From Pseudonocardia sp. N23 (lineage in GTDB: Bacteria > Actinomycetota > Actinomycetes > Mycobacteriales > Pseudonocardiaceae): 64,000 nucleotides of DNA. The notes under the pieces were generated by a model that saw only the letters and a program-made list of their open reading frames with translations, did not search any database and was not told where the DNA came from. Location: the NCBI RefSeq assembly GCF_002583555.1, contig NZ_BEGX01000061.1, positions 109,620 to 173,619 of the forward strand. The letters are read 5' to 3'. A program made the position numbers and the translations under genes. Shown piece by piece: positions 1-64,000 of the stretch; the first letter of the stretch is position 1, and each line of letters begins with the position of its first letter.

Positions 1-200
1 CGCGAGTACTGGTTCAGCAGCCGTGCCAGCTTGCCGTCGAGCCAGTCGGTGAACCCGCCGACGGCGAGCACCACGATCGCCCAGCCGTCGGCGTGCGGGC
101 CCAGCAACAGGTACAGGAACAGCGGTACGCCGAGCAGGCGCAGCAGGCTCAGGGCGTTGGGGACGGTGAGCACCCGGTCCGCGGAGGAGGGGTCGGCCAC
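1..200 (-). CDS. CDP-alcohol phosphatidyltransferase, N-terminal part (runs off left edge)
   Basis: A membrane enzyme that would transfer a phosphatidyl group from a CDP-alcohol donor in phospholipid synthesis. Reading the minus strand from a GTG at 200 gives about 66 residues: a hydrophobic first helix containing PNALSLLRLLGVPLFLYLLL, then a second helix and the family signature start DWLDGKLAR (pattern D-x2-D-G-x2-A-R). The rest of the signature and the remaining helices lie outside the window, so the alcohol substrate (glycerol phosphate, inositol phosphate or other) cannot be told. It is divergent from the OsmC gene that begins about 70 bases away. The family is clear; the start codon is the only good candidate but has no strong ribosome site. 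Confidence 0.8.
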   Translation of the reverse strand, partial: MADPSSADRVLTVPNALSLLRLLGVPLFLYLLLGPHADGWAIVVLAVGGFTDWLDGKLARLLNQYS

Positions 201-270
201 GCCGGGAGCCTACGTCGCTCCCGACGGGCGGGGCTGCGGACGGTCGGTCCGGCGCGGCACGATGGGCGGC

Positions 271-789
271 ATGGACGCGACGACGCTCCGCCGGACACAG
301 GCCCCCCTCAAGCAGCGCTACCGCGACGACCCCGGTAGCGCGCTGGTCACGTTGCACGCCGACGGCGAGCTCGACGGCTCCGGCGTCGCCTGCCGTGTCC
401 GGACCGCGACCACGCTCGCGGAGGCCGGGCTGCACCCGGCGACCGGCGGCGACGGCACCCAGCTGTGCTCGGGCGACATGCTGCTCGAGGCGCTGGTCGC
501 GTGCGCCGGCGTCACGCTGCGGGCGGTCGCGACGTCGCTGGGGATCGAGGCGACGGGCACCGTGCACGCCGAGGGCGACCTCGACTTCCGCGGGACGCTC
601 GGCGTCGACAAGGAGGCACCCGTCGGATTCCGCGACGTGCGGCTGCGCTTCGAGCTGGTCACCGACGCCGACGCCGAGAAGGTCGCCACCCTGGTGACGT
701 TGACCGAGCGCTACTGCGTCGTGCTGCAGACGCTGCGCTCCTCCCCCACCACGGCCGTCGAGGTCACGACGGAGGGGGCGAGCCGATGA
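271..789 (+). CDS. OsmC family peroxide-resistance-type protein
   Basis: A 172-residue OsmC/Ohr-fold protein. The family reduces organic hydroperoxides with two cysteines, and both expected cysteines are present, one in LVACAGVTLRA near the middle and one in ERYCVVLQTL near the C-terminus. I start at ATG 271 (MDATTLRRTQAP); an in-frame ATG at 262 is equally possible, and the reading frame stays open further upstream without OsmC-like sequence. The stop codon overlaps the ATG of the next gene (ATGA), so the two are probably translationally coupled. The pairing with a ThDP enzyme does not reveal the true substrate. The family call is firm; the peroxidase role is from family knowledge. Confidence 0.85.
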   Translation: MDATTLRRTQAPLKQRYRDDPGSALVTLHADGELDGSGVACRVRTATTLAEAGLHPATGGDGTQLCSGDMLLEALVACAGVTLRAVATSLGIEATGTVHAEGDLDFRGTLGVDKEAPVGFRDVRLRFELVTDADAEKVATLVTLTERYCVVLQTLRSSPTTAVEVTTEGASR

Positions 790-2360
790 GGGGCGCCCAC
801 GCACTGCTGCACACGCTCGTCGACGGCGGCGTCGACGTCTGCTTCGCCAACCCCGGCACGTCGGAGATGCATTTCGTCGCGGCGCTGGACGGGGTGCCCG
901 CGATGCGCCCGGTGCTGACGCTGTTCGAGGGCGTCGCCACCGGCGCCGCCGACGGCTGGGGCCGGATGACCGGGCGGCCGGCGTCGGTGCTGCTGCACCT
1001 GGGCCCGGGGCTGGGCAACGGCCTGGCCAACCTGCACAACGCGAGACGCGCGGGCACCCCCGTCGTCACCGTCGTCGGTGACCACTCGACGGCGCACAAG
1101 GTGCACGACGCCCCGCTCGACTCCGACATCGACTCGGTCGCAGGCACGGTGTCGCGGTGGGTGCGCCGCAGCGCCACCGCCGCCGACGTCGGGCCCGACA
1201 CCGCCTCGGCGGTCGCCGCCGCGCTCGGCCCACCCGCCGGCATCGCGACCCTGATCCTGCCCGCCGACGCGTCGTGGGACGACGGCGCCGCACCCGCGAG
1301 GGTCGAGCCCACAGCGGCGGCGGGTCGCGGTGCGCTCGACGCCGACACACTCGAGGCCGCGGCCAAGGCGCTCACCGGCGGTGAGCCCTGCGTCCTGCTG
1401 ATCGGCAGCGACGCCGCCCTCGCCGACGGAGCCCGGGCCGCCGCCCGGATCGCCGCCGCCACCGGGGCGACGCTGCTGGCCGAGACGTTCCCGTCGCGGT
1501 CCGAACGCGGTGGCGGGCTGCCCGCGGTCCCCCGGCTCAGCTACGTCGCGGCGGCCGCCCGGCGTCAGCTCGACGGCGCCGCGCACATCGTGCTGGCCGG
1601 GGCCCGCAGCCCGGTCGCGTTCTTCGGCTACCCCCGGCAGTCCGGCGACCTGCTGCCCGAGGGCTGCGACGTCGTCACGATCGCCGAGAAGTACGGGCCG
1701 GCGTCGACGGCGCTGCAGGCGCTGGCCGACCTGGTCGCCCCCGGCACCCGGGCCCCGGCCGGACCGGCCGGGCGTCCCGCGCTGCCGACGGGTGAGCTGA
1801 CCGGTGCGTCGGCGTCCGCGGTGATCGGGGCGCTGCTGCCCGACGGCGCGATCGTCGTCGACGAGGCCAACACCTCCGGTGTCGGCCTCGGGCAGGCGAC
1901 GGCGGGCGGGCCGCGCCACGACTGGCTGACCCTGCCCGGCGGCGCGATCGGCTACGGCATGCCCGCCGCCGCGGGCGCGGCCGTCGCCTGTCCGGACCGC
2001 CCGGTGTGGTGCCTGGCAGCCGACGGCGCCGCCATGTACACGATCTCCGCGCTGTGGACCCACGCCCGCGAGGGCCTCGACGTGACGACGGTCGTCTACA
2101 ACAACGCCGCGTACGCCGTCCTGCGGGCGGAACTCGCCCAGGTGGGTGCCGAGTTCACCGGCGACGGGTCCGGCGCGGTCGCGCGCAGGCTGCTCGACCT
2201 CGACGACCCGACGCTCGACTTCGTGCGCATCGCCGAGGGCATGGGTGTGCCGGCGCGGCGGGCCGAAACCGCCGACCAGTTCGCCGACGCACTGCGCGCC
2301 GCGGCGGCCGAGCCCGGTCCGCACCTGGTCGAGGCGATGGTTCCGCCGGTCGTGCGCTGA
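786..2360 (+). CDS. ThDP-dependent enzyme, acetolactate synthase large-subunit-like
   Basis: A 524-residue thiamine diphosphate enzyme of the acetolactate synthase / benzoylformate decarboxylase superfamily. The N-terminal pyrimidine domain has the activating glutamate in ANPGTSE (about residue 27). The C-terminal domain carries the ThDP/Mg motif as ADGAAMYTISALW ending in YNNAAYAV. A central nucleotide-binding-like domain lies between them. It is shorter than true IlvB proteins, and no small regulatory subunit is next to it, so a specialised 2-oxoacid decarboxylase or carboligase is more likely than branched-chain synthesis. It starts inside the stop of the OsmC gene (ATGA overlap), indicating one transcript. 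The substrate is unknown. Confidence 0.85.
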   Translation: MRGAHALLHTLVDGGVDVCFANPGTSEMHFVAALDGVPAMRPVLTLFEGVATGAADGWGRMTGRPASVLLHLGPGLGNGLANLHNARRAGTPVVTVVGDHSTAHKVHDAPLDSDIDSVAGTVSRWVRRSATAADVGPDTASAVAAALGPPAGIATLILPADASWDDGAAPARVEPTAAAGRGALDADTLEAAAKALTGGEPCVLLIGSDAALADGARAAARIAAATGATLLAETFPSRSERGGGLPAVPRLSYVAAAARRQLDGAAHIVLAGARSPVAFFGYPRQSGDLLPEGCDVVTIAEKYGPASTALQALADLVAPGTRAPAGPAGRPALPTGELTGASASAVIGALLPDGAIVVDEANTSGVGLGQATAGGPRHDWLTLPGGAIGYGMPAAAGAAVACPDRPVWCLAADGAAMYTISALWTHAREGLDVTTVVYNNAAYAVLRAELAQVGAEFTGDGSGAVARRLLDLDDPTLDFVRIAEGMGVPARRAETADQFADALRAAAAEPGPHLVEAMVPPVVR

Positions 2361-2508
2361 CCGGCGGAACCGGAGTTGGGCCGTTCGTCGCGGTCACTGG
2401 TACGTCCGGCGGGTACATCCGGGGGCCACTCGACCGGGTGGCTGCCGCCGATCGGCCGCTCACGGTCCGTTCGACGCCCTGGCGTGCCACTTCGGCGCGC
2501 GGTAGTCC

Positions 2509-2534
2509 GTTCGACGGCGGTGACCAGCGGGTAG
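2509..2534 (+). promoter_or_regulatory. SigB/SigF-type promoter for the MEDS operon
   Basis: GTTC at 2509-2512, a 16-base spacer and GGGTAG at 2529-2534 match the actinobacterial SigB/SigF pattern (GTTT, 15-17 bases, GGGTA) with one mismatch in the -35 box. The predicted transcript would start roughly 35-40 bases before the MEDS-STAS start codon. Related sites precede the sigma gene itself (12468-12494) and a small membrane gene (6006-6030). Confidence 0.55.
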
Positions 2535-2577
2535 TCCGCCATACAGTGGAGAGCGGTCACCGAAGGCTTCCGGTTGG

Positions 2578-3636
2578 GTGCAGATGACGAGATCGACGCG
2601 AGACGTGTCGCCCGGCGATCACGTGTGCGCGGTCCCGCTCAGCGAGGAACAGCTCTGGGAGGTGTCGGCCGACTTCGTCGCCGACGGACTCGACCGTCAT
2701 GAGCGGGTCCTCTACTTCGACGACGGCACAGCCGAGGGCGTCCTGGACCGGCTGGCCGACGACCACGTCGCGTTCGAGCGGCCGCTGCGCACCGGCCAGC
2801 TCGCGATCGTGCCGGCCGAGGCCACCCGCGCCGTCTTCCACACGCCTCTGCCCGAGGCCCGGGCGATGATGCTCGAGCACATCGAGGGCTCGAAGGCCGC
2901 CGGCTACACGGGTTTCCGGATGACCGGGCAGATGAGCCACGGCGTCGACCGCCGGTGGCCCGCGCCGTTCGCCGAGTACGACCGTGAGCTCGACGCCCTG
3001 GTCCGCGAGCGTGGCATCACCGCGTTGTGCCTGTACGACCGGCGCCGCTACTCCGACGAGCAGATCGAGCGGATGCGCGACGTCCACCGGAAGGAGCTCA
3101 GCGTGCCGACGGCGTACGACGACGGCTTGCTGCGCGTCGTCCGCACCGGTCCGACCAGCGCGCGGCTGGCCGGCGAGGTCGACCACAGCAACCGGCCCGC
3201 GATCGCCAGGCTCCTGGAGACGACGCTCGACGACGCGCTGCGGTCGCACTCCGCCCCCACCGACATCGTGCTGAACCTGGCCTCGCTCCGCTTCATCGAC
3301 GTGGCCTCCGCCGTCAGCCTCGTGCACGCCGCGGAGGGCTTCCCCGACACCCACCGCCTCGTCCTGTCCGACGTCCGGCCCGGGGTGCTGCGGGTGCTCG
3401 ACCGGTGCGGCGCGCCGTTCGCGGCGCAGCTGACCGTCCACGAGTTCGACGGCACCACCGATGCGGGCCGCACGGGTCCGGGCCCGGTCGTCGGGCCCGG
3501 CCGGCACGGGGGCGGGCCGGGACACGGAAACGGCGGCACCACCGGGAACGGCGGCACCACCGGGAACGGCGGCGGCCCGCCCTGGACCACCGACGGCCAC
3601 GGCGACGGCTACCCCCATCTGCGGGAGGCACGGTGA
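2578..3636 (+). CDS. MEDS sensory domain - STAS domain protein (anti-anti-sigma-like)
   Basis: A 352-residue protein. Residues about 10-175 form a MEDS domain, the DcmR-type sensory fold seen with actinobacterial stress regulators (starts GDHVCAVPLSEEQLW; contains FRMTGQMSH and ALCLYDRRRY). Residues about 185-290 form a STAS domain of the anti-sigma-antagonist type (LRVVRTGPTSARLAGEVDHSN, then LNLASLRFIDVASAVSLVHA). The last 50 residues are a Gly/His/Thr-rich tail made partly from an 18-base tandem repeat. The start is GTG 2578 with a GAAGG 11 bases upstream; ATG 2584 is the alternative. It overlaps the next gene, a MEDS-ATPase, so the pair probably works as antagonist and anti-sigma partner. 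The signal sensed is unknown. Confidence 0.82.
   Translation: MQMTRSTRDVSPGDHVCAVPLSEEQLWEVSADFVADGLDRHERVLYFDDGTAEGVLDRLADDHVAFERPLRTGQLAIVPAEATRAVFHTPLPEARAMMLEHIEGSKAAGYTGFRMTGQMSHGVDRRWPAPFAEYDRELDALVRERGITALCLYDRRRYSDEQIERMRDVHRKELSVPTAYDDGLLRVVRTGPTSARLAGEVDHSNRPAIARLLETTLDDALRSHSAPTDIVLNLASLRFIDVASAVSLVHAAEGFPDTHRLVLSDVRPGVLRVLDRCGAPFAAQLTVHEFDGTTDAGRTGPGPVVGPGRHGGGPGHGNGGTTGNGGTTGNGGGPPWTTDGHGDGYPHLREAR
3529..3573 (+). repeat. 18-base in-frame tandem repeat
   Basis: Two exact copies of AACGGCGGCACCACCGGG plus half a third encode the NGGTTG repeats in the C-terminal tail of the MEDS-STAS protein. The repeat keeps the frame, so copy-number change would alter only tail length. Confidence 0.8.
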
Positions 3637-4583
3637 GGATCGAGACCACGCGGACCGCTGCGCCGGTCCGGCTGCAGCACGCCTGCGCGATGTACTCCTC
3701 GTCGGCCGATCTGGTCACCCAGGCGACGCCGCTGGTCGCCGACGCCTCCCGCCGCGGCGAGGCCGTCGTGCTGTCGGTGCGCCCCGAGTCCGAGGCCCGG
3801 CTGCGCGACGCGGCCGGCTCGGCGCGCGTCGTCGCGCTCGGCCCCGACACCCCCGCGCGCAGCTCCGGGCAGACCACCGCCGCCCGGCTGGCCCGCGAGC
3901 TCCGTGAGCTGACCTCACAGGCCGGTGCCGTCCTCGCCGTCTCCGAGCACGACAGCGCACTCGACGGGATCGACGGCCGCTACTGGACCGAGCTGGACGC
4001 GGCGCTCAACGTCGCGCTCACCGACCTGCCGGTCAGCATGTTCTGCTTCTACCCGGAGCTGCCGCTGCACTCGGAGATCCTCGACGGCGCGATCGCCAAC
4101 CACCCGCTGCTGTTCGAGCGGGGCAGGCTGCACGTCAACCCCGAGCACCGGGCTCCGCGCGATGTGCTGGCCGGGATGCCCGCGTCCCCGCCGGTGCTGC
4201 TGGGCGCGCCCGATCTCGACATGGTGTTCTCCGCCTGGCAGCTGCACGAGGTGCGGGCCGCGGTGTCGGACCTGGCGTCGGCCACGGCGTTCGACGTGTC
4301 ACGGAGCGAGGACGTCGTGCTGGCGGTCAACGAGATCGCCACCAACGCCGTCGAGCACGGCGCCGGCGAGGCGCGGATCGCGTTGTGGATCGCGGGCGAC
4401 GGGTTGGTCGCCGAGGTGCACGACACCGGCGAGGCACTCACCGAGCCCCTGCCGGGGCTGCGGGCCCCGCATCCGGCCGATCCGCGGGGCCGGGGCGTGT
4501 GGATCGCGCGGCAGCTGTGTGACGTGCTGCACGTGTGGCGTGATCGTTCGGGGACCCACGTGCGGATGCACGCAGCGCCCTGA
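3633..4583 (+). CDS. MEDS sensory domain - anti-sigma-type ATPase (RsbW-like)
   Basis: A 316-residue protein. Its N-terminal MEDS domain (about 10-190) is a diverged relative of the one in the preceding protein (QHACAMYSSSADLV; FCFYPELPLHSEIL). Its C-terminal domain (about 205-316) is a GHKL ATPase of the anti-sigma-factor kinase class. The N-box is intact in VNEIATNAVEHG, followed by VHDTGE and RGRGVWIARQLCD. It starts at GTG 3633 inside the stop of the MEDS-STAS gene (GTGA overlap). By family knowledge it would bind a sigma factor and phosphorylate a STAS antagonist; the coupled STAS protein and the sigma factor at 12549 are the obvious candidate partners, which is inference. Confidence 0.83.
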   Translation: MRIETTRTAAPVRLQHACAMYSSSADLVTQATPLVADASRRGEAVVLSVRPESEARLRDAAGSARVVALGPDTPARSSGQTTAARLARELRELTSQAGAVLAVSEHDSALDGIDGRYWTELDAALNVALTDLPVSMFCFYPELPLHSEILDGAIANHPLLFERGRLHVNPEHRAPRDVLAGMPASPPVLLGAPDLDMVFSAWQLHEVRAAVSDLASATAFDVSRSEDVVLAVNEIATNAVEHGAGEARIALWIAGDGLVAEVHDTGEALTEPLPGLRAPHPADPRGRGVWIARQLCDVLHVWRDRSGTHVRMHAAP

Positions 4584-4759
4584 GCTAACATCGTTATGCG
4601 TTGCGGTGCCGGCCGTCCGTCATGAGCCGGAAACTGTGACGAAACGACTGACACAAGCCCCTTGGCAAGTCCGCTGCGCGGGAGAACACTCGGTTCCGCG
4701 CCGGGCGCCCTCAGGGCCTGCCATGGTTGACAACATCGACATTCTTCGCGGGGACAGAC

Positions 4760-5608
4760 ATGTCTGACGATCAGCGCCGATCTCGTACAACCGGACCCGG
4801 GCATCAGGTCTGTGTACTGGGATCCTTCACCCTGACTCATGACGGGGTGGCAGTGGCGCTGCGTGTCGATGCCCGCCGCGTCGTCGCGTACCTGTCGATC
4901 CACCACCGCTCGCAGCCGCTGTCGACGCTCGCGACCGACCTGTGGCCCGGCGTCGAGTCCGGTGCGGCCCTGGGGCTGCTCGACGAGGCACTCGCCGACG
5001 TCGACGTACCGGGGCTCCTCGTCGTCGACACCCTTGCGGGCACCGTCGTCCTCGACTCCGCCGTGGCTGTCGACCTCGACGAGGCGATGGCGCTGGTCCG
5101 CATGATCCCCGAGGTCCCGGCCACCGAGGTCACCGACACCGAGCTCCTGCGGGCCGACGTGCTGCCGTCGTGGACGGCGCCGTGGATCGCGGTCGAGCGC
5201 GAGCGCTTCCGCCAGCTGCGCCTCAACGCCCTGGAGGACCTCAGCCTGCGGTTCAGCGCCGCGGGCGACCACGAGCAGGCCGTCGGCCTCGCCTCCGTCG
5301 CCGTCAAGGCTGCGCCGAGCCGGGAGAACGCCCGCCGCGCCCTCATCGAGGCCCACCTCGCCCAGGGCGACCTCGCGGCCGCCGTCGCCGAGTACGACGA
5401 CTACCAGGAGCTGTTGCGCTCCAGCGTCGGCGGGCCGATCGGCTCCAACCTCGACATGCTGTTCCCGCCGTCACCGGCGTGGCCGGTCGTCCGCGGCTTC
5501 CGCCCGATGGCGCCGCGCTCGGCCGTCGCGCTGCCGGGCCTGCGTGCCGTGCGCACCCCCGGCTCGCGCCGCCTCGTCGCCGGTGGCTCGATCCCCTCGG
5601 GTCGCTGA
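4760..5608 (+). CDS. SARP/BTAD-type transcriptional regulator
   Basis: A 282-residue protein. The N-terminal ~100 residues resemble a diverged OmpR-type winged-helix domain (VCVLGSFTLTHDG; LATDLWPGVESGAALGLLDEAL). They are followed by a bacterial transcriptional activation (BTAD, TPR-like) domain at about 115-235 (RERFRQLRLNALEDLSLRF; ARRALIEAHLAQGDLAAAVAEYDDYQELL). The helix-turn-helix residues are weak compared with classic SARPs, so DNA binding should not be taken for granted. The start at ATG 4760 is favoured by a GCGGGGA ribosome site six bases upstream. It follows the MEDS-ATPase gene after 176 bases with no obvious SigF-type site. No target cluster lies nearby. Confidence 0.75.
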   Translation: MSDDQRRSRTTGPGHQVCVLGSFTLTHDGVAVALRVDARRVVAYLSIHHRSQPLSTLATDLWPGVESGAALGLLDEALADVDVPGLLVVDTLAGTVVLDSAVAVDLDEAMALVRMIPEVPATEVTDTELLRADVLPSWTAPWIAVERERFRQLRLNALEDLSLRFSAAGDHEQAVGLASVAVKAAPSRENARRALIEAHLAQGDLAAAVAEYDDYQELLRSSVGGPIGSNLDMLFPPSPAWPVVRGFRPMAPRSAVALPGLRAVRTPGSRRLVAGGSIPSGR

Positions 5609-5629
5609 CCGCACCACACACTCCACACA

Positions 5630-5656
5630 CGCCCTCGGCCGAGTCGGCCGGGGGCG
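5630..5656 (+). terminator. Hairpin terminator after the SARP gene
   Basis: CGCCCTCGGCC and GGCCGGGGGCG form an 11-pair stem (one T-G pair) with a five-base loop, 21 bases after the SARP stop. There is no T-run, as is usual in GC-rich actinobacteria. Confidence 0.5.
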
Positions 5657-5658
5657 CT

Positions 5659-5726
5659 GTGCTGTCGACGCCGTGTGGTCGACGCCGTGCTGTCGACGCG
5701 TGTGGTCGACGCCGTGTGGTCGGCCC
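5659..5726. repeat. Degenerate 14-base tandem repeat array
   Basis: Four copies of GTGYKGTCGACGCC (one of 13 bases) plus a decayed fifth, each good copy holding a SalI palindrome GTCGAC, sit between two convergent genes. The array lies outside coding sequence. Confidence 0.75.
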
Positions 5727-5730
5727 GCGG

Positions 5731-5994
5731 TCAACGCGAGCGCATGTTGCGGCGCAGCACCCAGGTGATGTCGACGGCCGCGAACACCGCCAGGACGACG
5801 AGCACGACCCCGAAGAACGGGAAGCCCCGCAGGAACACCAGACCGGCGCCGACGACGAGCACCACCAGCACGATCGTCGACACCCAGGTCCGTGCGGTGA
5901 AGGTGCGCTCAGGTGTGGGGCCGCCGGAACCGCCCTCGACGGGCTCGCCGGGCGACCGGTCGGAGGGCTGCGGGACACGCGGATCGGGCGACAT
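5731..5994 (-). CDS. Small two-helix membrane protein, likely stress-induced
   Basis: An 87-residue protein with a Pro/Ser-rich acidic N-terminal 35 residues and two adjacent hydrophobic helices (TWVSTIVLVVLVVGAGLVFL and GVVLVVLAVFAAVDITWVL), ending in basic residues (RRNMRSR). No named family is recognised. I start at ATG 5994 rather than the earlier GTG because a SigF-type promoter lies at 6006-6030, which would give a very short leader to this ATG. It sits convergent to the SARP gene and upstream of nothing on its strand, so it is probably monocistronic. A stress role is inferred from the promoter only. Confidence 0.65.
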   Translation of the reverse strand: MSPDPRVPQPSDRSPGEPVEGGSGGPTPERTFTARTWVSTIVLVVLVVGAGLVFLRGFPFFGVVLVVLAVFAAVDITWVLRRNMRSR

Positions 5995-6005
5995 CGTTCC
6001 GGGGT

Positions 6006-6030
6006 CTACCCCACCCACGGCGTGCCGAAC
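6006..6030 (-). promoter_or_regulatory. SigB/SigF-type promoter before small membrane gene
   Basis: On the minus strand GTTC (6030-6027), a 15-base spacer and GGGTAG (6011-6006) match the SigB/SigF promoter pattern. The start codon follows 11 bases after the -10 box, implying a short leader. Confidence 0.5.
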
Positions 6031-6072
6031 ACCCGGCGCTGTCGGGGATCACCCGGATCGCCCAACGGTCGG

Positions 6073-6549
6073 TCAGCTCGCCCGGTCGGCAGGCAGGTGG
6101 AAGGTGACCTCGGTGCCGGCGGAGCCGGGACTGATCGCGACGTCGTGTGCCACCGCGCGGATCATCTCCAGCCCGCGGCCGCGGTAGCCGGGATCGGCGG
6201 GTGGGCGCCGCCAGTGGCCGTGGTCGCACACCCGGACGTCGACGAGCCGGTGCCCACGCCGGCGGCGCAGCCGCAGCGTGATCTCGACGCGCCCGTCGGC
6301 GCTCAGGGGGTAGGCGTGCTCGACGCTGTTGGCGGCCGCCTCACCGACGGCGAGTTGCAGGTCGGCGATCATCTCCTCGTCGAGGTCCAGCGCACGCGCC
6401 CATGCCACGACGGCGCGGCGCATCGGGGCCAGCCGCGCGGGGTCGGACGGGACCTCGAGCATCAGCTCGGTGGCGCCGGTGCGGGGCCCGGGGTCGGCCA
6501 GGGCGCGCAGCCGCACGCTGCGCTCCTGCTCGTCCACCGTGTCCGCCAC
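6073..6549 (-). CDS. Anti-sigma regulatory factor, GHKL serine kinase type
   Basis: A 158-residue single-domain ATPase of the RsbW/SpoIIAB class. The N-box is LAVGEAAANSVEHAYPL, the G1 region is VCDHGHWRRP and the G2 region is YRGRGLEMIRAVAHDV. The start at GTG 6549 is supported by GGAAGGGG eight bases upstream; the frame stays open further upstream but that sequence does not look like this family. It is the second such ATPase within 4 kb, and unlike the first it has no sensory domain. It could bind the sigma factor at 12549 or compete for the STAS antagonist; which pairs form cannot be read from sequence. Confidence 0.83.
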   Translation of the reverse strand: MADTVDEQERSVRLRALADPGPRTGATELMLEVPSDPARLAPMRRAVVAWARALDLDEEMIADLQLAVGEAAANSVEHAYPLSADGRVEITLRLRRRRGHRLVDVRVCDHGHWRRPPADPGYRGRGLEMIRAVAHDVAISPGSAGTEVTFHLPADRAS

Positions 6550-6751
6550 CGGCAACCGCCCCTTCCCGGAGCACCCGGCCCCGGTTCCGTCGGCACCGCG
6601 TGCGGCCGACCGCGTCGCGTCCGTAGGCCGATCCACGCAGTGTTCTTCGTCCGGGGTGGCCAGGATGTGACAGACCCAAACGTCGGCGTCGCCCGACGGG
6701 GTGTACGTCACGCCGGGCGGCACCGATCGGTCGGGGCCGGAGGGCCGGGCG

Positions 6752-7756
6752 TCAGCCGAGCTCGCGCAGCCGCGGCAGGATGTCCTCGGCGAACTGTGAC
6801 AGGAAGCGTTCCTGGTCGTGACCGGGGCCGTGGAACACCAGGTGGTCGAGCCCGGCATCGACGTAGGGCTTGATCTGGTCGAGCGCCTCGTCGGGTGTCG
6901 ACGCGACGATCCACCGCTTGGCGACCTGCTCGATGGGCAGCTCGTCGGCGAGGCGTTCCATCTCCGCGGCGGACCCGACGCTGTGCTTCTGCTCGGCCGT
7001 CAGCGACAGCGGCGCCCAGAAGCGGCAGTTCTCCAGCGCCTGGTCGGCGTCGCGGTCGTAGGACATCTTGATCTCGATCATGCGGTCGATGCCCGCGGCG
7101 TCGCGCTCCGCGGCCGCAGCACCCTCCTCCACCGCCGGGATGAGCTTCTCGGTGTAGAGGTCCATCCCCTTGCCCGACGTGCAGATGAATCCGTCGCCCG
7201 CGCGGCCGGCGTACTTGGCGACGACGGGCCCGCCCGCCGCGATGTACACGGGCACGGGGGTGTCGGGCCGGTCGTAGATGCGGGCGTCGACGAGGGTGTA
7301 GTAGTCGCCCTCCACGGAGACGGAGTCCTCCGTCCACAGTGCCCGGATGAGCCGGACGGCCTCGCGGAGACGGGCGAAGCGCTCCTTGAACTCCGGCCAC
7401 TCGCGACCGGACACGGCGATCTCGTTCAGCGCCTCACCGGTGCCGACGCCGAGCGCGACGCGGCCGTCGAACATCAGCCCCATCGACGCGAACGCCTGCG
7501 CGATGACGGCCGGGTTGTAGCGGAAGGTGGGGGTGAGGACGCTGGTGCCGATCTGCACCCGCGTCGTCCGCTCCCCCACCGCGGCCATCCAGGTCAGGGC
7601 GAACGGGGCGTGCCCGCCGGTGTCGCGCCACGGCAGGAAGTGGTCGGAGGTCCAGACGCTGTCGAGGCCGACCTCCTCCGCGCGTACGGCGTACTCCACC
7701 AGGTCCCGCGGCCCGAACTGCTCCGCCGATGCCTTGTAGCCGATCTTCAGGCTCAC
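6752..7756 (-). CDS. fgd1: F420-dependent glucose-6-phosphate dehydrogenase
   Basis: A 334-residue luciferase-like TIM-barrel enzyme that oxidises glucose 6-phosphate to 6-phosphogluconolactone and reduces coenzyme F420 in the cytoplasm. It follows mycobacterial Fgd1 almost end to end, including [26 protein letters not shown] with the catalytic histidine (H39), [13 protein letters not shown] with the catalytic glutamate (E108), [18 protein letters not shown] and [10 protein letters not shown]. The start ATG 7756 gives the expected length. It supplies reduced F420, which other F420-type oxidoreductases such as the one fused at 23790-25319 may use. A fragment of an acyl-CoA dehydrogenase lies immediately upstream in the same direction. 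Confidence 0.95.
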
Positions 7757-7757
7757 G

Positions 7758-8036
7758 TCAGCGTGTCCTTCCCGGCATCCACCCCAGCGGTGACGCCGCG
7801 CTCATCGAAATTGATACACCGCCGCGCCTCCCGGCAGGGCGCAGCCGGACGAACGCCATAGTGCGCCGCTGCACGGAGGCGCTGTGCGGGAACTCGCCGC
7901 GCAGCCAGAAGTCGCCGGTGATCGGGGCGACGTCGGTGCGCGGGATCTCCCGGACCCGGCCCACGACCTTCTGTTCGTCGTCGGTCAGGTCGTCGAGGCA
8001 TCCGAAGAGGTCACCGTCGTGCGGGTCCGGTGCCAC
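7758..8036 (-). pseudogene. Acyl-CoA dehydrogenase N-terminal remnant
   Basis: A 92-residue reading frame whose first ~50 residues (DLFGCLDDLTDDEQKVVGRV, then DVAPITGDFWLRGEFPHS) look like the start of a glutaryl-CoA/acyl-CoA dehydrogenase. Similarity stops there, and the rest is arginine-rich sequence with no FAD or substrate-binding region. A full enzyme would need about 390 residues. It is therefore most likely the relic of a deleted gene, ending one base before the fgd start codon. A short functional protein coupled to fgd is possible but less likely. Confidence 0.5.
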
Positions 8037-8112
8037 GTCGCGACGATCGCACCCGTGACCGGTACCGGCAACGCGGGGAACCGGGGACGGGGACGGCTCC
8101 TAGGATCGGGGC

Positions 8113-9933
8113 ATGGCTCCCCGGGATCCCGCGCAGGTGCTGCACCAGGTCTTCGGCTACGACGCCTTCCGTGGTGACCAGAGCGAGATCGTCGAGCACG
8201 TGTCCGGCGGCGGCGACGCCCTGGTGCTGATGCCGACGGGTGGCGGCAAGTCGCTGTGCTACCAGATTCCCTCGCTGGTCCGCGACGGGACGGGCGTGGT
8301 GATCTCGCCGCTGATCGCGCTGATGCAGGACCAGGTCGACGCGCTGCGCGCCGTCGGGGTGCGGGCCGGGTTCCTCAACTCGACGCAGGGCCCGCAGGAG
8401 CGCCGCGACACCGAGGCGGCGTTCCTCGACGGCGAGCTCGACATGCTCTACCTGGCCCCGGAGCGGCTGCGGGTGCCGTCGACGGTCGACCTGCTCGGAC
8501 GCGGCACCGTCGCGCTGTTCGCGATCGACGAGGCGCACTGCGTCTCCCAGTGGGGCCACGACTTCCGGCCCGACTACCTGATGCTCTCTGAGCTGCACCA
8601 GCGCTGGCCCGACGTGCCGCGCATCGCACTCACCGCCACCGCGACGCGGGCCACGCACGCCGAGATCGCGGAGCGGCTCGACCTCACCGGCGCGAAGCAC
8701 TTCGTCGCGAGCTTCGACAGGCCCAACATCCAGTACCGGATCGTGCCGAAGGCCGAGCCGCGCCGTCAGCTGCTGGACCTGCTGCGCGCCGAGCATGCGG
8801 GCGACGCCGGGATCGTCTACTGCCTGTCACGGCGGTCGGTGGAGCAGACCGCCGAGTTCCTCACCGCGCAGGGCATCACCGCACTCCCCTACCACGCGGG
8901 GCTGGAGGCACCGGTCCGCGCGGCCAACCAGGCCCGGTTCCTGCGCGAGGACGGCATCGTCATGGTCGCGACGATCGCGTTCGGCATGGGCATCGACAAG
9001 CCCGACGTGCGGTTCGTCGCGCACCTCGACCTGCCGAAGTCTGTCGAGGGCTACTACCAGGAGACGGGCCGCGCCGGTCGCGACGGGCTCCCGTCGACGG
9101 CGTGGCTGGCCTACGGCCTGGGCGACGTCGTGCAGCAGCGCAAGATGATCGACGACTCCGAGGGCGACCTCGCCCATCGCCGCCGGCTCTCCCAGCACCT
9201 CGACGCGATGCTCGCGCTGTGCGAGACCGTCGAGTGCCGGCGGGTGAACCTGCTGGCATATTTCGGCCAGGCCGGCGCCGAGGCGTGCGGGAACTGCGAC
9301 ACGTGCCTGACCCCGCCGCAGACGTGGGACGGCACCGTCGCTGCGCAGAAGGTGCTGTCGACGGTGTGGCGCCTGAAGAAGGAGCGCAACCAGAGCTTCG
9401 GGGCCGGCCAGATCGTCGACATCCTGGTGGGCAAGCAGACCCCGAAGATCACCCAGCACCGCCACGAGGAGCTGTCGGTGTTCGGCGTCGGCACCGAGCT
9501 GCGCGACGTCGAGTGGCGCACCGTCATCCGGCAGCTGCTGGCCCGCGAGCTGCTCACCGTCGGCGGCGCCTACCAGACGCTGTCGCTCACCGAGTCCAGC
9601 GGCGAGGTGCTGCGCGGCGACCGGGAGGTGGCGTTGCGCCGCGATCCCGAGCGCCCCGCCCGCGCCTCCCGCAACCGCTCGGCCGCCGCCACCGTGGCGC
9701 TGCCCGCCGCGGCCGCCGAGGTGTTCGAGCGGCTGCGCGCCTGGCGCGGCGCCGCCGCGAAGGAACAGGGCGTCCCCGCCTACGTGATCTTCCACGACGC
9801 AACGCTGCGCGAGATCGCCACCGGCGCCCCGACGTCGCTCGCCGAGCTCGGGCAGGTCAACGGCGTCGGCGAGGCCAAGCTCGCCCGCTACGGCGAGCAG
9901 ATCCTGGAGACACTCGCGGCCGGCCCGGCGTGA
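8113..9933 (+). CDS. recQ: ATP-dependent DNA helicase RecQ
   Basis: A 606-residue 3'-5' DNA helicase for recombination and repair. Walker A is [12 protein letters not shown] (K46), the DEAH box is [19 protein letters not shown] with the RecQ aromatic loop, and motif VI is [10 protein letters not shown]. The RQC zinc site is present ([10 protein letters not shown] ... CGNCDTC), followed by a winged helix and a C-terminal HRDC domain (from about residue 530, ending at [20 protein letters not shown]). All core parts are present and the length is normal. The start ATG 8113 follows a GGATCGGGG site. It is convergent with the HelD-type helicase downstream. Confidence 0.95.
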
Positions 9934-9961
9934 CGTCGGTGCACGGATGCGATCACGGGCG

Positions 9962-9979
9962 CGCGGATCCCGGTCCGCG
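9962..9979. terminator. Small hairpin between convergent recQ and helD genes
   Basis: CGCGGA and TCCGCG form a six-pair stem with a six-base loop in the 75-base gap between the two convergent stop codons. It is weak but correctly placed as a bidirectional terminator. Confidence 0.3.
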
Positions 9980-10008
9980 GCCGGCCCGCGCACCGGACAA
10001 CGGGCCCG

Positions 10009-12378
10009 TCAGCGCTGCTGCAGACGCTTGAGCATCCGCGGCAGCTCGCCCGCGTGCGCGACGCCGAGCCGCTGCGTCGCCCGCGTCAGGGCCACGTAGA
10101 GGTCGTTCGCGCCGCGCGGGGACTCCGCGAGCACCTCACCCGGCTCGACGAGCAGCACCGAGTCGAACTCCAGTCCCTTCGAGGCGTTGATCGTCAGCAC
10201 GACGACGGGGGCGTCGAGGTCGGCCGTCTCGGGGTCGTCCACGGCGGCCTCCACGGCCTGCGGGACGAGCGCCGCGCGCAGTGCCGCCACCCGGGCCGTC
10301 GGCACCAGGACCGCGACGCGGCCCTCCCCCACGGCCGCCCGCTCCTGGGCGACGAGGTCGGCGAGCACGCCGTCGAGGCCGTCGAGCGACCCCGCGGCGA
10401 CCCGCACCGCCCGCGGCGGGACCCCGGTGCTGCGGACCGACCGCGGCGGTGCCAGCGACGGCTCGATCTCGGCGAGCACGTCGTCGGCGATGTCGGCGAT
10501 CTCGGCCGGCGTCCGGTAGTTGACCGTCAGCTGCTCCAGCCGCCACCGCTTGGCGACGAACGGGCCCAGCACCTCGTCCCACGACCGCGCCCCGGACCTG
10601 TCCCCGGTCTGGGCGATGTCACCGACGATCGTCATCGACCGGCTCGGGACGCGACGCATCACCAGCCGCCACGCCATCGCAGACAGCTCCTGCGCCTCGT
10701 CGATGATCACGTGCCCGTAGGTCCATTCACGGTCTGCTTCGGCACGGTCGGCCGTCGTGTCGTAGCGGCTCACCTGCTGCCGCTCGGCGAGCCGGTCGGC
10801 GTCGACGATGTCGGTGGCGCGCAACAGCTCCGGGTCGAGGTCCTCCTCGAGGTCGAGGACGTCGAGCACCCCCTGGGCGTACTCGACCTCCTCGCGCAGC
10901 GCGGCGGCTGCGGCGGCCGCCGCAGCCGCGCCGTCGTCGCCGAGGAGCTCCGCGGCCTCGTCGAGCAGTGGCACGTCGGCGGGTGTCCAGCGTTCGTCGG
11001 CGGGCACGTCGTCGGCCGGGACGGGCCGGTACAGCAGCTCCCGGTCGGCCGGGGACAGCCTGCGCGCCACCGAGCCCAGCCGGCGCCGGTCGGCGAACAG
11101 ATCGGTGAGCAGCTGCTCGGCCGACAGCGTCGGCCACAGCGCGTCGAGCTCGCGCAGCAGCTCCGGGCTCTCGCCCAGCTCCTCCCGGATGTCCTCCAGG
11201 TCGGCCCGCCCGAGCAGACCGCGCCCCCCGAGGGTCTGCATGACCTGCTGGGCCAGCAGCCTGATCGCCTCGGACCGGAAGATGCGCTTGGCCTCGTTGT
11301 GCGGCTTGCGCGACCGCCGCGCCCGCGTCCGCGCCTGGTTGGCGACGTCGCGGTCGAGCCGCACCTGCTGCTGCTCGACGACGAGGTGCACCGGCCTGCG
11401 CGGCACCTGCTGGCGGTCACGCACCGCGGCCGCGACGACGGCCGCCATCTCGACCCCGCCCTTGAGCTCCGCGGCCTCCACCGACTCGGTGCGCCGCGCG
11501 TGCAGGCCGGGGAACAGCCGCGCCACCGTGGCCAGCACGACGCTCGTCTCCCCCAGCGACGGCAGGACCTGCCCGATGTAGCGCAGGAACGTCGGGTTGG
11601 GGCCGACGACGAGCACGCCGCGGCGGGCCAGCCGGTCGCGGTGGGTGTAGAGCAGGTAGGCGGCGCGGTGCAGCGCCACCGCCGTCTTCCCGGTGCCGGG
11701 CCCGCCCTGCACCACCAGCACCCCGGACGGCTTCGACCGGATGATGCGGTCCTGCTCGGCCTGGATCGTCGCGACGATGTCGCCCATCCGCCCGGTCCGT
11801 GCCTGCGTCACCGCAGCCATCAGCGCGGCCTCGCTGGTGAGCCCCGACTGGTTCCCCCGGGCCGCGGCGTCGGCCAGGTCGAGCACCTCGTCGTCGATGG
11901 CGAGGACCGCGCGGCGCCGCGTCCGCAGGTGCCGGCGCCGCCGCATCCCTTCCGGCGACGCCGCCGTCGCCGTGTAGAACGGCTGCGCCGCGGGGGCCCG
12001 CCAGTCCATCAGCAGCGGCTCGTACTCGCGCTCCTCGTCGAGCAGCCCGAGCCGGCCGACGTAGCGGACCTCACCGGAGTCGGTGTCGAGCCGGCCGAAC
12101 GCGAGTCCGTGCTCGGCGGCGCGCAGCGCGGCCAGCCGGTCGGTGTACATGGCGGCGGCCGCGTCCCGCTCCGTCAGGGCCTGCGGGGTGCCGACGGTCT
12201 CGCCGTGCAGCACGTCGTGCAGCCGGCGCGCGGTCTCCGCCCGCCGGGCGTCGAGCCGCCCGTAGAGCATCTCGACGTAGGCCCGCTCGTGCTCCAGCGC
12301 GGCGGCGGGGTCGGTGTCGGGCATACCCGGACGGTCGTCCGGGGTGGGATCGCTGTCGTGAGACACGCTGTTGGACAC
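10009..12378 (-). CDS. helD: HelD/HelR-type UvrD-like helicase (RNA polymerase recycling family)
   Basis: A 789-residue superfamily 1 ATPase. The N-terminal ~70 residues form the predicted coiled coil typical of HelD (LEHERAYVEMLYGRLDARRAE). Walker A is QGGPGTGKTAVALHR (K231), motif II is HVIIDEAQELS and motif VI is VALTRATQRLG. HelD/HelR proteins bind RNA polymerase and release it from DNA, and some actinobacterial HelR members give rifamycin tolerance. I looked for a rifamycin-associated element upstream and did not find one, so that role is not supported here. The GTG at 12378 is the longest start; ATG 12324 is also reasonable. An alanine run (DDGAAAAAAAAAALREE) interrupts the central insertion. 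Confidence 0.85.
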   Translation of the reverse strand: MSNSVSHDSDPTPDDRPGMPDTDPAAALEHERAYVEMLYGRLDARRAETARRLHDVLHGETVGTPQALTERDAAAAMYTDRLAALRAAEHGLAFGRLDTDSGEVRYVGRLGLLDEEREYEPLLMDWRAPAAQPFYTATAASPEGMRRRRHLRTRRRAVLAIDDEVLDLADAAARGNQSGLTSEAALMAAVTQARTGRMGDIVATIQAEQDRIIRSKPSGVLVVQGGPGTGKTAVALHRAAYLLYTHRDRLARRGVLVVGPNPTFLRYIGQVLPSLGETSVVLATVARLFPGLHARRTESVEAAELKGGVEMAAVVAAAVRDRQQVPRRPVHLVVEQQQVRLDRDVANQARTRARRSRKPHNEAKRIFRSEAIRLLAQQVMQTLGGRGLLGRADLEDIREELGESPELLRELDALWPTLSAEQLLTDLFADRRRLGSVARRLSPADRELLYRPVPADDVPADERWTPADVPLLDEAAELLGDDGAAAAAAAAAALREEVEYAQGVLDVLDLEEDLDPELLRATDIVDADRLAERQQVSRYDTTADRAEADREWTYGHVIIDEAQELSAMAWRLVMRRVPSRSMTIVGDIAQTGDRSGARSWDEVLGPFVAKRWRLEQLTVNYRTPAEIADIADDVLAEIEPSLAPPRSVRSTGVPPRAVRVAAGSLDGLDGVLADLVAQERAAVGEGRVAVLVPTARVAALRAALVPQAVEAAVDDPETADLDAPVVVLTINASKGLEFDSVLLVEPGEVLAESPRGANDLYVALTRATQRLGVAHAGELPRMLKRLQQR

Positions 12379-12467
12379 CAGTGCGACTACCTTCGCGGGC
12401 GACGTGACGGATCACCCGCCGGTTGACGCGGCCCGGCCGGGCGACTGTCCAACGTACCAGCGCACGG

Positions 12468-12494
12468 GTTTACCGCGACGGGCGCCGAGGGTAA
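12468..12494 (+). promoter_or_regulatory. SigB/SigF-type promoter before the sigma gene (autoregulation)
   Basis: GTTT at 12468-12471, a 17-base spacer and GGGTAA at 12489-12494 match the SigB/SigF promoter pattern exactly in both boxes. It lies about 55 bases before the sigma-factor start codon, as expected for an autoregulated stress sigma factor. Confidence 0.7.
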
Positions 12495-12548
12495 GCGGCT
12501 CCGTGCGCATCCTTGCGACGTCGCGCCGGCGGCCCAGCCCGGGTCCCT

Positions 12549-13442
12549 GTGCCTGACCGACCGTCGTCCGACGCCCCGGCCCCTCACGGCCCCGGGGCGG
12601 CCGCCGAGCCCGCCTCCCGCACCGAGCCCGCCTCCCGCACCGAGCCCGCCTCCCGCACGGAAACGTCGAACGGGGACGGGCCCGCAGGCAGGTCCGAGTG
12701 CTACGACCACCTCACCCCGCTGTTCGACCAGCTCGCCGGCCTCGACGACGGCGACCCCCGCCGGCCCGATCTTCGCGAGCAGCTCGTCACCGGGCACCTG
12801 CCGGTGGTGCGCCACATCGCGCGCCGATTCGCGGGCCGCGGTGAACCCGTCGACGACCTCGAGCAGGCCGGCACCGTCGGGCTGATCAACGCCGTCGACC
12901 GCTTCGACCCCGAGCGCGGCGTCGACTTCCTGTCCTACGCCGTCCCCACGATCACCGGGGAGGTGCGCAGGCACTTCCGCGACCGCACGTGGTCGATGCG
13001 GGTACCGCGCCGGCTCAAGGAGCTGCAGAGCGCCATCAACGGGGCCGTGGGGCTGCTCGCCCAGGACCTCGGCCGGGCGCCGCGGCCCACGGAGATCGCC
13101 GAGAACCTCGGCTTGTCCGTCGACGAGGTCATCGAGGGCCTCGACGCCCGCCAGGTGTACCGGTCGACGTCGCTCGACGAGCTCGTCGCCGGGTCGGACT
13201 CGCAGCTCGGCAACACCCTCGGGGTCGCCGACGCCGAGATGGAGACGGTCGACTACCGCCAGACGCTGGTCCCGCTGCTCGACGAGCTCCCCACCCGGGA
13301 GCGCACCATCGTCGTGCTGCGGTTCTTCGCGGGCATGACGCAGACCCAGATCGCCGACGAGGTCGGCATCTCCCAGATGCACGTCTCCCGGCTGCTGTCC
13401 CGCACCCTGGCCCGGCTGCGCCGCCGGATGGGCGGCGGCTGA
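12549..13442 (+). CDS. sigF: RNA polymerase sigma factor, SigB/SigF/SigG family
   Basis: A 297-residue group 3 sigma factor. Region 2 spans HLPVVRHIARRFAGRGEPVD through FLSYAVPTITGEVRRHF, with the -10 recognition stretch RDRTWSMRVPRRLKEL. Region 3 contains LGRAPRPTEIAENLGLS. Region 4 has the helix-turn-helix MTQTQIADEVGISQMHVSRL. The N-terminal 40 residues are a Pro/Ala/Thr extension with three copies of EPASRT. The start GTG 12549 is chosen because the SigF-type promoter at 12468-12494 would start transcription near 12502; a TTG at 12513 is the alternative. Its likely control partners, two anti-sigma ATPases and a STAS antagonist, lie 6-10 kb upstream rather than adjacent. Confidence 0.9.
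   Translation: MPDRPSSDAPAPHGPGAAAEPASRTEPASRTEPASRTETSNGDGPAGRSECYDHLTPLFDQLAGLDDGDPRRPDLREQLVTGHLPVVRHIARRFAGRGEPVDDLEQAGTVGLINAVDRFDPERGVDFLSYAVPTITGEVRRHFRDRTWSMRVPRRLKELQSAINGAVGLLAQDLGRAPRPTEIAENLGLSVDEVIEGLDARQVYRSTSLDELVAGSDSQLGNTLGVADAEMETVDYRQTLVPLLDELPTRERTIVVLRFFAGMTQTQIADEVGISQMHVSRLLSRTLARLRRRMGGG
12606..12659 (+). repeat. 18-base triplication in the sigma-factor N-terminus
   Basis: Three tandem copies of GAGCCCGCCTCCCGCACC (the last differs at its final base) encode EPASRT repeated three times before sigma region 1.2/2. The repeat is in frame. Confidence 0.85.
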
Positions 13443-13458
13443 CACACCGGCTCCGCCT

Positions 13459-13484
13459 CCCGCGGCACCGCTGCGGACCGCGGG
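13459..13484. terminator. Bidirectional hairpin between sigF and the GH65 gene
   Basis: CCCGCGG (13459-13465) and CCGCGGG (13478-13484) pair perfectly across a 12-base loop in the 44-base gap between two convergent stop codons. Confidence 0.5.
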
Positions 13485-13486
13485 CC

Positions 13487-15847
13487 TCAGCCGGGGTGAC
13501 GGCGCCGCGGGCCGCGGCCGTGGGGCTGCTCGACAGGCTCCACCGGCGGCACCGCCGGCATGTCCCGCACGACCGGGGCGTCGGCGAGCGCGAGCGCCTC
13601 GCCGTGGTGGCGCAGCCTCATCGGCGGACCGCTGACCAGCCGGTACTCGACCTCGTCGGAGGTCATCGTGACGCGCAGCGACCGGCCCTGCCACAGCACC
13701 CCGAACGAGATGCGCGGCAACGCCGCCGGCAGCCGCGGCGCGAACGAGATGCCGTCGCGGTCGGTGCGCATCCCGCCGAACCCGGACGCGACGGCACTCC
13801 ACGTCCCCGCCATCGACGCGATGTGCATGCCGTGGTCGGTGTTGCCCGCCAGGTCCCCCAGGTCGACGAGTGCGGCCTCGGCGAAGTAGTCGTAGGCCAG
13901 GTCGAGGTGGCCCGTCCAGGCCGCGACGACGGCCTGCGTGGCCGCCGACAGCGACGAGTCGCGCACCGTGATCGCCTCGTAGTAGGCGAAGTTGCGGGCC
14001 ATCTGCTCGGGGGTGAAGGCATCGGGCTGCAGCTGCATGGCCAGCACCAGGTCGGCCTGCTTGATGACCTGCTTGCGGTACAGGTCGAAGTACGGGAAAT
14101 GCAGCAGCAGCGGGTACTTCTTCTCCGGCGTGTGCTCGAAGTTCCAGATCTGGTGGTCGGTGAAGCCCTCCGCCTGCGGGTGCACCCCGAGTGTCTCGTC
14201 GAACGGGATCCGCATGGACGCCGCCGCGTCGCGCCAGCTGGCCATCTCCTCGGCGTTGACGCCCAGCTTCGCCGCGGCGCGCGGGTTGCGGGCGGCGACG
14301 TCGGCGGCGTAGCGCAGGTTCAGCTGCGCCATCAGGTTCGTGTAGACGTTGTTGTCGACGATCGCGGTGTACTCGTCGGGGCCGGTCACCCCGTCGATGC
14401 GGAACTGGCCCGCGGAGTCGTGGTGGCCCAGCGACCGCCACAGCCGGGCCGTCTGCACCAGGATGTCCAGCCCGACCTCGCGCTCGAACACGAGGTCGCC
14501 GGTCGCCGCGACGTGGCGGCGCACGGCGTCGGCGATGTCGGCGTTGATGTGGAACGCGGCCGTCCCCGCCGGCCAGTAGCCGGAGCACTCGTGGCCGCGG
14601 ATCGTTCGCCACGGGAACGCCGCACCCGCAAGTCCGAGCTGCTCGGCCCGCTCCATGGCCAGCGGCAGGATCGACTGCCGCCACCGCAGCGCGTCGGCGG
14701 CCGCGTCGGGCGCCAGGTGCGACAGGACCGGCAGTGCGAACGTCTCGGTGTCCCAGAACGTGTGCCCGTCGTAACCGTCGCCGGTGAGCCCCTTGGCCCC
14801 GATCGCGCGGCGCTCCGCACGGGCACCGGCCTGCAGGACGTGGAACACCGCGAGCCGTACCGCCTGCTGCAGCTCGGCGTCACCGTCGATCTCGACGTCG
14901 GCGGTGACCCAGAAGTCGTCGAGGTAGGCGCGCTGCTCGGCGAGCAGGCCCTCCCAGCCGGTGAACCTGGCCGCGGCCAGCCCCGCGCGGACCTGGTCGT
15001 GCACCGCGGGCAGCGAGCGGCGCGACGACCAGCCGTAGGACAGGTACTTGACGATCCGCAGCGTCTCCCCCGGCTTGAGCCGGGCGATGACCGTGGTGCG
15101 GCCGATGTCCTCGGTGGCCTCCGACGACGTCTTCGTCGACTCCGGCCCGTACACCTCGTGGTCCATCGCCGCGGCGAGGCGCAGACCCGACTGCCGGGTC
15201 TGGTGCACCAGCGTCGCGCCGGCGTTCTCGCTGCGGTGCTGCTCGGACACCAGCGGCTCGGCCAGCGCGGCCTCGACGCGGGGGTCGCCGTTGGCGCGTT
15301 GCGGGAGCTGCTCGTTGGCGACGAGCTCGGACTGCACGACGAGCGTCGTCGGGGCGTCGACCGCCTCGACCTCGTAGCAGATCGCCGCGATCGCCCGTTG
15401 CGTCAGCGACACCAGCCGGGTGCTGCGCACACGGATCGTCCGGTCGGCAGGCGAGGCCCACTCGACCTCCCGGGTGAGCGTCCCGGCCTGCAGGTCCAGG
15501 ACCCGCTCGTGCCGGTTGAGGGTGCCGTAGCGCAGGTCGAACGGCTCGTCGTCGACCAGCAGCCGGATGAGCTTGCCGTTGGTGACATTGATGATCGTCT
15601 GGCCGGACTCGGGATAGCCGTAGCCGCCCTCGGCGTAGGGCAGCGGCCGCCGCTCGTACAGCGAGTTCAGGTAGGTGCCGGGGATGGCGTGCGGCTCGCC
15701 CTCGTCGAGGTTGCCTCGCATGCCGATGTGGCCGTTGGACAGCGCGAACACCGACTCGGTCTGCCCCATCGCCTCCAGGTGCAGTGCGGGCTCGCGCACG
15801 CACCAGGGCTCGACCGTGAACGGCCGCCCGGTGTCCGACGCGGTCAT
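13487..15847 (-). CDS. Glycoside hydrolase family 65 phosphorylase (trehalose/maltose/kojibiose type)
   Basis: A 786-residue GH65 protein, the same size and layout as mycobacterial Rv3401. Domains in order are an N-terminal beta-sandwich ([13 protein letters not shown]), an (alpha/alpha)6 catalytic barrel and a small C-terminal beta domain. The barrel contains [26 protein letters not shown] and the catalytic acid region [18 protein letters not shown] (Glu492). Members use phosphate to split alpha-linked glucose disaccharides, releasing beta-glucose 1-phosphate. The upstream gene, a beta-phosphoglucomutase-like HAD enzyme overlapping by ATGA, would convert that product to glucose 6-phosphate, so the pair forms a disaccharide salvage route. 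The exact disaccharide is not determined. Confidence 0.9.
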
Positions 15848-16614
15848 CGGCCCTCCTCCAGCAGCTCGGCCAGGTCGTCGACGACGACGGTCGCGCCGTG
15901 CTCGCGCAGGGCGGCGGCCTGGTCGAGCCGGTTCACCCCGACGACCGCGACGAACCCGCCCGCGCGGCCCGCCTCGACGCCGGCGAGGGCGTCCTCGAAG
16001 ACGACGGCCTCCTCGGTGCCGACCCCGAGGTCCGCGGCGGCGGCGAGGAACGTGTCGGGGGCGGGCTTGCCCGGCAGCGACCGCTGCTTGGCGACGACAC
16101 CGTCGACGCGGTGGTCGACGTACTGCGCGAGATCGGAGACCTCCAGCACCTGCTCGGCGTTGGCCGACGACGACACCACCGCCGTCTGCAGCCCGGCCGC
16201 GCGCACGGCCTTCAGGTAGCGCACCGAGCCGGGGTAGACGTCGACACCGTTGGTCCGGATCTTCTCCTGGACCATGTCGTTCTTGCGGGTCGACAAGCCC
16301 CAGACCGTGTCGGCGGTGGGGTCGTCGTCCGGCCCTCCCTGCGGCAGCTCGATGCCCCGGGAACGCAGGAACCCGTCCGTGCCCTCCATCCGCGGCCGCC
16401 CGTCGACGTACGGGCCGTAGTCGGCCGTGAGGTCGAACGGCCGGAACGGCTCACCCGTGCGGTCGGCACGCGCGCGCAGGAAGTCGTCGAACATCTGCTT
16501 CCAGGCGGCGGCGTGAACACTGGCGGTGTCGGTGAGGACACCGTCCAGATCGAACAGGCAGGCGCGCGTCGCACCCGGCAGACCCAACATGGCGGCACCG
16601 TATCTCTCGATCAT
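15844..16614 (-). CDS. Beta-phosphoglucomutase-like HAD phosphatase
   Basis: A 256-residue HAD-family enzyme resembling mycobacterial Rv3400. The nucleophile and acid/base aspartates are in [14 protein letters not shown], motif II is [12 protein letters not shown], the lysine is in [14 protein letters not shown] and the acidic motif is [16 protein letters not shown]. It would interconvert beta-glucose 1-phosphate and glucose 6-phosphate. It overlaps the downstream GH65 gene by ATGA, which supports that role. Two starts are possible: ATG 16614 (used here) and ATG 16590; neither has a strong ribosome site. Confidence 0.87.
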
Positions 16615-16663
16615 CACGGTCGCGCGACGGGCTGTTGAACACTGCACTGCGCGGGGCGCCCCC

Positions 16664-18238
16664 TCAGAGGGTGGCGCCTGCCGGGCGGACCGTCCAGGTG
16701 CGGCCCGTGGCGGTCTCGGTGATCGTGACGACGCAGTGGCCGCCGTCGGCGGCCGCGTCGACCGTGACCTCGCCACCCTCGGGATGCGGCTCGACGACCT
16801 CCTGCACGATCGCCCTGACCTGCGCGAGCACCTCCAGCGGGGTGACCGGCAGCTCGTCGAGACCGGGCTCGCACACGATCGAAGCCGTGAGCCGCTTGCC
16901 GAACCGGGCCTGCTCGAGCTGCAGGTAGGCCCGCACCGAGTCGAGCTCGTCGCGCAACGTGATCGTGTCGTCGGCGGGGCGGTCGGCCGCACGGGTCAGG
17001 TCGGCGAAGCCCAGCAGCAGCTCCCGGGCCCGGCCGGGGTCGGTGCGCACCAGCGACGCGATCGTGTTGAGCGAGTTGTAGACGAAGTGCTGCTCCAGCC
17101 GCCGCGCCTGCACGCGCTGCTCCTCGGGAACGACCCGGGGCGCGGGTTCCTGCTCCGGGACGCGCGGCTGCGGCGCCGCGGGCGCCGGAGCCTCCTCCGG
17201 GCCGTCGAGGTCGACGGTGCGCACCTCGCTTTCGCCGGAGTCCCAGCGCTCGTCGTCGGCGAAACCGTCGTCCCACAGGCCGTCCTCGACCTCCTCCGGC
17301 GCGACCAGGCCCCGCCACACCGGCAGCCGGAGCCGCCCGCCCACGGTCCACTCGGTGAACTCGACCTGCCCCACCAGCCGCGGCACCGCCCACAGGGCGT
17401 CGCGCGCCACGCTCGCCGGCACCCCGCCCGCGAACGCCGACTCCGCAGTACCCAGGTCGGGCAGCAGAGCGGTCACCGCCGCCCGCGGCGCACCGGCACC
17501 CAGCCCCACCCGGCCGACGTAGCGCAGCCCCGCCGGGCCCGGCACCCCGAGCAGCAGCGCCGCCACCGTGTCCGGCCGGTCGGGCGAGGCGGGCGTCCAG
17601 CCGCCGACGACCACCTGCCGTGACTGCCGCAGCGGCACCCGCAGCCAGTTCCGCGACCGCCTGCCCGGTTGGTAGGCGGAGTCGAGCCGCTTCGCGTACA
17701 CGCCGTCGAGGCCGTACCGCCGCGCCGTGGCCAGCACGTGCCCGGCGTCGCCCGCGGGCCACGACGGCGAGAGCACGACGGGCTGCTCGGCCAGGCCGAG
17801 GTCGTCGACCAGCTCCCGGCGCCGCTGGTAGGGCAACGACGTCGTCGACTCCCCGTCGAGCCACATCAGGTCGCTGACGAAGAACCCGACCGGCACGTCG
17901 GCGACCAGCCCTGCGCCCGGCCGCTGGGTCGCGGTGCGACGCATCAGCAGCCGCCTGCTCGGGACCCCCGCGTCGTCGAGGGCGACGACGGTCCCGTCGA
18001 GGATCACGCCGTTCCGGGGGGCCTTGGCCGCGAGCACGTGCAGCTCCGGGAACGCCGACGTGACCGACCGGTCCCGAGCGGTGAGCAGCCGGACCCGGCC
18101 GGGCCTCGCGTAGGCGATGGCGCGCAGCCCGTCCCACGCGAACTCGACGGCCCATCCCGGGCCGCTCGGCATGTCCCCGGTGGCCGCCTGCATGGGCGGC
18201 ACCAGGTCGGGCATCCCGCCCGTGCCCGCCCGGACCAT
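16664..18238 (-). CDS. Catalytically dead ATP-dependent DNA ligase fold fused to LytS-type kinase module
   Basis: A 524-residue protein. Residues 1-215 match the adenylation domain of LigD-type ligases, 225-312 match the ligase OB domain ([21 protein letters not shown]), 313-372 are an acidic/proline linker, and 373-470 match the LytS/YehU-type dimerisation and phosphoacceptor segment ([18 protein letters not shown] with H384, [16 protein letters not shown]). The ligase motifs are broken: the nucleotide-accepting lysine of KxDG is Ala34 (AWDG; GCG codon at 18139-18137), the motif III glutamate is Thr83 (DGT), and the motif V lysines are Arg200 and Pro202. Motif IV keeps K183. The C-terminal ATPase lacks a recognisable N-box. 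The start ATG 18238 is preceded by GGTGAGG. Neither ligation nor autokinase activity is expected; a binding or signalling role is inference. Confidence 0.8.
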
Positions 18239-18520
18239 CACCTCACCAGCGTAGTTCGCGACCCGGCCCGGACGGTCGCGCGTCGGCCGTGCGGGCGACG
18301 GAACGGGACGAACGGAGATCAACAGGTGCCCGGCGCGCGCCGAACGGTCGGCCCCGCCGGCCCACGACGACGGTGCGGACCCGACGGATGGCTGTGACCT
18401 GCGGCAACCGACCTCGACACCGCCCGGCGCGGCCACCGCTCACCCGCTCGTCGCGCATCGTCGGTCACCGGACACCCCGACGCCACGCCACGACGCTGCG
18501 CGGGGGACGATCGACTCATC

Positions 18521-21058
18521 ATGACCAGCACACTCGCCGACCGGCTGCCCTCCCCCGACGACCCCGACGCCCTCGTCGAGACCTTCGCCGAGTGGGCGTT
18601 CGACGAGCAGGGCCTGTCGCTGTACCCGGCGCAGGAGGAGGCGCTGCTGGAGCTGGTCACCGGCGCGAACGTCATCCTGTCGACGCCCACGGGCTCCGGG
18701 AAGTCGCTCGTGGCCATCGCCGCGCACGCCGTCGCGCTGGCCCGCGGGGAGCGGACGTTCTACACCGCGCCGATCAAGGCGCTGGTCAGTGAGAAGTTCT
18801 TCGCGCTGTGCGCGGTGTTCGGGGCCGACAAGGTCGGGATGCTCACCGGCGACGCCGCCGTCAACGAGACCGCGCCGATCATCTGCTGCACCGCGGAGAT
18901 CCTCGCCAACATCGCGCTGCGCGGCGGCCGCGGCGCCGAGGTGGGCTCGGTCGTCATGGACGAGTTCCACTTCTACGCCGACCCCTCCCGCGGCTGGGCG
19001 TGGCAGGTGCCGCTGATCGAGCTGCCGCAGGCGCAGTTCGTGCTGATGAGCGCGACCCTGGGCGACGTCTCGTTCTTCCGCGACGACCTGACCCGCCGCA
19101 CCGGCCGGCAGACCGCGGTGATCACCTCGGCGGAGCGGCCGGTGCCCCTGCACTACCGCTACGTCCTGACGCCGCTGCACGAGACGATCGACGAGCTGCT
19201 CGCGACGCACGAGGCTCCCGTCTACGTCGTGCACTTCACCCAGCAGGCCGCCGTCGAACGGGCGCAGTCGCTGATGAGCGTCAACGTGTCGTCGAAGGAG
19301 GACAAGGCCGCGATCGCCGACCTCATCGGCGCGTTCCGCTTCACCGCGGGCTTCGGCCGCACGCTCTCACGTCTTGTCCGCCACGGCATCGGGGTCCACC
19401 ACGCGGGGATGCTCCCCCGCTACCGCCGGCTCGTCGAGACGCTCGCGCAGGCCGGGCTGCTCAAGGTCATCTGCGGCACCGACACCCTCGGCGTCGGGAT
19501 CAACGTCCCGATCCGGACCGTGCTGTTCACCGCACTGGCCAAGTACGACGGGGTCCGGGTGCGCGGGCTCAAGGCGCGCGAGTTCCACCAGATCGCGGGC
19601 CGGGCCGGCCGGGCGGGGTACGACACCGTCGGGACCGTGGTCGCCGAGGCCCCCGACCACGAGGTCGAGAACGCCCGGCTGCTGGCCCGCGCCGGCGACG
19701 ACCTCAAGAAGCGCAAGCGGATCGTGCGCAAGCAGGCGCCCGACGGGTTCGTCGGCTGGAGCGACAAGTCGTTCGAACGGCTGCAGACCGCCCAGCCCGA
19801 GGCGCTCACCAGCCACTTCACCGTTACCCACGCGATGCTGCTCAACGTGATCTCCCGGCCCGGCGACGCCTTCGCGGCCATGCGCCACCTGCTGGAGGAC
19901 AACCACGAGCCGCGCGACCGGCAGCGCAAGCACATCCTGCGTGCCATCGCGATCTACCGGGCGTTGCGCGACTCCGGCGTCGTCGAGGAGCTGCCCGAGC
20001 CGGATGCCGAGGGCCGCCGGGTACGCGTCGTCGGCGACCTGCAGCTCGACTTCGCGCTCAACCAGCCGTTGTCCCCCTTCGCGTTGGCCGCCGTGGAGCT
20101 GCTCGACCGGACGTCGCCGACCTACGCGCTCGACGTGCTCTCGACCATCGAGTCGACCCTCGACGACCCGCGCCAGATCCTGCACGCGCAGGAGAACAAG
20201 GCCCGCGGCGAGGCCGTCCAGGCCATGAAGGCCGACGGTATCGAGTACGAGGAGCGGATGGCGCTGCTCGAGGAGGTCAGCTACCCGAAGCCGCTGGCCG
20301 AGAACCTCGAGGCCGCGCTGGAGACCTACCGCCGCGGCCACCCGTGGGTCGCCGACGCCCGGCTCTCGCCCAAGTCCGTCGTGCGCGACATGTCCGAGCG
20401 GTCGATGACGTTCGTCGAGTACGTCGGGCACTACCAGCTCGCCCGCTCCGAAGGGCTCGTCCTGCGCTACCTCGCCGACGCCTACCGGGCCCTGCGCCAG
20501 ACCGTGCCCGACGAGGCCAAGACCGAGGAGCTCACCGACATCGTCGAGTGGCTCGGCGAGCTGGTCCGCCAGGTCGACTCGAGCCTGCTCGACGAGTGGG
20601 AGGCCCTCGCCGCCGGCGCCGGCACGGGCGACGAGCCCGTTCCCCCGTCGCTGGACCAGGGTCCGGCCGGGGTCACCCGCAACGTGCGGGCGTTCCGCGT
20701 GCTGGTCCGCAACGCGATGTTCCGCCGCGTCGAGCTGGCGGCACTGCGCCGCTGGGACCTCCTCGGCGAGCTGGACAAGGACAACGGCTGGGACGCCGCC
20801 GCCTGGCGGGAGGCGTTCGACCCGTACTGGGAGCTGCACGACGACATCGGCACCGGTCCCGATGCCCGCGGCCCGCAGCTGGTCACGATCGAGGTCGAGC
20901 CGGAACGCTGGCGCGTCCGCCAGGTCCTCGACGACCCGGCGGGCGACCGCGACTGGGCCGTCACCGCCGAGGTCGACCTCGCGGCGTCCGACGAGGCCGG
21001 CGAGGCCGTCGTCTGGATCACCGGCGTCTCCGACGCGGCGGACTGGGCCGCGTCGTAG
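18521..21058 (+). CDS. DEAD/DEAH-box helicase with DUF3516 C-terminal domain
   Basis: An 845-residue superfamily 2 helicase. Walker A is LSTPTGSGKSLVAIAAHA, the DExH box is VVMDEFHFYADPSRGWAW, motif III is LMSATLGD, and domain 2 includes GVHHAGMLPRYRRLVE and HQIAGRAGRAGYDT. The C-terminal ~350 residues correspond to the DUF3516 region restricted mainly to actinobacteria. The layout resembles Ski2-like RNA helicases, so RNA processing is plausible but unproven. It is divergent from the dead-ligase/kinase fusion, sharing a 282-base upstream region. A strong terminator follows. Confidence 0.88.
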   Translation: MTSTLADRLPSPDDPDALVETFAEWAFDEQGLSLYPAQEEALLELVTGANVILSTPTGSGKSLVAIAAHAVALARGERTFYTAPIKALVSEKFFALCAVFGADKVGMLTGDAAVNETAPIICCTAEILANIALRGGRGAEVGSVVMDEFHFYADPSRGWAWQVPLIELPQAQFVLMSATLGDVSFFRDDLTRRTGRQTAVITSAERPVPLHYRYVLTPLHETIDELLATHEAPVYVVHFTQQAAVERAQSLMSVNVSSKEDKAAIADLIGAFRFTAGFGRTLSRLVRHGIGVHHAGMLPRYRRLVETLAQAGLLKVICGTDTLGVGINVPIRTVLFTALAKYDGVRVRGLKAREFHQIAGRAGRAGYDTVGTVVAEAPDHEVENARLLARAGDDLKKRKRIVRKQAPDGFVGWSDKSFERLQTAQPEALTSHFTVTHAMLLNVISRPGDAFAAMRHLLEDNHEPRDRQRKHILRAIAIYRALRDSGVVEELPEPDAEGRRVRVVGDLQLDFALNQPLSPFALAAVELLDRTSPTYALDVLSTIESTLDDPRQILHAQENKARGEAVQAMKADGIEYEERMALLEEVSYPKPLAENLEAALETYRRGHPWVADARLSPKSVVRDMSERSMTFVEYVGHYQLARSEGLVLRYLADAYRALRQTVPDEAKTEELTDIVEWLGELVRQVDSSLLDEWEALAAGAGTGDEPVPPSLDQGPAGVTRNVRAFRVLVRNAMFRRVELAALRRWDLLGELDKDNGWDAAAWREAFDPYWELHDDIGTGPDARGPQLVTIEVEPERWRVRQVLDDPAGDRDWAVTAEVDLAASDEAGEAVVWITGVSDAADWAAS

Positions 21059-21068
21059 CTGTACTTGT

Positions 21069-21099
21069 CGGCCGGGACCGCAGCGTGCGGTCCCGGCCG
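21069..21099 (+). terminator. Strong hairpin terminator after the DUF3516 helicase
   Basis: A perfect 14-pair stem (CGGCCGGGACCGCA with TGCGGTCCCGGCCG) and a GCG loop begin 11 bases after the helicase stop codon. Confidence 0.75.
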
Positions 21100-21126
21100 T
21101 GGCGTGGCGAGTTTTCGCGTCCGACG

Positions 21127-21145
21127 TGTCAATGTATGGTTTACC
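21127..21145 (+). promoter_or_regulatory. Operator-like dyad TGTCAA-N7-TTTACC at the start of the small HTH-like gene
   Basis: An AT-rich imperfect dyad ends one base before the ATG at 21147. It shares CGTGTCAAT, five central bases and GTTTAC with a second site at 21723-21741, with identical spacing. A TATGGT at 21135-21140 could be a -10 box giving a leaderless transcript, so occupancy would block initiation. Autoregulation by the adjacent gene is inference. Confidence 0.5.
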
Positions 21146-21146
21146 G

Positions 21147-21536
21147 ATGAAGTACGAGGAGGCCCAGCGCTGGCTGGCCAAGGCCGGTCCCTTTCCCGAC
21201 TCCGGCGCGCCGTCACTGGTCGAGCAGCTCGACCGGCTCAAAGAGCTCGCCGCCGACGACGCGTTGCCGCACAGCGGGATCGCGGTCTGGTACGCGCTGG
21301 TGCAGGAGATGCGCCGGCTGGCCGACTACTACGAGCGCGACCTCATCCGCGGCCTGCGCGGAGACGGCATGACCTGGGCGCAGGTCGCGCACGCCGTCGA
21401 GGCGCAGCTGTCGAGCCGGCAGGCCGCGCACGCCAAGTGGAAGCGCCTCATCGACCCCGGCCGCCGCACGACGACCGGCGACATGCGCCGCGGCGGCCGC
21501 CCCAAGGACCCGCCCGCCCTCTCCCCCGGCGAGTGA
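21147..21536 (+). CDS. Small helical DNA-binding-like protein
   Basis: A 129-residue, largely helical protein of no family I can name. Residues about 70-95 (GDGMTWAQVAHAVEAQLSSR) look like a helix-turn-helix with the QAAHAKWKRL stretch as a trailing basic helix. The C-terminal 25 residues are basic and Pro/Gly-rich (GRRTTTGDMRRGGRPKDPP). The start ATG 21147 gives a natural N-terminus (MKYEEAQRWLAKAGP); ATG 21132 is in frame but lies within the dyad. Two near-identical dyads flank it, one on the start codon and one about 190 bases after the stop, as expected for an autoregulator. Function is otherwise unknown. Confidence 0.7.
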   Translation: MKYEEAQRWLAKAGPFPDSGAPSLVEQLDRLKELAADDALPHSGIAVWYALVQEMRRLADYYERDLIRGLRGDGMTWAQVAHAVEAQLSSRQAAHAKWKRLIDPGRRTTTGDMRRGGRPKDPPALSPGE

Positions 21537-21722
21537 CCGGGCCCTGCGGGGCGTGTGCGTCCTCAGGGCCCTGCTGGGCTGTCGCGGCCCGCGCGCCGCG
21601 CGGGCCGCGTCACCGGGCGTGCGACCAGCACGCGGTGAGGAGCGCGTCGAGGAGGTCGACCCTCGTCACGACTGCCCGTCGACCACTCCCCCGCCGCACC
21701 TGTGCCGCAGGTCGACGCGTCG

Positions 21723-21741
21723 TGTCAATCATACGTTTACA
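21723..21741 (+). promoter_or_regulatory. Second operator-like dyad TGTCAA-N7-TTTACA
   Basis: It matches the site at 21127-21145 base for base on both flanks (CGTGTCAAT and GTTTAC), but the central five bases read CATAC instead of GTATG, which are reverse complements of each other. It lies in the 246-base gap between the small HTH-like gene and the convergent acyl-CoA dehydrogenase; no clear gene begins after it. Confidence 0.5.
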
Positions 21742-21782
21742 GAATGGGCATGAGCGGTTCCGCCCGAGCTCACAGCCCACCG

Positions 21783-23000
21783 TCAGCCGATCCCGGAACG
21801 CGGCAGCAGCCGGTCCGCGATCATCTTCGCCTGGATCTCGCTGGTGCCCTCGAAGATCGTCGTCAGCCGGGCGTCGCGCCAGTGCCGCTCCACCTGGTGC
21901 TCGGTCGTGTAGCCGTTGCCGCCGTGCAGCTGGATGCCGTCGCCGGTGACCTCCGCGGCCATCTCCGTCGCCAGCAGCTTCACCATTGCGGCCTCACGCC
22001 CGCACGGCTCACCGAGATCGATCAGGTGGGCCACGTGCTGGTAGAAGGCCCGCGCCTGCTCCACCCGCGCCGCCATCCTGGCGAGGGTGAACCGCACCGC
22101 CTGGAAGTCGCCGATCGGGCGCTCGAACTGGCGGCGCTGCTGCAGATAGACGATGCAGTCCTCGACCGCTGCCCGCGCGAGCCCGACGGCGCGCGCCGCG
22201 GTGTGCACGCGGGCGATCGTCAGCCACTTCTGCGTCTCCGCGAACCCGCCCGCCGTGATCTCGTTCGCCACCGGGACCCGGAGCCCGTCGAACTCCAGGT
22301 CCCACGTGACGAACCCGTGGTAGCCGATCTTGTCGATCGGCGACCCGGTCAGACCGTCCGGGAACTCGCCCGGCTTCTTCTCGACCAGCAACGTGGCCAG
22401 CCCGGCCGACCGCTTCTCCCCCGGCTCCGGGTCGGCGGTGCGCACCAGCACCTGGATGAAGTCCGCTGCCTTCGCGTTGCCGATCCAGCGCTTCTGCCCG
22501 GTCACCACGAAGTCGTCGCCGTCGCGCTCTGCCCGGGTCGCGACCGCGGCGAGGTCCGACCCGGCGTCGGGCTCCGACAGCGCGATCGCCCCGATCCACT
22601 CCCCCCGCGCGCTGCGCGCCAGCAGCTCCGCGCGCCGCTGCGCGTCGTCGACACCGGTGCCCGCCCCCTGCGCGCGGGCGATGATGCTGCCGACGCTCAT
22701 CCACGCCCGCGCCAGCTCCTCGGCCACCATGCAGTACTCGTAGGCGCCCAGCCCGAGGCCGCCGTACTCGGGGCCGACGGTGATCCCGAAGAACCCCAGC
22801 TCCCCCATCTCCGTCAGCAGCGACCGCGGGATCTCGCCCTTCTGCGGGTCGAGCTCGTTCGCGACGGGCAGCACCCGCTCCATCGCGAACCGCCGCGCCG
22901 CGGCCTGCAGCTCGACCCGGACGTCGGTCCGGTACTGCGGCGGCACGTCGGGCAACGGGGGCCGGAGCAGATCGTCGTCGTCGGTCGGTGCTGCGCTCAT
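21783..23000 (-). CDS. Acyl-CoA dehydrogenase
   Basis: A 405-residue flavoprotein that introduces the alpha-beta double bond in acyl-CoA thioesters. N-terminal helices are followed by the first signature GAIALSEPDAGSDLAAV, the flavin/substrate beta domain (VTGQKRWIGNA) and the C-terminal helical domain with QLHGGNGYTTEHQVERHWRDAR and IFEGTSEIQAKMI. The catalytic base position is within the latter region. The length is typical and the start ATG 23000 is clear. No electron-transfer flavoprotein or other beta-oxidation gene is adjacent, so chain-length preference is unknown. It is transcribed after the DUF742 gene with a 75-base gap. Confidence 0.92.
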   Translation of the reverse strand: MSAAPTDDDDLLRPPLPDVPPQYRTDVRVELQAAARRFAMERVLPVANELDPQKGEIPRSLLTEMGELGFFGITVGPEYGGLGLGAYEYCMVAEELARAWMSVGSIIARAQGAGTGVDDAQRRAELLARSARGEWIGAIALSEPDAGSDLAAVATRAERDGDDFVVTGQKRWIGNAKAADFIQVLVRTADPEPGEKRSAGLATLLVEKKPGEFPDGLTGSPIDKIGYHGFVTWDLEFDGLRVPVANEITAGGFAETQKWLTIARVHTAARAVGLARAAVEDCIVYLQQRRQFERPIGDFQAVRFTLARMAARVEQARAFYQHVAHLIDLGEPCGREAAMVKLLATEMAAEVTGDGIQLHGGNGYTTEHQVERHWRDARLTTIFEGTSEIQAKMIADRLLPRSGIG

Positions 23001-23075
23001 CCGCCGGTTCTGCCACACCCACCCGCCCGGCGCACCCCGGGAGGTCCCCTCACCTGACCGGAGTGACGGCCCGCC

Positions 23076-23597
23076 TCACAGCTTGCGCAGGCCGTCGAGG
23101 ACCCGGGCCAGCAACGCCTGGTCGGGCGCTCCCGCCGTCGCCGAGCCGTGGACCTGCACGGCCCCGGTGGCGACGAGGTCCCCGATCAGCACCCGTGCCA
23201 CCCCCGACGGCACCCCGGCCGTCGCGGCCACCTCGGCGACCGAGCAGGCGACGGCGCACCGGGCGAGGACGGCGCGATGTGCGGGCGAGGAGGTCTCGGC
23301 ATCGGTACCGGGCCGGGCACTGACCAGGGTCTCCAGGCCCAGGTCGACCGCCGACCGGGTCCGGCCGCCGGTGAGCACGTAGGGCCGAACCGTCAGCTTC
23401 GGCTCCGCCGCGGGGAAGGCGGCCGCCGGCGGGGCGGCAATGGGGATCACGTCCGTCACGGATTCGACGGCCGGCTCGTCCCCGCGCTGCGCCGGGGACT
23501 CGCGGGCCGGTCTGCGGCGCCGGGGCGCCCCGCCGAACCGTGCGCCGGTGCGCCCGACGACCGGTTCCCCGGCGTCGCCCGGTTCCGCCTCCGCCAC
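23076..23597 (-). CDS. DUF742 family protein (conservon CvnC-like), orphan
   Basis: A 173-residue protein whose C-terminal ~110 residues are a DUF742 domain (RPYVLTGGRTRSAVDL; CSVAEVAATAGVPSGVARVLIGDLVATGAVQVH). The N-terminal ~65 residues are Arg/Pro/Ala-rich and look disordered. DUF742 proteins normally sit in actinobacterial conservons with a histidine-kinase-like CvnA, a roadblock protein CvnB and a Ras-like GTPase CvnD. None of these is nearby, making this an orphan. The start GTG 23597 is chosen for its strong AGGAGGT ribosome site seven bases upstream; the frame is open far upstream but that sequence is not protein-like. Confidence 0.8.
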   Translation of the reverse strand: MAEAEPGDAGEPVVGRTGARFGGAPRRRRPARESPAQRGDEPAVESVTDVIPIAAPPAAAFPAAEPKLTVRPYVLTGGRTRSAVDLGLETLVSARPGTDAETSSPAHRAVLARCAVACSVAEVAATAGVPSGVARVLIGDLVATGAVQVHGSATAGAPDQALLARVLDGLRKL

Positions 23598-23789
23598 AAC
23601 CCACCTCCTCACGCCATCGGACGTGACGGGTGCTGCGCGGCCGTGACGACGGTGTTCCGCCGCCATGACGATTCCCCCGGCGCGGGCGGGGGGCGGGTGC
23701 CGGGCGTGCCGGGAGGTCGGGCGGAGACCGGCTCCGGCGCACCGGGCGCCACACTGTCCGCGACGGCGTGGGCCAAGTAGTTTGCGCGC

Positions 23790-25319
23790 ATGATCCGCAC
23801 CTCGACCGTCGGACGCCTCTGGTTCGCCGCTACGGCGCTCGTGGTGGTGGTCGCGATCGTCGTGCAGGCGGTCGTGGCGGTCGGGGGCGCGCCGTACTCG
23901 GTGTTCGACACTCCCGGTGAGCGGCTCGCCAACATCTTCGCGTTCTTCACGATCCTGTCGAACGTGCTCGTCGGCGTCACGTTCACCGCGTTCGCGGTGC
24001 GGCAGGGCCCCCACCCGCGGCTGCTGCGTGTCCTGCACCTCGACGCGGTGCTGGGCATCGCGGTGACGGGCATCGTCTACAACCTCGTGCTCGCCCAGCT
24101 CTACTCCCTCACCGGCGCCGCGTGGCTCGCGAACCTGCTGCTGCACGTCGTCGTGCCGATCATGGCGGTGCTGGGCTGGCTGGTGTTCGGGCCGCGCGGT
24201 CTCGTCGACACCACGACGGTCCTGCTGTCGACGATCTACCCGGTCGCCTGGCTCGCGTTCACGCTGGTCCGCGGGGCGGTGACCGACTGGAGCCCGAACC
24301 CGCCGTGGTATCCGTACCCGTTCGTCGACGTCGCCGCCCTCGGCTACGGCCGCGTCGCGATCAACTGCGTGGTGATCGCGCTGCTGTTCCTCGGGCTCGC
24401 GTTCGGGGCACTCGCACTCGACCGGTTCCTGACCCGGCGCTTCCATCCCGACGCCGCTGCCGCACTCCCGGCCGGGAGGACGGGCGGCAGCGCGACGCCG
24501 CGCACCGATCCCTCCGCCGCGGCCGGCGTGGGCGAGGCTGCCCGCCCATCCGTGCGGATCGGGGTGCAACTGCAGCCGCAGCACGCCGACTACGCGCGTA
24601 TCCGCGACGCCGTCGCCGAGGCGGAGGAGGCGGGGGTCGACGTCGTCTTCAACTGGGACCACTTCTTCCCGCTGCGCGGTGAGGCCGACGGCAAGCACTT
24701 CGAGTGCTGGACGATGCTGGGCGCCTGGGCGGAGGCGACGTCGCGCGTCGAGATCGGCGCGCTGGTGACGTGCGCCGGGTACCGCAACCCGGAGCTGCTG
24801 GCGGACATGGCCCGCACGGTCGACCACATCAGCGGCGGCCGGCTGATCCTGGGCATCGGGGCGGGCTGGTTCCGCCGCGACTACGACGAGTACGGCTACG
24901 ACTTCGGCACCCCGGGGTCGCGGCTGGCGACCCTGGCCGATGCGCTGCCACGCATCCAGGCCCGCTGGGAACAGCTCAACCCGCCGCCGACCCGGACGAT
25001 CCCGATCCTCGTCGGTGGCGGCGGCGAGCGGAAGACGCTGCGCTACACCGCCGAGCACGCCGACATCTGGCACGGGTTCGGCGACGCCGAGACCATCGCG
25101 CACAAGGGCCGGGTCCTCGACGGGCACTGCGCCGACGTGGGCCGGGACCCGGCCGCGATCCAGCGGTCGGCGGGGGTGCAGTCGGCACCGGAGAAGGTCG
25201 CCGACGACCTGCTCGCCGCGGGGGTCACCCTGTTCACGATCGGCGTCGGCGGCCCGGACTACGACCTCACGCTGTTGCGCGACTGGATCGCCTGGCGCGA
25301 CACCCTGCCCCGGTCCTGA
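23790..25319 (+). CDS. Pr6Pr-type membrane domain fused to F420-type luciferase-like oxidoreductase
   Basis: A 509-residue open frame with two unrelated halves. Residues 1-215 contain six membrane helices (starting around 10, 48, 84, 113, 142 and 187) and resemble Pr6Pr family membrane proteins (FAFFTILSNVLVGVTF; YPYPFVDVAALGYGRV). A ~30-residue Ala/Gly/Pro linker follows. Residues about 252-509 are a luciferase-like TIM barrel (VRIGVQLQPQHADYARI; VVFNWDHFFPL; RTVDHISGGRLILGIGAGWF) of the F420/FMN-using class. I see no stop or frameshift between them. The second half could also start internally at GTG 24552. Reduced F420 could come from Fgd1. Substrate unknown. Confidence 0.8.
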   Translation: MIRTSTVGRLWFAATALVVVVAIVVQAVVAVGGAPYSVFDTPGERLANIFAFFTILSNVLVGVTFTAFAVRQGPHPRLLRVLHLDAVLGIAVTGIVYNLVLAQLYSLTGAAWLANLLLHVVVPIMAVLGWLVFGPRGLVDTTTVLLSTIYPVAWLAFTLVRGAVTDWSPNPPWYPYPFVDVAALGYGRVAINCVVIALLFLGLAFGALALDRFLTRRFHPDAAAALPAGRTGGSATPRTDPSAAAGVGEAARPSVRIGVQLQPQHADYARIRDAVAEAEEAGVDVVFNWDHFFPLRGEADGKHFECWTMLGAWAEATSRVEIGALVTCAGYRNPELLADMARTVDHISGGRLILGIGAGWFRRDYDEYGYDFGTPGSRLATLADALPRIQARWEQLNPPPTRTIPILVGGGGERKTLRYTAEHADIWHGFGDAETIAHKGRVLDGHCADVGRDPAAIQRSAGVQSAPEKVADDLLAAGVTLFTIGVGGPDYDLTLLRDWIAWRDTLPRS

Positions 25320-25343
25320 GTCCGCGGGGTGGGACCAGGGCCG

Positions 25344-25388
25344 GCGTCAGGGCGTTGGGCGTCAGGGCGTTCGGCGTCAGGGCGTTCG
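25344..25388. repeat. 15-base triplication carrying three in-frame stop codons
   Basis: Three copies of GCGTCAGGGCGTTSG at 25344-25358, 25359-25373 and 25374-25388. On the minus strand each 15-base unit encodes the end of the esterase (R-T-P-stop), so the gene ends in three tandem in-frame TGA codons. Confidence 0.85.
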
Positions 25389-26303
25389 GGCCTGCGCCAG
25401 GAGATCGGCCAGCGCACCCAGGGCGGTGGCACCGGCCGCGTCGGCGGCGTCGACGAGCCCGATGAACGCCGCGTACCCGTGGATCAGGCCCGGACCGGGG
25501 ACGTGCGTGACCGTGACGCCGGCCGCACGCAGCCGGTCGGCGTAGGCGTCGCCCTCGTCGCGCAACGGGTCGAACTCCGCGGTGGCGACGACGGCCGGCG
25601 CGACCCCCGCGACGTCGGCGTGCTGCAGGTCGACCAGCGGGTCGGTGGACCCATCGGGCAGGTACTGCTCGTAGAACCAGCGCATGTCCGACGCGGTCAG
25701 GAAGTAGCCCTCGGCGTTGTCGCGCACCGACTGCGAGCTCTGCGTCGGGTCGGTCGAGGGGTACCACAGGAGCTGCGCGGTGAGCGGGACGGCGTCGTCG
25801 CGGGCCACGATCGCCGCTCCGGCGGCGAGGCTTGCCCCGGCACTGTCCCCGGCGACGGCGAGCGGCCGGTCGGGGAAGGCGTCGTGGGTCCAGCGCAGCC
25901 CCGCCATGGCGTCGCCCAGCGGGACGGGGTGCGGGTGCTCGGGCGCGAGCCTGTAGTCGACGGCGACGACGACCGCACCGGTCTCCCCCGCGACCTTGCG
26001 GCACACCGGGTCGTGGGTGTCGAGGTCACCGAGGACCCAGCCGCCACCGTGCAGGTAGGTGACCGCGCCGCCGCGGTCCTCGAGCGGCCGGTAGACGCGG
26101 ATGCGGATCGGCCCGGCGGGGCCGTCGATCTCGTCGTCCTCCACGCCGGCGACGGGGAACGGCACGTAGTCGGCTCCGCGGCGGGCCAGCGACAGGGTCC
26201 GGTAGTGCTCCCGGGTGTCGACGGCCGAGCCACGCACGAGCGGCACCGCGCCGTTCGTGGCGAGGGTGTCCAGCAGGGTCCGGAACTGAGGGTCCAGCGG
26301 CAT
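25377..26303 (-). CDS. Alpha/beta hydrolase, hormone-sensitive-lipase-type esterase
   Basis: A 308-residue esterase of the HSL family. The oxyanion motif is YLHGGGWVLGDLDTHD, the nucleophile elbow is VAGDSAGASLAAG, and the acid and base of the triad lie in EFDPLRDEGDAYADRL and GLIHGYAAF. No signal peptide is seen, so it is probably cytoplasmic. The start ATG 26303 is favoured by a GAGGGGAGG ribosome site ten bases upstream; GTG 26312 would sit too close to it. It is convergent with the membrane/oxidoreductase fusion, and its 3' end lies in the 15-base triplication. The ester substrate is unknown. Confidence 0.9.
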   Translation of the reverse strand: MPLDPQFRTLLDTLATNGAVPLVRGSAVDTREHYRTLSLARRGADYVPFPVAGVEDDEIDGPAGPIRIRVYRPLEDRGGAVTYLHGGGWVLGDLDTHDPVCRKVAGETGAVVVAVDYRLAPEHPHPVPLGDAMAGLRWTHDAFPDRPLAVAGDSAGASLAAGAAIVARDDAVPLTAQLLWYPSTDPTQSSQSVRDNAEGYFLTASDMRWFYEQYLPDGSTDPLVDLQHADVAGVAPAVVATAEFDPLRDEGDAYADRLRAAGVTVTHVPGPGLIHGYAAFIGLVDAADAAGATALGALADLLAQARTP

Positions 26304-26496
26304 GCTCAGCACCCCTCCCCTCGGTGCGCGCCGGTTCGGGGACGGGGTGCGGGCACGTCGTGGGTCACTGCCGCACCGTATGCCGCCGATCCCCGGCGGT
26401 CACGTCCTGATCCACTCCCCCCGGCGCTGGGCAGGCCGGCGCCCGGCGGGGATGATCGGGCTCCCCGATGCCCCCTCGACCTCTGGTGAGGTGCCC

Positions 26497-27108
26497 ATGC
26501 ACGTGACCCGTGGATTCACCGGACGCGGCCGCGCGGGCCGCGACCCACGGCTGCCGCCCGGTCAGTACGACGCCCGCGACGACTGGCCGGTGCTCAACGC
26601 CGAGCCGACACCGAGGCTGGGCACCGACCGCTGGACGTTCACCGTCGAGGGGCTCGTCGCTCGCGAGACGACGTGGACGTGGGACGAGATCCGCTCGCTG
26701 CCGACGTCGCGCTACGAGGGCGACATCCACTGCGTGACGAGCTGGTCGAAGCTGGGCATGACCTTCACCGGGGTGTCGGTGGACGTGCTGCTGGAGGCGG
26801 CGGTGCCGGATCCGGCGGCGGCCTTCGTGACGGCGGTGTCGCACACCGGCTACACGACGAACCTGCCGCTGGCCGACGTCCGCTACGGCAAGGCGTGGGT
26901 GGTGTGGGAGGCGCAGGGCAGCGCGCTGACGCCTGAGCACGGCGGGCCGGCACGGCTGCTGGTGCCGCACCTGTACTTCTGGAAGAGCGCCAAGTGGGTG
27001 TCGGGGCTGCGCCTGTCCGCGGAGGACGAGCAGGGGTTCTGGGAGCGCAACGGCTACCACGACCGCGGCGACCCGTGGCGGGAGCAGCGCTACCAGGGCG
27101 ACGACTGA
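26497..27108 (+). CDS. Molybdopterin-dependent oxidoreductase, sulfite-oxidase fold
   Basis: A 203-residue protein consisting essentially of one SUOX-type molybdopterin-binding domain. The Mo-ligating cysteine is in GDIHCVTSWSKLGMTFTGV, followed by YTTNLPLADV, GGPARLLVPHLYFWKSAKW and the C-terminal WERNGYHDRGDPWREQRY typical of this actinobacterial group. There is no twin-arginine signal or membrane helix, so unlike E. coli MsrP it looks cytoplasmic. The start ATG 26497 has GGTGAGG five bases upstream. The stop overlaps the start of a flavin reductase gene (TGATG), its likely electron partner. Substrate unknown. Confidence 0.88.
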   Translation: MHVTRGFTGRGRAGRDPRLPPGQYDARDDWPVLNAEPTPRLGTDRWTFTVEGLVARETTWTWDEIRSLPTSRYEGDIHCVTSWSKLGMTFTGVSVDVLLEAAVPDPAAAFVTAVSHTGYTTNLPLADVRYGKAWVVWEAQGSALTPEHGGPARLLVPHLYFWKSAKWVSGLRLSAEDEQGFWERNGYHDRGDPWREQRYQGDD

Positions 27109-27908
27109 TGCCGGGGCAGGGCGCGTCGGTGCCCGTCGGGGTGGGCCGGCCCGGGCGGTGGCGGATCGCGACCGTCGTCGACACGCGGTGGGAGACGCCG
27201 CGGGCGCGGACGCTGCGCCTCGACGTCGGCGACCTCGGTGGCGGCGTCGCGTTCCTCGCCGGGCAACACGTGCTGCTGCGACTCACCGCGCCCGACGGCT
27301 ACACCGCCCAGCGGTCGTACTCGATCGCATCGGCCCCCTCCCCTGCGCCGGCCCCGTCGTCCCCGCCGGCCACGGCGGTGCCCGGTGGCTCGCGGGTCGT
27401 CGAGCTGACCGTCGAGCGGCTGCCGGGTGGGGAGGTCTCGGAGTTCCTCTGCGACGAGGTGCGGGTCGGTGACGAGCTGGAGGTCCGGGGCCCGATCGGG
27501 CGCTGGTTCGTGTGGCAGGGCGACGAGCCGGTCGTGTGCGTCGGCGGGGGTTCGGGCACGGTGCCGCTGATGGCGATGCTGCGCCAGGCCCGGGCAGCGG
27601 GTCGTCCGGAGCTGGTGCGGCTGCTGGTGTCGGCGCGCCGGCCCGAGGACCTGTACTACGCGGGCGAGCTGCCCGGCCCGGAGGTGACGGTCGTCTGGAC
27701 CCGGGAGGCGCCGCCGGGCACCACCCGGGAGCCGGGGCGGCTGCGCGCCACCGACCTGGCGGCGGTGCTCGGCGGACAGGGCGACGAGGGCCGGACGGTG
27801 TTCGTGTGCGGGTCGCCGCCGTTCTGCGACGCGGTCACCGATCTGCTGGCCGGCCTCGGGGTCCCCGCGACCCGGGTGCGGGTGGAGCGGTTCGGCCCGT
27901 CCGGCTGA
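27108..27908 (+). CDS. Ferredoxin-NADP-reductase-type flavoprotein, partner of the molybdoenzyme
   Basis: A 266-residue FAD/NAD(P) oxidoreductase. The FAD motif is AQRSYSIASAP, the nucleotide-binding motif is VCVGGGSGTVPLMAML, and the C-terminal VFVCGSPPFCDAVTDLLAGLG is typical of the family. There is no iron-sulfur domain. A Pro/Ala/Ser-rich insertion (about residues 80-97) follows the FAD motif. It begins inside the stop codon of the sulfite-oxidase-fold gene, so the two are coupled and probably form an NAD(P)H-flavin-molybdenum electron chain. Direction of electron flow is not determined by sequence. Confidence 0.88.
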   Translation: MPGQGASVPVGVGRPGRWRIATVVDTRWETPRARTLRLDVGDLGGGVAFLAGQHVLLRLTAPDGYTAQRSYSIASAPSPAPAPSSPPATAVPGGSRVVELTVERLPGGEVSEFLCDEVRVGDELEVRGPIGRWFVWQGDEPVVCVGGGSGTVPLMAMLRQARAAGRPELVRLLVSARRPEDLYYAGELPGPEVTVVWTREAPPGTTREPGRLRATDLAAVLGGQGDEGRTVFVCGSPPFCDAVTDLLAGLGVPATRVRVERFGPSG

Positions 27909-28005
27909 CGCCGAGCCCCCAGCCCACGTGAGCACAGCCCACACTTTCGGGTGAGTTCCGCGCGCCGGACGCGACTCCGGCGGGCGATGTGGCCACGCTG
28001 GGCAC

Positions 28006-28233
28006 ATGCGCTTGCGGACGCGTCGGGCCGACGATCACCCGGACGGAGAACACTCGGACGGGCAGGAACGGCGCCGGCCGGATCCCCGGCGGGCGACGTC
28101 GGCGGTCGCGATGGGTGCCCTGGTGGCGACGCTCGCGGCCGGCTGGGTCGCGTCCACGGACCCGGCGGCGGCGAACCGTGGCTGGGACGCCGGGCACGCC
28201 TTCGAGACGTCCCGGATGAGCGCGGACGGCTAG
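28006..28233 (+). CDS. Possible small membrane or secreted protein
   Basis: A 75-residue frame starting at ATG 28006 with a very basic first 30 residues, one hydrophobic stretch (TSAVAMGALVATLAAGWVA, about 31-49) and a short tail (DPAAANRGWDAGHAFETSRM). This could be an anchored or secreted peptide with an AAA-type cleavage point. Its TAG stop overlaps the convergent TAG of the next gene in the palindrome CTAG. No family is recognised and no good ribosome site is seen, so it may not be real. Confidence 0.35.
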   Translation: MRLRTRRADDHPDGEHSDGQERRRPDPRRATSAVAMGALVATLAAGWVASTDPAAANRGWDAGHAFETSRMSADG

Positions 28234-29075
28234 CCGAGCTCCAGGCTGCCGTCGGCGAGCCGGCGGTAGACCTCCGCCGCCGCGCGCGACATCCCGTCGG
28301 GCAGGCCCTGCGCGGCGATCGTGTCGGCGGCCTCGTCCATCTCCCCCGCCCACCGCCACGCGCGGTCGCCCGACTTCCCGGCCAGCGCCGCCAGGGACGC
28401 GTCGAGGTCACCTCCCATCCGCGACACCTCGGCACGCAGGTCGTCGAGCACGCCGTAGCCGCGAGCGGCGGCCGTCATCACCGCCCAGATCGTCGGCAAC
28501 GCCTTGGTGTGCAGCGCGAAGCACGCCTTGAGGGCGCTCGCCGCGCCGAGCTCGCCGTCGAGGACCTTCGCCGCGAACGGCGACCCGTCGAACAGCGAGG
28601 CGACCGCGGGCGCGGCCGTCCCGGAGAGCCACAGCACTGTCCGGCCGGCCTCCCACGCCGCGGGACCGATGACGGCCCCGTCGACGACCCGGTCCTGGTC
28701 GAACAGCGTCGCGATCTTCTCCACGGTCGCGGGCGAGACCGCGTTGGCGTCGACGTAGAGGGGTGCCTGGTCGCGGCCCCGGACGGCGTCGGCGACCTGG
28801 CCGGCGACGTCGAGCGCCGCGTGCGGCGGGCAGATCGAGATGACGACGTCGCTGCGCCGGGCGAGCTCGGCGACGTCGGGCACCCCGACGAGGTCGGCGA
28901 TCTCGGCACGCTTGGAGGTGACGTCGCTGCGGCCGGCGGCCGCCCACACCACTGCGCTCGCGCGGGGCTTGAGCGCCGAGCCGAGGGCGGAGCCCATGGC
29001 GCCGGGATGCAGGATGCCGACGACGGGCCGGTCGGGCAGAGCGGCTGCGTTGCTCACCCCGGCATCATCACCCAT
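28230..29075 (-). CDS. 6-phosphogluconate-dehydrogenase-like NAD(P) oxidoreductase (DUF1932 type)
   Basis: A 281-residue protein with an N-terminal Rossmann fold (VVGILHPGAMGSALGSAL) and a C-terminal helical domain like that of DUF1932/hydroxyacid dehydrogenases (ALKACFALHTKALPTIWAVM; MDEAADTIAAQGLPDGMSRAAAEVYRRL). VDANAVSPATVEKI occupies the position of the substrate-binding loop. The family handles small carboxylic acids or modified sugars, but the substrate is not predictable. The start ATG 29075 is used; GTG 29057 is possible. It lies downstream of the DUF457-type gene with a convergent gene at its 3' end. Confidence 0.8.
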   Translation of the reverse strand: MGDDAGVSNAAALPDRPVVGILHPGAMGSALGSALKPRASAVVWAAAGRSDVTSKRAEIADLVGVPDVAELARRSDVVISICPPHAALDVAGQVADAVRGRDQAPLYVDANAVSPATVEKIATLFDQDRVVDGAVIGPAAWEAGRTVLWLSGTAAPAVASLFDGSPFAAKVLDGELGAASALKACFALHTKALPTIWAVMTAAARGYGVLDDLRAEVSRMGGDLDASLAALAGKSGDRAWRWAGEMDEAADTIAAQGLPDGMSRAAAEVYRRLADGSLELG

Positions 29076-29089
29076 GCCCGGTGTCGCCG

Positions 29090-29914
29090 TCAGCCCGGCT
29101 CGCGGACCGCCAGGAGGTCACCGACCCGGTCCCGCAGGTCCAGCACCACGGCGCCCGCCCCGGGCACGACGAGCAGCACCAGCACGACGACCGCGACGGC
29201 CAGCGCGGGCGCGACCAGCAGGGTCTCGACCCGCCCGCCGGTGCGCATCCGCAGCGGCCGCGGCCCGCCGACGGGATACCAGCGCCGTCGCCTGATGGGC
29301 AGTGGCCACAGCAGCGGCGCCCCGGACTCGGTCACCGCGTCGCCGACCGAGTGCACGAGCACCCCGAGGGTGACGGCGGTCCCCAGCCAGCCGGCGGTGC
29401 CGTCGACCCCACCGGGCATCCAGGCGTCGATCGCGTAGGTCAGGCCCGCGGCGATCAGCAGCGACGGCGGGCCGGGAACGAGCGCGTCGAGGCCCTTGAT
29501 GGCCAGCGCGATGCAGACGAACAGGGTGGCGAGCAGCACCGGTGCGCCCCAGGCCACCGAGGCGGCGTTGAGCGCGACGCCCAGGCCGGCGGCGAACAGC
29601 GCGGTGTGGGTGAGCCCGCGGTGAGTGCCGCGGCCGGTGTCGCGCGGTGCGCGGGTGAGCCGGTACACCAGCCCGGACAGCGGGCGCACGACCTTCGAGG
29701 CCACCGCCGACGCCCAGGAGAACCGGGTCGTCGCCATGGACGACGGATGGTCGAGGTCGGGCAGCAGCGCCGCGCCCGCGCAGACCGCGGCGAACGTGAG
29801 CACTCCGCCGGCGTCGAGCGGCGCCCCCGACCATCCCGCCGCGAACCCGGCGACGGCGAGTCCCAACGCCGCCCCGGAGAGGGCATGACTGACCCCAAGC
29901 ACCTTGCGCCCCAC
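29090..29914 (-). CDS. Membrane-bound metal-dependent hydrolase family protein (DUF457/YdjM-like)
   Basis: A 274-residue multi-pass membrane protein. The family's histidine/aspartate metal-site pattern is present: SHALSGAALGL near the start, LLPDLDHPSSMA, THRGLTHTALFA and LVHSVGDAVTESGAPLLWPL. At least five hydrophobic helices lie between and after these motifs, with the last near the C-terminus (VAPALAVAVVVLVLLVVPG). The biochemical role of the family is poorly known. The start at GTG 29914 is preceded by GGTGGGA; a neighbouring GTG (29917) and a later GTG (29902) are alternatives. Confidence 0.8.
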   Translation of the reverse strand: MGRKVLGVSHALSGAALGLAVAGFAAGWSGAPLDAGGVLTFAAVCAGAALLPDLDHPSSMATTRFSWASAVASKVVRPLSGLVYRLTRAPRDTGRGTHRGLTHTALFAAGLGVALNAASVAWGAPVLLATLFVCIALAIKGLDALVPGPPSLLIAAGLTYAIDAWMPGGVDGTAGWLGTAVTLGVLVHSVGDAVTESGAPLLWPLPIRRRRWYPVGGPRPLRMRTGGRVETLLVAPALAVAVVVLVLLVVPGAGAVVLDLRDRVGDLLAVREPG

Positions 29915-30025
29915 CACTTCCCACCGCGCCCGGCCTTGCGCGCGGACGGTCGGGGAAACTCTATTCGGGCAGCTGTGCACGGATCGTCAGGCGCGCCGGG
30001 ACGGGCGTGCGGCAGGGTGGGGATC

Positions 30026-30787
30026 ATGAGCGACAGCGGATTGGTGGACGTGCTGCGCGGCGACGCCGTCGGGGGTTGGCTGCAGCTTCCCGGGTCGGCC
30101 ACGGCCGAGGTGATCGGCTCGGTGGGGTTCGACGTCGTGTGCGTCGACACCCAGCACGGCCTGATCGGTGACGACGCGCTGCTCCCGATGCTGCAGGCCC
30201 TCGCCGCGACCGGCACCCCGTCGATGGTGCGGGTCCCGTGGAACACCCCCACCCCGATCACGGCGGCGCTCGACCGTGGCGCGGCCGGTGTCGTCGTCCC
30301 CATGGTGAACTCCGCCGAGGAGGCCGCCGCGGCGGCGGCGGCGTGCCGGTGGCCCCCGAACGGCACCCGCAGCTACGGGCCGACGCGGCACGGGTTCATG
30401 TCGTCGCCGCCCGGCGACCCGGTGTGTGCGGTCATGGTGGAGACGGTCGCCGCCGTCGACGCGGTGGCCGACATCGTGGCGGTCGACGGGGTGGACGCGG
30501 TCTTCGTCGGCCCGTCGGACCTGGCGCTGAGCATGGGCAGGCCGACATCGGCGCAGGACGGCGACGACGAGTACGACGCGCTGCTCGCCACCGTGCTCGG
30601 GGCGTGCAAGGCCCGCGAGATGCCCGTCGGCATCTTCTGCGCGTCGGCGGGGCACGTGCAGCGGTTCCGGGAGCTGGGGTTCACGTACTTCTTCGTGCGT
30701 GGCGACGGGGCGCTGCTCGCCGAGATGGCGGCGGCGGAGCTGGCGGCGAGCCGGCCCGGCGGCGCGGAGCCGCTCAGGCGCGGATGA
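30026..30787 (+). CDS. HpcH/HpaI-type class II aldolase
   Basis: A 253-residue TIM-barrel aldolase that cleaves 2-keto-3-deoxy acids or related hydroxy-oxo acids with a divalent metal. Characteristic stretches are DVVCVDTQHGLIGDDAL, RVPWNTPTPITAALDRGAAGVVVPMVNS with the active-site arginine, YGPTRHG, VMVETVAAV with the metal-binding glutamate, and DAVFVGPSDLALSMG with the metal-binding aspartate. The start ATG 30026 follows GGGTGGGG. Its 3' end overlaps the convergent BrkB-family gene by 14 bases. No catabolic operon surrounds it, so the natural substrate is open. Confidence 0.9.
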   Translation: MSDSGLVDVLRGDAVGGWLQLPGSATAEVIGSVGFDVVCVDTQHGLIGDDALLPMLQALAATGTPSMVRVPWNTPTPITAALDRGAAGVVVPMVNSAEEAAAAAAACRWPPNGTRSYGPTRHGFMSSPPGDPVCAVMVETVAAVDAVADIVAVDGVDAVFVGPSDLALSMGRPTSAQDGDDEYDALLATVLGACKAREMPVGIFCASAGHVQRFRELGFTYFFVRGDGALLAEMAAAELAASRPGGAEPLRRG

Positions 30788-31901
30788 CCGCTCCCCCGCC
30801 CTTCCCGGGCTCGGGATCCTCGGTCGGGCCGTCGGGGCCGTCGGGGCCGTCGGGGCCGTCGGGGCCGTCGGGGCCGTCGATGGGCTCCCGCGTCGTCAGC
30901 GCGCCCCGGCGGTCGTTGAGCCGGGCCGGCCACAGCTCCTGGATGGCGGCGTTGAGGTGCGCGCCGAGCACGATCGCGAAGCCGATGAAGAACGCGGCGA
31001 GCAGGAACGCGATCGGCGCGGCCAGCGCGCCGTAGGTGTAGCCGGTGCCGGTCAGCCAGTCGATGTAGACGCGCAGCCCGGTCACCCCGACCAGGAACAC
31101 GACGGCGGCGAGCAGCGCCCCGGGCAGCCCCCGCCACCAGGGCGGTTTGGCCGGCAGCGCGACCTTGTAGAGCGTCGTGAGCGCGAACACGAGGATGATC
31201 CCGATGACCGGGTAGTACAGGTTGGAGATCAGCGTCATCGCCGTCGGCCGCCACGACTCGGGCAGGATGCCGGGCAGCCGGTCGGGGCCGAGCGCGAGCA
31301 GTGGCAGCGAGATGATGCCGCCGACGAGGCCCACCAGGTACAGCAGCAGCGCGAGGATGCGCTGCCACACCGGGTTGCGGATGCCGTACTGGCCGTGGGC
31401 GCGGGTGATGGCGTCGACGAACGACGACATCGCCGACGACCCCGACCACAGCGAGATGACGAAGCCGAGCGAGATCAGCTCGCTGCGGCCGGTCGTGAGG
31501 ATCTGGGAGACGGTCGGGGCGATGATCTCGTCGACGGCGTTGCGGCTGAAGATGCCGCTGGTGGCGGTGACGATCCGGTTCTCGACGACCTCGGCGGTGT
31601 CGGGGCCGAACCAGCCGCCGATGTAGCCGAGGGCGCCGAGCAGCCCCAGCAGCAGCGGGGGCAGCGACAGCGTCTGCCAGAACGCCGCCGACGCGGACTC
31701 GGAGAAGATGTTGTCGTCCCAGGCGCCGCCGACGGTGCGGGTGAGCAGCCGTCGCGCCCCGGGCTCGCGGCGGCGTCTCCCGTCCTCCACCTCGGCGCCG
31801 GGCGGGAGATCCTCGGTCGCGTCGACGTCCTGCCCGACCGGTGCCGTCGACGGCTCGGGCGGGGTCGTGGCCCCGTCCTTCCCCGGATGCAGCTCGGTCA
31901 C
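30774..31901 (-). CDS. YihY/BrkB family inner-membrane protein
   Basis: A 375-residue protein with a ~50-residue polar N-terminus, then about six membrane helices (FWQTLSLPPLLLGLLGALG; LISLGFVISLWSGSSAMSSF; ILALLLYLVGLVGGIISLP; NLYYPVIGIILVFALTTLYKV; GALLAAVVFLVGVTGLRVY; APIAFLLAAFFIGFAIVLG) ending with the family's GAHLNAAIQELWPA. The C-terminus is an acidic tail containing DGP repeated six times, from a 9-base tandem repeat. Function of this family is not settled; RNase activity once proposed for a homologue is not supported by the fold. The start GTG 31901 has no strong ribosome site. Confidence 0.85.
   Translation of the reverse strand: MTELHPGKDGATTPPEPSTAPVGQDVDATEDLPPGAEVEDGRRRREPGARRLLTRTVGGAWDDNIFSESASAAFWQTLSLPPLLLGLLGALGYIGGWFGPDTAEVVENRIVTATSGIFSRNAVDEIIAPTVSQILTTGRSELISLGFVISLWSGSSAMSSFVDAITRAHGQYGIRNPVWQRILALLLYLVGLVGGIISLPLLALGPDRLPGILPESWRPTAMTLISNLYYPVIGIILVFALTTLYKVALPAKPPWWRGLPGALLAAVVFLVGVTGLRVYIDWLTGTGYTYGALAAPIAFLLAAFFIGFAIVLGAHLNAAIQELWPARLNDRRGALTTREPIDGPDGPDGPDGPDGPDGPTEDPEPGKGGGAVIRA
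30831..30884. repeat. Six perfect 9-base tandem repeats in the BrkB gene
   Basis: Six exact copies of GTCGGGGCC encode the (DGP)n tail on the minus strand. Perfect short repeats of this kind are prone to slippage and stay in frame whatever the copy number. Confidence 0.9.
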
Positions 31902-31992
31902 GGGTCCAGGATGCTCTCCCGCAGCGGGTCGCGCCGGTTCCGTGGCCGGGCCGTGACCGGCCGGAACGGGTGAACCGCCCGTACCGCGGGGC

Positions 31993-32973
31993 TCAGCCGA
32001 GGAGATCGAGGACCGTCCGGGCGGCGACGCTGGGCGGCACCTCGCCGTCGCGGACCTCGCGTTCCAGGGCCGGGAGCTTCTCCCGCACGCCGGGGTCGGA
32101 CCGCAGCCGGTCCATGAGCTGGTCGCGCACCATCGCCCACATCCACTCGACCTGCTGGGTCGCGCGCCGACCGGCGAGCTCACCGGTCCCGTCGAGGGTG
32201 GCCCGGTGCTTCTCGACGGCATCCCAGACGTCGTCGAGCCCCGCACCGGTCTGCGCGGAGCACGGCAGGACGGGCGGGCGCCACGCCTCGCTGGCCGGGG
32301 TCATGAGTCGCAGCGCGGACCGCAGCTCGGCGGCGGCGGCGCGGGCCTCCTTCTCGTGCGGGCCGTCGGCCTTGTTGACGGCGACGACGTCGGCGATCTC
32401 GAGGATGCCCTTCTTGATGCCCTGCAACGAGTCGCCGGTGCGCGCGATCGTGAGGAACAGGAAGGTGTCGACCATCTCCGAGACGGCGACCTCGGACTGC
32501 CCCACCCCGACGGTCTCGACGAGGACGACGTCGAAGCCCGCCGCCTCCATCAGCACGATGGTCTCGCGGGTGGCGCGGGCGACGCCGCCGAGCGTGCCGG
32601 CGCTCGGCGAGGGCCGGACGAACGCGTGGTCGTCGGTGGCGAGGCGGGCCATGCGCGTCTTGTCGCCCAGGATGGAACCCTTGGTGCGGGTCGAGGACGG
32701 GTCCACGGCGAGGACGGCGACCCGGTGCCCGTCGCCGGTGAGCCGGGTGCCGAGCGCCTCGATGAACGTCGACTTGCCGACACCGGGGACCCCGCTGATG
32801 CCGACCCGCACGGCGGCGCCCGCGTGCGGCTGCAGCCGTGAGAGCAGGTCCTGGGCCGCGACGCGGTGGTCGGGCCGGGTCGACTCGACGAGGGTGATCG
32901 CCCGGGCCAGCAGTGAGCGTGAGCCGCCGAGCACGCCGTCGGTGAGCGCGTCGACGTCGATCCGCCGGGCCAC
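31993..32973 (-). CDS. meaB: Methylmalonyl-CoA mutase-associated GTPase MeaB
   Basis: A 326-residue G3E-family GTPase that loads and protects the B12 cofactor of methylmalonyl-CoA mutase. Walker A is [18 protein letters not shown], with [37 protein letters not shown] and the base-specificity motif VNKADG also present. The start GTG 32973 is chosen for the GGGGAGGAA site six bases upstream. It lies 77 bases downstream of mutB on the same strand, so mutA-mutB-meaB is probably one operon. Confidence 0.95.
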
Positions 32974-33050
32974 GTGCGTTCCTCCCCTGTCGACGCGGGA
33001 TCCGCGCCGGGCTCGACGTCGGACTGTTTCGATCATGCTCCCCGGCGGTC

Positions 33051-35270
33051 TCAGGTCGAGCTCGGCGGGGTCCCCGGCTCGTCGGTGGGCTCCCCGTGCA
33101 GGGCGGCCGTCAGCTTCCCGACGAGGTCGATCGCCGCCTCCGCGATGACGGTGCCGGGCCCGAACACCGCAGCGGCGCCCATCTCCAGCAGCTCGGGGAC
33201 GTCGGCGGGCGGGATGACGCCGCCGACGACGACCATGATGTCCTCGCGGTCGAGCTCGGCCAGCGCCGAGCGCAGCTCCGGCACCAGCGTGAGGTGCCCC
33301 GCGGCGAGGGAGCTGACGCCGACGACGTGCACGTCGGCCTCGACGGCCTGGCGGGCGACCTCGCCGGGGGTCTGGAACAGCGGGCCCACGTCGACGTCGA
33401 ACCCGAGGTCGGCGAACGCGGTCGCGATGACCTTCTGGCCGCGGTCGTGGCCGTCCTGGCCCATCTTGGCGACCAGGATGCGGGGCCGGCGGCCCTCCTC
33501 CTCGGCGAACTCGTCGACGAGCTCGCGGGCACGGGCGATCGCCGGGTTGCGCCCGGCTTCCTCGGAGTACACGCCGGAGATGATCCTGATCTGGCCGGAG
33601 TGCCGCCCGAACACCTTCTCCAACGCGTCGGAGATCTCCCCGACGGTGGCCTTCGCGCGGGCGGCGTCGACGGCGAGGGCCAGCAGGTTCTGCGACGCGT
33701 CGCGGGCGGTGCCCTCCGCGATGGCGGCGGCGGCGCCGGTGAGCCTGTCCAGCGCGGCGTCGACCTCGCGGGAGTCGCGCTCGCGGCGCAGCCGCTCCAG
33801 CTTCTCCAGCTGCTCGCGGCGGACGTCGGCGTTGTCGACCTTGAGCACGTCGATCTGCTCGTCGGTCTCGGTGAGGTACTTGTTGACGCCGATGACGGGC
33901 TGGCGGCCGGAGTCGATGCGCGCCTGGGTGCGGGCGGCGGCCTCCTCGACGCGCAGCTTCGGGATGCCGGCGTCGATGGCCTGGGCCATGCCGCCGGCCT
34001 TCTCGACCTCGCTGATGTGTGCCCAGGCGCGGCGGGCGAGGTCGTAGGTGAGGCGTTCGACGTAGTAGCTGCCGCCCCAGGGGTCGATGACGTTCGTCGT
34101 GCCCGACTCCTGCTGCAGCAGGAGCTGGGTGTTGCGGGCGATCCGGGCGGAGAAGTCCGTCGGCAGCGCGAGGGCCTCGTCCAGGGCGTTGGTGTGCAGG
34201 CTCTGGGTGTGGCCCTGGGTGGCGGCCATCGCCTCCACGCAGGTGCGGACGACGTTGTTGTAGACGTCCTGGGCCGTCAGCGACCAGCCCGAGGTCTGGG
34301 AGTGCGTCCGCAGCGACAGCGACTTGGTGTTCGTCGGGTCGAACTGCGACACCAGCTTCGCCCAGAGCAGGCGCGCGGCCCGCATCTTGGCGACCTCCAT
34401 GAAGAAGTTCATGCCGATCGCCCAGAAGAAGCTCAGCCGCGGCGCGAACCTGTCGACGTCGAGACCCGCGTCGATCCCGGCCCGCAGGTACTCCACACCG
34501 TCCGCGAGCGTGTAGGCCAGCTCGAGGTCGTTGGTGGCCCCGGCCTCCTGGATGTGGTAGCCGGAGATCGAGATCGAGTTGAACTTCGGCATCTTCTCCG
34601 ACGTGAAGCGGAAGATGTCGGAGATGATCTGCATCGACGGCTGCGGCGGGTAGATGTAGGTGTTGCGGACCATGAACTCCTTGAGGATGTCGTTCTGGAT
34701 CGTCCCCGTGAGCTGCTCCGGCGCCACCCCCTGCTCCTCCGCCGCCACGATGAAGAGGGCGAGTACGGGCAGAACGGCGCCGTTCATGGTCATCGACACC
34801 GACATCTTGTCCAGCGGGATGCCGTCGAAGAGCTGGCGCATGTCGTAGATCGAGTCGATCGCGACGCCCGCCATGCCGACGTCACCGGAGACGCGCGGGT
34901 GGTCGGAGTCGTAGCCGCGGTGGGTGGCCAGGTCGAACGCGATCGACAGGCCCTTCTGGCCGGCGGCGAGGTTGCGGCGGTAGAAGGCGTTGGACGCCGC
35001 GGCGGTGGAGAACCCGGCGTACTGACGCACCGTCCAGGGCTGGGTGACGTACATCGTCGGGTAGGGGCCGCGCAGGTAGGGCGCGATGCCCGGGTAGGTG
35101 CCGAGGAAGTCGACGTCGTCGAGGTCGCCCGCGGTGTAGAGCGCCTTGACCGGGATGCCCTCGGGCGACTCCCACGGCTCCGGCGCGGCCCCGCCGAGGG
35201 CGGCGGACCAGTCGGTCGACGGGGCGGCGCCGCCGTCCAGGTCGATCCGGGTGAAGTCGGGAACGGTCAT
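33051..35270 (-). CDS. mutB: Methylmalonyl-CoA mutase large (catalytic) subunit
   Basis: A 739-residue adenosylcobalamin enzyme that interconverts (R)-methylmalonyl-CoA and succinyl-CoA, linking propionate and odd-chain metabolism to the TCA cycle. The N-terminal TIM barrel is complete ([56 protein letters not shown]). The C-terminal B12 domain has the base-off cobalamin motif [11 protein letters not shown] with its ligand histidine. The start ATG 35270 overlaps the mutA stop (ATGA). Length and motifs are those of a working catalytic subunit. Confidence 0.97.
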
Positions 35271-37186
35271 CGGGCGTCCTGTCCCTTCGCGGCGTCGAGC
35301 GCGGCGTACACGTCGTCGATGACGGCCAGCGCGTCGCAGCCGGCGTGGAGCGTCGCGTCGACGCCGTCGACCTCGGCGCGGCCCGCGAGCAGGACGCGGG
35401 TGGCGCCGGCGGCGCGCAGGGCGGCGACGGTCTCGGCGGCGCGGTCGGCGTAGGCCTTGTCGGTGCCGCACAGCACCGCGACCGGGGTGCCGGTCTCGGC
35501 GAAGGCGGCGGCGACGTCGGCCGCGGACTCCGTCGGCCCGGCCTCGGGGGTCGCGATGCCGCCCGCGCCGAGCAGGTTGCGCGCGAACCCGGCACGGGCG
35601 CTGTGCGCGGCGACGGGGCCCAGCGTGGCCAGGAACGCCGCGGGCCGGGCACCGGTCTCGGCGAGGAGCACGTCGGAGCGGTCGCGGCGGTCCTCGAAGG
35701 GCGCCGCGGCGCGGTACACCGGTAGCCCGCCCGCAGCCGTCGGGGCGGGGTGCGGTGCGCGCTCGACGGGCTTCTCGTCGAGGTCGGGGAACTCGCTCAC
35801 CCCGGTGAGCGGGGTGCGGCGGGTCGCGACATCGCGTTCGCGGCGCTCCCGCACCGCGGCGGTGGCGTCGGCGACGAAGCCGGAGTCGAGTGCGGCGACG
35901 GCGCCGCCGGCGGCCTCGATCCCCTGGAAGAACGTCCACGCGGCGTGGGCGAGGGCGTCGGTGCGGTTCTCGACGTACCAGGACCCGCCCGCGGGGTCGA
36001 CGACCCGTGCGAGGTGGGACTCCATGATCAGCAGCGACTGGGTGTTGCGGGCGATGCGCCGTGAGAACGGCTCGGCGATGCCGACGGCCTCGTCGAACGG
36101 GGCGATCGTGACCGCGTCGGCGCCACCGACGCCGGCGGCGAATCCGGCGACGGTGCCGCGCAGCATGTTCACCCAGGGGTCGCGCCGCGTGGCGGTGACC
36201 GGTGAGCTGACGGCGTGCTGGGCCTGCCCGGGGGCGTCGGCGGCGCCGCAGGCCTCCATGACCCGCGACCACAGCCGCCGCGCCGAACGCAGCAGCGCGA
36301 TCGTCGCGAACTGGTCGCCGGTGGCGGCGTAGCGGAACTCGAGCAGCCGGGCAGCGGTGGCGATGTCGAGGCCGCCGTCGGTGAGCGCGCGCAGGTAGGC
36401 GACCCCCGCGGCGAGCGACCAGCCGAGCTGCTGGGCGTCGGAGGCGCCGGCGCCGTGCACGGGCAGCGCGTCGACGACGATCGCGCGCATGCCCGGGTAG
36501 TCCTGGGCGACGCGGCGGGCCAGCGGCAGGACCGAGTCGGCGGGCGGGCCGTCGCCGGTGGCGGCGCGCAGGCCGATCGGGTCGAGCCCGAGGTTGGCGC
36601 GGACCTCGGAGGCGGCGACGTCGGATGCGTCGACGTGGGCGAGGAACGCCTCGGCGGCGGCCTCGGCGTCGACACCGGCGTCGAGGACGACGGGGGCGAG
36701 GTCGAGCAGCACGCCGTCGAGGGCGGCGGGCAGGTCGGCGACGGCGACCCCGTTCACGCCGGCCCCGAGCCACAGCGAGGTCACCCCGTTGTCGAGGTCC
36801 TCGGCGGCGGCAGCCGCGACCGCGGCCGGGTCGGCGGCGGTGTGCCGGGCGCGGACGTCCCAGCCGTCGGGCACGTGACCGGCGGCGCGGCTGCCGCGGA
36901 CGAAGGGGGCGGCGCCGGGGACACCGGCCTGGGCGGCGGGGGCGTCGTCGGCGGTGTAGAGCGGGTGGACACCGATGCCGTCGAGGGTGTCACGGACGAG
37001 CGTGTCGACGCCCGACCCGGTGGGGGCGTCCTCGGCGAGGCGGCGCGCCTTGCGCAGCACCCCGTCGACGAGTGCGGCCCACTCCTCGCGGGAGGCCTGC
37101 GGGAACTCCCCCGCCAGCACGAGCTCGTCGGGTTCCTCGGGGGCGTCCCGATCCAGAACATCGGGGTCCACCTGCGGCGAACTCAT
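35267..37186 (-). CDS. mutA: Methylmalonyl-CoA mutase small subunit
   Basis: A 639-residue non-catalytic partner of MutB with the same two-domain plan. The barrel is recognisable ([63 protein letters not shown]). The C-terminal domain has the flavodoxin-like fold ([20 protein letters not shown]) but lacks the DxHxxG cobalamin motif, as expected for a small subunit. It is first in the operon and overlaps mutB by ATGA. The divergent cyd operon starts about 190 bases away. Confidence 0.95.
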
Positions 37187-37325
37187 CAGCTCTCCTCACC
37201 GGCCGCCAATGGCCGTGTCCGCGATGGGCGGAGTCTAGGTCGGTTCGCGTGACCCCGGCACGGTGTGTGTCACCGGGCTCACGCGCCGGACCCGGTGTCG
37301 CACAGCACAACGTCCACTCGCGACT

Positions 37326-37360
37326 TTCTACGTGGTGTAGAACTACTACAGAACGTAGAA
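37326..37360. promoter_or_regulatory. Nested dyad operator before cydABDC
   Basis: Two inverted repeats share the same centre (37343): outer arms TTCTACGT (37326-37333) and ACGTAGAA (37353-37360), inner arms TGTAG (37336-37340) and CTACA (37346-37350). This AT-rich element is 20 bases before the cydA start in a region of otherwise high GC. TGTAG/CTACA half-sites recall BlaI/MecI-type operators; I see no Rex-type site. The identity of the regulator is inference. Confidence 0.6.
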
Positions 37361-37379
37361 GATCCGGCCGGAGGCCCAC

Positions 37380-38852
37380 ATGGACGCGCTCGACCTCGCC
37401 CGTTGGCAGTTCGGGATCACCACCGTCTACCACTTCCTGTTCGTCCCGTTGACGATCGGACTGTCCGCGATCGTCGCGATCCTGCAGACGGCGTGGCACC
37501 GCACCGGCAAGGTCGAGTACCTGCGCGCCACCCGGTTCCTCGGCAAGCTCTTCCTGATCAACTTCGCCATGGGCGTCGTCACCGGGATCGTCCAGGAGTT
37601 CCAGTTCGGCATGAACTGGAGCAGCTACTCGACGTTCGTCGGTGACGTCTTCGGCGCCCCGCTGGCGATGGAGGCGCTGCTCGCGTTCTTCCTGGAATCG
37701 ACGTTCATCGGCCTGTGGATCTTCGGCTGGGACCGGCTCCCCCGCCGCATCCACCTGGCCTGCATCTGGATCGTCGCGATCGGCACCAACTTCTCGGCCT
37801 ACTTCATCATCGCCGCGAACGCCTGGATGCGCCATCCCGTCGGCTTCACCGTCGACGAGTCCACGGGCCGCGCCCGGCTCACCGACATCTGGGCCGTGCT
37901 GACCAACTCGCAGGCATGGTCCACCTACCTGCACGTCGTGTCGGGAGCGTTCATCGCCGCCGGACTGTTCGTCGTCGCCGTGAGCGCCTTCAAGCTCATG
38001 CGCGCCCGATGGCCGAAGCGGGCCGACGCCGTCGCACCGCATCCGTCGGAGGACGGGCTGTTCCGCAAGACGCTGCGGCTCGGCCTCGCCGTCACGGCGA
38101 TCGCCGGCGCGCTCGTCGTCTTCTCCGGCGACCACCAGGCCAAGCTCATGGCCCAGTACGAGCCGATGAAGCTCGCGGGCGCCGAGGCGCTGTGGACCGA
38201 CGAGCACGGCGCCGGGTTCTCGCTGTTCGCCGTCGGTGACATCCGCGAGGGCCGCAACCACATCAACGTCCAGGTCCCGAACGTGCTGTCCTTCCTCGCC
38301 ACCGGTGACTTCTCCGGCGACGTCCAGGGCATCAACAACGTCCAGCAGCGGCTCGAGCAGCAGTTCGGCCCCGGCGACTACCGGCCGGACATCGCCGTCC
38401 TCTACTGGTCGTTCCGGCTGATGATGGGCCTCGGGATGGCTGGGGTCGGGATCGGCGTCCTCGGGCTCTGGCTCACCCGCCGCGGCCGGCTGCCCGGCAA
38501 GCGCTGGATGTACCGCGTCGCGATCCTCGGACTGCCCGCGGCGCTGGCCGCCAACGTCTTCGGCTGGATCCTGACCGAGATGGGCCGCCAGCCCTGGACC
38601 GTCGTCGGCGAGCTGCTCACCGCCGCCAGCGTCTCGCCCGGGGTCAGCCTCACCGAGGTCGCGATCTCGCTGACCGCGTTCACCCTGCTCTACGCTGCGC
38701 TGGCCGTCGTCGAGGCGAAGCTCCTGTTCCGCTACGTCCTCGCCGGTCCCGCCGCGGTCATGCCGTACCCGCCCGACGAGCCGGACACCGACGACACCGG
38801 TGCCGCCACACCCGAACCGGCCGACGAGCGCGTCCCCGCGTTCGTCTACTGA
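37380..38852 (+). CDS. cydA: Cytochrome bd ubiquinol/menaquinol oxidase subunit I
   Basis: A 490-residue integral membrane subunit carrying the b558, b595 and d haems of the high-affinity terminal oxidase. The first helix contains the haem ligand histidine in QFGITTVYHFLFVPLTIG. GMNWSSYSTFVGDVFGAPLAMEALLAFFLESTFIGLW and the quinol-binding loop with GRNHINVQVPNVLSFLATGD are typical, and WILTEMGRQPW is the conserved late motif. The length indicates a short quinol loop. A GGAGG ribosome site lies five bases before ATG 37380. It is first in a cydABDC operon behind a dyad operator. Confidence 0.97.
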   Translation: MDALDLARWQFGITTVYHFLFVPLTIGLSAIVAILQTAWHRTGKVEYLRATRFLGKLFLINFAMGVVTGIVQEFQFGMNWSSYSTFVGDVFGAPLAMEALLAFFLESTFIGLWIFGWDRLPRRIHLACIWIVAIGTNFSAYFIIAANAWMRHPVGFTVDESTGRARLTDIWAVLTNSQAWSTYLHVVSGAFIAAGLFVVAVSAFKLMRARWPKRADAVAPHPSEDGLFRKTLRLGLAVTAIAGALVVFSGDHQAKLMAQYEPMKLAGAEALWTDEHGAGFSLFAVGDIREGRNHINVQVPNVLSFLATGDFSGDVQGINNVQQRLEQQFGPGDYRPDIAVLYWSFRLMMGLGMAGVGIGVLGLWLTRRGRLPGKRWMYRVAILGLPAALAANVFGWILTEMGRQPWTVVGELLTAASVSPGVSLTEVAISLTAFTLLYAALAVVEAKLLFRYVLAGPAAVMPYPPDEPDTDDTGAATPEPADERVPAFVY

Positions 38853-38862
38853 GGAGCGCGAC

Positions 38863-39864
38863 ATGGACCTGCAGACCATCTGGTTCCTCGCCATCGCCGT
38901 GCTGTGGACCGGCTACTTCGTCCTGGAGGGTTTCGACTTCGGCGTCGGCATGCTGCTGCCCGTCGTCGGCCGCGACGACACCGACCGCCGCGTCATGATC
39001 AACTCCATCGGCCCGGTCTGGGACGGCAACGAGGTCTGGCTGATCACCGCGATCGGCGCGACGTTCGCCGCGTTCCCCGCCTGGTACGGGTCGATGCTCT
39101 CAGGCTTCTACCTTCCCGTCCTCGCGATCGTGCTCGCGCTGATCGTGCGCGGCGTCGCGTTCGAGTACCGCGGCAAGGTCGACGACGACCGCTGGCGGCG
39201 ACGCTGGGACGTCGCGATCGTCGTCGGCAGCACCGTGCCCGCACTGATGTGGGGGCTGATCTTCGCGAACCTGCTGCGCGGGCTGCCGATGGGTGCCGGA
39301 CACGTCGTCGACGCCGGGATCGGCGACCTGCTCAACCCCTTCGCCCTGCTCGGCGCGCTCGTCACCGGCAGCCTGTTCCTACTGCACGGCGCTGTGTTCC
39401 TCTCACTCAAGACCGACGGCCCCGTCCGGGTGCTGGCCCGCGCGGTCGCGCTGCGCACCGCACTCGTCGCCGTCCCCGCGCTCGTCGGCTTCCTCGGCTG
39501 GACGCTCGTTCACCGCCCGACCGGCTGGACCCTGCCGGTCGCGGTCCTCACCGTCGTCGCACTCGTCGCCGGGGCCGGGCTCGCCGGGCGCGGGCGCGAG
39601 GGCTGGGCGTTCGCGGCGACGGCGGTGTCGGTGCTGGGCACCTCGGTGACGATCTTCGGGTCGATGTTCCCGGTGCTCATCCCGTCGACGACCGACGCCG
39701 CGCTCTCGCTGACCGTCGCCGGTGCGGCCTCCGGCGCCTACACCCTCGAGGTCATGAGCTGGATCGCGCTGGTGCTGCTGCCGCTGGTCATCAGCTACCA
39801 GGCCTGGTCGTACTGGGTGTTCCGGCGCCGCGTCACCCGCGCACACATCGCACCGGCACACTGA
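38863..39864 (+). CDS. cydB: Cytochrome bd oxidase subunit II
   Basis: A 333-residue membrane subunit that pairs with CydA. It has about eight or nine helices, beginning MDLQTIWFLAIAVLWTGYFV with the conserved LEGFDFGVGMLLP, NSIGPVWDGNEVWLI and RGVAFEYRGK motifs. The start ATG 38863 is ten bases after cydA with a GAGGAG site. It ends 22 bases before cydD. Confidence 0.97.
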   Translation: MDLQTIWFLAIAVLWTGYFVLEGFDFGVGMLLPVVGRDDTDRRVMINSIGPVWDGNEVWLITAIGATFAAFPAWYGSMLSGFYLPVLAIVLALIVRGVAFEYRGKVDDDRWRRRWDVAIVVGSTVPALMWGLIFANLLRGLPMGAGHVVDAGIGDLLNPFALLGALVTGSLFLLHGAVFLSLKTDGPVRVLARAVALRTALVAVPALVGFLGWTLVHRPTGWTLPVAVLTVVALVAGAGLAGRGREGWAFAATAVSVLGTSVTIFGSMFPVLIPSTTDAALSLTVAGAASGAYTLEVMSWIALVLLPLVISYQAWSYWVFRRRVTRAHIAPAH

Positions 39865-39886
39865 GCACGGGACCATCGGAAGCACC

Positions 39887-41626
39887 GTGAAACCCCTCGA
39901 CCCGCGGCTGCTGCGGGCGGCGCGCGCCGTGCGGACGCACCTCGCCGTCACCGTGGCCTGCGGGTTCGCGCTCACCGGGCTGATCCTCACCCAGGCCTGG
40001 CTCGTCGCGCACATCGTCGGCGGCGCCACCGACGGACAGGGGCTCGACGAGCTCGGCCCACTCGTCGCCGCCGTCGCGGGGGTGGCGATCGGCCGGGCCG
40101 TGCTGGCCTACGGCGCCGAGGCCGCGGCCCTGCGCAGTGCCGCTGCGGCCAAGTCGCAGCTGCGGCGCCGCATCGTCGCGCACGTGAGTGACGGTCCCGG
40201 CCGCGGCCCCGCCACCGCCGGTGAGCTCGCCACCCTCACCACCCGCGGGCTCGACGCCCTCGACGACTACCTCGCCCGCTACCTGCCCCAGCTCGTCCTC
40301 GCCGCGCTCGTGCCGATCGCGGTGCTGGTCGTCGTCGCCTCCGCCGACTGGGTCTCCGCCGTCGTCATCGCCGTGACCCTGCCGCTGATCCCGCTGTTCA
40401 TGGCGCTCGTCGGGATGCACACCCAGGCCCGCACCCGCCGGCAGTGGACGCTGCTGCAGCGCCTCGGCGGACACTTCCTCGACGTCGTCGAAGGCCTGCC
40501 GACGCTCGCGCTGTTCCGCCGGGCCAAGGCCGAGGCCGCACTGGTCCGCCGGGTCACCGACGAGCACCGCGACGCGACGATGGGCACCCTGCGGGTCGCG
40601 TTCCTCTCGGCGTTCGTGCTGGAGCTGCTCGCCACCCTCGCCGTGGCGCTCGTCGCCGTCGAGGTCGGGTTCCGGCTGCTCTACGGACAGCTCGACCTGA
40701 CGACGGCGCTGCTCGTGCTCGTCCTCGCCCCCGAGGCCTACCTGCCGCTGCGCGAGGTGGGCGCCCGTTTCCACGCGAGCATGGAAGGCATCGCCGCGGC
40801 CGAGTCGGCGTTCGCGGTGCTGGAGGCTCCCCGGCCACAGGTGCCCGGCACCGGCGCCACGGCCCGCCGCGGCAGCGTCTCGCTCGAGGTCGACGACGTG
40901 CGGTTCACCTGGCCGGGTCGCGACGTCCCGGTCCTCGACGGCCTCACCGTCACCGTGTCCGACGGCCGCAGTGTGCTGCTGACCGGGCGCAGCGGCGCGG
41001 GCAAGTCGACGCTGCTGGCACTGCTGCTGCGCTTCGCCGAACCGCAGGCCGGGTCGATCCGTGCCGACGGCGTGCCCCTGCACGAGCTCGACGCCGACGC
41101 CTGGCGCGCCCGCGTCGCTTGGGTGCCGCAGCACCCGCACCTGTTCGACGACACCGTCGCCGCCAACATCGCGCTCGGTGCCCCCGACGCCGACGCCGTG
41201 CAGATCGCCGCCGCCGTCGCGGCCGCGGAGCTGACCGACGTGGTCGAGGCCCTGCCCGACGGCCTGGCCACGCGGGTCGGTGAGCGCGGCGCCCGGCTCT
41301 CGGCCGGGCAGCGCCAGCGCGTCGCCCTGGCCAGGGCGTTCCTGCGCGACCCCGACCTCGTCCTGCTCGACGAGCCGACCGCCCATCTCGACCCCGACAA
41401 CGCCCGCGCCGTCCGCGCCTCGACGGCACGGCTCCTGCAGGGCCGCACCGGGATCGTCGTCGCCCACGACAGGGGCTGGTCCGACGTGGTCGACGAGACG
41501 GTCGTTCTCACCGACGGCTGCGCCGGCGCGTCTCCGGCCGGGACCACGAAGGGCACGCCTGCGGCGCTCGTGGGTCGCGATTGCCGCCCCAGCGACCATC
41601 GCCGCTCACAGGGGGTGGCGACGTGA
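39887..41626 (+). CDS. cydD: ABC transporter CydD, cytochrome bd assembly
   Basis: A 579-residue half-transporter: six-helix membrane domain (about 1-310), then an ATPase with Walker A LTGRSGAGKSTLLALLL, signature LSAGQRQRVALARAFL and Walker B LVLLDEPTAHLD. CydDC exports reduced thiols and/or handles haem for assembly of the bd oxidase. It starts at GTG 39887 in the cyd operon and overlaps cydC by GTGA. The last ~35 residues after the ATPase are low in conservation. Confidence 0.93.
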   Translation: MKPLDPRLLRAARAVRTHLAVTVACGFALTGLILTQAWLVAHIVGGATDGQGLDELGPLVAAVAGVAIGRAVLAYGAEAAALRSAAAAKSQLRRRIVAHVSDGPGRGPATAGELATLTTRGLDALDDYLARYLPQLVLAALVPIAVLVVVASADWVSAVVIAVTLPLIPLFMALVGMHTQARTRRQWTLLQRLGGHFLDVVEGLPTLALFRRAKAEAALVRRVTDEHRDATMGTLRVAFLSAFVLELLATLAVALVAVEVGFRLLYGQLDLTTALLVLVLAPEAYLPLREVGARFHASMEGIAAAESAFAVLEAPRPQVPGTGATARRGSVSLEVDDVRFTWPGRDVPVLDGLTVTVSDGRSVLLTGRSGAGKSTLLALLLRFAEPQAGSIRADGVPLHELDADAWRARVAWVPQHPHLFDDTVAANIALGAPDADAVQIAAAVAAAELTDVVEALPDGLATRVGERGARLSAGQRQRVALARAFLRDPDLVLLDEPTAHLDPDNARAVRASTARLLQGRTGIVVAHDRGWSDVVDETVVLTDGCAGASPAGTTKGTPAALVGRDCRPSDHRRSQGVAT

Positions 41627-43359
41627 GGGGGCCGCTGCGCCGCATGGTCGGGCTGGCACGGCCGCGAGGCGCGCGGTTCGCACTGGGGGTGCTCGCCGGG
41701 GCCGCTGCCACCGCGTCCGGGGCCGGCCTGCTCAGCCTCGCGGCCTGGCTCATCGCCACCGCGGCGACCCACCCGTCGGTGACCGCGCTGTCGGTCGCGG
41801 TCGTGCTCACCCGCGCCCTCGGCGTCACCCGCGGCGTGACCCGCTACCTCGAACGGCTCGTCACCCACGACGCCGCTCTGCGCACGCTCGCCGACGTGCG
41901 CGTCCGCGTCTACGAGCGGCTCGCCCGGACCGAACCCGTCCGCCGGTTCCGCTCCCCCGACCTCGTCACGCGCCTCGTCAGCGACACCGACGCCACCCAG
42001 GACCTGCTCGTGCGCGGGCTGACCCCGCCGCTCGCCGCGGTCGTCGCCGGCGCGGGCGCGGTCACCCTGGCGACGGCGCTGCTCGTGCCGGGCGGGCTGC
42101 TGCTCGCGGCGGGGCTGCTCGTCGGCGGGCTCGTCGTCCCGGTCGTGGCAGCGGCACTGAGCCGGGCCTCGGGGTCGCGGCAGGCCGAGGCGCGGGCCGA
42201 GCTGAGCACCGCGCTGGTCGATGCGCTGCACGGCGCCCAGGACCTCGCCGCCTACGGCGCGACCGGGCGGGCGGTGGCCCGCGTCGAGGCCGCCGACGCG
42301 GTGCTGACCGCGACGGCCCGTCGCGACGCCGGGCTGCTCGGGCTCGGCGCGGGCGCATCGGCGCTGGTCGCCGGCCTGACGCTGTGGGGCACGCTGCTGC
42401 TGGGCGTGGCCGCGGTGACCGACGGCAGCCTCGGCACCGTGCCGCTCGCGGTGCTCGTGCTGACCGCGCTCGCCTCGTTCGAGATCGTCGCCCCGCTGCC
42501 CGCCGCGGCCGCCCGGCTCGGCGCGGTGCGGGCGTCGGGCGAGCGGCTCTTCGACGTCCTGGACACCCCACCCGCGGTGCGCGACCCCGGGGGTGCGGGG
42601 GTGCTCGCGCCGGGGGCGTTGCAGGTCCGCGACCTGCGGGTCCGCTACGCCCCCGGCGAGCCGTGGGCGCTCGACGGCCTCGACCTCGACGTCGCACCGG
42701 GGACGAGGGTCGCCGTCGTCGGCCCCAGCGGGTCGGGCAAGAGCACACTCGCCGCGGTGCTGTTCCGGTTCCTCGACGCCGACTCCGGGACCGTCGCCAT
42801 CGGCGGCACCGCGCTCACCGAGGTGTCGGCCGACACGGCCCGCGGCGTCGTGAGCGGGGTGCCGCAGCAGCCGCACATGTTCACCGGCTCGGTCGCGGCG
42901 AACCTGCGGCTGGCCCGCCCCGACGCCACCGACGACGCGCTGTGGGACGTGCTGGGCCGGGTCCGGCTCGCCGACGACGTCGCTGCCATGCCCGGGAGGC
43001 TCGACGCCGACGTCGGCGAGCACGGGATACGACTGTCGGGTGGGATGCGCCAACGGCTCGCGCTGGCCCGGGCGCTGCTCACCGACGCGTCGCTGCTGGT
43101 CCTCGACGAGCCGACGACGCACCTGGACCCCGACACCCGCGACGCGGTGCTCGCCGACCTGCTGGCCGCCGCAGGCGGGCGGGCGGTGCTGCTGGTGACC
43201 CACGACCTCGACCGGCTCGAGACGATGGACGCGATCCACGTCGTCGTCGGCGGGCGGGTCGTGCAGCACGGCACGCACGCGGATCTGCTCGCCCGCGACG
43301 GCTGGTACCGGTCGGCGCACCGGCTCGCCCCGCTCGCGGCCACGGTGCCCGGCAGCTAG
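41623..43359 (+). CDS. cydC: ABC transporter CydC, cytochrome bd assembly
   Basis: A 578-residue half-transporter, partner of CydD. The membrane domain includes SLAAWLIATAATHPSVTAL and TRYLERLVTHDAALRTLADVR. The ATPase has Walker A VVGPSGSGKSTLAAVLF, signature LSGGMRQRLALARALL and Walker B LLVLDEPTTHLD. The start GTG 41623 lies inside the cydD stop. The TAG stop overlaps the TAG of the convergent TetR gene within CTAG (43356-43359). Confidence 0.93.
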   Translation: MRGPLRRMVGLARPRGARFALGVLAGAAATASGAGLLSLAAWLIATAATHPSVTALSVAVVLTRALGVTRGVTRYLERLVTHDAALRTLADVRVRVYERLARTEPVRRFRSPDLVTRLVSDTDATQDLLVRGLTPPLAAVVAGAGAVTLATALLVPGGLLLAAGLLVGGLVVPVVAAALSRASGSRQAEARAELSTALVDALHGAQDLAAYGATGRAVARVEAADAVLTATARRDAGLLGLGAGASALVAGLTLWGTLLLGVAAVTDGSLGTVPLAVLVLTALASFEIVAPLPAAAARLGAVRASGERLFDVLDTPPAVRDPGGAGVLAPGALQVRDLRVRYAPGEPWALDGLDLDVAPGTRVAVVGPSGSGKSTLAAVLFRFLDADSGTVAIGGTALTEVSADTARGVVSGVPQQPHMFTGSVAANLRLARPDATDDALWDVLGRVRLADDVAAMPGRLDADVGEHGIRLSGGMRQRLALARALLTDASLLVLDEPTTHLDPDTRDAVLADLLAAAGGRAVLLVTHDLDRLETMDAIHVVVGGRVVQHGTHADLLARDGWYRSAHRLAPLAATVPGS

Positions 43360-44057
43360 GAACCGCGGCGTTCGGCCCGCAGGGCGCGGGTGCGGGTGGA
43401 CACCCGCGAGCCGAGCAGGCCCGCGGCGGCGTCGACGAGCTGGCTGACGAACAACCGCTGGTCGTCGCGGCCCGACCGGGCCCGCTGCGCCATCTCGACG
43501 GCGACGAACCGGACCGTGAGGAACCGGCGGTGCAGCTCCACCGCGTCGGGCTCCAGCAGGGGTTCGAGCAGCGCGCGCCAGCGGGTGATGCTGCCGTCGG
43601 GCCGGTCCAGGGCGAGCGGGGCCATCGACGGCACGGGCCGGGTGAGCAGGTCGGCGACCGTGCGCAGGTAGCCGGCGCCCGCCGCGCCCTGACCGAGCTT
43701 CACCGCGAGCGGCTCGACCAGGGCGGCGGCCAGCTCGTGCACCGCCTCACCGGCATCCGGCCCACCGACGACCGCGCCGGCCAGCTCGCCCGCGGCGAAC
43801 GCGTCGAGCAGCCGGTGGCGGTGCGCCTCGACCTCCGGGGCGTGCCGGTCGAGCAGCGCCTGCACGAGCCCGTCGCGGTCGGTGAACCAGTACTGGGCGG
43901 CGATGACGTTGCGCGCGCCCGCGGCCCGGCCGATCTCGCGCAGCGACACCGCGTCGCTGCCACGCTCGGCGAACAGCTCCTCGGCCGCGGTGAGCAGCCG
44001 CGACCGGGTGTCGCGCCCGTCGGCCGCGCCCCCGTCGGGCCTCGCTGCGGAGGTCAT
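43356..44057 (-). CDS. TetR-family transcriptional regulator
   Basis: A 233-residue regulator with the TetR helix-turn-helix at about 17-62 (RSRLLTAAEELFAERGSDAV, SLREIGRAAGARNVIAAQYWF) and a helical ligand domain after it. It lies 34 bases downstream of a FabG-like reductase on the same strand, so it is probably co-transcribed with it and may respond to an acyl or lipid ligand; that is inference. Its 3' end overlaps the convergent cydC by four bases. Confidence 0.87.
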   Translation of the reverse strand: MTSAARPDGGAADGRDTRSRLLTAAEELFAERGSDAVSLREIGRAAGARNVIAAQYWFTDRDGLVQALLDRHAPEVEAHRHRLLDAFAAGELAGAVVGGPDAGEAVHELAAALVEPLAVKLGQGAAGAGYLRTVADLLTRPVPSMAPLALDRPDGSITRWRALLEPLLEPDAVELHRRFLTVRFVAVEMAQRARSGRDDQRLFVSQLVDAAAGLLGSRVSTRTRALRAERRGS

Positions 44058-44091
44058 CGGCGCAGGTTACCCGGCACCCCCGCGGCGGCGG

Positions 44092-44847
44092 TCACGCCTT
44101 GGGGCCGCCGGCGACGTAGATGACCTGCCCGGACACGAACCCGGCACCCTCGCTGACGAGGAACGACACCGTGTGGGCGATGTCCTCGACCTGCCCGGCG
44201 CGGGCGACGGGGATGGCAGCGGCGCGGGCCGCGACGTAGGACTCCCAGTCCTCGCCGATGCGCTCGGCGGTCGCCTTCGTCATGTCGGAGACGATGAACC
44301 CGGGCGCGATGCAGTTGGCGGTGACGCCGAACTTGCCGAGCTCGATCGCGAGGGTCTTGGTGAAGCCCTGCAGCCCGGCCTTCGCGGTGGAGTAGTTGGA
44401 CTGGCCGCGGTTGCCCAGCGCCGAGGTGCTCGACAGGTTGACGATGCGCCCGTACCTCGCGTCGACCATGTGCTTCTGCACGGCGCGGGCCATCAGGAAC
44501 GAGCCACGCAGGTGCACGTTCATGACGGTGTCCCAGTCGAGCTCGCTCATCTTGAACAGCAGGTTGTCGCGGGTGACACCGGCGTTGTTGACCAGGACGG
44601 TCGGGGCGCCGAGCTCGGCGGCGACCCGCTCGACCGCGGCGGTCACGGCGTCGGCGTCGGACACGTCGGCGCCGACGGCGATCGCCCGGCCGCCGGCGGC
44701 GTCGATGGCGTCGACGGTGGCCTTGCACGCGGCCTCGTCGAGGTCGAGGACCGCGACGGCGAACCCGTCGGCCGCGAGCCGGGTGGCGGTGGCCGCCCCG
44801 ATCCCCCGTGCCGATCCCGTGACGATCGCGACGCGCGCCTCAGCCAT
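44092..44847 (-). CDS. Short-chain dehydrogenase/reductase, FabG-like
   Basis: A 251-residue classical SDR. The NADP motif is IVTGSARGIGAATA, followed by VLVNNAGVTRDNLLFKM, the catalytic serine in IVNLSSTSALGNRG and YSTAKAGLQGFTKTLAIEL with the YxxxK pair. The C-terminus is VSGQVIYVAGGPKA. Resemblance is greatest to 3-oxoacyl-ACP/CoA reductases. The start ATG 44847 has GAAGGGA upstream. It leads a two-gene unit with the TetR regulator, preceded by a 313-base non-coding stretch holding a hairpin and a CRP-like dyad. Confidence 0.9.
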   Translation of the reverse strand: MAEARVAIVTGSARGIGAATATRLAADGFAVAVLDLDEAACKATVDAIDAAGGRAIAVGADVSDADAVTAAVERVAAELGAPTVLVNNAGVTRDNLLFKMSELDWDTVMNVHLRGSFLMARAVQKHMVDARYGRIVNLSSTSALGNRGQSNYSTAKAGLQGFTKTLAIELGKFGVTANCIAPGFIVSDMTKATAERIGEDWESYVAARAAAIPVARAGQVEDIAHTVSFLVSEGAGFVSGQVIYVAGGPKA

Positions 44848-44978
44848 GCCAGATGTCCCTTCGCTGCTGTCACCACTTCGTGCCACGGGGATCGTCGCAT
44901 CCGGGCGGCGTACCGGTCTCCCGGGGCGGCGTGACGTCACAACGACCCGGCGGTCGGACGGGCACCCGGACGCGGCAC

Positions 44979-45012
44979 GGCGCCGCCGGCTCACGAGTGA
45001 GCCGACGGCGCC
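44979..45012 (-). terminator. 15-base-pair hairpin, probable terminator of the antiporter transcript
   Basis: GGCGCCGCCGGCTCA and TGAGCCGACGGCGCC pair over 15 positions with one mismatch and a CGAG loop. On the minus strand it is about 150 bases past the antiporter stop and 132 bases before the FabG-like start, so it could also act as an attenuator for the latter. Confidence 0.5.
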
Positions 45013-45100
45013 GGATGGGTGACGAAGACGGTGGCGAGCGCCGGTGCGCGCCCTGCTCGGGAAGCTCTGTCCCGGAGCTTGTCGGGCCCGAACGCTACCC

Positions 45101-45116
45101 GGTGACCCATGTCACG
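45101..45116. promoter_or_regulatory. CRP-like dyad GGTGA-N6-TCACG
   Basis: GGTGAC-CCAT-GTCACG is a perfect five-base dyad core resembling the CRP/GlxR consensus TGTGA-N6-TCACA but with changed outer bases. It lies about 255 bases upstream of the FabG-like start. A better match exists at 52775-52790. Confidence 0.3.
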
Positions 45117-45160
45117 TCAACGGTTCGCCGGAGCCACTTCCACCGCGCTGACCTGCAAGA

Positions 45161-46744
45161 TCAGTCGAGGAGGACCGTACGCAGATCGAGCCGGTGCAGC
45201 ACCCGGTCGGCCGCCTCCGGGTCGACGCCGGGTTCGCGGCGGGCGGTGAGGATCTCCGCACGGGCCGCCGCCAGGGCCTCTGCCTGCACCGCACCGAGCG
45301 TGGCACGGCTGGCACGCAGCGTGGCGAACCGGTCGCGCTCCTCGTCGGTGAAGGTGTCACCGGCGAGGACCGCCTCGAGCCGCCCGATGCTCTGGTGCAG
45401 CATCGCGGACACCTCGTCGGGAAGGTCGTCGGCACGCTCGCGTTCGACGAGCCGGGTCAGCGCCGCGTGCCACGCGCGCCGGGCCAGCACCCGCTCGGCG
45501 GCGCGCTCGGCGTCGGCGTCCTCGGACACCCCCAGCATCCGCACGACGATCGGCAGGGTGAACCCCGGGAGCAGCAGGGTCACGACCAGCACCGAGCAGG
45601 CGATGACGACGAGCTCGGTCCGCCCCGGGAACGCCGCACCCGTCGAGGTGACCGTGGGCAGCGCCAGTGCGAGCGCGAGGGTCGCGAGGCCGCGCATACC
45701 GCACCACGCCAGGACGACCGCCTCGCGCCCGGTGCGCGGGGCACCGGCCGGGTCGTCGCGGCGGCGCACGGCCAGCAGCGCCCCGCTCATCCAGAGGACC
45801 CGCAACGCGATCACGACGCCGCAGACGATCGTCGCGTGCACGAGCATCCCGGGCAGCTCGGCCCCGGCGTCGGTGACGACCTGGCGCAGGTCCAGCCCGA
45901 TCAGCCCGAACGCCACACCGGTGACGAGCAGCTCGACCACGTCCCAGAACGACCGCTGCACGAGGCGCTCGGCGGCCTCGTCGGCGTCGGCGTGCGCGCG
46001 CAGCTGCAGCGCCACCACCACGACGGCGACGACACCGGAGGCGTGCACCTCCTCGGCCAGCAGGTACACCGCGAACGGCAGCACGACCGTCAGCGCGCTG
46101 CGGCCGGTGGTGTCGGTGACCTTCGTCGACACCCAGCGGGCGATCTTCGCGACGACGATCCCGATCACGACGGCCAGCACCGCACCCAGCAGGAACCGCC
46201 CCGCGACGAGGGGAAGGCTCAGGTCGTCGCCGCTGACCGTCGCGAACACCGCCGCCTGGAACACGACGAGCGCGGTGGCGTCGTTGAACAGGCCCTCGCT
46301 CTGCAGCACCGCCAGCAGCCGCCGCGGCATCCGCACCGGGCCGGCGACGGCCTCGACCGCGACCGGGTCGGGCGGGGCGACCATCGCGCCCAGCGCCACC
46401 GCCGCCGACAGCCCGATGCCCGGGACCAGCGCCATCGCGGTCCCGGCGACGACCGCGATCGTGACCCCGACCAGCGCGATCGCGAGGGCCAGGATGCTGC
46501 GCCACCGCGCCCGGAACAACGCCCAGGAGGTGCGCTGCGCCGTCGCGAACAGCAGCGGTGGCAGGAACAGCGGCAGGATCAGGTCCGGTTCGAGCTCGAA
46601 CCTGTCGGGCAGCCCCGGGACGAACGCGACGCCCGCGCCCAGCACGACCATGAGCGCCGGCCACGGCAGGTGCAGCCGGTCGCCGATGCCGACGAGCACG
46701 ACCGCGGCCAGCATGAGACCGACGACGAGCAGCAGCAGCTCCAC
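45161..46744 (-). CDS. Cation/proton antiporter, CPA1 (NhaP) family
   Basis: A 527-residue membrane protein with about 12 helices (residues 1-400) and a ~120-residue cytoplasmic helical tail. Family landmarks are PPLLFATAQRTSW, GAMVAPPDPVAVEAV, the ion-site stretch QSEGLFNDATALVVFQ with its conserved ND pair, and WCGMRGLATLALALALP. It would exchange Na+ or K+ for H+ at the cell membrane. It starts at GTG 46744 and is monocistronic; the divergent PEBP gene begins about 165 bases away. Confidence 0.92.
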   Translation of the reverse strand: MELLLLVVGLMLAAVVLVGIGDRLHLPWPALMVVLGAGVAFVPGLPDRFELEPDLILPLFLPPLLFATAQRTSWALFRARWRSILALAIALVGVTIAVVAGTAMALVPGIGLSAAVALGAMVAPPDPVAVEAVAGPVRMPRRLLAVLQSEGLFNDATALVVFQAAVFATVSGDDLSLPLVAGRFLLGAVLAVVIGIVVAKIARWVSTKVTDTTGRSALTVVLPFAVYLLAEEVHASGVVAVVVVALQLRAHADADEAAERLVQRSFWDVVELLVTGVAFGLIGLDLRQVVTDAGAELPGMLVHATIVCGVVIALRVLWMSGALLAVRRRDDPAGAPRTGREAVVLAWCGMRGLATLALALALPTVTSTGAAFPGRTELVVIACSVLVVTLLLPGFTLPIVVRMLGVSEDADAERAAERVLARRAWHAALTRLVERERADDLPDEVSAMLHQSIGRLEAVLAGDTFTDEERDRFATLRASRATLGAVQAEALAAARAEILTARREPGVDPEAADRVLHRLDLRTVLLD

Positions 46745-46908
46745 GGCGACAGCCTGCCGCGCGGGTGCACGCTGCGGACGACCGGCCCGGGTGGTTACGG
46801 TGGCCGGAGATCCTCAGGCGTCGCCCGGACCGGTCCCGCCGGCCCCGGGGCGCCGACCGTCCATGACTGCGCCCGCGACGCGGCGGGCGTCGACCCGGAG
46901 GAGCAGCG

Positions 46909-47433
46909 ATGGCGCACGACCCTTATGCCGATCTTCCCCAGGTGCCGTCGTTCGACGTCACCAGCACCGACTTCACCGACGGCGGTACGCTGGCGACGCC
47001 GCAGGTCAGCGGCATCTTCGGCGCCGGCGGTGAGGACCGCTCGCCGCAGCTGTCGTGGAGCGGCGCGCCCGAGGGCACCCGGTCCTACGTGGTCACCTGC
47101 TTCGACCCCGACGCCCCCACGGGCTCGGGCTTCTGGCACTGGGCGGTCGTCGACCTCCCCGCGTCGGTGACCTCGCTCGACGCCGGGGCCGGCGACGGGC
47201 CGCTGCCCGGGGGCGCGTTCACCCTGGCCAACGACGCCGGCCTGAAGAACTACCTCGGCGCCGCCCCGCCGGCCGGGCACGGCCCGCACCGCTACATCTT
47301 CGTCGTGCACGCCGTCGACGTGCCGTCGCTGGAGATCCCCGCCGAGGCGACCAACGCCTTCCTCGGCTTCACCCTGTTCTCCCACACCCTGGCCCGGGCG
47401 ACAACCACCCCGGTCTACGAGATCAAGGGGTAG
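46909..47433 (+). CDS. YbhB/YbcL-type phosphatidylethanolamine-binding protein
   Basis: A 174-residue PEBP-fold protein. The ligand pocket motifs are present: [24 protein letters not shown] and [14 protein letters not shown]. Bacterial YbhB/YbcL proteins are cytoplasmic or periplasmic; no signal peptide is visible here. Their ligand and role are not well known. The start ATG 46909 follows GGAGGAGC. It is convergent with a small membrane gene. Confidence 0.92.
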
Positions 47434-47441
47434 GCAGGGCC

Positions 47442-47801
47442 CTACGCGGTGGCCAGGGCGAGTGCGTTGAGCGCCGCCCAGCCGCCCGCGACGGCGATCG
47501 TCCTGCGGGCGGCGTCGCGGTCCGACAGTGCGACGCCGAGTGTGACGGCGTCGCCGATGTCGGCCGCGACCCGCACCGCCAGCGCCACCTGCATCGCCGC
47601 GCCCCGCGGCGCGAACGCCACCGCGAGCCCTGACACCGCGTCGCGGACACCGACGGCCCTGGCCAGCGTCGCGACCGGAGGTGACGGGTCGCCGTGACGC
47701 GGACCGAGCCCGGTCGGGCCGGTGAGGACGGACGGGCGGACGACCACCGCCACCCCGTAGGCGGTGGTCAGCGCGCCGAGCACACGGGCGAAGACGGACA
47801 T
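47442..47801 (-). CDS. Small membrane protein of unknown function
   Basis: A 119-residue, alanine-rich hydrophobic protein with three to four predicted helices (FARVLGALTTAYGVAVVVRP; VRDAVSGLAVAFAP; AMQVALAVRVAADIGDAVTL; TIAVAGGWAALNALAL). It resembles DUF4267-like small membrane proteins, but I do not claim the family. The start ATG 47801 is chosen for a strong GAGAGGAG site; an earlier ATG (47828) would overlap the stop of the upstream DUF1990 gene by ATGA. It is probably co-transcribed with that gene. Confidence 0.65.
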   Translation of the reverse strand: MSVFARVLGALTTAYGVAVVVRPSVLTGPTGLGPRHGDPSPPVATLARAVGVRDAVSGLAVAFAPRGAAMQVALAVRVAADIGDAVTLGVALSDRDAARRTIAVAGGWAALNALALATA

Positions 47802-47824
47802 CGGGCTCCTCTCGGGGCCTGCGG

Positions 47825-48544
47825 TCATGCCGCGACCCTGCGGGTGTGGACGGTGAGCCCGCCGACCGGACGCCCACCGGCGAGCGTGGTGATCCGCAGC
47901 AGCACCTCGGTCCACAGGTTGAACTGGATCTCCTTGGCCGCGCGGAGCCTGTCGTAGAGCAGATGGGAGAACGCGTCTCCCGGGCGCGCCCACGACTCGA
48001 TGCTCATCACGAGCCCACCGTCGACGTCGTGGGCGCGGAACTCGATCTGGCCGGCCTCGAGGTGCCCGCGCAGCGTCGCGAACCGGAACCCGGTGTCGTC
48101 GACGTGCACGACCCGGACCGGGCCGTCCCACGGCCCCGGCAGCCGGATCAGGAACTCGTCGCCCTCGCGGACGCCGCCGGTCCGTCCCCTGGTGCGCAGG
48201 AACACCGCCACCCCGGTCGGGAACCAGCCGTTGAGGTCGTCGACCAGCGACGCGACGAGCCGGCGCGCGTCGAGCCCGGACCCGCCGATACGCACACTGT
48301 AGTTTCGGTGCAGCAGGTCGCCGTGCCCGTCCGCGGCCTCCTGGACGCGGTCGTCGCGGAACTGCCCGGCCAGCGCCGGGGGCTCGTCGGAGGCGTCGCC
48401 TGCGACCTCGTCACGGTGCACCGGGATCGTCCGCCACATGTACCGCCACGACACGGCCGCCAGCCCGATCGGCCAGCGCACCAGGGCCGCGACCCGACGA
48501 TGGCTGTACGCCCCGGTGGCGGCCTTACGACTGAGCTGGGCCAT
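47825..48544 (-). CDS. DUF1990 family protein A
   Basis: A 239-residue protein of the actinobacteria/plant DUF1990 family, recognised from LHRNYSVRIGGSGLDARRLV, FPTGVAVFLRTRG, FLIRLPGPWDGPVRVV and FRFATLRGHLEAGQIEFRAH. The fold is thought to be START/lipid-binding-like, but the function is unknown. No membrane helix or signal peptide is seen. It is divergent from a small membrane gene followed by a second DUF1990 gene, giving two paralogue-like proteins on either side of one short promoter region. Confidence 0.75.
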   Translation of the reverse strand: MAQLSRKAATGAYSHRRVAALVRWPIGLAAVSWRYMWRTIPVHRDEVAGDASDEPPALAGQFRDDRVQEAADGHGDLLHRNYSVRIGGSGLDARRLVASLVDDLNGWFPTGVAVFLRTRGRTGGVREGDEFLIRLPGPWDGPVRVVHVDDTGFRFATLRGHLEAGQIEFRAHDVDGGLVMSIESWARPGDAFSHLLYDRLRAAKEIQFNLWTEVLLRITTLAGGRPVGGLTVHTRRVAA

Positions 48545-48549
48545 GACGC

Positions 48550-48828
48550 ATGAGAACACGTCCACCGGGGAACGTGCTCGTCGTGACCATCGGACGTCTG
48601 CTCCACCGCATCGGACTTCAGGCCCTGCACCTGCAGATCGCGTCGCTCGGCTCGATCGTGCTGTGCATCGCGCTGTGGCTGCGCGCGAAGACCGTCGACC
48701 AGGAGGAACGCGGCAACGCCGAGCGGCGTGCCCTGTTCGTCGGACTCTGGCCGCCCATGTTCTGGCTCATCGGGGAGTCGGTGCGTCAGAACGAGGACCG
48801 CTCGTTGCTGCGGGGGCCCCGGGCATGA
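48550..48828 (+). CDS. Small membrane protein coupled to DUF1990 gene B
   Basis: A 92-residue protein with one clear hydrophobic helix (LQIASLGSIVLCIALWLRAK, about 28-47) and a second weaker one (ALFVGLWPPMFWLIGESV, about 61-78). No family is named. The start ATG 48550 is only five bases from the divergent DUF1990 A start; later GTG codons (48574, 48583) are possible. The stop overlaps the ATG of DUF1990 B (ATGA), which is the best evidence that it is translated. Confidence 0.65.
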   Translation: MRTRPPGNVLVVTIGRLLHRIGLQALHLQIASLGSIVLCIALWLRAKTVDQEERGNAERRALFVGLWPPMFWLIGESVRQNEDRSLLRGPRA

Positions 48829-49598
48829 GAGCCCGGGGGCTCGTCGCAGAGCTCGACCGGCTGCCCGCGCTGGGCGTGAACTACGACGAGTCCGAGGCCC
48901 CGAACGGCCCCGAGCACCCGGGCTGGCACGTCGACGTCGCCGCTGCCGAGCTCGGCGCCGAGCCGCCCGGCGACCCCGTCCCCGGAGGGATCTTCGAGTC
49001 GGCGTGCACGCTCGTACGCGACTACGAGTTCTCCGACCACCGGCTCGTCCGGGGGGTGTTCCGCCCCGCCGACGAGCTGCTGGGCCGGAACATGCTCCTC
49101 GAGGGGCGGTTCCTGTTCCTGCGTTTCTACCTCGGCGTGCGGATCACCTCCGTCGTCGAGGGCACCCGGGAGGGCCCCGGTGGGCCGGAACGGGTCTGGG
49201 GCTGGACCTACCAGACCCTCGACGGCCACCTGGAGCAGGGAAAACTCACCTACGAGGTGGCGAAGGACGTCACGACGGGCGTCGTCACCTTCTGCATCGA
49301 CGCCTACTCCCGGCGCGCCCCGATCGGCAACCCGCTGCTGCGCACCGGGTTCCGGGTGTTCGGGCGCCGTACCCAGCTCGACTTCTACCGGCGCGTGGGC
49401 CGGCGCATGCACGACGTCCTCGCCGCACACCGCACGGGTGAGCCGCTGCCGCACCCGTCCCGGCTCGCCGGCGACGTCGTGCTGGCCCCGTCGACGAGCC
49501 GGATGCGGCCGTGGGACCCGATCGCGCTGCCCCTGCGCCACCCGGGGGTACACGTGCACCACCGCCGGCGGGCGCTGCACCGGGCCACGGGTGGATGA
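48825..49598 (+). CDS. DUF1990 family protein B
   Basis: A 257-residue DUF1990-type protein with an N-terminal ~60-residue extension. Family-like stretches are LVRDYEFSDHRLVRGVF, MLLEGRFLFLRFYLGVRITS, VWGWTYQTLDGHLEQGKLTYEVAKD and FCIDAYSRRAPIGNPLLRTGF. It is more diverged than paralogue A; both keep the distinctive GHLE-G core (GHLEAGQIEF and GHLEQGKLTY). It is coupled to the small membrane gene before it. Function unknown. Confidence 0.75.
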   Translation: MRARGLVAELDRLPALGVNYDESEAPNGPEHPGWHVDVAAAELGAEPPGDPVPGGIFESACTLVRDYEFSDHRLVRGVFRPADELLGRNMLLEGRFLFLRFYLGVRITSVVEGTREGPGGPERVWGWTYQTLDGHLEQGKLTYEVAKDVTTGVVTFCIDAYSRRAPIGNPLLRTGFRVFGRRTQLDFYRRVGRRMHDVLAAHRTGEPLPHPSRLAGDVVLAPSTSRMRPWDPIALPLRHPGVHVHHRRRALHRATGG

Positions 49599-49678
49599 CG
49601 GCCGACCGCGGGACCGCGACCGACCACAGTGGTGTCCCGGCGCGACCGCGGCGCCGATCCGGCGTAGCGTCGCGGGCC

Positions 49679-50278
49679 GTGCCCGACATCACCGAACTGA
49701 TACTCGACGACCACGATTGGTTCCGTCGCCAGTTCGCTGCTCTCGACGAGCTGCGCAGGTCGACACCCGTCGACTCCACCGCACTGCGCGACGTGTGGCA
49801 GCCGCTGGCCGACCACCTCGACGTCCATGCCGTGGCCGAGGAGGAGATCTTCTACCCGCAGCTGCTGCGCCGCGGCGGCGGCGAGGCCGAGGACGAGACC
49901 CTCGATGCCATCGGCGACCACAACGACATCCGCGACGGTGTGCACGCCGCCGCCCGCCACCCGATCGGCACCGACGCCTGGTGGGAGGCCGTGCAGACGG
50001 CACGCGACGCCAACGACGAGCACATGTCCGAGGAGGAGAACGAGGGCCTGCCCGACTTCCGGCTGCACTCGGCCTTCGGGCTGCGCGAGTCGCTGGGGCG
50101 GCAGTTCACCGCGTTCATGGCCCGCCACAAGGGCGCGCGCGGGGTCGACGTCGCCGACAAGGACCCCGAGACCTACGTCGCGCAGGTCGAGGAACGCAAC
50201 AAGGACACCCCGGGCGACGTCGACGAGGCCGGGCGCCTCGACGGGTCGCTCGGCATCGGCAGCCTGAAGGGGAAGTGA
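49679..50278 (+). CDS. Hemerythrin-domain encapsulin cargo protein
   Basis: A 199-residue di-iron hemerythrin-like protein packaged inside the encapsulin shell made by the next gene. The HHE ligands are visible: H12, H46/H50 with E54 (HLDVHAVAEEEIFYP), H81 (DHNDI), and H115 with E119 (DEHMSEEENEG). Residues 160-187 are a linker, and the last 12 residues (DGSLGIGSLKGK) match the encapsulin cargo-loading peptide. Hemerythrin cargos bind O2 or nitric oxide and have been linked to oxidative/nitrosative stress tolerance. The start GTG 49679 puts the first helix at the N-terminus. Eight bases separate it from the shell gene. Confidence 0.93.
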   Translation: MPDITELILDDHDWFRRQFAALDELRRSTPVDSTALRDVWQPLADHLDVHAVAEEEIFYPQLLRRGGGEAEDETLDAIGDHNDIRDGVHAAARHPIGTDAWWEAVQTARDANDEHMSEEENEGLPDFRLHSAFGLRESLGRQFTAFMARHKGARGVDVADKDPETYVAQVEERNKDTPGDVDEAGRLDGSLGIGSLKGK

Positions 50279-50286
50279 GCACGCCC

Positions 50287-51111
50287 ATGACCACACCCGC
50301 CGACCACCTCCTGCGGGGACTCGCTCCCGTCCCCGCCGAGGCCTGGACCCGGATCGACGACGAGGCCCGCGAGCGCCTCACGCCGCTGCTGGCCGGACGT
50401 CGCATCGCCGACTTCGACGGCCCCGGCGGCTGGTTCCACTCCGCCACCAGCCTGGGCCGCACCGAGGACCTCCTCGGCCCGCCCGAGGGTGTCTCCGCCG
50501 ACGGTGTCCGGACCCGCCGCCGCCGTGTCCTGCCCCTGGCCGAGGTGCGGGTGCCGTTCACGGTCGCGCGTGCCGAGATCGACGACATCCAGCGTGGTGC
50601 CGCCGACCCCGAGTTCGACGACCTCGCCCGCGCCGCCCGTGCCGCCGCCGAGATCGAGAACCGTGCGATCCTGCACGGCTGGGCCGCGGCCGGCATCGAG
50701 GGGATCGGCGCCGTGTCGCCGTACCCGTCGATCGCGTTGGGTGTGGACTGCAACACCTACCCGGGCACCGTCGCCCGCGCCGTCGACACCTTGCGCCGCA
50801 ACGGCATCGAGGGCCCTTACTCGCTGGTGATCGGCCCCGAGGGCTACACGCGGATCATCGAGACCACCGAGCACGGCGGCTACCTGCTGTTCGACCATCT
50901 CGCCCGCATCCTGGGCGGCTCGATCATCTGGGCACCGGGCGCCGAGGGCGCGATCGTCGTCAGCACCCGGGGTGGGGACTTCCGCCTCGACATGGGGCAG
51001 GACCTGTCGATCGGCTACTCCCACCACGACGCCGACACCGTCCACCTCTACCTGGAGGAGAGCTTCTCCTTCCGGGTCGTCGAGCCCGACGCGGCCTACG
51101 CCCTGACCTGA
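50287..51111 (+). CDS. Encapsulin shell protein, family 1
   Basis: A 274-residue HK97-fold shell protein of the linocin-M18 class that assembles into a protein nanocompartment. Recognisable stretches are HLLRGLAPVPAEAWTRID at the N-terminus that lines the cargo-docking site, RTRRRRVLPLAEVRVPF, AAAEIENRAILHGW, GPYSLVIGPEGYTRIIETT and the C-terminal QDLSIGYSHHDADTVHLYLE. Length is normal for an ~24 nm class shell. The start ATG 50287 is eight bases after the hemerythrin stop, and the cargo's C-terminal peptide confirms the pair. The gene ends in a 17-base triplication and a large terminator. Confidence 0.95.
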   Translation: MTTPADHLLRGLAPVPAEAWTRIDDEARERLTPLLAGRRIADFDGPGGWFHSATSLGRTEDLLGPPEGVSADGVRTRRRRVLPLAEVRVPFTVARAEIDDIQRGAADPEFDDLARAARAAAEIENRAILHGWAAAGIEGIGAVSPYPSIALGVDCNTYPGTVARAVDTLRRNGIEGPYSLVIGPEGYTRIIETTEHGGYLLFDHLARILGGSIIWAPGAEGAIVVSTRGGDFRLDMGQDLSIGYSHHDADTVHLYLEESFSFRVVEPDAAYALT

Positions 51112-51149
51112 CCGGCGCCCTGACCTGACCGGCGCCCTGACCTGACCGG
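51100..51149 (+). repeat. 17-base triplication at the encapsulin 3' end
   Basis: Nearly three copies of GCCCTGACCTGACCGGC begin at the fourth-last codon of the encapsulin gene. The stop TGA lies in the first copy; the others are untranslated. Confidence 0.85.
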
Positions 51150-51161
51150 TAGGCACGAAGA

Positions 51162-51232
51162 ACTCCGCCGAGCTCGACGTGAGCCTGCCTCCCGTGTGAT
51201 CGGGAGCAGTCCCTCGTCGAGCTCGGCGGAGT
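51162..51232. terminator. Large nested bidirectional terminator
   Basis: A perfect 18-base inverted repeat (51162-51179 with 51215-51232; arm ACTCCGCCGAGCTCGACG) encloses a second hairpin (CTCCCG at 51189-51194 with CGGGAG at 51201-51206). It separates the encapsulin gene from a convergent gene whose stop is at 51256. Confidence 0.75.
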
Positions 51233-51255
51233 CGTCGTACGGGGTCAGCCGCCCG

Positions 51256-52125
51256 TCAGTAGCTCAGCAGCCGGTCGAAGAAGCTGCGGTAGCGACCGAG
51301 CGCGAGCCGCAGGTCCTCGGTGGACGCCGCGTCGTCGTGCAGGTCGCGTTCGAGCTCGCCGCGCTGCTGGTGGAACATCGCCTCGATGTCGTCGAGGACC
51401 TGGCCGACGAGCTCGTCGGCACCGCGCACCGCGGTCCGCGGCTCGTCGACGAAGTGAGCCTTCAGCGACTCCCACCGCTGCTGGTAGTCCGCCGCCCGCT
51501 GCGCAGGCACGAGCGCGGCAGGGCTGCCGCCGTCGGCCTCCCGGCGCGGCGCCGTGCCCGCACCCGGTCCGGCGGCAGGATCGCCCGCAGGGGCCGGGTC
51601 GTGCTCCGGCCCGGCGGCCACCGGCGGCGCGCCGGCGTCGGGACCGGGGTGCCGCGGCTCGGCCGGAGCCCGCAGGTGGGCGTCGCCGCCCGCGCGGGGG
51701 TCGGCGTCGTACACGTCGGCGTCCCCGGGCTCACCGTGACGGGCGCCCCCGTCGTGGCGTGGCACGTCGTCGTAGCGGGTCTCCGCCGACCGGGTCCCGG
51801 TCCGCATGTCGTCGGCAGGGGTGTCGGCGGCCGTCGTGGCGGTCGGGTCGGCGGCGGGCGGCGCGCCCCAGCCGTCACGTCCCGCGGAGGCGTCCGTGCC
51901 GCGCTCGGTGCCGGGGTCGGTGACGGTGTCCTGCGGGCCCGCACTCATCCGGGCGGCCCGGCTGCCCCCGGCCGGAGCGTCACCCCAGCCGGCACCGGAG
52001 CGCTCGTCGACCTGGTCGTCGAGCCGGTCGTCGATGCGGTCGCCGTGTCGGTCGCTCACGTGGTTCTCCCGATCTGCGTCGTTGTCGGTGGTGTCCTCGG
52101 TCTTGTCCCTGCTCAACCAACTCAT
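51256..52125 (-). CDS. Protein with disordered N-terminus and helical C-terminal domain, unknown function
   Basis: A 289-residue protein. Residues 1-200 are low in complexity, rich in Asp, Ala, Pro, Gly and Arg (many DxADP/GDA-like stretches), and probably disordered. Residues about 205-289 form a helical domain (DYQQRWESLKAHFVDEPRTAVRGADELVGQVL; LRLALGRYRSFFDRLLSY). The same domain appears in the upstream gene's product (FQDRWLGVQSGFVDDPDRAVERADSFVDEVM; LRRAVTSYRSLVEALLD), so the two are related by duplication of this module. It is coupled to that gene by an ATGA overlap. No known family or function. Confidence 0.75.
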   Translation of the reverse strand: MSWLSRDKTEDTTDNDADRENHVSDRHGDRIDDRLDDQVDERSGAGWGDAPAGGSRAARMSAGPQDTVTDPGTERGTDASAGRDGWGAPPAADPTATTAADTPADDMRTGTRSAETRYDDVPRHDGGARHGEPGDADVYDADPRAGGDAHLRAPAEPRHPGPDAGAPPVAAGPEHDPAPAGDPAAGPGAGTAPRREADGGSPAALVPAQRAADYQQRWESLKAHFVDEPRTAVRGADELVGQVLDDIEAMFHQQRGELERDLHDDAASTEDLRLALGRYRSFFDRLLSY

Positions 52126-52721
52126 CGCGTGGTCTCCTCGGTCCGCGAACCGCGCTCCCGGCCATTGCCGTTGCGGCGGTCGTCGCTCTCGTCCAACAGG
52201 GCTTCCACCAGCGACCGGTAGGACGTCACGGCGCGGCGGAGCTCCTCGGTGTCGACGCCGTCACTCGCGTTGCGCTGCGAGATCGCCCGCGCCTCGCGGT
52301 AGCGCTGCACGACGACGGGGTGGTCGACGGACACGTCCTCGGCCTGGCGTTCGAAGTCGGCGACCGGGTACCCGCGGGCCGCCATCACCTCGTCGACGAA
52401 CGAGTCGGCGCGCTCCACCGCACGGTCCGGATCGTCGACGAAACCGCTCTGGACCCCGAGCCAGCGGTCCTGGAACTCGGCCCGCTCGCGGTCGTCGAGG
52501 TGACGCAGCTCCAGCGAACGGTGCCGCTTCTCGCGCTCGGCGAGGTGCCGCTCGGTCTCCTTGGGGTCGTCGGTCTCGGCGAGCGTGCGGTCGTACTCCG
52601 GTCCGAAGTGCTCGCGCAGCCGGGCGCTGCGGCGTCGGTTGCCGACCAGGTAAGCCGCCACGCCGATACCGATGAGGACCACCACGATGACGATGATCAC
52701 TACGATGAGGGTCGTGTCCAT
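52122..52721 (-). CDS. Membrane-anchored helical protein, unknown function
   Basis: A 199-residue protein with an N-terminal membrane helix (TTLIVVIIVIVVVLIGIGVA, residues 3-22), a charged helical region (RRRSARLREHFGPEYDRTLAE, ERHLAEREKRHRSLELRHLD) and the RWLGVQSGFVDDPDRAVERADSFV domain shared with the downstream product. The body is predicted cytoplasmic. The start ATG 52721 gives the helix a short leading segment. It shares a 116-base upstream region with a divergent coiled-coil gene; that region holds a good CRP-like site. Function unknown. Confidence 0.78.
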   Translation of the reverse strand: MDTTLIVVIIVIVVVLIGIGVAAYLVGNRRRSARLREHFGPEYDRTLAETDDPKETERHLAEREKRHRSLELRHLDDRERAEFQDRWLGVQSGFVDDPDRAVERADSFVDEVMAARGYPVADFERQAEDVSVDHPVVVQRYREARAISQRNASDGVDTEELRRAVTSYRSLVEALLDESDDRRNGNGRERGSRTEETTR

Positions 52722-52774
52722 GAGTCCGGGTGCCCGGACGATGTTCGTCACAACCTGTCCAAGCGGTTCGAGAA

Positions 52775-52790
52775 TGTGACACCCGTCACG
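52775..52790. promoter_or_regulatory. CRP/GlxR-like site TGTGA-N6-TCACG
   Basis: TGTGACACCCGTCACG matches the CRP-family consensus TGTGA-N6-TCACA with one mismatch. The dyad extends outward (GAATGTGAC against GTCACGTTC). It lies midway between two divergent genes (starts 52721 and 52838) and could regulate both. Confidence 0.5.
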
Positions 52791-52814
52791 TTCTTTCGAG
52801 CTCGGAGGAGCGCG

Positions 52815-52841
52815 ATGGGCCACGTGGGTGCACGACGATGA
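52815..52841 (+). CDS. Possible 8-residue leader peptide (MGHVGARR)
   Basis: An ATG at 52815 is preceded at good spacing by the strongest ribosome site in the region (GGAGGAG, 52804-52810). It opens an eight-codon frame whose TGA (52839-52841) overlaps the ATG of the next gene. The real start codon (52838) has no ribosome site of its own, so ribosomes may reach it by termination-reinitiation on this leader. Translation of the leader is inference. Confidence 0.4.
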   Translation: MGHVGARR

Positions 52842-53785
52842 GTGAGTCTGCCACCGAGAACGACACCGACGGCGACGCCGATCGGGTGGAGGCTGCGGCC
52901 GAGGAGCTGTACGGCGTGGCCCCGGACGACTTCGTCCCCGTCCGCGACGAGCTCGTCGCCGCGGCGCGGGAGGCCGGCGACCGGGACGCGGCCCGCGCGA
53001 TCGGGAAGCTGCGCCGTCCCACCCAGGCCGCGTGGCTTGCCAACCTGCTCGCCCGCGAGCGTGCCACCCAGCTCGACGGGCTGCTGTCGCTGGCCGCTGA
53101 CCTCAACGATGCGCAGCGCACCCTCGACGGGACGGCGCTGCGCGCGTTGTCGGCCCAGCGCGGCAAGCTGGTCGCGGCGATGGCCCGGGAGGCGCGGGCG
53201 CTTGCGGGCCGCGACGGGCACCGGGTCGCCGAGAGCACCGAACGCGACCTGCGCGGGATCCTCGACGCCGCGCTCGCCGACGCCGACATCGCCGGGCAGG
53301 TCCGGTCGGGGCGGCTGCACCGCACCGTCAGCTACTCGGGCTTCGGCCCGGACGCACTCGCCGGCGCAGAGCCACGTCCGGCGTCACGGCGGCTCCCCGA
53401 GCCGGCGGACCGGCCCGCCCACGACGACACGGCCGACGACGGGCAACCCGACGACGAGGCCGCGCGCGCCGAGCGGGAGCGCCGGGCCCGCGAGCTCGCC
53501 GAGGCCCGTCGCGTCCTCGACGACGCCCGCGCCACCGCCGGCGAGGCCCGCGACCGCGAGGAGTCCGAGCGGCGCGCCCACGAGGAGGCCGCGCGGCGGC
53601 TCGCCGAGGCAAAGGAGCGCGTCGCCGACCTCGCGGCGGAGCTGGAGGAGGCCCGGGGCGCACAGCGCGACGCCACGGAGTCCGAACGCTCGGCGTCGGC
53701 CGGGCTGCGCGAGGCCGCGGCTCGCACCCGGGCGGCCGCCGCCGACGTGGAACGTGCGCAGACGGCGGTCCAGGACCTGTCCTGA
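52838..53785 (+). CDS. Coiled-coil protein of unknown function
   Basis: A 315-residue protein. The N-terminal ~170 residues are a conserved-looking helical region (AAEELYGVAPDDFVPVRDEL; IGKLRRPTQAAWLANLLARE; LRGILDAALADADIAGQVRS). The C-terminal ~120 residues are a long Ala/Arg/Glu coiled coil (ELAEARRVLDDARATAGEAR; LAEAKERVADLAAELEEARG). There is no membrane segment or enzyme motif. Such proteins occur in actinobacteria without assigned function. The start ATG 52838 overlaps the stop of a short upstream frame with a strong ribosome site. It is divergent from a membrane-anchored gene across a CRP-like site. Confidence 0.75.
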   Translation: MSESATENDTDGDADRVEAAAEELYGVAPDDFVPVRDELVAAAREAGDRDAARAIGKLRRPTQAAWLANLLARERATQLDGLLSLAADLNDAQRTLDGTALRALSAQRGKLVAAMAREARALAGRDGHRVAESTERDLRGILDAALADADIAGQVRSGRLHRTVSYSGFGPDALAGAEPRPASRRLPEPADRPAHDDTADDGQPDDEAARAERERRARELAEARRVLDDARATAGEARDREESERRAHEEAARRLAEAKERVADLAAELEEARGAQRDATESERSASAGLREAAARTRAAAADVERAQTAVQDLS

Positions 53786-53804
53786 CCGGGCCGGCGGGCC
53801 GGGG

Positions 53805-55763
53805 TCACGCGGCCGTGGGCGGGTCCCGGTGGGAGGCGACGAGCGCGTGACCGTCGCGGAACAGCACACCGTTGCGGCACCGGGCCTCGACCTTCCCGTC
53901 GGCGAACTGCTCGGTGTAGAGCCGGGTGTAGAGCCCGCCCTGCGCCAGCAGCTCGGCGTGGGTGCCGCGCTCGACGATCTCCCCGTCCTCGACGGCCAGG
54001 ATCTGGTCGGCGCCCAGGATCGTCGACAGCCGGTGGGCGATCGCGATCGTCGTCCGGGACTGCGTCGCGGTCTCCAGCGCCTGCTGGACGAGCCGCTCGC
54101 TCGCGGTGTCCAGGGCGCTCGTGGCCTCGTCGAGGATCAGCACCGGCGGGTCCTTGAGCAGCACCCGGGCGATGGCCAGCCGCTGCTGCTCACCGCCGGA
54201 GAGCCGGTAGCCGCGCTCCCCCACGATCGTGTCGTAGCCGTCCGGGAAGCTCGCGATCCGGTCGTGGATGTTCGCCGCCCGCGCGGCGGCCTCGAGCTCC
54301 TCGTCGGTCGCGTCGGGCTTGGCGTAGCGCAGGTTGGCGCCGATGGTCGCGTGCAGCAGGTGGGTGTCCTGGGTGACCATGCCGACGGCGGCGCGCAGCG
54401 AGGCCTGGGTGAGGTCGCGGACGTCGTGGCCGTCGAGCGCCACGGCGCCGCGGTCGGCGTCGTAGAGCCGCGGGATCAGGTAGGACAGCGTCGTCTTGCC
54501 CGAGCCGCTCGGCCCGACGATCGCGGTGAGCGTGCCGGGTGCCATCTCCGCACTCACCCCGCGCAGCGCCCACGGCCGCACCGGTGTGCCGGGCGCGGCC
54601 GGGTCGTCGCGGTCGGCGAGCGGGTAGGAGAACCAGACGTCGCGCAACGTGACCGCGCCGCGCACGGTCGCGGGCTCCAGGTCGTGCGCGGACGGGGCGT
54701 CGACGATCCGGGGCCGCAGGTCGAGATAGGAGAAGATGCGACCGAACAGGGCGAGCGAGGTCTGCACGTCCAGCGAGACCCGCAGCAGGTTGACCGTCGG
54801 GAACAGCAGCCGGGTCTGCAGCGTCGTGAACGCGACCACGGTGCCCGCGCTCAGCCCCGTGCCCGCGCCGACGAGCAGGCCCGTCACCAGGTAGACGAGC
54901 GCGGGTGTGACGCCGAGGAACGTCTGCACGACGGCGAAGAACGTCTGGCCCGTCATGGCCTGGCGGACCTGCAGCCCCACCTGGGTGGCGTTCTCCTCGC
55001 GGTAGCGGCGCACCTCGTCGGCCTGCCGGTTGAACACCTTGGCCAGCAGCACGCCCGAGACCGACAGCGCCTCCTCGGTGATGGCGGTCATGTCCGACAG
55101 GGACTCCTGGGTGCGACCGGCGATCTTGCGGCGCACCCGCCCGACCCGGACCTGCAACAGCACGAACAGCGGGACCAGCGCGACGGCGATCAACGTCAGC
55201 TGCCAGCTCAGCAGCAGCATCGCGATCAGCGCCGCCACGACGGTGACGACGTTGCCCAGGATCGACGTCGCCGTCTCGGTCAGGACGTTCTGCACGCCGC
55301 CGACGTCGTTGGCCAGCCGCGACTGGATCGCGCCCGTCCGGGTCGCGGTGAAGAACGACAGGTCCATCCGCTGCAGGTGCTCGAACAGCCGCCCGCGCAG
55401 GTCGGCCATGACCCGGTTGCCCAGCAGCGTCGTCTGCCACGTCTGCCAGACCCCGATCAGCGCGGACACGACGGGGATCGCGATCATCCCGGCGACGAGC
55501 CACACCAGGAGCTCCATGTCCACTCGCCCATCCGGCGGGAACAGCGCCCTGTCGAACGTCGCCTGGGTCAGGAACGGCGTGATGATTCCCAGCCCGCTGG
55601 AGACGAGCACGGCCGCGAGGATCCCGGACAGCGCGACCCGGTGGGGGCCGAACAGCGCCCACACCCGCCGGCCGATGCGATCACCTGCCGGCCGCGTCCC
55701 TGCCGGACCCGTGTCCGCCGGTCTCGTCCCCGCCGTCACGCTCGCGTCGTTCGCCCTGGTCAC
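53805..55763 (-). CDS. ABC exporter, fused membrane and ATPase domains
   Basis: A 652-residue half-transporter of the multidrug/lipid exporter type that would act as a homodimer. The membrane domain (about 35-350) begins RRVWALFGPHRVALSGILAA. The ATPase has Walker A AIVGPSGSGKTTLSYLI, signature YRLSGGEQQRLAIARVLL, Walker B VLILDEATSALD and the switch histidine in IAIAHRLSTI. The start GTG 55763 follows a GAGGGGGC site; the frame is open far upstream but that sequence is not protein-like. No partner half-transporter or substrate gene is adjacent, so substrate is unknown. It is divergent from the AbrB-type gene. Confidence 0.92.
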   Translation of the reverse strand: MTRANDASVTAGTRPADTGPAGTRPAGDRIGRRVWALFGPHRVALSGILAAVLVSSGLGIITPFLTQATFDRALFPPDGRVDMELLVWLVAGMIAIPVVSALIGVWQTWQTTLLGNRVMADLRGRLFEHLQRMDLSFFTATRTGAIQSRLANDVGGVQNVLTETATSILGNVVTVVAALIAMLLLSWQLTLIAVALVPLFVLLQVRVGRVRRKIAGRTQESLSDMTAITEEALSVSGVLLAKVFNRQADEVRRYREENATQVGLQVRQAMTGQTFFAVVQTFLGVTPALVYLVTGLLVGAGTGLSAGTVVAFTTLQTRLLFPTVNLLRVSLDVQTSLALFGRIFSYLDLRPRIVDAPSAHDLEPATVRGAVTLRDVWFSYPLADRDDPAAPGTPVRPWALRGVSAEMAPGTLTAIVGPSGSGKTTLSYLIPRLYDADRGAVALDGHDVRDLTQASLRAAVGMVTQDTHLLHATIGANLRYAKPDATDEELEAAARAANIHDRIASFPDGYDTIVGERGYRLSGGEQQRLAIARVLLKDPPVLILDEATSALDTASERLVQQALETATQSRTTIAIAHRLSTILGADQILAVEDGEIVERGTHAELLAQGGLYTRLYTEQFADGKVEARCRNGVLFRDGHALVASHRDPPTAA

Positions 55764-55853
55764 CAGCGCCCCCTCGGTGAGTCCGGCCACACACCGACCG
55801 GCCGGCCCAGCCTGCCAGGCGCGGCCACGCCGGGCGCGTGACAGGGTCGGGGC

Positions 55854-56999
55854 GTGGGTTCGGCGTTTCCGGAGACGACGCCGGCGGCGCCGGGCGGACC
55901 TCCCGAGCCGTCGTGGCGCTACCGCGCGCGCGAGCGGCTGCGCGGGGTCTCGTGGGGCCGGTGGGTGTTGCTCGTCGTCCTCACCGTCCCGCTGACGGTC
56001 GGGTTGGGGGCCCTCGGCGTGCCGTCGCCCGCGCTGTTCGCGGGGCTGCTCGTCGGGACGGTGCTGGCCCTGCTGGGCAGGGCCCCGCGGGCCGTGCCGG
56101 CACCGGCGACGACGGGCGCGCAGGCGGTCATCGGTGTCGTCATCGGGCTGATCGCGCAGAGCGACACCCTCGCCGCGGTCGCCAGGGACTGGCTGCCGGT
56201 GCTGGCCATCGGGCTGGCGACGTTGCTGGCCAGCATGGGGGCCGGTCTGCTGATGGGGGTGCAGCGGGGGGTGTCCCCGCTGACCGGGATGCTCGCGCTC
56301 ACCGCCGGTGGGGCGTCCGGGCTGGTCGCGATCAGCCGTGAGCTGGGCGGCGACGAGCGGGTCGTGGCCGTCGTGCAGTACCTGAGGGTCGGGCTGGTCA
56401 CCGCGACGATGCCGGTGGTCGCCGCGCTCGCGTTCGGGGCTCAGCACAGCCCGCCCGGCGGGACGGCCTCGGCGTCGGCGCCCTGGTACGTCGGGCTCGG
56501 CGTGCTCGCGTTCTGCTGCGCGGTCGGCGTCCCGCTCGGCGTGCTCACCCGGGTCCCCGCAGGCGCCCTGCTCGGCCCGATGGTCGTCGCGCTCGCCCTC
56601 GCGCTGACGGGGTGGTCGTTCGCGTCGACGCCGCCGTCGCTGGTCGTCGACGTCGCCTACGCCGTCATCGGCTGGCAGGCCGGGGTGCGGTTCACCCGGG
56701 AGAGCCTGCGGACCGTCGCCCGGGTACTGCCGCTGGCGGTCGGGTTGATCGTCGTGATCATCGGGGCGTGCGCGGCGCTGGGCGTCGCCCTCTCGCACTT
56801 CACCGGCGCGACCCTGCTGGAGGGCTACCTCGCGACGACGCCCGGCGGCATCTACGCCGTTCTCGCGACGGCCATCTCCGCGGGCACCGACGTCACGTTC
56901 GTGGTGGCGATGCAGGTGCTCCGCGTGGTGCTGATGCTGCTCATCGCGCCGTTCCTCGCCCGGCTCGCCGGCCGCTGGGGCACTACCGGAGCCGACTGA
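55854..56999 (+). CDS. AbrB family membrane protein (putative transporter)
   Basis: A 381-residue integral membrane protein with about ten helices in two similar halves, the pattern of the AbrB/AmoA-type family (PF05145). Typical stretches are ALGVPSPALFAGLLVGTVLAL, QAVIGVVIGLIAQ, MLALTAGGASGLVAISREL and the second-half counterpart EGYLATTPGGIYAVLATAIS, each with family glycines. The older name ammonia monooxygenase for this family is misleading; transport of an unknown solute is more likely. The start GTG 55854 follows the divergent ABC gene by 90 bases. Confidence 0.87.
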   Translation: MGSAFPETTPAAPGGPPEPSWRYRARERLRGVSWGRWVLLVVLTVPLTVGLGALGVPSPALFAGLLVGTVLALLGRAPRAVPAPATTGAQAVIGVVIGLIAQSDTLAAVARDWLPVLAIGLATLLASMGAGLLMGVQRGVSPLTGMLALTAGGASGLVAISRELGGDERVVAVVQYLRVGLVTATMPVVAALAFGAQHSPPGGTASASAPWYVGLGVLAFCCAVGVPLGVLTRVPAGALLGPMVVALALALTGWSFASTPPSLVVDVAYAVIGWQAGVRFTRESLRTVARVLPLAVGLIVVIIGACAALGVALSHFTGATLLEGYLATTPGGIYAVLATAISAGTDVTFVVAMQVLRVVLMLLIAPFLARLAGRWGTTGAD

Positions 57000-57024
57000 C
57001 CCGTCCGGGGCGGCGGCTCGGGCA

Positions 57025-57043
57025 CGGGGGTGCAGCACCCCCG
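57025..57043 (+). terminator. Hairpin terminator after the AbrB gene
   Basis: CGGGGGTG and CACCCCCG form a perfect eight-pair stem around a CAG loop, 25 bases after the AbrB stop codon. Confidence 0.6.
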
Positions 57044-57191
57044 CGAGCGCCTCCACCCAGTCGACCAGGCGGAACCCGCCGCGCACCACGGAGGAACGCG
57101 GGGTCGATCGCGACGACGGGGCCCCGCGTGAGCGGGCCGAGGACGGCGTGGGCCTGGGCCATCTCGTCGTCGAGGCCGAACCCGCACGGGG
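57044..57191 (-). pseudogene. Possible coding remnant with a frameshift
   Basis: On the minus strand just past the epoxide hydrolase stop, one frame reads GLDDEMAQAHAVLGPLTRGP then VVAIDPAFLR, and a second frame continues with GGFRLVDWVEALAGVLHP. Both look protein-like and together would make one short stretch if a single frameshift is allowed. There is no start, no full domain and no family I can name, so this is a tentative relic. Confidence 0.25.
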
Positions 57192-58325
57192 CTACCGCAC
57201 CATCCGGAAGAACGCGCGGATGTCGTCGACGAGCACCTCCGGCTGCTCCAGCGACGCGAAGTGACCACCCACCTCGGGACGGTTGAGCATCCGCAGGTCG
57301 GTGAAGCGACGCTCCAGCCAGTGCCGCGGCAGCCTGCGCATCTCGTGGGGGAACACCGTCGCCCCCGTCGGCACCTCGACGGTGTCGTAACGGGTCTTGC
57401 CGTAGCTCTCCCAGTACAGCCGCGCCGACGACGCCGCACTGCCAGTCAGCCAGTACGTCATGACGTTGTCGAGCAGCCGGTCACGCGAGACCGTGTTCTC
57501 CGGGTAGCCCGCGCAGTCGGTCCAGTCCCAGAACTTCTCGACGATCCACGCGCACTGCCCGACAGGTGAGTCGGTGAGGCCGTAACCGACCGTCTGCGGA
57601 CGGGTGGACTGCTCGGCGGAGTAGCCCGTGCCGAAACGGCGGAACCTCTTCGCGTCGAGCATCCCCTTCTTCTCCTCCCGCGACAGCGGGAGGCGCTCCT
57701 CGTCCGGCGGGACCTCGGCCAGGGGCATCGTCAGGTGGATGCCGACGACGTTCTCCGGCGCCCCCGTCCCCAGCATCGCGGTGATCATCGAGCCCCAGTC
57801 GCCGCCCTGGGCGCCGTAGCGGTCGTAGCCGAGGCGGTCCATGAGCTGCGCCCACGCCGTCGCGATCCGCTCGATGCCCCAGCCCGCCATCCGGGGCTTG
57901 CCGCTGAACCCGAACCCGGGCAGCGACGGCACGACGACATGGAACGCGTCGGCCGGGTCGGGCGGGTCGACCAGGTCGTCGATGATCCCGAGGTACTCCA
58001 CGACCGATCCCGGCCAGCCGTGGGTGAGGATCAGCGGCAGGGCGTTCTCGTGGCGCGACCGCACGTGCAGGGCGTGCACGTCGACGGTGTCGTCGGCGCC
58101 GCCGTCGAGCACCGTGCGGATCTGCGGCCGGGAGTTGATCTCGGCCTCGCAGCGCCGCCAGTCGTACCCGTCCGCCCAGTAGGCGCACAGCTCCTGCAGG
58201 TAGTCCAGGGGGACGCCCTGGGTCCAGCCGTCGACGGTCGCCGGCTCGGGCCACCGCGTCCGGCGCAGCCGGTCGCGGAGGTCGTCGAGGTCGGCCTGGG
58301 GAGTCTCGATGCGGAACTCGCGCAC
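57192..58325 (-). CDS. Epoxide hydrolase (EHN plus alpha/beta hydrolase domains)
   Basis: A 377-residue enzyme that hydrolyses epoxides to diols. An N-terminal EHN domain (about 1-110: FRIETPQADLDDLRDRLRRT; GVPLDYLQELCAYWADGYDW) precedes the hydrolase core. The core has the oxyanion motif LTHGWPGSVVEY, the nucleophile aspartate in QGGDWGSMITAM and the catalytic histidine near the C-terminus in VGGHFASLEQPE. It starts at GTG 58325, four bases after the SDR gene, and is last in a four-gene operon. The neighbours (SDR, amidase, methyltransferase) suggest a small catabolic or detoxifying unit. Confidence 0.93.
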   Translation of the reverse strand: MREFRIETPQADLDDLRDRLRRTRWPEPATVDGWTQGVPLDYLQELCAYWADGYDWRRCEAEINSRPQIRTVLDGGADDTVDVHALHVRSRHENALPLILTHGWPGSVVEYLGIIDDLVDPPDPADAFHVVVPSLPGFGFSGKPRMAGWGIERIATAWAQLMDRLGYDRYGAQGGDWGSMITAMLGTGAPENVVGIHLTMPLAEVPPDEERLPLSREEKKGMLDAKRFRRFGTGYSAEQSTRPQTVGYGLTDSPVGQCAWIVEKFWDWTDCAGYPENTVSRDRLLDNVMTYWLTGSAASSARLYWESYGKTRYDTVEVPTGATVFPHEMRRLPRHWLERRFTDLRMLNRPEVGGHFASLEQPEVLVDDIRAFFRMVR

Positions 58326-58329
58326 GTGC

Positions 58330-59091
58330 CTACAGTTGCACGCCGCGGGTCAGTGCGCCGTCGGCGACCAGGTTCGCGCCGCTGATCCGGCTCGCCAGCG
58401 GGCTCGCGAGCATGACGACGGCGTACGCCGTCTCCTCCGGGGTGCCCATCCGGCCGGTGGGGTTGAGGCCGAGCGCGAGGTTCCACAGGTCCGGGTTGCC
58501 GCTCTCGATGCCCTGCCACACCCCGCCGTCGAAGTAGACGTTGCCCGGCGACACCGCGTTCGCGCGGATGCCCTTGGGCGCCAGGTCGAGCGCCAGCCCG
58601 GACACGTAGTGCACGAGCGCGCCCTTCATGACGCCGTAGGAACCGTTCGCGAAGTCGATCTCGCGGCCCGACACGCTCGACACTGCGATGATGCTCGCCG
58701 CGTCGCTGCGCTCCAGGTGCGGCAGCGCCGCCTCGACCAGCCGCACGGTGTGCATGAGGTCGACCTCGAAGCTCGCCTTCCAGTTCTCCTCACCCGGGCC
58801 GATCGCCAGCGCACTGACGTTGGCGATCACGATGTCGATGCCACCGGCCTCGGTGGCCTCGTCGGCGACCCAGGCGGCGAGTGCCTCGCCGTCGGCGACG
58901 TCGAGCGACCGGCCCGCGACCTCGTAGCCCTTGCCGCCCAACAGGTCCACCCGGGCGAGGACCTCGTCCTCGCTGCGCGCGCAGAACGCCACCCGGGCGC
59001 CCTCCGCGGCGAGCATCTCGACGATCGCGGCGCCGATGCCGCGGGTGCCACCGGTGACGAGGGCCCGGCGGCCGGCAAGTTGCAGGTCCAT
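58330..59091 (-). CDS. Short-chain dehydrogenase/reductase
   Basis: A 253-residue classical SDR: cofactor motif LVTGGTRGIGAAIVEML, structural IANVSALAIG in place of NNAG, catalytic serine in IAVSSVSGREI and YGVMKGAL giving Y and K. FCARSEDEV after the second strand suggests NADP preference. The start ATG 59091 follows a GGAG site. It sits between the amidase gene (11 bases) and the epoxide hydrolase gene (4 bases), so it is clearly co-transcribed. Substrate unknown. Confidence 0.9.
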   Translation of the reverse strand: MDLQLAGRRALVTGGTRGIGAAIVEMLAAEGARVAFCARSEDEVLARVDLLGGKGYEVAGRSLDVADGEALAAWVADEATEAGGIDIVIANVSALAIGPGEENWKASFEVDLMHTVRLVEAALPHLERSDAASIIAVSSVSGREIDFANGSYGVMKGALVHYVSGLALDLAPKGIRANAVSPGNVYFDGGVWQGIESGNPDLWNLALGLNPTGRMGTPEETAYAVVMLASPLASRISGANLVADGALTRGVQL

Positions 59092-59102
59092 GTGGAGGTC
59101 TC

Positions 59103-60104
59103 CTAGAGGGTGGCGGACTGCTCGCGCAGGTGGGAGTGCATTCCGCCGTAGGCCCGCGCCGGCGGCAGCAGCGCCTTGGCGACCTTGGTGACGGCGGAGT
59201 AGTTGGTGTCGACGACGTTGGCCAGCGGCGACTCGCTGATCTGCGTGAGCAGCTGGTACGCGTCGAGCCGGTCGAGGCCGTAGAGCTCGCCGAGCCAGCC
59301 GATCATGCCCATCTGGCTGGCCCGCCAGGCGTCCTCCAGCGGCCGCGACGACCCGACCGTGACGTAGTGGGTGTCGGACTCGATGCGCGGCCACACCGGA
59401 CCCGCGCCGCCCTTGATCAGCTCGACGAGCAGGGTCACGTCCATCGCGCCCTCGACGGCGGTGCCACAGCTCTCGCCCTCACCCTGCCGGTAGTGCCCGT
59501 CGCCGACCGAGAACAGCGCGCCCTCGACATTGACCTGCAGGTAGCAGGTGACGCCCGCCCGCATCTCCGGGGTGTCCATGTTGCCGCCGAACATGTCGGG
59601 CACCAGGCTCGACCGCACCTCCCGGCCCGCGGGCGCGACACCGACCGTGCCGAGCATCGGGTTGCACGGCAGCTCGAGTCGCATGTCGACGCTGGTCGCC
59701 TCGAACAGCACCGTGTTCGCGGCCCGGTCCAGCTGGTAGATCCAGGTCCGCTCGGTCAGCGCGTCGTGCAGCATCGCGGTGCGGTCCGTCGCGGTCAGCG
59801 CGCCGAAGAACGGGACCGTCGTCGACGCGCCCCACTCCCGTGCCGGGGCCAGGTCCACGAGGTGCAGGGCCAGGGTGTCCCCCGGCTCGGCACCCTCGAC
59901 GAAGAACGGCCCCGTCTGCGGGTTCAGCTCGGCCAGGTTCAACACGCCGCCGGCCCGGTCGGTCGTGCTCGTGATCCGCCCCGAGAAGGCGTCCTCGGTC
60001 CACAGCTTGAGCAGGGTGCCGGGGGCGATGCGATGGCTCGGCGCGGCACCGCCGAAGGTCCAGGCGTACTGGTCGGGTTGCGGTCGGTACTCGACGACGT
60101 CCAC
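59103..60104 (-). CDS. Acetamidase/formamidase family protein
   Basis: A 333-residue member of the FmdA/AmdA family, which hydrolyses small amides such as formamide or acetamide. Family landmarks are GPFFVEGAEPGDTLALHLVDL, LPCNPMLGTVGVAPAG, FGGNMDTPEM, GALFSVGDGHYRQGEGESCGTAVE and MGMIGWLGELYGLDRLDAYQLL. It starts at GTG 60104, 51 bases after the methyltransferase gene, with a perfect palindrome (60143-60158) between them. It lies within the four-gene minus-strand operon. Confidence 0.92.
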   Translation of the reverse strand: MDVVEYRPQPDQYAWTFGGAAPSHRIAPGTLLKLWTEDAFSGRITSTTDRAGGVLNLAELNPQTGPFFVEGAEPGDTLALHLVDLAPAREWGASTTVPFFGALTATDRTAMLHDALTERTWIYQLDRAANTVLFEATSVDMRLELPCNPMLGTVGVAPAGREVRSSLVPDMFGGNMDTPEMRAGVTCYLQVNVEGALFSVGDGHYRQGEGESCGTAVEGAMDVTLLVELIKGGAGPVWPRIESDTHYVTVGSSRPLEDAWRASQMGMIGWLGELYGLDRLDAYQLLTQISESPLANVVDTNYSAVTKVAKALLPPARAYGGMHSHLREQSATL

Positions 60105-60142
60105 CCGGCCGATCGTCGACCGTGGACGGTGGGTACCGCAAG

Positions 60143-60158
60143 TGATCGCGTGCGATCA
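60143..60158. promoter_or_regulatory. Palindromic operator-like site before the amidase gene
   Basis: TGATCGC-GT-GCGATCA is a perfect seven-base inverted repeat 38 bases upstream of the amidase start; it also contains the stop codon of the preceding methyltransferase gene. Such palindromes are typical of GntR/TetR-type repressors, but no regulator gene is adjacent. Confidence 0.45.
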
Positions 60159-60755
60159 GTCCCGGCGGTGCACCGACACCGCGTAGTCGCCGCCGCTCAC
60201 GTACGGCGCGCGGTCCCAGGTGGCGAACCGGTCGTCGAGGACCAGCCCGGCGTCCGCGCACCAGGTGTCGTACTCGGGCAGACCCGGCCAGCCCGGCTGC
60301 AACGAGAACCCGGCGACGAGCAGCCCACCGCGACGCAGGGCCCGCGCGCAGCCCGCGACGGCGGCCGGCCGCTGCGGCGCCACGACGTAGGGCACGACGT
60401 TGCCCGCCAGCACGACGAGATCGAACCGCGCGTCGTCGTCGATCTCCTGGAGGCCGCCGTGGCGCCACGTCAGCTCCGGCGCCTTGGCACGGGCCACACC
60501 GATCATGTCCGCGTCCGGGTCGAGGCCCTCGACCCCGACACCGCGGCGCGCCAGCTCGATCCCGACCCGGCCCGTGCCGCAGCCCCCGTCGAGCACCAAC
60601 GGGCCGTCCACCCCGGTGAGCAGCGCCGTCACCAGGTCGGCCTCGCCGTGCGGGTTGCCCCCACGTGCGGCGATGCGGTCCCAGCGGTCGTCATAGGTAC
60701 CGACGTCGACGCTGCGCCGCCAGCGGTCCCAGTCGTCGGGCAGCGTCTCGGGCAT
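60156..60755 (-). CDS. Class I SAM-dependent methyltransferase
   Basis: A 199-residue methyltransferase with the Rossmann-like SAM fold: motif I VLDGGCGTGRVGIELARRG, acidic loop LDPDADMIGVARAKAP, then FDLVVLAGNVVPYV and LRRGGLLVAGFSLQPG. The acceptor is not predictable. The start ATG 60755 is used; ATG 60761 is also possible. It is the first gene of the minus-strand operon leading to the epoxide hydrolase and is divergent from the CBS-like gene with only ~35 bases between starts, so the promoters must overlap. Confidence 0.87.
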   Translation of the reverse strand: MPETLPDDWDRWRRSVDVGTYDDRWDRIAARGGNPHGEADLVTALLTGVDGPLVLDGGCGTGRVGIELARRGVGVEGLDPDADMIGVARAKAPELTWRHGGLQEIDDDARFDLVVLAGNVVPYVVAPQRPAAVAGCARALRRGGLLVAGFSLQPGWPGLPEYDTWCADAGLVLDDRFATWDRAPYVSGGDYAVSVHRRD

Positions 60756-60789
60756 GACCATGAGGCTACTGCTGGGGCAGGATCGGCCG

Positions 60790-62178
60790 ATGGTCTCTCC
60801 CGGCCCCGTGCACGACTCGCTCACCGACGGCATCGGGGCGACCCCCCTGGTCCGGCTCGACCGGGTCACCGTGGGCGTCGCGGCCGCCGTGTACGTCAAG
60901 GCCGAGTACGCGAACCCGGGCGGCAGCGTCAAGGACCGGGCAGCGTCCGCCATGGTCACCGCGGCCGAACACGACGGCAGCCTGCGGCCCGGCGGCACCG
61001 TGTTCGAGGGGACGTCGGGCAACACCGGGATCGGCCTGGCGATGGTGGCCGCGCGGCGCGGGTACCGGTGCGTGCTCGTCGTGCCCGACCGCACCGCCGT
61101 CGAGAAGATCGCGCTGCTGCGCGCGTACGGCGCCGAGGTCGTCCTCACCCCGGGCACCGTGGCGCAGCACGACCCGCGGCACGTGCGCCGCCTCGCCGGA
61201 CGCCTCGCCGCCGAGACCCCCGGCGGCTGGCTCGCCGACCAGTACACCAACCCCGCGAACCCGCTCGTCCACGAACACACGACCGGCCCCGAGATCTGGG
61301 CGCAGACGCGCGGCCGCATCACCCATCTCGTCGCCGGCGTCGGCACCGGCGGGACCATCAGCGGCACCGCCCGGCACCTGCGCGCCGTCTCGGACGGGCG
61401 GGTGCGGATCGTCGCGGCGGACCCGGCCACGTCGCGCTACTCCGGCGGCGACGGCAGCCCGTACACCGTCGAGGCCGTCGGGCACTACCTGCACCCCGAC
61501 ACGGCCGTCGACGAATGGCCGCAGACATACGACCCGTCGGTCGTCGACGAGTTCGTCACGGTCCCCGACGGCGACGCCGTCCGTCTCGTGCGCCGCGTCG
61601 CGCGCGAGGAGGGCCTCCTGCTCGGCGGCTCGTCGGGCACCGCCCTCGCCGCGGGCCTGCGGGTCGCCGCGGGTCTGGGAGAAGGCGACGTCGTCGTCGT
61701 GATCGCCCCCGACTCCGGCCGGGCCTACCTCAGCAAGTACTTCGACGACGAGTGGTGTGTTCGGCTCGGGTTCGTCGACGCTGCCGAGGGACCCCTCGTG
61801 CGGGACGTGCTCCCCGTCGCCCCGCCCGGCCCGCTGCGCGTCGTCCCGGCCGGGCGCCGGGTCGGCGATGTCCTCGCGAACGTCCCGGACACGGGCGGGC
61901 CCGACGTCGTGCCGGTGGTCGCCGACCGCGACGGCGCCACGGCCGGCCGGGCGACGGGCGATGTCGTCGGCTCCGTCTCGCTGGCCGGGCTGCGCCGCGC
62001 GGCCGCCGACGACCCCGATGCCTGTGTCACCGCGCACCTGCAGCCCCCGCTCGCGACGGTCGGGCTCGGCGAGTCCGTCGCCGCCGCTCTCGCCCGCGTC
62101 CCCGGCGACGGGCGGCCGGTGCTCGTCGTCGCCGACGGCCGGATCGTCCGCGCCGTCCACCGCACCGACCTGCCCTGA
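60790..62178 (+). CDS. Cystathionine beta-synthase-like PLP enzyme with C-terminal CBS-type domain
   Basis: A 462-residue protein. The N-terminal ~325 residues are a fold-type II PLP enzyme: the cofactor lysine is K48 in YANPGGSVKDRAA, the phosphate/substrate loop is EGTSGNTGIGLAM, and VGTGGTISGTARHLR binds the PLP phosphate. The C-terminal ~130 residues fit a CBS-domain pair (VGDVLANVPDTGGPDVVPVV ... VLVVADGRIVRAVHRTDL). This layout matches bacterial cystathionine beta-synthases, which condense serine and homocysteine; a cysteine synthase role is the alternative. The start ATG 60790 follows GGCAGGA. No cystathionine gamma-lyase gene is adjacent. Confidence 0.87.
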   Translation: MVSPGPVHDSLTDGIGATPLVRLDRVTVGVAAAVYVKAEYANPGGSVKDRAASAMVTAAEHDGSLRPGGTVFEGTSGNTGIGLAMVAARRGYRCVLVVPDRTAVEKIALLRAYGAEVVLTPGTVAQHDPRHVRRLAGRLAAETPGGWLADQYTNPANPLVHEHTTGPEIWAQTRGRITHLVAGVGTGGTISGTARHLRAVSDGRVRIVAADPATSRYSGGDGSPYTVEAVGHYLHPDTAVDEWPQTYDPSVVDEFVTVPDGDAVRLVRRVAREEGLLLGGSSGTALAAGLRVAAGLGEGDVVVVIAPDSGRAYLSKYFDDEWCVRLGFVDAAEGPLVRDVLPVAPPGPLRVVPAGRRVGDVLANVPDTGGPDVVPVVADRDGATAGRATGDVVGSVSLAGLRRAAADDPDACVTAHLQPPLATVGLGESVAAALARVPGDGRPVLVVADGRIVRAVHRTDLP

Positions 62179-62394
62179 CCGGCCCCGGGCGCCGACCTCA
62201 CGGTCCGGTTCTGCACCCGCACGCCCACAGTCGTCCGGGGCGCCCGATCCGGGGTTCGCCGCGTCCGGGGCCGACTCCGGTTCCGGTGACCTTGCCGCCG
62301 GGCCGGGGACCGGGCACGCTGCGAGCCGGGACGATCGGCCGGTGCCGGCTCCGGACGGACGGCGGCACGACCGGGTACGACGAGGGGGCAGGGC

Positions 62395-64000
62395 ATGTCC
62401 GAGGCCGCGGTGCAGGAACCCGACACGACGGGCGATCCGGCACCGGAACCGACTCCGGCCGGTGTGGTCGCAATGCTCCGGCGGGTGCCGTTCACCGCCG
62501 TCTGCGCGGTGATCATGATCGTGGTCGGCCTCGCGACGGGGTCGTTCTGGTCGGCCCTGGAGGACCGCTCCTGGTACGGCCAGGTCGGCTACGGACTCCC
62601 CAGCCTGCTCGACGGGCACGTCTGGACGCTGGTCACCGGGCCGTTCTTCGCCGTCGGCCCCGTCTTCTACGTCCCGATGCTGCTGTCGTTCGTGCTGTTC
62701 ACCGGCTGGGCGGAGTGGCGGCTCGGCACCGCCCGGGCCGCCGCCGTGACCATCGGCGGTCACCTCGTCGGCATCGTCGGCTCGGCGCTGATCCTGCTCG
62801 CCACCCGGCCCACCGGGTGGCCCTGGGCCGTGACGCTGGGCTCCCAGCTCGACGCCGGCTTCTCGGCGGGCGCGTTCGCCGCCCTCGCCGTGACCGCCGC
62901 CGTCCTGCGCTCACCGTGGCGGCTGCGGCTGCGCCTGGGCATCGGCATCTACCTGCTCGTCGCCCTCGTCTACGGCGGCAACCTCGCCGATCTCGAACAC
63001 GTCGTCGCCGGCGGCGCCGGCCTGCTCGCCGGGCACGCCCTCACCCGTGGCCTCGGCGCCGCCCGCACCGGCCGCCCCAGCCGCCGCGAGTGGCGGCTCC
63101 TCGCCGTCGCGGGCGTGCTGGTCATCCTGCTCGGCACGGTCCTGTCCTGGCTCATCCCCTCCGACGGCCCGCTCGGCCCGACCGGTGACACCGACAGCGA
63201 CTGGGTCGACGTCCTCATCACGCTCGTGCTCGCACTGCTGCTGCTCAACGGGCTGCGCAAGGGCAAGCGCGTCGCGTGGCGGTGGGCCGTCGGCATCGGG
63301 ATCCTCAACGTCGTCCTCGGCCTGGCCGTCGCGGTGATCGTGATCGTCGCGATCGTCCTCGACGAGCCCTGGGAGATCATCGGTGGACCGCTGTTCATCG
63401 CCGACCGGCTGCTGTGGCTGCTCCTGCTGCTCGTCCTGATCATCGGACGGCACGCGTTCCGGACGCCGTCGAAACGGCGGATCCGCAAGGGCAAGGAGTC
63501 GGTGGCCGACCGCGACGACGCCGTGACCGCACTGCACCGCCACGGCGGGGGCACGATCTCCTGGATGGCGACGTGGCCGGCCAACAGCTGGTTCGGCACC
63601 GGCCCGCTGCCGGGGACCGGGCCCGGCGGGACCGCTGCCGCTCCGGTGGCCGACCCGGAGGACGCCCCCGTCGAGGAGCCGCGGACGCTGGTCGCCGCCG
63701 CGGAGGCCGTCCCGACCGAGGCGACGCCGACGGCGCCCACTCCGACGGAGCCCACGCCGACCGAGGTCGCCGCTCCGGACACCACGGCCACGGCTGCCGA
63801 GCCGGGTCCCGACGGACCCGTGGCCACCACCGGGGACGCCGAGCGCGACCCCGGGATCGTCATCGCCTACCAGTCCCACGCCGGAGTCGCGATCGGACTC
63901 GGCGACCCCATCGGCCCCGCCGGGTCACACGACGAGGCCGTCGCCGCGTTCTCCCGCATGGCCGACCGCGCCGGGCTCGTCCCCTGCATGTTCTCCGTCG
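62395..64000 (+). CDS. Lysylphosphatidylglycerol-synthase-like membrane protein (runs off right edge)
   Basis: At least 535 residues, open to the window end. Residues about 25-245 contain six helices with a rhomboid-like arrangement (LLSFVLFTGWAEWRLGTARA; LDAGFSAGAFAALAV; LEHVVAGGAGLLAGHAL). Three or four further helices follow up to about residue 355. A cytoplasmic domain then begins (RIRKGKESVADRDDAVTALH; GGGTISWMATWPANSWF; IVIAYQSHAGVAIGLGDPIG) that matches the DUF2156 phosphatidylglycerol lysyltransferase domain. Such enzymes add amino acids to membrane phospholipids and raise resistance to cationic peptides. A ~70-residue Pro/Thr/Ala-rich insertion splits the domain just after NSWF. The aminoacyl specificity lies outside the window. 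Confidence 0.82.
   Translation, partial: MSEAAVQEPDTTGDPAPEPTPAGVVAMLRRVPFTAVCAVIMIVVGLATGSFWSALEDRSWYGQVGYGLPSLLDGHVWTLVTGPFFAVGPVFYVPMLLSFVLFTGWAEWRLGTARAAAVTIGGHLVGIVGSALILLATRPTGWPWAVTLGSQLDAGFSAGAFAALAVTAAVLRSPWRLRLRLGIGIYLLVALVYGGNLADLEHVVAGGAGLLAGHALTRGLGAARTGRPSRREWRLLAVAGVLVILLGTVLSWLIPSDGPLGPTGDTDSDWVDVLITLVLALLLLNGLRKGKRVAWRWAVGIGILNVVLGLAVAVIVIVAIVLDEPWEIIGGPLFIADRLLWLLLLLVLIIGRHAFRTPSKRRIRKGKESVADRDDAVTALHRHGGGTISWMATWPANSWFGTGPLPGTGPGGTAAAPVADPEDAPVEEPRTLVAAAEAVPTEATPTAPTPTEPTPTEVAAPDTTATAAEPGPDGPVATTGDAERDPGIVIAYQSHAGVAIGLGDPIGPAGSHDEAVAAFSRMADRAGLVPCMFSV

Follow-up and report, generated by a model that had tools for sequence, protein, structure and literature searches.

A LigD-type pseudo-ligase joined to a LytS-type histidine-kinase segment in Pseudonocardia and sister genera

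Introduction

What might a protein do in which a DNA ligase fold without its catalytic residues is joined to part of a histidine kinase? The gene that raises this question lies on the minus strand at 16664..18238 of a 64,000-nucleotide stretch of the Pseudonocardia sp. N23 genome (the window); it appears in the open reading frame list as 524 amino acids plus stop, and it has orthologues across the genus. It is a LigD-type pseudo-ligase joined to a LytS-type histidine-kinase segment. Comparison with its relatives makes it look like a conserved break-sensing or repair-scaffold protein, and our preferred reading, to which we give a probability of roughly 0.4, is that this pseudo-enzyme fusion couples DNA breaks, or the NHEJ complex on them, to a histidine-phosphorylation module.

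Two-component kinases with new input domains are a kind already known. If a dead NHEJ ligase does serve in nature as the input domain of a histidine kinase, break repair and two-component signalling would be linked. Intermediates survive in the family as well, the ligase residues being gone in every member examined and the kinase ATP-binding residues in one clade only, and it offers a testable case of two enzymes becoming one pseudo-enzyme that selection still holds. We know of no signalling arm of bacterial NHEJ, and a search of the open-access literature found none. A search of the same literature by title and start of abstract found, among the papers listed, no description of a ligase-histidine kinase fusion; a paper elsewhere could exist. 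According to the portion of PMC5124664 consulted, basic bacterial NHEJ has two partners, Ku and LigD; that portion has no mention of histidine, catalytic or Pseudonocardia. The corresponding portion of another account of bacterial NHEJ (PMC7719229) has no mention of histidine, fusion or inactive, and contains "kinase" once, in its reference list.

Architecture of the fusion gene

Two Pfam families cover the ligase half of the window protein. DNA_ligase_A_M (PF01068; E 1.5e-19) spans residues 27-200 (17639..18160, minus strand), a nucleotidyltransferase domain that is dead as judged by alignment to 1VS0 and that contains the codons of Ala34 (18137-18139) and Thr83 (17990-17992). DNA_ligase_A_C (PF04679; E 4.7e-13) spans residues 223-311 (17306..17572, minus strand), an OB-fold domain also recovered by a Foldseek match to 1VS0. 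A linker at about residues 325-379 (17102..17266, minus strand), recognised by pLDDT<50 over most of its length and by its dN/dS, leads to a LytS-type H-box/DHp-like segment at residues 379-450 (16889..17104, minus strand; His_kinase, PF06580, E 2.4e-16), with the His384 codon at 17087-17089. Residues 451-517 (16688..16888, minus strand) align to 6SWJ as the remnant of a GHKL ATPase domain, the former N-box region lying at about 16790-16831; no HATPase_c was found in the window protein by Pfam scan at E<=1. The first-pass annotation of the window had proposed a ligase fold fused to a LytS-like segment, and the domain search of both halves agrees with it.

By sequence, the solved ligase that comes closest is 1VS0, the ligase domain of M. 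tuberculosis LigD (E 4.4e-54), and the kinase part gives a match to 6SWJ, a histidine kinase (E 1.4e-13). An AlphaFold model of the fusion has a mean pLDDT of 86.5, with confident ligase and H-box domains and a mostly low-confidence linker (~325-379). When the whole predicted model was searched with Foldseek, LigD ligase structures came out on top, with 1VS0 at E 5.8e-28 and ~38% identity. The pTM is 0.58, so the placement of the domains relative to one another is not fixed by the model.

Distribution

The set behind the residue counts below comprises 51 distinct fusions of Pseudonocardia and its sister genera g25, g59 and g64, that is, 53 loci minus L088 and L130, which are identical to L053 and L073; the partial contigs L085-L087 and L089 were left out. 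A further 29 same-genus copies (L009-L037) stand outside this set: 21 duplicate named loci and eight come from further genomes (L014, L021, L026, L030, L034-L037).

In the same-genus search, 34 of 36 genomes (the window's own included) carry the fusion among the matches listed, and two (G021 and G028) show other ligases only. The gene is one open reading frame except in G006, G024, G029 and G033, where the halves lie on different contigs, which fits contig breaks. The first-pass annotation had allowed that the junction might be an assembly error or the missing lysine a recent point mutation, with the halves separate or KxDG intact in relatives. Both are ruled out, because 51 distinct fusions share the state and none of them has the lysine.

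Among the best 80 of 157 confirmed stretches of a GTDB scan, L047-L084 (38 loci) together with L088 and L090 are full-length or near full-length fusions, all of them from Pseudonocardia or Pseudonocardiaceae. A draw of 150 genomes of the family gave at least 19 with full-length fusions among the matches listed, in 4 of 46 genera (Pseudonocardia, g25, g59 and g64); one genome, G096, holds two fusions. The match in G160 has one stop in the reading from this search, and the open reading frame used for G160 has none. Overlapping draws of 397 order, 394 class and 396 phylum genomes, with strict cut-offs and the top three candidates scored per genome, listed no full-length fusion outside the family, although fusions with a long linker could escape the coverage test, as the true fusion in G002 appeared there as a ligase part only. 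At E<=1e-105, 49 of 397 genomes matched in the order draw and 20 of 394 in the class draw; at the stricter 1e-112 of the phylum draw, the own genome was the sole match. Each listed match outside the family (f1) spans the ligase part alone, up to about model position 360 of 550. A fused gene widespread in Actinomycetota was thus not seen within these three draws.

Loss of ligase chemistry

In the alignment to 1VS0, KWDG reads AWDG in the window protein (Ala34), LDGE reads LDGT (Thr83) and the motif V KxK reads RxP (200/202). The residues at these motifs, for ligase and kinase alike, were read from the alignments. The AMP-accepting lysine is absent in 51/51 distinct fusions (A, G, D, V, S, T, Y or L instead) and so is the motif III glutamate (T, V, L or K instead), as both are in 30/30 when the 29 further same-genus copies are taken with the window's. 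The claim of a ligase fold without the AMP-accepting lysine and motif III glutamate is therefore upheld; the suggestion that Ala34 and Thr83 themselves might be fixed holds for the loss of Lys and Glu, and the residues that replace them vary.

Could the protein still function as a ligase or AMP-transferase despite lacking the KxDG lysine? The fold is kept, and Arg39 of motif I is retained in 51/51 fusions. Against this stand the loss of the lysine, of the motif III glutamate and, in the window's clade, of the motif IIIa aromatic, and their replacement by varied residues; we consider this reading very unlikely. The motif IIIa residue is Phe in 12 of the 14 fusions that retain an N-box (see below) and in 0/37 members of the window's clade, and the motif IV lysine is kept in 32/51 fusions, with Arg in the remaining 19.

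Motif V was dropped as a proof of inactivity. The first-pass reading of Arg200 and Pro202 is correct against 1VS0, but it proves little: the second motif V lysine is also missing from two paralogs in the own genome that have both KWDG and the motif III glutamate, and one of them is without the first as well. The Ku-adjacent LigC-like ligase of the own genome (L003; L164 8480-9409, contig C112) keeps KWDG and the motif III Glu, with E and T in the two columns of the motif V lysines.

A kinase half with and without its ATP-binding residues

The window protein has His384 within the motif HFVYN and carries other residues where 6SWJ has its N-box and G1, as the first-pass annotation had held in describing a LytS-like segment with H384 and without the N-box. 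Across the 51 distinct fusions, H384 and N388 (H+4) are conserved throughout; the H-box reads HFxYN, with F or H in place of Y in some g25 and g64 members. The same alignment of homologues thus has the histidine kept in every fusion and the ligase Lys and motif III Glu absent from every one. The H384 motif is also present in 28/30 of the same-genus set with the window's copy, the other two (L014, L037) ending at contig ends before it.

The description of the kinase half as degenerate fits the window's clade and fails for the family as a whole. The N-box region is recognisable in 14/51 fusions, from P. eucalypti, P. spinosispora, g25, g59 and g64; this group was named by locus and agrees exactly with the N-box regular expression. 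The N-box Asn is found in 13 of these 14 (Ala in L073), as against 0/37 in the window's clade. Members from g64 also carry a DDGAGMGP G1 box and a GGIAEVxRRL (G2-like) stretch, and L132, the one g64 protein scanned, matches HATPase_c at E 1.3e-10. That 14 of 51 fusions retain the N-box region and branch around the window's clade makes it probable that the ancestral fusion worked as a kinase and that the ATPase-less form of the window's clade arose later. Within the old N-box helix of the window's clade, R/K475 and Q479 are newly fixed in 37/37, which looks like re-use of that helix, not free drift.

Ancestry

When 45 ligase domains were placed in a maximum-likelihood tree, all 27 fusions among them (26 of the 51 and the second G096 copy) fell in one clade (98/96). 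Its sister is a set of six LigD-type ligases that have KWDG and come from the same family of bacteria (97/90; joint group 97/98), and by this tree the fusions share their descent with LigD-type ligases. The 15 sampled ATPase-less members form one clade (100/99) that groups with g64 (99/97), and it is uncertain where among the fusions P. eucalypti and P. spinosispora branch (67/41). A tree of kinase domains (19 of the 51) supported a single fusion weakly (51/83). Identity to the resident LytS is 49-60% over about 196 residues for the four N-box-retaining fusions compared, and 40% over 140 residues for the window protein. The likely course of events, as far as trees and motifs indicate, began with a copy of a ligase gene, which lost its chemistry and was fused to a copy of LytS, in either order; one Pseudonocardia lineage then lost the ATP-binding half. 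Among the unfused ligases listed, a ligase-only relative from genus g43 (G146:C1:980049-981050) scores highest against the fusion profile, with 432 bits.

Constraint on the parts of the gene

Nei-Gojobori dN/dS of the window gene against L047, L060 and L049, given in that order and as simple pairwise counts without a significance test, was 0.10, 0.11 and 0.22 for the ligase part and 0.065, 0.038 and 0.10 for the H-box segment (residues 376-452). For the linker (residues 313-375) it was 0.55, 0.29 and 0.59, for the GHKL remnant 0.52, 0.29 and 0.73, and for the entire gene 0.24, 0.17 and 0.34; six more pairs, for which the entire gene alone was compared, gave 0.15-0.26. What the cell keeps, by these counts, is the dead ligase and the His-bearing helices; the linker and the ATPase remnant are weakly constrained.

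These values bear on two alternatives. A decaying relic without function would account for catalytic residues gone from two domains and for a linker and GHKL remnant that evolve fast, but not for the strong constraint on the ligase and H-box parts nor for a fusion carried by 34/36 same-genus genomes among the matches listed; we regard it as very unlikely. The second alternative is a structural NHEJ accessory, in which the dead ligase would hold or bridge break ends and the H-box segment would dimerise, with no phosphate moved and the His and Asn serving helix packing. ATP-binding residues are lost in 37/51 fusions, yet no other part compared is as strongly constrained as the H-box segment, and, according to the part of PMC3694833 consulted, yeast Dnl4 mutated in its catalysis can still bind breaks and allow imprecise joining. 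The ancestor, however, looks like a working kinase by the N-box region in 14/51, the g64 G1 box and G2-like stretch and the HATPase_c match of L132, and the His and H+4 Asn are kept in 37/37 after loss of the ATPase. We tentatively hold the structural reading to be a serious possibility, and the invariant His and Asn could indeed be structural rather than phosphate-handling, a point that weighs against break signalling.

Genomic neighbourhood

Divergent from the fusion lies a DEAD-box helicase with DUF3516 (18521..21058, plus strand; PF12029, E 1.3e-216), the neighbour that the first-pass annotation had named; our literature search found no paper on DUF3516. Downstream, 52 bp from the stop of the fusion and co-directional with it, the open reading frame list and Pfam give a HAD-family hydrolase (15844..16611, minus strand), past which the next gene in the same direction encodes a GH65-family enzyme (13487..15847, minus strand). 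Among the 37 loci of the ATPase-less clade, a DUF3516 helicase homologue is found divergently upstream within about 1.7 kb in 36 (all but L071), GH65 downstream in 36 and HAD downstream in 34; L056 ends with its contig, and L052 and L070 are without HAD.

Such constancy, with a 52-bp gap in the window that suggests co-transcription with the HAD gene, speaks for a regulator of a process other than breaks, in which the dead ligase would bind RNA or a nucleotide and work with the helicase or the HAD/GH65 genes. None of the three neighbours is found near any of the 14 N-box-retaining members, in flanks of 6 kb (shorter where a contig ends), and none of the 37 members of the window's clade has the aromatic residue of motif IIIa in the nucleotide pocket; we think this reading improbable.

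Around the N-box-retaining fusions of the three sister genera, Ku recurs. In 5/5 g25 loci it immediately precedes the fusion on the strand they share, either overlapping it or some 100 bp off; it is convergent and adjacent in the g59 genome with L130, and convergent with the second fusion copy (L161) in the other g59 genome, G096; and it lies about 9-11 kb from the fusion in 4/4 g64 genomes checked. Pfam confirms Ku at L129, L130 and L161. The helicase, HAD and GH65 genes accompany the fusion in the ATPase-less clade alone, so that its older genomic partner appears to be Ku and not the helicase.

Several observations weigh against coupling to breaks. No Ku was found within fusion flanks of up to 6 kb in the window's clade, and the single Ku of the own genome is on a contig other than the fusion's. 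P. spinosispora, P. eucalypti and the first G096 copy (L127) keep the N-box without Ku nearby, Ku having not been found in the flanks of L127. In addition, no LytTR gene was found near the fusion in the 17 genomes searched. The own genome has five LytTR genes, all on contigs other than C61, the three g25 and four g64 genomes checked have a single one each, within about 5 kb of the resident LytS, and the other 10 genomes checked have 1 to 5 each.

The resident LytS locus of the window's genome (L046 5521-9603, contig C17) holds an Fpg-type DNA glycosylase, then LytS (GAF, His_kinase, HATPase_c), an S49 peptidase and, after it, a LytTR regulator. A like gene order is present at the resident LytS in G101 (L200), judged by the look of the sequences.

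A second set of dead ligases, without a kinase part, adjoins Ku in two g64 genomes and in G096 (L162 9425-10471, plus strand; L163 about 6015-6719, minus strand; L161 5010-5564, minus strand). They read EVDWSGIR, EVDWAGVR and EVRWTGLR where active relatives have KWDG, and they form one group (100/96) among Ku-adjacent LigC-like ligases. On G096 contig C543 (L161), the second fusion lies beside Ku and the dead LigC-like ligase on the other side of Ku.

A DNA-damage promoter for the fusion was considered and rejected: strict PafBC-type and two SOS consensus patterns gave 0 matches upstream of 52 sequences (the window's and 51 loci, one of them a duplicate), a result that also weighs against break signalling, and a loosened PafBC pattern gave three scattered matches upstream of the same sequences. 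Shortly before the start of the fusion (within 18239-18520 of the window), the stretch CTACGCTG is conserved in 6/6 aligned relatives and is a candidate -10 element. In g64 (L136 4252-5723), genes for an ECF-type sigma factor and an RskA-type anti-sigma factor immediately precede the fusion and share its direction. Membership in a known defence system was also rejected, PADLOC giving no match for the fusion or its g64 homologue and matching the helicase to helicase models.

A possible mechanism

LigD-type ligase domains act on nicks and breaks, the H-box segments of LytS dimerise, and H+4 residues matter for phosphatase activity in other kinases. On the preferred reading, coupling of breaks to a histidine-phosphorylation module, a copy of a LigD-type NHEJ ligase lost its catalytic residues and was joined to a copy of the resident LytS kinase, a step that trees and motifs support. 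In the ancestral form, the dead ligase domain would bind a break end, a nick or Ku, and would control the fused kinase. In the window's clade, where the ATP-binding half was lost, a DHp-like segment with the invariant His and H+4 Asn remains. This segment would likely act as an ATPase-less phosphoacceptor or phosphatase, or else as a dimerising partner of the resident LytS-LytTR pair, after the fashion of Spo0B or ChpT. That pair, whose locus includes the Fpg-type DNA glycosylase in the window's genome and which has the only LytTR gene found in the seven g25 and g64 genomes checked, would be a natural partner. The fullest version, a break-signalling arm in which the pseudo-ligase reads Ku-bound or nicked ends and drives the fused LytS kinase, one lineage having turned it into an ATPase-less phosphorelay node that feeds or drains an Fpg-linked LytS-LytTR pathway, is doubtful on the sequence comparisons made here.

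Comparison with known systems

The fusion shares its two-domain fold with the ligase domain of LigD (NHEJ, 1VS0), and LigD-type ligases of the same family form its sister clade. It differs in being without the catalytic lysine and motif III glutamate (51/51) and in carrying a kinase segment at its C-terminus. With LytS-type kinases (PF06580 and HATPase_c) that work with LytTR it has the H-box HFxYN in common, and it resembles the resident LytS. Where the resident LytS has GAF, however, the fusion has a dead ligase, there is no LytTR gene near it in the 17 genomes, and the ATP-binding half is lost in the fusions of the window's clade.

Spo0B is a DHp module with a degenerated CA domain. Spo0B and ChpT are not known to carry a ligase domain. 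ChpT shows kinship to DHp and CA domains, its CA domain having degenerated in function (PMC9981736, in the part consulted). The fusion shares with both a DHp histidine and a degenerate ATPase-like domain, by sequence and predicted order of helices and strands; phosphotransfer is established for them and putative for the fusion.

DivL lacks the phosphoacceptor His. Like DivL-type pseudo-histidine kinases, the fusion would be a kinase repurposed away from its usual role (PMC4211667, in part), but it keeps the His. Catalytically dead yeast Dnl4 is a parallel for the other half, in that a dead ligase still goes to breaks (PMC3694833, in part). The dead Dnl4 proteins are point mutants that were made, whereas the fusion is a pseudo-ligase fixed in nature.
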